The translations under genes and the position numbers were made by a program. A stretch of DNA of 11,044 nucleotides from Spirochaetaceae bacterium. GTDB lineage: Bacteria; Spirochaetota; Spirochaetia; SZUA-6; Bin103. Of the stretch, positions 1-11,044 are shown in pieces. The notes below the pieces were generated by a model. The model ran no database searches and was not told the origin of the DNA. It worked only from the letters and a program-made list of their open reading frames with translations. The DNA is taken from NCBI GenBank assembly GCA_026710565.1, contig JAPOQV010000140.1, positions 1 to 11,044 on the forward strand, given 5' to 3'. Each line of letters starts with the position of its first letter. The first letter of the stretch is position 1.

Positions 1-1070
1 AGGCCGTACCCGTAGAACAGCAGGGTCGCGATAACCGACTGCAGGAGGTAGTTGGTCAGCGCCATCCGGCCCATGGCGGCCAGCGGCCGCAGCAGGCGCT
101 GCCAGCCGGGACGCTGCCAGAGCAGCCCGATGCCGGAGCCGTAGGCCATCGCCAGGAGCGGGCCCGCGACCGTTCCGTTGACCCACACGCACATCAGCGC
201 ACTCAGCGTCGGCAGCAGAGCGGCACCCGTTGCCGACAGGGCCGCCACGGGCAGACCGATCGCCAGGCCCCAGGCGAGCACGCGCCTCAGCAGAGCGCGG
301 TGATCCTCGGTGCCGAGGGTGAGGTGGCGGCGACCGGCGGCCAGTCCCAGGACGAACATGGCCAGCACCGTCGGCGCGAGGAAGAGCTGGATCCACGCGT
401 TGCGGCTGTAGTTCTCCACACGGGTCGCCGCCATGCGCGCGAACGCCGGTTCGAGATAGGCAGCCGTCGTGGTCCGAGCCTCGGTCCGGAACTGCTCCGC
501 CGTCTCTCGATCGCTGGCGGCGATCTCCGCCGCGCCCTCGGGGGCCATCCGCCCCAGCGCCAGCGCCCCGAACATCAGCACCGCGGCCGCCGCCGGGACG
601 ATCAGCAGCCACTTCACCCAGCGGCGCAGGATCTCCGGCCGCGCGCGGCGGAGGGCGAGCAACGCCAGCCCGAGGATGGCGTAGAGGAGGAGGATGTCCC
701 CCTCCGACAGCAGCACGATGTGCGCGACCCCGATCAGGCCCAGGATCGCCGACCGGCGCAGGTACAGCCGGGGAAAGCCGGCGGCGACGCCGCGTTCCTC
801 GGCGCGCAGGAACTGCGTGGCGAAGCCCCATCCGAACAGGAACGAGAACAGGGTGAAGAACTTGGCCTGCGCCAGGGCGAACACGCCCGCGGCGACCAGT
901 CGATCGAGCGGCGGCCCTTCGTACCCGAAGCCACCAAGGCTCCCTGGAGCCTTGAACCACATGATGTTGACGAACAGGATCCCGCACAGCGCGAACCCGC
1001 GCAGTACATCGACGACCTCAATCCGCTCCGCCTCACCGACCGGACCGAGCGCGGCGGATCGCTGGTTCAT
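1..1070 (-). CDS. DUF418 / YeiB-type multi-pass membrane protein (C-terminus cut by window start)
   Basis: The minus strand is open from an ATG at 1070 to the window edge: 356 whole codons with no stop. After a short hydrophilic start comes the family signature 'RIEVVDVLRGFALCGILFVNI' in substance (residues 16-36, LRGFA core at 23-27). Next are 'KFFTLFSFLFGWG' (70-82), 'SEGDILLLYAILG' (122-134), several hydrophobic helices, and a C-terminal part with 'AAMGRMALTNYLLQS' (331-345), typical of the DUF418 domain. Known members (E. coli YeiB) are inner-membrane proteins of poorly defined function, possibly transport. Family length is near 380-400 residues, so only the last few dozen residues are missing. 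An AGGAG ribosome site sits 7 bases before the ATG. It follows hicA by 76 bases on the same strand but has no functional link to it. Identity as DUF418 is secure; function is unknown. Confidence 0.9.
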   Translation of the reverse strand, partial: MNQRSAALGPVGEAERIEVVDVLRGFALCGILFVNIMWFKAPGSLGGFGYEGPPLDRLVAAGVFALAQAKFFTLFSFLFGWGFATQFLRAEERGVAAGFPRLYLRRSAILGLIGVAHIVLLSEGDILLLYAILGLALLALRRARPEILRRWVKWLLIVPAAAAVLMFGALALGRMAPEGAAEIAASDRETAEQFRTEARTTTAAYLEPAFARMAATRVENYSRNAWIQLFLAPTVLAMFVLGLAAGRRHLTLGTEDHRALLRRVLAWGLAIGLPVAALSATGAALLPTLSALMCVWVNGTVAGPLLAMAYGSGIGLLWQRPGWQRLLRPLAAMGRMALTNYLLQSVIATLLFYGYG

Positions 1071-1146
1071 CGTCGGCTCCTCAGGCTCACTACCGCGCCT
1101 GCGAAGTCTGCTGGACGGCGCCGCGGGCTCGGATCCCTCGCATGTC

Positions 1147-1374
1147 TCAAACCAGTTTCTGTAGCTCTTCTGGAGTCAGCCTCGCCTGCTTGAGAATGTG
1201 AGCAAGCGTGGAGCGCTTGATCGGACGATGGGCCGGTACGATGATCTTCAGCGTCTCGGTCGATGTTCGTTTCTGTAGTCTGATGTGGGAACCGCGTTGC
1301 CGCACGACGATCCAGCCGTCGCGTCTGAGAGCACGAACGACGCGCTCGAAATTGAGGACAGGGACCCGACTCAA
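1147..1374 (-). CDS. hicA: HicA-family mRNA interferase toxin
   Basis: A 75-residue basic protein with the double-stranded-RNA-binding-like fold of HicA toxins. Visible features are the N-terminal 'LNFERVVRALRRDGW' helix, 'VVRQRGSHIRL' (residues 23-33) with the family's conserved catalytic His at position 30, and 'IIVPAHRPIKRSTLAHIL' (44-61) leading into the last helix. Family knowledge: HicA cleaves mRNA and tmRNA through this His and is held inactive by HicB. The start is a TTG at 1374 that overlaps the hicB stop as TTGA, so translation is probably coupled, keeping toxin made only after antitoxin. No ATG lies at the expected N-terminus, and this start gives the normal family length. All key residues are present, so the toxin looks intact. 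Local base composition is much lower in G+C than in the catabolic genes downstream. Confidence 0.9.
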   Translation of the reverse strand: MSRVPVLNFERVVRALRRDGWIVVRQRGSHIRLQKRTSTETLKIIVPAHRPIKRSTLAHILKQARLTPEELQKLV

Positions 1375-1574
1375 ACCGCGACTTCTACCAGCTCCGCTCT
1401 CTCGCTGAAATCCCCGTCGTCGTCCACAGCCTCCAGGTACAGTTCAATGGCTTCGCGAATATTCGCCACGGCTTCCTCTCTGGTATCGCCTTCGCTGATA
1501 CAGCCGGGAAGGGAGGGAACCACTGCCGTGAAGCCACCGTCTTCACTCGGCTCAAGAACAACTGTCAGGTTCAT
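1371..1574 (-). CDS. hicB: HicB-family antitoxin (short form, no evident DNA-binding tail)
   Basis: A 67-residue acidic protein matching the HicB N-terminal domain (UPF0150, a partial RNase H-like fold). It opens with a beta strand 'MNLTVVLEP', then 'EDGGFTAVVPSLPGCISEGDT' in substance (residues 11-31, PSLPGC at 20-25) and the helix 'REEAVANIREAIELYLEA' (32-49). It should bind and neutralise HicA, whose gene it overlaps by four bases (TTGA). The ATG at 1574 is preferred over the upstream GTG at 1604 because homologues begin with this strand and a GAGGA site lies six bases before it (1581-1585). Many HicB proteins carry a C-terminal ribbon-helix-helix or HTH domain for autoregulation; here only about 18 acidic residues follow the helix. 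Autoregulation would therefore need another route. Confidence 0.9.
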   Translation of the reverse strand: MNLTVVLEPSEDGGFTAVVPSLPGCISEGDTREEAVANIREAIELYLEAVDDDGDFSERAELVEVAV

Positions 1575-1580
1575 GCAAGA

Positions 1581-1585
1581 TCCTC
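1581..1585 (-). promoter_or_regulatory. Ribosome binding site of hicB
   Basis: GAGGA on the minus strand, six bases before the ATG at 1574. It supports that ATG rather than the upstream in-frame GTG at 1604. Confidence 0.6.
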
Positions 1586-1588
1586 GTT

Positions 1589-1605
1589 GGTGCGAGCTCC
1601 GCACC
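1589..1605. promoter_or_regulatory. Small inverted repeat in the hicBA leader (candidate operator)
   Basis: GGTGCG (1589-1594) and CGCACC (1600-1605) are perfect 6-bp arms around AGCTC, 15 bases upstream of the hicB ATG. Its position suits an operator or leader hairpin for hicBA autoregulation. A 6-bp GC-rich repeat can arise by chance, so this is only a candidate. Confidence 0.3.
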
Positions 1606-1619
1606 TCGGTTCAAGTCAC

Positions 1620-1648
1620 AGCCTACCGCGAACTCAGTCAGAAGTCGA
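1620..1648 (-). promoter_or_regulatory. Possible hicBA promoter
   Basis: On the minus strand, TCGACT (1648-1643, 4 of 6 to TTGACA) and TAGGCT (1625-1620, 3 of 6 to TATAAT) are separated by 17 bases, placing a start about 40 bases before the hicB ATG. Matches are weak, and the call rests on spacing and position. Confidence 0.25.
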
Positions 1649-1767
1649 TTCGGAATCACGGTGCGAGTGTCACCTCGACGAGCTCATCGCGGCCTTACAC
1701 GCATGCCAAGCACGACGGCACGAACGCCGCCGCCTCGCGTGTCCAGGAGCATCATTTCGCGTCGGTG

Positions 1768-1828
1768 AGCGTGAATGACACCCAATTATCGCCATGTATT
1801 CACTCCTTCTTGCCTCAATGGCGTGAAT
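1768..1828. repeat. Upstream three-site array of the 9-mer GRMGTGAAT before fic
   Basis: Three copies of one 9-mer lie in alternating orientation: AGCGTGAAT at 1768-1776 (plus), GGAGTGAAT at 1798-1806 (minus, read as ATTCACTCC), and GGCGTGAAT at 1820-1828 (plus). The last two form an inverted repeat with a 13-base centre. The array ends 19 bases before the fic ATG at 1848, so a protein bound here would block initiation or sit on the promoter. The same arrangement recurs immediately after fic (2741-2800) with nearly the same spacing (starts 30 and 22 bases apart here, 29 and 22 there). No seventh copy was found in the window by eye. Confidence 0.8.
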
Positions 1829-1847
1829 TTTGTACCATGTGGAACCA

Positions 1848-2747
1848 ATGGCGACCTCGCAGCCGATCAGAGCGCGCATCCGGGATCTCAGACGAGAATA
1901 CGAGGCGTTGCGGCTCGGCAAGGAGTCGCTGCTGGCGATGATCGATGACGTCGAGATACCTGAAGGCGTGTACAACTCGAACGCCATCGAGAACTCGACG
2001 CTCACGCTCGACGAGACCGAGAGGATCCTGCTCCAGCAGGAGCTCTCCCGGAGCGTGACCGTACGGGAGGTCTTCGAAGCCAGGAATCTCGCGCGAGTCG
2101 TCGAGTATACCCGCAACAGGACAGGCGCCGGCGAGCTGACGCGCGACCTGATTCTCCTGTTGCATCAGATGCTGCTGGGCGGCATAGACGATGCCATCGC
2201 CGGCCGCTTCCGCCAGACCGGGGAGTACGTGCGCGTCGGCACTCACATCGCTCCGGCGCCCGAGCGAGTGGAGCCCCTGATGGCATCGGCATTGCTCGAC
2301 TATTCCAGCGATCTCGACTCCTACTTCCTGGACAAGGTCGCCCTGTTTCACCTGCAGTTCGAGACCATCCATCCGTTCTGCGACGGCAACGGGCGCATGG
2401 GCCGGGTCATCATCAACTTTCAGCTCTACCGGCTCGGGTTGCCCTCCGTCATCATCCGCGACAAGGAGAAAGACCTGTACTATCAGGCGTTCCGCGACTA
2501 CGCCGAACGGAACCGGAGCCAGACCATGGAGCGTATCCTCGCCCTGGCTCTCCTGGAGTCCCTGCACAAGAGGCTGAGTTACCTCAGGGGTGACGTGATC
2601 GTCAGACTGTCCGAATACATCAGACACCGTGGCCTGTCGGCGCCGGCCGTCACCAACGCCGCCCGGCGCCAGACCATTCCAGCGTTCCGCGAGAAGGGAG
2701 TGTGGAAGATCGGAGCGCACGGCACGACGTCCGACCAGCAGGCGTGA
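1848..2747 (+). CDS. fic: Fic-domain protein (AMPylase type, class II self-inhibited) with C-terminal HTH-like region
   Basis: A 299-residue Fic protein predicted to transfer AMP (or another nucleotide moiety) from a nucleotide onto a target protein hydroxyl. The complete active-site motif HPFCDGNGRMGR is at residues 175-186, with catalytic His175. An inhibitory-helix motif of the (S/T)xxxE(G/N) type, SNAIEN, is at 44-49, which makes it a class II Fic with the inhibitory helix N-terminal in the same chain. Residues 252-289, ending 'NAARRQTIPAFREKGVWKIG', look like an excisionase/MerR-style winged helix-turn-helix, suggesting DNA binding. The ATG at 1848 is chosen because homologues start close to this point; an in-frame TTG (1830) and GTG (1839) would add 6 or 3 residues. 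No good Shine-Dalgarno is visible. It is divergent from hicBA and convergent with the amidohydrolase gene. Its stop codon lies inside the first downstream GRMGTGAAT copy. G+C is lower than in the catabolic genes. Function as toxin, regulator or stress enzyme is open. Confidence 0.88.
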   Translation: MATSQPIRARIRDLRREYEALRLGKESLLAMIDDVEIPEGVYNSNAIENSTLTLDETERILLQQELSRSVTVREVFEARNLARVVEYTRNRTGAGELTRDLILLLHQMLLGGIDDAIAGRFRQTGEYVRVGTHIAPAPERVEPLMASALLDYSSDLDSYFLDKVALFHLQFETIHPFCDGNGRMGRVIINFQLYRLGLPSVIIRDKEKDLYYQAFRDYAERNRSQTMERILALALLESLHKRLSYLRGDVIVRLSEYIRHRGLSAPAVTNAARRQTIPAFREKGVWKIGAHGTTSDQQA

Positions 2748-2800
2748 ATGGTACCCTTTTAGCCCTGTTATTCACGCCTCTTTGCCACGAAGGAGTGAAT
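2741..2800. repeat. Downstream three-site array of the 9-mer GRMGTGAAT after fic
   Basis: GGCGTGAAT at 2741-2749 (plus), GGCGTGAAT at 2770-2778 (minus, read as ATTCACGCC) and GGAGTGAAT at 2792-2800 (plus). The first copy contains the fic TGA stop (2745-2747). The block 2770-2800 matches 1798-1828 at 24 of 31 positions read directly and at 25 of 31 read as reverse complement, because each block is itself an imperfect palindrome. The first two copies could pair in RNA as a 9-bp stem, but the loop is 20 bases and no T-tract follows, so it does not look like an intrinsic terminator. Confidence 0.8.
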
Positions 2801-2850
2801 TCTCGGTCCGCGCCGATACCTCGGAGAGATGCCGACCTGCACACCTTGCT

Positions 2851-3825
2851 TCAGTCGATCCGGAACAGCCGGCAGGCGTTGCCGGAGTAGATGCGCCGCA
2901 GGTCCTCGGCGGGGAGTCCGAGCTCCTCCAGGGAGTCGATCAGGACCTGGATCTCCACCCACGGGTGGTCGCTCGCGAACACCAGGCGGTCGGCGCCGGC
3001 GAGCTCGTAGGCGACGCGGACGGCCGGCGGCCACGGCGAGGCGGTGTCGAGATGGACCCGGCCGTACAGCTCGGTCGGCGTCTGCGAGATGCGCTCGATG
3101 CCGCGCTTCATCACCTCGGTCTGGTTGCGGATGCGGCCCCACAGGTAGGGGAGCACGCCGCCGCAGTGCGGCTGCACCACCTGCAGGCCGGGGTGGCGCT
3201 CCAGGCCCCCGCCGAGCACCAGCCGCAGCGCCGCCAGGCTGTGGTCGACCATCAGGCCCACCATCGTGGTCATCGAGTGGTCGCTCGTCTCGGCGGCCCA
3301 GGGCGGCACGCACGGATGCAGGACCACCGGCACGCCGAGCTCCGCGATGCGGGCGTAGACCGGCTCCAGCGAATCGTCGTCCACGGGACCGGTGCCCACG
3401 TGCGAGTAGAGCATGACCCCGCGCAGGTCCAGCTCGCCGGCCGCGCGGTCCAGCTCCGCGACCGCCGCGTCCGGGCTCTGCCATGGCAGGCACGCCAGCC
3501 CCACCGGGCGCTGCCGGTGGCGGGCGCACGCCTCGGCCAGCTCGTCGTTGCACACGCGCGCGGCTTCCACGGCCAGCTCCGCCTCCAGCAGCTCGGGGCC
3601 GGGCATGTTCACGCTGACCACGCTCACGTCGATGCCGGCGGCATCCATGTCGCGCAGCTTGCGCGCCACGCTGTAGTCCTCCAGGTCGAGCCGGAACGAC
3701 TGCATGTCGCCGTAGGCGACGGTGTAGCGCCCCGCCCCGCCCGTGGTCGCGGGCGATCCGGGGTTGCGCGTCAGCGCCTCGGCATAGCCGGCGGGAAACA
3801 GGTGGCTCTGGCAGTCGACCTTCAT
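2851..3825 (-). CDS. Amidohydrolase_2 (ACMSD-like) family metal-dependent hydrolase/decarboxylase
   Basis: A 324-residue TIM-barrel enzyme of the amidohydrolase_2 family, which includes aminocarboxymuconate-semialdehyde decarboxylase. Visible ligand positions are the N-terminal DCQSH (4-8), His170 in 'VVLHP', His220 in 'QPHCGG' and Asp286 in 'FASDHPW'. The usual first-strand HxH metal motif reads Q6-S-H8 here, so one metal ligand is Gln; the other four expected positions are kept. The start is the ATG at 3825, where family homology begins. The frame is open further upstream to 4143, but that part is a shadow of the preceding gene. No Shine-Dalgarno is visible, and the ATG overlaps the stop of a 41-codon frame (3822-3947). 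It is the last gene of the minus-strand cluster and converges on fic. The substrate is unknown; catabolism of an imported compound is inferred from context. Confidence 0.85.
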   Translation of the reverse strand: MKVDCQSHLFPAGYAEALTRNPGSPATTGGAGRYTVAYGDMQSFRLDLEDYSVARKLRDMDAAGIDVSVVSVNMPGPELLEAELAVEAARVCNDELAEACARHRQRPVGLACLPWQSPDAAVAELDRAAGELDLRGVMLYSHVGTGPVDDDSLEPVYARIAELGVPVVLHPCVPPWAAETSDHSMTTMVGLMVDHSLAALRLVLGGGLERHPGLQVVQPHCGGVLPYLWGRIRNQTEVMKRGIERISQTPTELYGRVHLDTASPWPPAVRVAYELAGADRLVFASDHPWVEIQVLIDSLEELGLPAEDLRRIYSGNACRLFRID

Positions 3826-3947
3826 GGCGGGCGCAGCCTGCGGTGCCGGCGGGCGGGCGTCAACGCGGTGCGCAGGCTGCCGATGAGGGCATCGAGGCCC
3901 ATGACCCGTGCCGCGCCCACGATGGTACGCCCGCTCCGCGCGCTCAT
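3822..3947 (-). other. Possible small ORF overlapping the amidohydrolase start (ATGA)
   Basis: An ATG at 3947 opens a 41-codon frame, beginning MSARSGRTIVGAARVMGLDA, whose TGA at 3824-3822 overlaps the amidohydrolase ATG at 3825. It fills most of the 133-base gap after the glycosidase-like gene. It has no clear ribosome site and resembles no family I know. It could be a coupling leader or a chance frame in GC-rich DNA. The lack of a ribosome site for the amidohydrolase is the main reason to record it. Confidence 0.2.
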
Positions 3948-3958
3948 CCGCGTGTCTG

Positions 3959-5521
3959 CTATCCGATGCGGAACGAGTAGAGGCTCGTGTGGCGGCTGAA
4001 GAAGCGCAGCTTCGCGCCGCCGGCAACCACCTGCGGCGGCAGCTCCGTCCGTCCCGACCAGGACAGAACGTGGGCGGTCTCGTCGCCCCTGAACGTGTCG
4101 CATTCGTCGCGGCCGAAGCCCGGCACCACGTCGTCCTCGGCATCCGTCAGCTCCGCCTCCAGGTACCCGTTCGCGGCGCTCACGGCGTTGACCACCACCC
4201 GCGTTCCCTGGCTCACGAACGGCCGCGTTACCAGGACCCCGTCGCGGACGGTCGAGTCGATCGAGACGAACCCCTCCGGGCGCAGGGTCGCCAGCCCGAG
4301 CGCGGTCTCGCCGCCCGCGAACCCGGCCTTGGCCTCCGGCACGTCCAGCCCTTCGATCTCGCCGTGCGTCCACCAGTCGTGGTGCACGTTGGCGCCGCCG
4401 TAATAGATGCGGATCTCGTCGTCCAGGAACAGCGGCGTGTTGCAGATCTCAACCATGTAGCAGTCCCAGTTGCCCTCCGCGCTCCGCTCCAGGAACGGCG
4501 AGCCGCGGCTCACGTGGTTCCAGCGGTAGCCGTCGCGGCTGTAGACCAGACGGACGTCCTTGGTGTTGTGCGTGCGCTGGAACACGTCCAGAAACCCGAC
4601 CCACAGCTCGCCCATGCGGAACCGGGTGAGGCCGTAGAACTCGTCGTCCAGGTTGTCGACGACATCGTCCGGGACGATGGTCTGGTCCAGTGCGGGCCAG
4701 TCGAGAATGTCCCTGCTGTTGGTGCTGAAGATCCGCCGCTTGGTCATCCCGAAGCCGTCTCCGGGGTAGTAGGGATCGCCCCATCCGCCGCCGGTGGGCA
4801 GCTTGGGGTTGCCCTCGCGGGTGCACATGGCGATGGAGCGGGTGTCCAGGTAGTACTGGCCGGTCACCGTGTCCGGGTAGAGGATGATCACGTCCCCCAG
4901 CGCGCGCCCGCGGATCTGGCCGAAGCTGACCGGCCGGTCGTATGCCTGCCACGAGCGGCCGTCCGCCGAGTACACGGCGCGGATGCTCGAGTCCTCGATG
5001 TTGGTCATTTCGTGCCAGAAGATGCTCTTGTAGCGCTGCGCCGGATCGGCTTCGAGCGGATCGTCGATGATCGTGAAGGCATGCACCTTGCCGAACGTCT
5101 CGTCACCGAGGCAGATGTTGGTCCTGCGGCCGTCCACCGTACGGTAGTCGAGCTCCGGCTTGGTCCAGATCACGCCGTCCTCGGACTCCGCGTACAGCAT
5201 GCGGTGTTGGCTGGAGTCATGAACGCGCGAGTCGATCGGACCGAGCGTGTCCCGCCGCGCCTTCAGCGCACGCTGGTAGTCGAGCCCGGTGTCCTCATAC
5301 CAGCACTTGTAGCGCCCCTCCCGTTCGTCGTGGCGCACGTTCCAGCAGTTGGTGCGGAAGTGCGGCGTGACCTCCCACGGCTTGTCCTTGCGGATCAGCG
5401 GGTTGGCGGGGTGGCGCCGGGGCCGGTGCACGGTGCGGGTCACGAAGTTGACCATCTCGATCATGTGGTTGTCGAAGAAGAGCTGCGGCTGTCGGCCGAT
5501 GTTGATCGGTGTGCGAGTCAT
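3959..5521 (-). CDS. Glycosidase-like beta-propeller protein (GH32/GH43-type fold), function unproven
   Basis: A 520-residue protein with no signal peptide, so probably cytoplasmic. The N-terminus 'QPQLFFDNHMIEM' (11-23) followed by 'HPANPLIRKDKPWE' (37-50) is typical of a group of uncharacterised propeller proteins often labelled glycosyl hydrolase. Repeated blade signatures of the S-x-DG-x-x-W type occur at 113-119 (SEDGVIW), 185-191 (SADGRSW) and 328-334 (SRDGYRW). 'RIYYGGANVHHDW' (371-383) resembles the last blade of GH43/GH32-like enzymes. The last 110 or so residues look like a beta-sandwich. I cannot point to a confirmed catalytic triad. It starts 26 bases after the OppC stop and has an excellent AAAGGAGG ribosome site (5529-5536) seven bases before the ATG, so it belongs to the transporter operon. 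A role in processing an imported glycoside is inferred. Confidence 0.7.
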   Translation of the reverse strand: MTRTPINIGRQPQLFFDNHMIEMVNFVTRTVHRPRRHPANPLIRKDKPWEVTPHFRTNCWNVRHDEREGRYKCWYEDTGLDYQRALKARRDTLGPIDSRVHDSSQHRMLYAESEDGVIWTKPELDYRTVDGRRTNICLGDETFGKVHAFTIIDDPLEADPAQRYKSIFWHEMTNIEDSSIRAVYSADGRSWQAYDRPVSFGQIRGRALGDVIILYPDTVTGQYYLDTRSIAMCTREGNPKLPTGGGWGDPYYPGDGFGMTKRRIFSTNSRDILDWPALDQTIVPDDVVDNLDDEFYGLTRFRMGELWVGFLDVFQRTHNTKDVRLVYSRDGYRWNHVSRGSPFLERSAEGNWDCYMVEICNTPLFLDDEIRIYYGGANVHHDWWTHGEIEGLDVPEAKAGFAGGETALGLATLRPEGFVSIDSTVRDGVLVTRPFVSQGTRVVVNAVSAANGYLEAELTDAEDDVVPGFGRDECDTFRGDETAHVLSWSGRTELPPQVVAGGAKLRFFSRHTSLYSFRIG

Positions 5522-5547
5522 TCGGGGGCCTCCTTTACTTGGCTCCT

Positions 5548-6672
5548 TTACTTGTAGGGATCGGCCGCGTCACGCAGGCCGTCGCCGAGGGCGTTGAACG
5601 CCAGCACGCTGACGATGACGAAGGCTGCAGGAATCAGCAGCCAGGGAAACAGCGCCACCGCGGACACGTTCTGGGCGTCCTGCAGCAGCGTTCCCCAGCT
5701 CACCGCGGGCGGCCGCAAACCGAGGCCGAGGAAGCTCAGCGCGGTCTCGCCCAGGATCATGAACGGAATCGAGAGGGTGAGGTGCACGATCAGGTAGCTC
5801 ATGAACGCGGGCAACAGGTGCTTGGCGATGATCCCCGCGTCGCCGGTTCCCGCGATCCGCGCCGCCATGACGTAGTCCTCCTCGCGCAGCTCCAGGAGCT
5901 TGCCGCGCACGACGCGGGCCAGGCCGCACCAGCCGCGGATCGCAAGGATGATGGTGATGAAGAAATAGACCTGGACGACGCTCCACTCGCGCGGCAGCGA
6001 CGCGGCCAGCGCCATCCACAGCGGTATGGTCGGTATGGAGAGCAGGAACTCGATGATCCGCTGGATGATCATGTCCGGCGCGCGGCCGAAGTACCCGGAG
6101 ATCCCGCCCAGGATCGTCCCCAGGACGAAGCTCAGGACCACCCCGACCAGCCCCACGGAAAGAGAGACGCGCGCGGCGTGGATGTTGCGCGAGAACAGGT
6201 CGCGGCCGAGCGCGTCGGTCCCGAACAGGAACAGGACACCCGGCTCGTCGACGCCGAACAGGTGCAGGTCGGTGTCGAACAGGCCCCAGAACCGGTACCG
6301 GTCACCGCGAGTGAGCAACCGCAGCGGATAGCGCTGTGAGGTATCGGCGACTATCTCGCGCCGGAACGTCTCCCGATTCAACACGGACGTGAGCCCGTAG
6401 ACGAACGGCCGCGCGTGAAAGCGGCCGTCCGCATCGATGAATCGCGGTCCCTGTGGTGCAGCGTTGATGAAATCGCGGAATCGTTGGTGGGCGCCGTACG
6501 GGGCCAGGAATCCGGCGAAGATCGCCGTCAGGTAAAACAGGGCCAGCACCGCGCCTCCCCCCAGTGCCAGCTTGTGCCTGCGGAACTTGCGTCCCATGAG
6601 GCGCCACTGCGAGGCGAGGTGATACTCCTCGGTCGGGTCGCTTGACCGCGCCGCCAGGGTCGGTTCACGCAT
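5548..6672 (-). CDS. OppC/DppC-type ABC transporter permease with long periplasmic insertion
   Basis: A 374-residue inner-membrane permease of the peptide/nickel/oligosaccharide family (BPD_transp_1). The N-terminal OppC_N-type region leads into TM1 (about 36-57). The usual motif 'FGTDALGRDLFSR' is at 150-162, and five hydrophobic segments follow. The EAA loop that contacts the ATPase reads 'EEDYVMAARIAGTGDAG' (264-280). 'ETALSFLGLGLRPPAVSWG' (309-327) and the terminal 'DGLRDAADPYK' are also family marks. Between TM1 and GTDALGRD lies an extra region of roughly 85-90 residues (61-148), far longer than in classical DppC. Such inserts are known in permeases paired with very long family-5 binding proteins. 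The ATG at 6672 follows the OppB stop by 7 bases with no clear ribosome site, so translation is probably coupled. Confidence 0.93.
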   Translation of the reverse strand: MREPTLAARSSDPTEEYHLASQWRLMGRKFRRHKLALGGGAVLALFYLTAIFAGFLAPYGAHQRFRDFINAAPQGPRFIDADGRFHARPFVYGLTSVLNRETFRREIVADTSQRYPLRLLTRGDRYRFWGLFDTDLHLFGVDEPGVLFLFGTDALGRDLFSRNIHAARVSLSVGLVGVVLSFVLGTILGGISGYFGRAPDMIIQRIIEFLLSIPTIPLWMALAASLPREWSVVQVYFFITIILAIRGWCGLARVVRGKLLELREEDYVMAARIAGTGDAGIIAKHLLPAFMSYLIVHLTLSIPFMILGETALSFLGLGLRPPAVSWGTLLQDAQNVSAVALFPWLLIPAAFVIVSVLAFNALGDGLRDAADPYK

Positions 6673-6679
6673 GGCGCGC

Positions 6680-7666
6680 TCAGCCGGCCATCCTGATCCG
6701 GGGGTCCACGGCGACCAGCAGGATGTCGGACAGGAAGGTGCCGAGGAGCGTGAGCAGCGCCGTGACCATCACCAGCGAGCCGGCCAGAAACATGTCCTGC
6801 GCTACCAGCGCGGCCAGCAGCAGCGGGCCGATGGTCGGCAGGCTGAGGACGATCGCCGTGATCACCTGGCCGGAGAATATCTCCGGCAGGACCCAGCCGA
6901 CCGTGCTGATGACGGGATTGAGCGCGACCCGAACGGGATACCGGAACAACAGTCTTGACTCGGCGAGCCCCTTGGCGCGCGCGGTGATCACATACTGCCG
7001 GGACAGCTCGTCGAGCAGCGAGCTGCGCAGGACTCGAATGAGCTGTGCCGTGCCGGCCGTGCCGATGACGACGATCGGCACCGGCAGGTGTCCGAGCATG
7101 TCGAGCACCTTCGCGAACGACCACGGCTGGTCGACGTACTCGATCGAGAACAGGCCGCCGATGCTGAAGCCGAGATAGCGGTTGGCCAGGAACATCAGGA
7201 TCAGCGCAAGCAGAAAGTTCGGGGTCGCCATCCCGATGAACCCGAGCGTCGTCACGGCGTAGTCGGTCAGCGAATACTGGTGGGTGGCCGAGTACACGCC
7301 GATCGGAATCGCCACCGCATAGGTGAACAGCAGCGTGACGACGGCGATGATGACGGCATACGGAAGCCGGTCCGCCAGCAGCCTGGACACCGGCTGTCGC
7401 CACTGCAGCGACATCCCCAGGTCGCCGCTCGCAATGCGACCCAGCCAGCGCAGGTACTGCCGGTGCATCGGCAGGTCCAGGCCGTAGATCCGCCGCAACT
7501 GCTCGGTCTGTTCCTGATCGAAGAACACGCCCTGTGCTTCCAGTCGGGTCACGTAGTGGCTGAGGAAGTCTCCGGGCGGGAGCTGAATGATGACGAATAC
7601 CGCGACGGTGAGCATCGCCAGCAGCAGGAGCATGAACAGGAAACGCCGAGCGATGTACGAGCCCAT
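6680..7666 (-). CDS. OppB/DppB-type ABC transporter permease
   Basis: A 328-residue inner-membrane permease that pairs with the OppC-type protein downstream. It begins 'MGSYIARRFLFMLLLL' with TM1 at about 9-28, then the OppB hallmark 'LPPGDF' (29-34) and 'IYGLDLP' (60-66), a 'GDLGMSL' turn (81-87), further TM segments, the EAA loop at 219-251 containing 'YVITARAKGL' (225-234), and the closing 'DILLVAVDPRIRMAG' (314-328). The ATG at 7666 is preferred over an in-frame upstream start at 7720 because the family begins here and a GGAGG lies four bases before it. An 18-residue extension from 7720 would run through the GC-rich hairpin and has no family similarity. It is the second gene of the cluster, 78 bases after the binding-protein gene. 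Confidence 0.93.
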   Translation of the reverse strand: MGSYIARRFLFMLLLLAMLTVAVFVIIQLPPGDFLSHYVTRLEAQGVFFDQEQTEQLRRIYGLDLPMHRQYLRWLGRIASGDLGMSLQWRQPVSRLLADRLPYAVIIAVVTLLFTYAVAIPIGVYSATHQYSLTDYAVTTLGFIGMATPNFLLALILMFLANRYLGFSIGGLFSIEYVDQPWSFAKVLDMLGHLPVPIVVIGTAGTAQLIRVLRSSLLDELSRQYVITARAKGLAESRLLFRYPVRVALNPVISTVGWVLPEIFSGQVITAIVLSLPTIGPLLLAALVAQDMFLAGSLVMVTALLTLLGTFLSDILLVAVDPRIRMAG

Positions 7667-7670
7667 CGAG

Positions 7671-7675
7671 CCTCC
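7671..7675 (-). promoter_or_regulatory. Ribosome binding site of the OppB-type gene
   Basis: GGAGG on the minus strand, four bases before the ATG at 7666; it decides this start over the upstream one at 7720. It lies 12 bases past the foot of the 7688-7718 hairpin, so the hairpin should not hide it. Confidence 0.6.
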
Positions 7676-7687
7676 GGTTGACAGACA

Positions 7688-7718
7688 GCGGAGCCCCGCC
7701 GCTCGGGCGGGGCTCCGC
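7688..7718 (-). promoter_or_regulatory. Strong intercistronic hairpin between binding-protein and permease genes
   Basis: GCGGAGCCCCGCC (7688-7700) and GGCGGGGCTCCGC (7706-7718) form a perfect 13-bp stem around a 5-base loop. It starts 26 bases after the binding-protein stop and ends 21 bases before the OppB ATG. The bases after the stem in the transcript direction (TGTCTGTC) are not a T-run, so a full intrinsic terminator is unlikely. The usual role of such a structure at this place is to protect the 3' end of the abundant binding-protein message or to cause partial termination, giving more binding protein than permease. Confidence 0.75.
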
Positions 7719-7744
7719 ACGCACCCGTTATCGAGCGGTGTGCG

Positions 7745-9742
7745 TCAGTTGTTCCAGTACCACTCCTGCGGCCGCTGCTGGTTGCCGAACCCGTAGGCAA
7801 GCACTCCGGAGTTGCTCCAGAACCGATCGGCGATGTTGACCAGGTCGTTGCTGATCAGCACCGGGCTGGCGACCATGCCGACCGTGCCGATGGACAGCAG
7901 GTCGCTGGCGTTGCGGTCGAACACCTTGGTCAGCTCGCGGTCGAGCGTCGCCTGGTCCATGGTCGACGCCGAGTTGATGATGTCGTTGTACTCCTTCACC
8001 CAGTCCGGCGGCTCCTCGCCCTTCTCGCCATCGGAAACCAGCCAGTCGTGCCACAGGGGCGCCCACCACTGGGGCCGCCGCCACAGCGCCCGGTAGAGGA
8101 TCTGCATCACCGGCAGACCGTGGTTGTCCGGGCGGATCGCGATCTGGCTGTCGTTTGCGTAGATGGTCTCGTAAAAGGCGTTCTTGGTGGTCATGTTGAG
8201 ATCGGCGCGCACCCCGATCTCCTTCCAGTGCGCGACCACCAGCTCGACGATCGGTGCGCTCTGCATCTCGCCCGGGGTGACCACCTCGACGGCCAGCACG
8301 TCGCCGTCCGGGCGCAGCCGCCACTCGCGGTCGCCGTCCCAGCCCAGGCCCATCTCGTCCAGGAGCCGGTTCGCCTCGTCGAGGTCGCGGGTCGCGTACG
8401 CGGTGGCCCACCCTTCCTTGTAGTAGGACACCGGCGGCGCCACCGTGTTCTGGCGCGGCACGGCTTCGCCGAAGTAGATCGTGTCATTGATGTCGTCGCG
8501 GTCTATGGCCAGCGACAGGGCCCTCCGGAAGCGAACGTCGGACAGGATCTCGGCCACCACCGGATCGGCGCGATAGGTGAGGTTGGTCCAGATGGTCGCT
8601 TCGGCCGCATTGGCGCCGGCGGCGAGGCGGACCTGGTACTTGCCGTTCGCCTGCTCCTCCAGCAGCAGCGGGTAGTGCTCGAGGGTCAGCTCGCCGTTGT
8701 CCCAGTCCACGTCGCCGGCGATGATCTTGAGCTTCACGGTCTCCGGATCCTGCAGCACCGTGGTGATCACCGAGTCGATGTAGGGGAGTTGATTGCCTGC
8801 CGGATCGATGTGGTGATAGTAGGGATTGCGCTCCCAGACCACGGCGCCGGTCGGCGAGTCCTTGTACCGCCACGGGCCGGTCGACGCGATCTCGAGATTC
8901 AGTTCGTGCGGGAACTGCTGGCTGGGCCGCCACGGGTCCCTGACCAGGCCGCTGACCAGCAGGGCCCAGCTATCGAACCCGTGCTCCTTGGCCAGCTCGT
9001 TCGCGTCCTCGTTGTAGTCGATGTGGTACTTCTTGATGGTCTCCCGGTCGAGCAGGCCGGCGCGGCGTGTTCCGTAGAGGGAGAGGTGCACGTTCCAGAA
9101 CGGCGCGGCGAAGCGGAACTGGACCGTGTGGTCGTCGATCTTGTGCACGGTCATGGGCTCGCCCGCCACGGTGAAGTTGCCCATGAACTTCTCGATGTCG
9201 TCGTTCTGGGCGATGTCCTCCCACCAGAACAGCCAGTCGTCGGCCGTGTGCTCGGCGCCATTGGAGAGCTTCAGGCCCTCTCTCAGCGTGAGGGTCAGCG
9301 CCATTCCGTCGCTGGCGTACCGGAAGTCCTGTACGACCCAGGGCTGCAGGTCCGTGGTACCGCGGTTCCATTCGATCGCGCCGTGATGGACGATCGCGCC
9401 GAGCGGTCCACCCTCGGTATCGCTCTTGATGAGCCGCAACGGCCGGTCGCTGTACGTGCCGATCGAGTCGTACGGCTTCTGCACAAGTGGTTCGGCGGGC
9501 AGCCGCTGCTCGATGGGCGGCAACTCTCCCGCGGCCACCATGGCGCTCAGCATCGGCGACTCGTTGAACGACGAGATCGTGTTTCCCGTCTCGCTCTGGT
9601 ACTGCGATAGCGTCGCCCATTCCTGCGAATCACCGAGCGTCGGCGCGACATCCATCGTCGGCATCTGGGCAAAACCGCCCGGGACGATGAGCACGGTCAG
9701 TCCGATCACCGATCCGAGCACGCGAAGCGTTCGTCGAAGCAT
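7745..9742 (-). CDS. Family-5 extracellular solute-binding protein (long subtype)
   Basis: A 665-residue periplasmic substrate-binding protein (SBP_bac_5) for the OppBC-type permeases. A Sec signal peptide occupies residues 1-26 (basic MLRRTLR, hydrophobic core, GGFAQ near the cleavage site) and has no lipobox Cys. The family region is seen as 'WVVQDFRYASDG' (135-146), 'TLREGLKLSNG' (152-162) and 'YIDSVITTVLQDPETVKLKI' in the middle. A pre-domain segment with 'SPMLSAMVAAGELPP' (62-76) and 'RLPAEPL' marks a long subtype seen in oligosaccharide or complex-solute uptake systems; classical OppA/DppA is near 530 residues. The ATG at 9742 is chosen because the signal peptide begins here and AAGGAGG lies five bases before it. 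The frame stays open upstream to 9907 but encodes nothing recognisable there. The ligand cannot be read from sequence. Confidence 0.92.
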   Translation of the reverse strand: MLRRTLRVLGSVIGLTVLIVPGGFAQMPTMDVAPTLGDSQEWATLSQYQSETGNTISSFNESPMLSAMVAAGELPPIEQRLPAEPLVQKPYDSIGTYSDRPLRLIKSDTEGGPLGAIVHHGAIEWNRGTTDLQPWVVQDFRYASDGMALTLTLREGLKLSNGAEHTADDWLFWWEDIAQNDDIEKFMGNFTVAGEPMTVHKIDDHTVQFRFAAPFWNVHLSLYGTRRAGLLDRETIKKYHIDYNEDANELAKEHGFDSWALLVSGLVRDPWRPSQQFPHELNLEIASTGPWRYKDSPTGAVVWERNPYYHHIDPAGNQLPYIDSVITTVLQDPETVKLKIIAGDVDWDNGELTLEHYPLLLEEQANGKYQVRLAAGANAAEATIWTNLTYRADPVVAEILSDVRFRRALSLAIDRDDINDTIYFGEAVPRQNTVAPPVSYYKEGWATAYATRDLDEANRLLDEMGLGWDGDREWRLRPDGDVLAVEVVTPGEMQSAPIVELVVAHWKEIGVRADLNMTTKNAFYETIYANDSQIAIRPDNHGLPVMQILYRALWRRPQWWAPLWHDWLVSDGEKGEEPPDWVKEYNDIINSASTMDQATLDRELTKVFDRNASDLLSIGTVGMVASPVLISNDLVNIADRFWSNSGVLAYGFGNQQRPQEWYWNN

Positions 9743-9747
9743 CAGTG

Positions 9748-9754
9748 CCTCCTT
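9748..9754 (-). promoter_or_regulatory. Ribosome binding site of the solute-binding protein gene
   Basis: AAGGAGG on the minus strand, five bases before the ATG at 9742. It settles the start at the signal peptide rather than the in-frame upstream start at 9907. Confidence 0.75.
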
Positions 9755-9779
9755 GCGCCACCTGGCGTCTTGACCGGCC

Positions 9780-9808
9780 AGCCTGCTCCCGTCCCGGAAC
9801 GGTGTCAA
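9780..9808 (-). promoter_or_regulatory. Candidate sigma-70 promoter of the transporter cluster
   Basis: On the minus strand a perfect TTGACA (9808-9803) is followed after 17 bases by CAGGCT (9785-9780), a poor -10 match. This would put the transcript start near 9773, about 30 bases before the binding-protein ATG. The -35 is strong and the -10 weak, which suits an activated or regulated promoter. The possible hicBA -10 (TAGGCT) shares the AGGCT core. Confidence 0.5.
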
Positions 9809-9828
9809 GCAAAACCGGCTACGGGAGC
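9785..9828. promoter_or_regulatory. Inverted repeat straddling the -35 of the transporter promoter (candidate operator)
   Basis: GCTCCCGT (9785-9792) and ACGGGAGC (9821-9828) are perfect 8-bp arms, with CCGG at 9794-9797 and 9815-9818 nested inside. The TTGACA lies between the arms, and one arm reaches the -10. A dimeric repressor bound to both arms would cover the promoter. No regulator gene is present in the window. Confidence 0.45.
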
Positions 9829-9860
9829 GGCCTCCTCGTTCGCCCTGTCGGCACCGGCGT

Positions 9861-9914
9861 GCTGTGAGTGTGTCGGACATGGCGCGTGAGCGGCATATCC
9901 GACACACTCATAGC
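9861..9914. promoter_or_regulatory. Long inverted repeat upstream of the M81 gene (operator or leader hairpin)
   Basis: TGAGTGTGTCGGA (9865-9877) and TCCGACACACTCA (9898-9910) are perfect 13-bp arms around 20 bases. The pairing extends outward by GCT/AGC (9861-9863 with 9912-9914) after one mismatch, and inward with 6 of the next 8 positions matching. The right end is 11 bases before the M81 ATG, and the left end is 52 bases upstream of the opposing -35. It may be a shared operator for both divergent units or, in the M81 transcript, a hairpin next to the ribosome site. Confidence 0.65.
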
Positions 9915-9925
9915 GGACGGTCGAG

Positions 9926-11044
9926 ATGAGTGATCGCAGGTTCCGGATCGGCGTCGGCGGGATGATCCAGGAGTCGCACTCCTTCTCGCCGGCCAGCTCG
10001 TCGCTGGAACGATTCCACTCCGGGCTCTACCTGCGCGGACCCGAGGTCTTCGACACGCTCGGGAGCTGCCGGCACGAGGTGGCGGGAGCCCTGCGCGAGC
10101 TGCGCGAGGCGGCCGTGCCGCTGTTCTTCGCCTTCGCGGCCTCCTCGGGCCGGCCGCTGGACGATCCCACCTACGGCTGCCTGCAGGACGAGCTGCTCGA
10201 CGCCATCCGCGGCGCCGGCCCGCTCGACGGCCTGCTGCTGGTCACGCACGGGGCGATGGTGACCGAGGCTGACGACGACGGCACCGGCCGCCTGTACGCG
10301 GCGGTCCGCGAGCTGGTCGGCCCGGACTTGCCGATCGTGGCCACCATCGACTGCCACGCCAACGTCACCCGGCGCATGGTCGACCTGACCGACGCGATGG
10401 TCTTCTACCACACGCAGCCGCACGTCGATCACGTCGAGACCGGTGCCCTCGGCGCGCGCATTCTCACGGGCATCCTGAACGGGGGGCCGCGGCCGGCCAA
10501 GGCATTCCGCTCCCTGCCGATGGTGCTGCCGGGCGAGAACGGCAACACCACCGGCGGAGCGTTCGAGCCGGTGATGCGCGAGGTGGTGGCCGCCGAGGAA
10601 CGGCCCGGCGTCCTGTCGGCGGGCGCATGCGCGGTGCAGCCGTGGATGGACCTGGCCGAGTACGGCTGCACGGTGATCGTCTACGCCGACGAGCAGCCGC
10701 TCGCCGACCGCGAGGCGGACCGGCTGGCCGGGATCTTCTGGGACGCCCGGCACACGTTCATCCCGGACCTGACCGCCATCGACGACGCGATCGCGCTGGC
10801 GGCCGCGCCCGGCGACGGCATGTTCGTGTTCGGCGACAGCGCCGACGCGCCGGGCTCGGGCGCCACCGGCGACAGCACGGCGCTGCTGCGGGCGCTGCTC
10901 GACGCCGGCTTCAGGCGGCCGGCGCTCGTCAATATCGTCGACGCCGCGGCCGTCGATGCCGCCGAAGCGGCCGGCGTCGGCGCCGAGGTCCGCCTGTCGA
11001 TCGGCGCCTCGCTCGACCGGACGTTCTACCGGCCGGTGCCGATC
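9926..11044 (+). CDS. M81-family metallopeptidase, MlrC-type (C-terminus cut by window end)
   Basis: The frame is open from the ATG at 9926 to the window end: 373 codons, no stop. Family members (MlrC, the last enzyme of microcystin linear-peptide breakdown, and many uncharacterised relatives) are near 490-510 residues. The N-terminal domain has 'GGMIQESHSFSP' (11-22), 'LLLVTHGAMVTE' (103-114), the zinc motif 'DCHAN' (Asp142, His144) and 'QPHVDHVETG' (164-173, His166), matching the Asp/His/His zinc ligands known in MlrC. The MlrC_C domain begins around 'FGDSADAPGSGATGDST' (312-328). The ribosome site is weak (GGACGGTCGAG before the ATG). It is divergent from the transporter cluster. M81 genes are often found beside Opp-type transporters, so a shared imported substrate is plausible but unproven. 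Confidence 0.9.
   Translation, partial: MSDRRFRIGVGGMIQESHSFSPASSSLERFHSGLYLRGPEVFDTLGSCRHEVAGALRELREAAVPLFFAFAASSGRPLDDPTYGCLQDELLDAIRGAGPLDGLLLVTHGAMVTEADDDGTGRLYAAVRELVGPDLPIVATIDCHANVTRRMVDLTDAMVFYHTQPHVDHVETGALGARILTGILNGGPRPAKAFRSLPMVLPGENGNTTGGAFEPVMREVVAAEERPGVLSAGACAVQPWMDLAEYGCTVIVYADEQPLADREADRLAGIFWDARHTFIPDLTAIDDAIALAAAPGDGMFVFGDSADAPGSGATGDSTALLRALLDAGFRRPALVNIVDAAAVDAAEAAGVGAEVRLSIGASLDRTFYRPVPI

What the first reader, a model, noticed from the sequence alone, without database searches (positions are those of the whole stretch)
1768..2800. fic gene bracketed by two matching three-site arrays of GRMGTGAAT
Six near-identical 9-mers occur only around fic, three on each side, in the same alternating orientation (+,-,+) and nearly the same spacing (30/22 and 29/22 bases). 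The upstream array ends 19 bases before the ATG; the downstream one begins inside the stop codon region. Six 9-mers with conserved geometry are very unlikely by chance. Either this is an operator system that could loop the gene between two bound complexes, or the repeats are the ends of a single-gene mobile cassette. I know of no described Fic system with this layout.
Basis: seen in the sequence. Interest (0 to 1): 0.75.

Follow-up and report, generated by a model that had tools for sequence, protein, structure and literature searches.

The report
Fic gene with conserved three-site operator
The repeats in front of this gene look like a conserved switch by which the Fic enzyme probably turns its own gene down, and the matching set behind the gene looks like a switch left over from a lost neighbouring copy, as seen in several other bacteria.

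Summary
In detail: two triplets GTGAAT-N21(20)-ATTCAC-N19-GTGAAT flank fic and hold all six such hexamers of the window; 0 of 3000 shuffles gave a triplet. The upstream triplet is a conserved operator: it precedes 66 of 73 related fic genes from several phyla, with the promoter's -35 box in fixed register inside it, and its half-site changes at all three sites together (GTGAAT, GTTAAT, GTGAAA). The protein is a stand-alone class II Fic whose C-terminus is predicted to be a winged helix. Autorepression is likely, as published for Yersinia CccR (PMC9755527), with a different operator. The downstream triplet is exceptional: 1 of 72 homologues. Nine genomes carry fic-less 'solo' triplets; all ten, the window's included, lack a -10 box, two precede a Fic C-terminal remnant, and two stand exactly where sister genomes carry fic. 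I read the downstream triplet as the scar of a lost adjacent fic. A looped second operator is possible; a general two-ended cassette is not supported. Why conserved sequence ends at the last half-site is unexplained.

The parts
1771..1776 (+). operator half-site 1, GTGAAT (upstream array)
   Evidence: same place in homologues
1798..1803 (-). operator half-site 2, ATTCAC on + strand (upstream array)
1823..1828 (+). operator half-site 3, GTGAAT (upstream array)
1810..1815 (+). predicted -35 box TTGCCT, 6 nt after ATTCAC as in the homologues with a 19-nt inner gap
   Evidence: consensus match only
1833..1838 (+). predicted -10 box TACCAT, 17 nt from the -35
   Evidence: consensus match only
1848..2747 (+). 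fic, 299 aa; start at conserved MATSQP (an in-frame TTG at 1830 would give 305 aa)
   Evidence: PF02661, 1.5e-20; start by alignment
1977..1994 (+). SNAIEN, fits class II inhibitory motif (S/T)xxxE(G/N)
   Evidence: sequence; motif as worded in PMC9755527; S44, N45, A46, I47, E48 invariant in A2, N49 at least 90%
2370..2405 (+). Fic catalytic motif HPFCDGNGRMGR
   Evidence: sequence
2595..2717 (+). predicted winged helix-turn-helix (residues about 250-290), probable DNA reader
   Evidence: AlphaFold2 beta-alpha-alpha-beta-beta, block pLDDT 83-92 in the whole model, which is poor elsewhere (mean 68), 92-94 in the piece alone except its end; weak MerR/excisionase matches
2744..2749 (+). half-site 1 of downstream array; contains the fic stop codon
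2770..2775 (-). half-site 2 of downstream array
2795..2800 (+). half-site 3 of downstream array; no -10 box follows (score 1 of 6)

Best explanation
The upstream array is the auto-operator of a stand-alone class II Fic protein. The downstream array is a solo copy: the operator of a second, adjacent fic gene whose promoter -10 box and coding region have been lost, as in other genomes where fic-less arrays end at the same point (inferred by analogy).
For: Triplet upstream of 66 of 73 fic loci, 47 of them with all 18 bases exact; the loci were chosen by protein similarity except L233, found through its array; the -35 begins 6 nt after ATTCAC in all 48 loci with a 19-nt inner gap and 7 nt after in 17 of 18 with an 18-nt gap. 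Half-sites change at all three positions together: CGTTAAT x3 in L012 and L200, CGTGAAA x3 in L215, L218, L237, L238, L244; operator type clusters on the Fic tree (10 changes, mean 22.6 in shuffles). In 13 genomes of homologues, 11 have exact triplets and all 16 matches are in fic-upstream arrays (checked); the one match in 41 other genomes precedes a 57% identical fic. C-terminus predicted as a winged helix. No neighbour gene shared beyond close relatives. CccR precedent. Solo arrays: -10 scores 1-3 in 10 of 10 against 3-6, median 5, in 38 fic arrays with an exact core; Fic C-terminal remnants at L299 (29 residues, E 2e-8) and L290 (8 residues, E 0.94 but 4 bases after the array); fic missing between array and shared flank in G044 and G045.
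Confidence: 0.68

Rival explanations
1. The downstream array is a working second operator: Fic complexes on both arrays meet and loop the gene, deepening repression or capping transcription at the 3' end.
For: All 18 half-site bases of the downstream array are intact while its spacers are only about 63% identical to the upstream ones. Arrays of four or five sites upstream of fic, e.g. L001, L003, L250, suggest cooperative binding.
Against: 1 of 72 homologous loci has it. Arrays with exact half-sites also stand in four Latescibacterota genomes where no fic was found at E 1e-50 (found by exact search, hence biased), so intact half-sites do not prove use by the local fic.
Confidence: 0.2
2. The arrays are ends of a mobile fic unit: fic enters or leaves by recombination at the array edge, solo arrays being empty sites.
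For: Two matching direct repeats flank fic in the window; fic-less arrays in nine other genomes, conserved sequence ending at the last GTGAAT; fic missing but array kept between shared flanks in G044 and G045; 5 of 10 solo arrays, the window's included, have a Fic-domain gene within about 3 kb; a TnpB/OrfB_IS605-like gene lies about 330 nt from the G045 solo array.
Against: 71 of 72 loci have no downstream triplet. No gene of any kind is shared beside fic outside close relatives. Right ends of the losses differ: inside fic in L290 and L299, beyond the stop in L332. No match on plasmids at 1e-20; in viral contigs no relative above 37% identity among the 80 kept of 116.
Confidence: 0.1
3. The downstream array serves as an RNA hairpin terminator between convergent genes and has nothing to do with Fic binding.
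For: Sites 1 and 2 of the downstream array form a stem, -19 kcal/mol, z -2.6; it lies between fic and the convergent amidohydrolase gene; in L251 a strong hairpin carrying ATTCAC/GTGAAT follows fic (z -5.2).
Against: Sites 2 and 3 fold no better than shuffles (z -0.4); no U-run follows; the operator spacing and similar spacers point to origin as an operator; 71 of 72 loci lack it.
Confidence: 0.07

Closest known systems
CccR of Yersinia pseudotuberculosis (class II Fic with C-terminal HTH, autorepressor; PMC9755527, abstract and passages read)
   Same: Class II inhibitory motif before the Fic motif, C-terminal DNA-binding domain (here predicted), widely spaced inverted repeat at the -35/-10 region.
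   Different: Operator there is one pair AGATAATCAT-N26-ATGATAATCT; here three or more alternating GTGAAT sites at gaps of 20/21 and 19. CccR is a T6SS effector; for this protein secretion and activity are unknown. The PDB search matched 7xux_A (380 aa; that this is CccR is my guess) only at profile positions 75-199.
SoFic (Shewanella oneidensis) and BT_2513
   Same: Fic proteins with solved structures; Fic region matched.
   Different: SoFic equivalog model 37 bits against a cut-off of 550; no such operator array known to me (recalled).
Mobile mystery protein B, TIGR02613
   Same: Best-scoring NCBIfam model.
   Different: 39 bits, cut-off 124.4; no neighbour conserved beyond close relatives, whereas its partner protein A is recalled as a constant neighbour.

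Membership tests
CccR-like autorepressing class II Fic | Fic catalytic motif and N-terminal inhibitory motif | tested here: met
   HPFCDGNGRMGR and SNAIEN; H175, D179, G180, N181, G182, R183, R186 and S44-E48 invariant in A2
CccR-like autorepressing class II Fic | C-terminal HTH DNA-binding domain | tested here: inconclusive
CccR-like autorepressing class II Fic | Inverted repeat over own promoter | tested here: met
   promoter boxes are consensus matches
CccR-like autorepressing class II Fic | Binds and represses own promoter | not testable with these tools
   needs EMSA and reporter assays
CccR-like autorepressing class II Fic | T6SS secretion, AMPylation of FtsZ | not tested
   no data
Two-gene Fic toxin-antitoxin (class I) | Separate antitoxin gene conserved beside fic | tested here: not met
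   among 74 loci with flanks of uneven length the largest groups of shared neighbour ORFs (50 aa or more) hold 7 loci, all Latescibacterota (15 largest groups printed)
Mobile mystery protein B | TIGR02613 score above cut-off | tested here: not met
   39 against 124.4 bits
Single-gene mobile cassette with terminal repeats | Array on both sides of the gene in most copies | tested here: not met
   1 of 72 loci

The most novel reading that the evidence does not exclude
The array is both operator and recombination edge: fic bodies are gained, swapped and lost exactly at the last half-site, perhaps because Fic-bound or hairpin-forming arrays steer breakage, so that solo arrays mark past fic genes and act as docking places where new Fic genes or other genes (AAA_15 plus DUF3226 in G060, MerR-HTH protein plus DUF4325-like gene in G229) come to stand behind the old operator.
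Probability: 0.12. Interest if true: 0.75.

Novelty: new variant of a known kind. Interest (0 to 1): 0.5.

Why it matters
The CccR paper states that nearly nothing is known of the functions and activity control of class II Fic proteins, which it puts at 80% of the family (passage). Here is a large lineage, found in Latescibacterota, candidate-phyla bacteria, Elusimicrobiota, Nitrospinota and others (record titles), with an operator so specific that in most cases tried the DNA pattern alone leads to the gene or to a place that lost it. Half-site, spacer and protein lineage change together, which gives ready pairs for testing how the domain reads DNA. The solo arrays give a way to count past losses of Fic genes.

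Tried and rejected
Regulon of other genes: the core pattern in 47 genomes (40 with a match; reversed control one match) gave off-fic matches only at G275, G229 (both solo arrays) and G043/G048 (smaller gap, nearly the same sequence in two relatives; not pursued). Phage use: 13 matching IMG/VR stretches, none with TTGACA inside and no fic found beside any of the 13 by tblastn at E 1e-10; six are one phage sequence; taken as chance. Fic on plasmids: no match at 1e-20. Closest relatives (82-94% identical, P0001-P0032, P0005 being the window's own) could not be seen as DNA; phyla tried at E 1e-60: Gemmatimonadota 0 of 200 (the tool warns that such an empty answer shows nothing), Acidobacteriota 1 of 247, the phylum of G012 (Syntrophaceae MAG) 3 of 247, Nitrospinota 3 of 18 (phylum names from the titles of the centre loci); best there 76%. 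P0002's extra N-terminal residues (MNATRFLPPIHSFLTKWREF) are compatible with GTGAAT-N21-ATTCAC-N19-GTGAAT by hand back-translation; its codons are not known, so this is a hint only. First geometry guess with too small a gap gave 0 of 13, corrected. Remnant of a second fic after the window's downstream array: none credible. Foldseek for the C-terminal piece: nothing at E below 0.001. Continued selection on solo half-sites after fic loss was considered, but the exact search biases it. Papers: searches; of what they listed only PMC9755527 seemed pertinent and was opened (abstract and passages); the other titles were seen as listings only. No paper on this operator appeared in those seven searches.

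Full report
What is there. The two arrays are real. Each is GTGAAT-N20/21-ATTCAC-N19-GTGAAT; the window has no other GTGAAT or ATTCAC, and 0 of 3000 dinucleotide shuffles contain such a triplet.

The upstream array is conserved. I gathered fic loci by protein similarity from GTDB contigs and whole genomes, plus one found through its array (L233). Loci with a tblastn score under 200 bits were left out, and 19 duplicate copies (L161-L176, L180, L206, L246) were dropped. Of 74 loci, the window included, 73 have upstream DNA; 66 of these have the triplet (core pair with at most one mismatch, outer site with at most two), 47 with all 18 bases exact; the seven without are L006, L192, L211, L212, L213, L219, L245. 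The inner gap is 19 in 48 loci and 18 in 18; the outer gap is 20 or 21. The -35 box begins 6 nt after ATTCAC in all 48, 7 nt after in 17 of the 18. In 14 of 66 both promoter boxes match TTGACA and TATAAT exactly; the window's are TTGCCT-N17-TACCAT. Several loci have four or five sites in the same alternating phase (L001, L003, L186, L250, L252).

The operator moves with the protein. A motif-free scan shows three identical half-sites whose sequence differs by lineage: CGTTAAT three times in L012 and L200, CGTGAAA three times in L215, L218, L237, L238, L244; eight loci (L006, L192, L212, L213, L219, L242, L243, L245) are matched by 5 or more of 50 shuffles in that scan. On a tree of 66 Fic proteins, with many weak forks, operator type needs 10 changes against 22.6 in shuffled labels. 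Proteins with GTGAAA operators and an 18-nt gap mostly have FLEK where the others have FREK, but 5 of the 19 rows of their clade are labelled GTGAAT, so no strict code is claimed.

The pattern is specific. In 13 genomes of homologues 11 have exact triplets, and all 16 matches belong to fic-upstream arrays (positions checked); the reversed control pattern gives none. In 41 further genomes there is one match, and it precedes a 57% identical fic. The 13 viral-contig matches look like chance.

The downstream array is the exception. Of 72 loci with downstream DNA, the window alone has a triplet (two mismatches allowed) within 300 nt of the stop. L251 (Nitrospinota) has three half-sites after fic in a different geometry, two of them in a strong hairpin; the script ran past its stop and did not list them.

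Solo arrays explain it best. Exact triplets occur in 18 of 379 genomes of the phylum of G009, a Daviesbacteria MAG, and in 11 of 64 genomes of the phylum of G001, a Latescibacterota MAG. In 22 of these 29 genomes a triplet lies at a fic found. Nine genomes have a triplet without its own fic: G044, G045, G055, G060, G144, G192, G229, G275, G383; G229 and G275 also have a normal fic elsewhere, and in G383 the triplet stands about 200 nt before a fic that has its own GTGAAA operator. In G044 and G045 the array is followed after two or three bases by the flank that in sister genomes lies beyond fic. For G055 and G060 the case is weaker: one side matches DNA that lies 1.2 kb or more from the array in fic-bearing relatives, and on the other side of G055 a stretch of about 17 nt, about 27 nt after the array, resembles by eye the DNA after fic in G059. 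In G192 the array is followed after four bases by DNA encoding EKGVWKIG (E 0.94 by itself), and in G229 a fragment encoding NAALRQSIPAFRERGVWRIA (E 2e-8) lies about 1.25 kb on, after a MerR-HTH gene and a DUF4325-like gene (0.00011, 22.2 bits, below its cut-off of 23). In all ten solo arrays, the window's included, the -10 score is 1-3 of 6, which is the level of random positions (mean 2.3), against 3-6 (median 5) in 38 fic arrays. G044/G045 and G055/G060 are probably shared events, so I count about eight events. Five of the ten lie near a Fic-domain gene: the window, G275 (3 kb), G383, G144 and G192. I therefore read the window's downstream array as the operator of a second fic that has been lost. 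What I cannot explain is why the conserved part ends at the last half-site every time: the exact search requires the third site but not the absence of a -10.

Comparison with known systems. Autorepression by a class II Fic with a C-terminal HTH is published for CccR, whose boxes are 10-bp inverted repeats 26 bp apart near -35/-10 (PMC9755527; abstract and passages). The window's gene probably works in the same way, by inference; the multi-site alternating operator, the spread over several phyla and the solo arrays are what is new to me. Secretion and toxicity of this protein are neither shown nor denied. The paper searches named under Tried and rejected listed nothing on this operator.

Limits. 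No whole genome is held for the window, so the organism, the number of arrays in it and the closest relatives' DNA are unknown. All binding claims are inference from sequence.

Noticed in passing
window 1147-1604 (-): hicA/hicB-like toxin-antitoxin pair divergent from fic (PF07927, PF15919).
   Followed up: no
L312 401-1519 (-) and 3-398 (-), genome G060: AAA_15/AAA_21 ATPase and DUF3226 genes directly after a solo array, where fic would be expected; DNA 77% similar to the ATPase stretch lies upstream of the array and fic in L001.
   Followed up: partly
L299 1724-2768: MerR-HTH protein and DUF4325-like gene between a solo array and a Fic C-terminal remnant.
   Followed up: partly
L290 486-1478 and 1867-2997: RhuM-Fic fusion gene before, and Fic_N-Fic gene after, a solo array with a short Fic remnant: cluster of unlike Fic genes.
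   Followed up: partly
L306 29-1174: TnpB-like gene (Cas12f1-like_TNB, OrfB_IS605) about 330 nt from the G045 solo array.
   Followed up: no
L251 2377-2465: Three half-sites behind fic, two in a perfect long hairpin, geometry unlike the operator.
   Followed up: partly
L212, L213 upstream of fic: Different inverted pair (GGTGAAT ... TTTTCACC) instead of the triplet.
   Followed up: no
L247 around fic: GTGAATAGTGAA-type repeats in the intergenic DNA, probably unrelated to the operator.
   Followed up: no
L283, L284: ATTCAC ... GTGAAT pair with a 17-nt gap shared by two Latescibacterota genomes away from fic.
   Followed up: no
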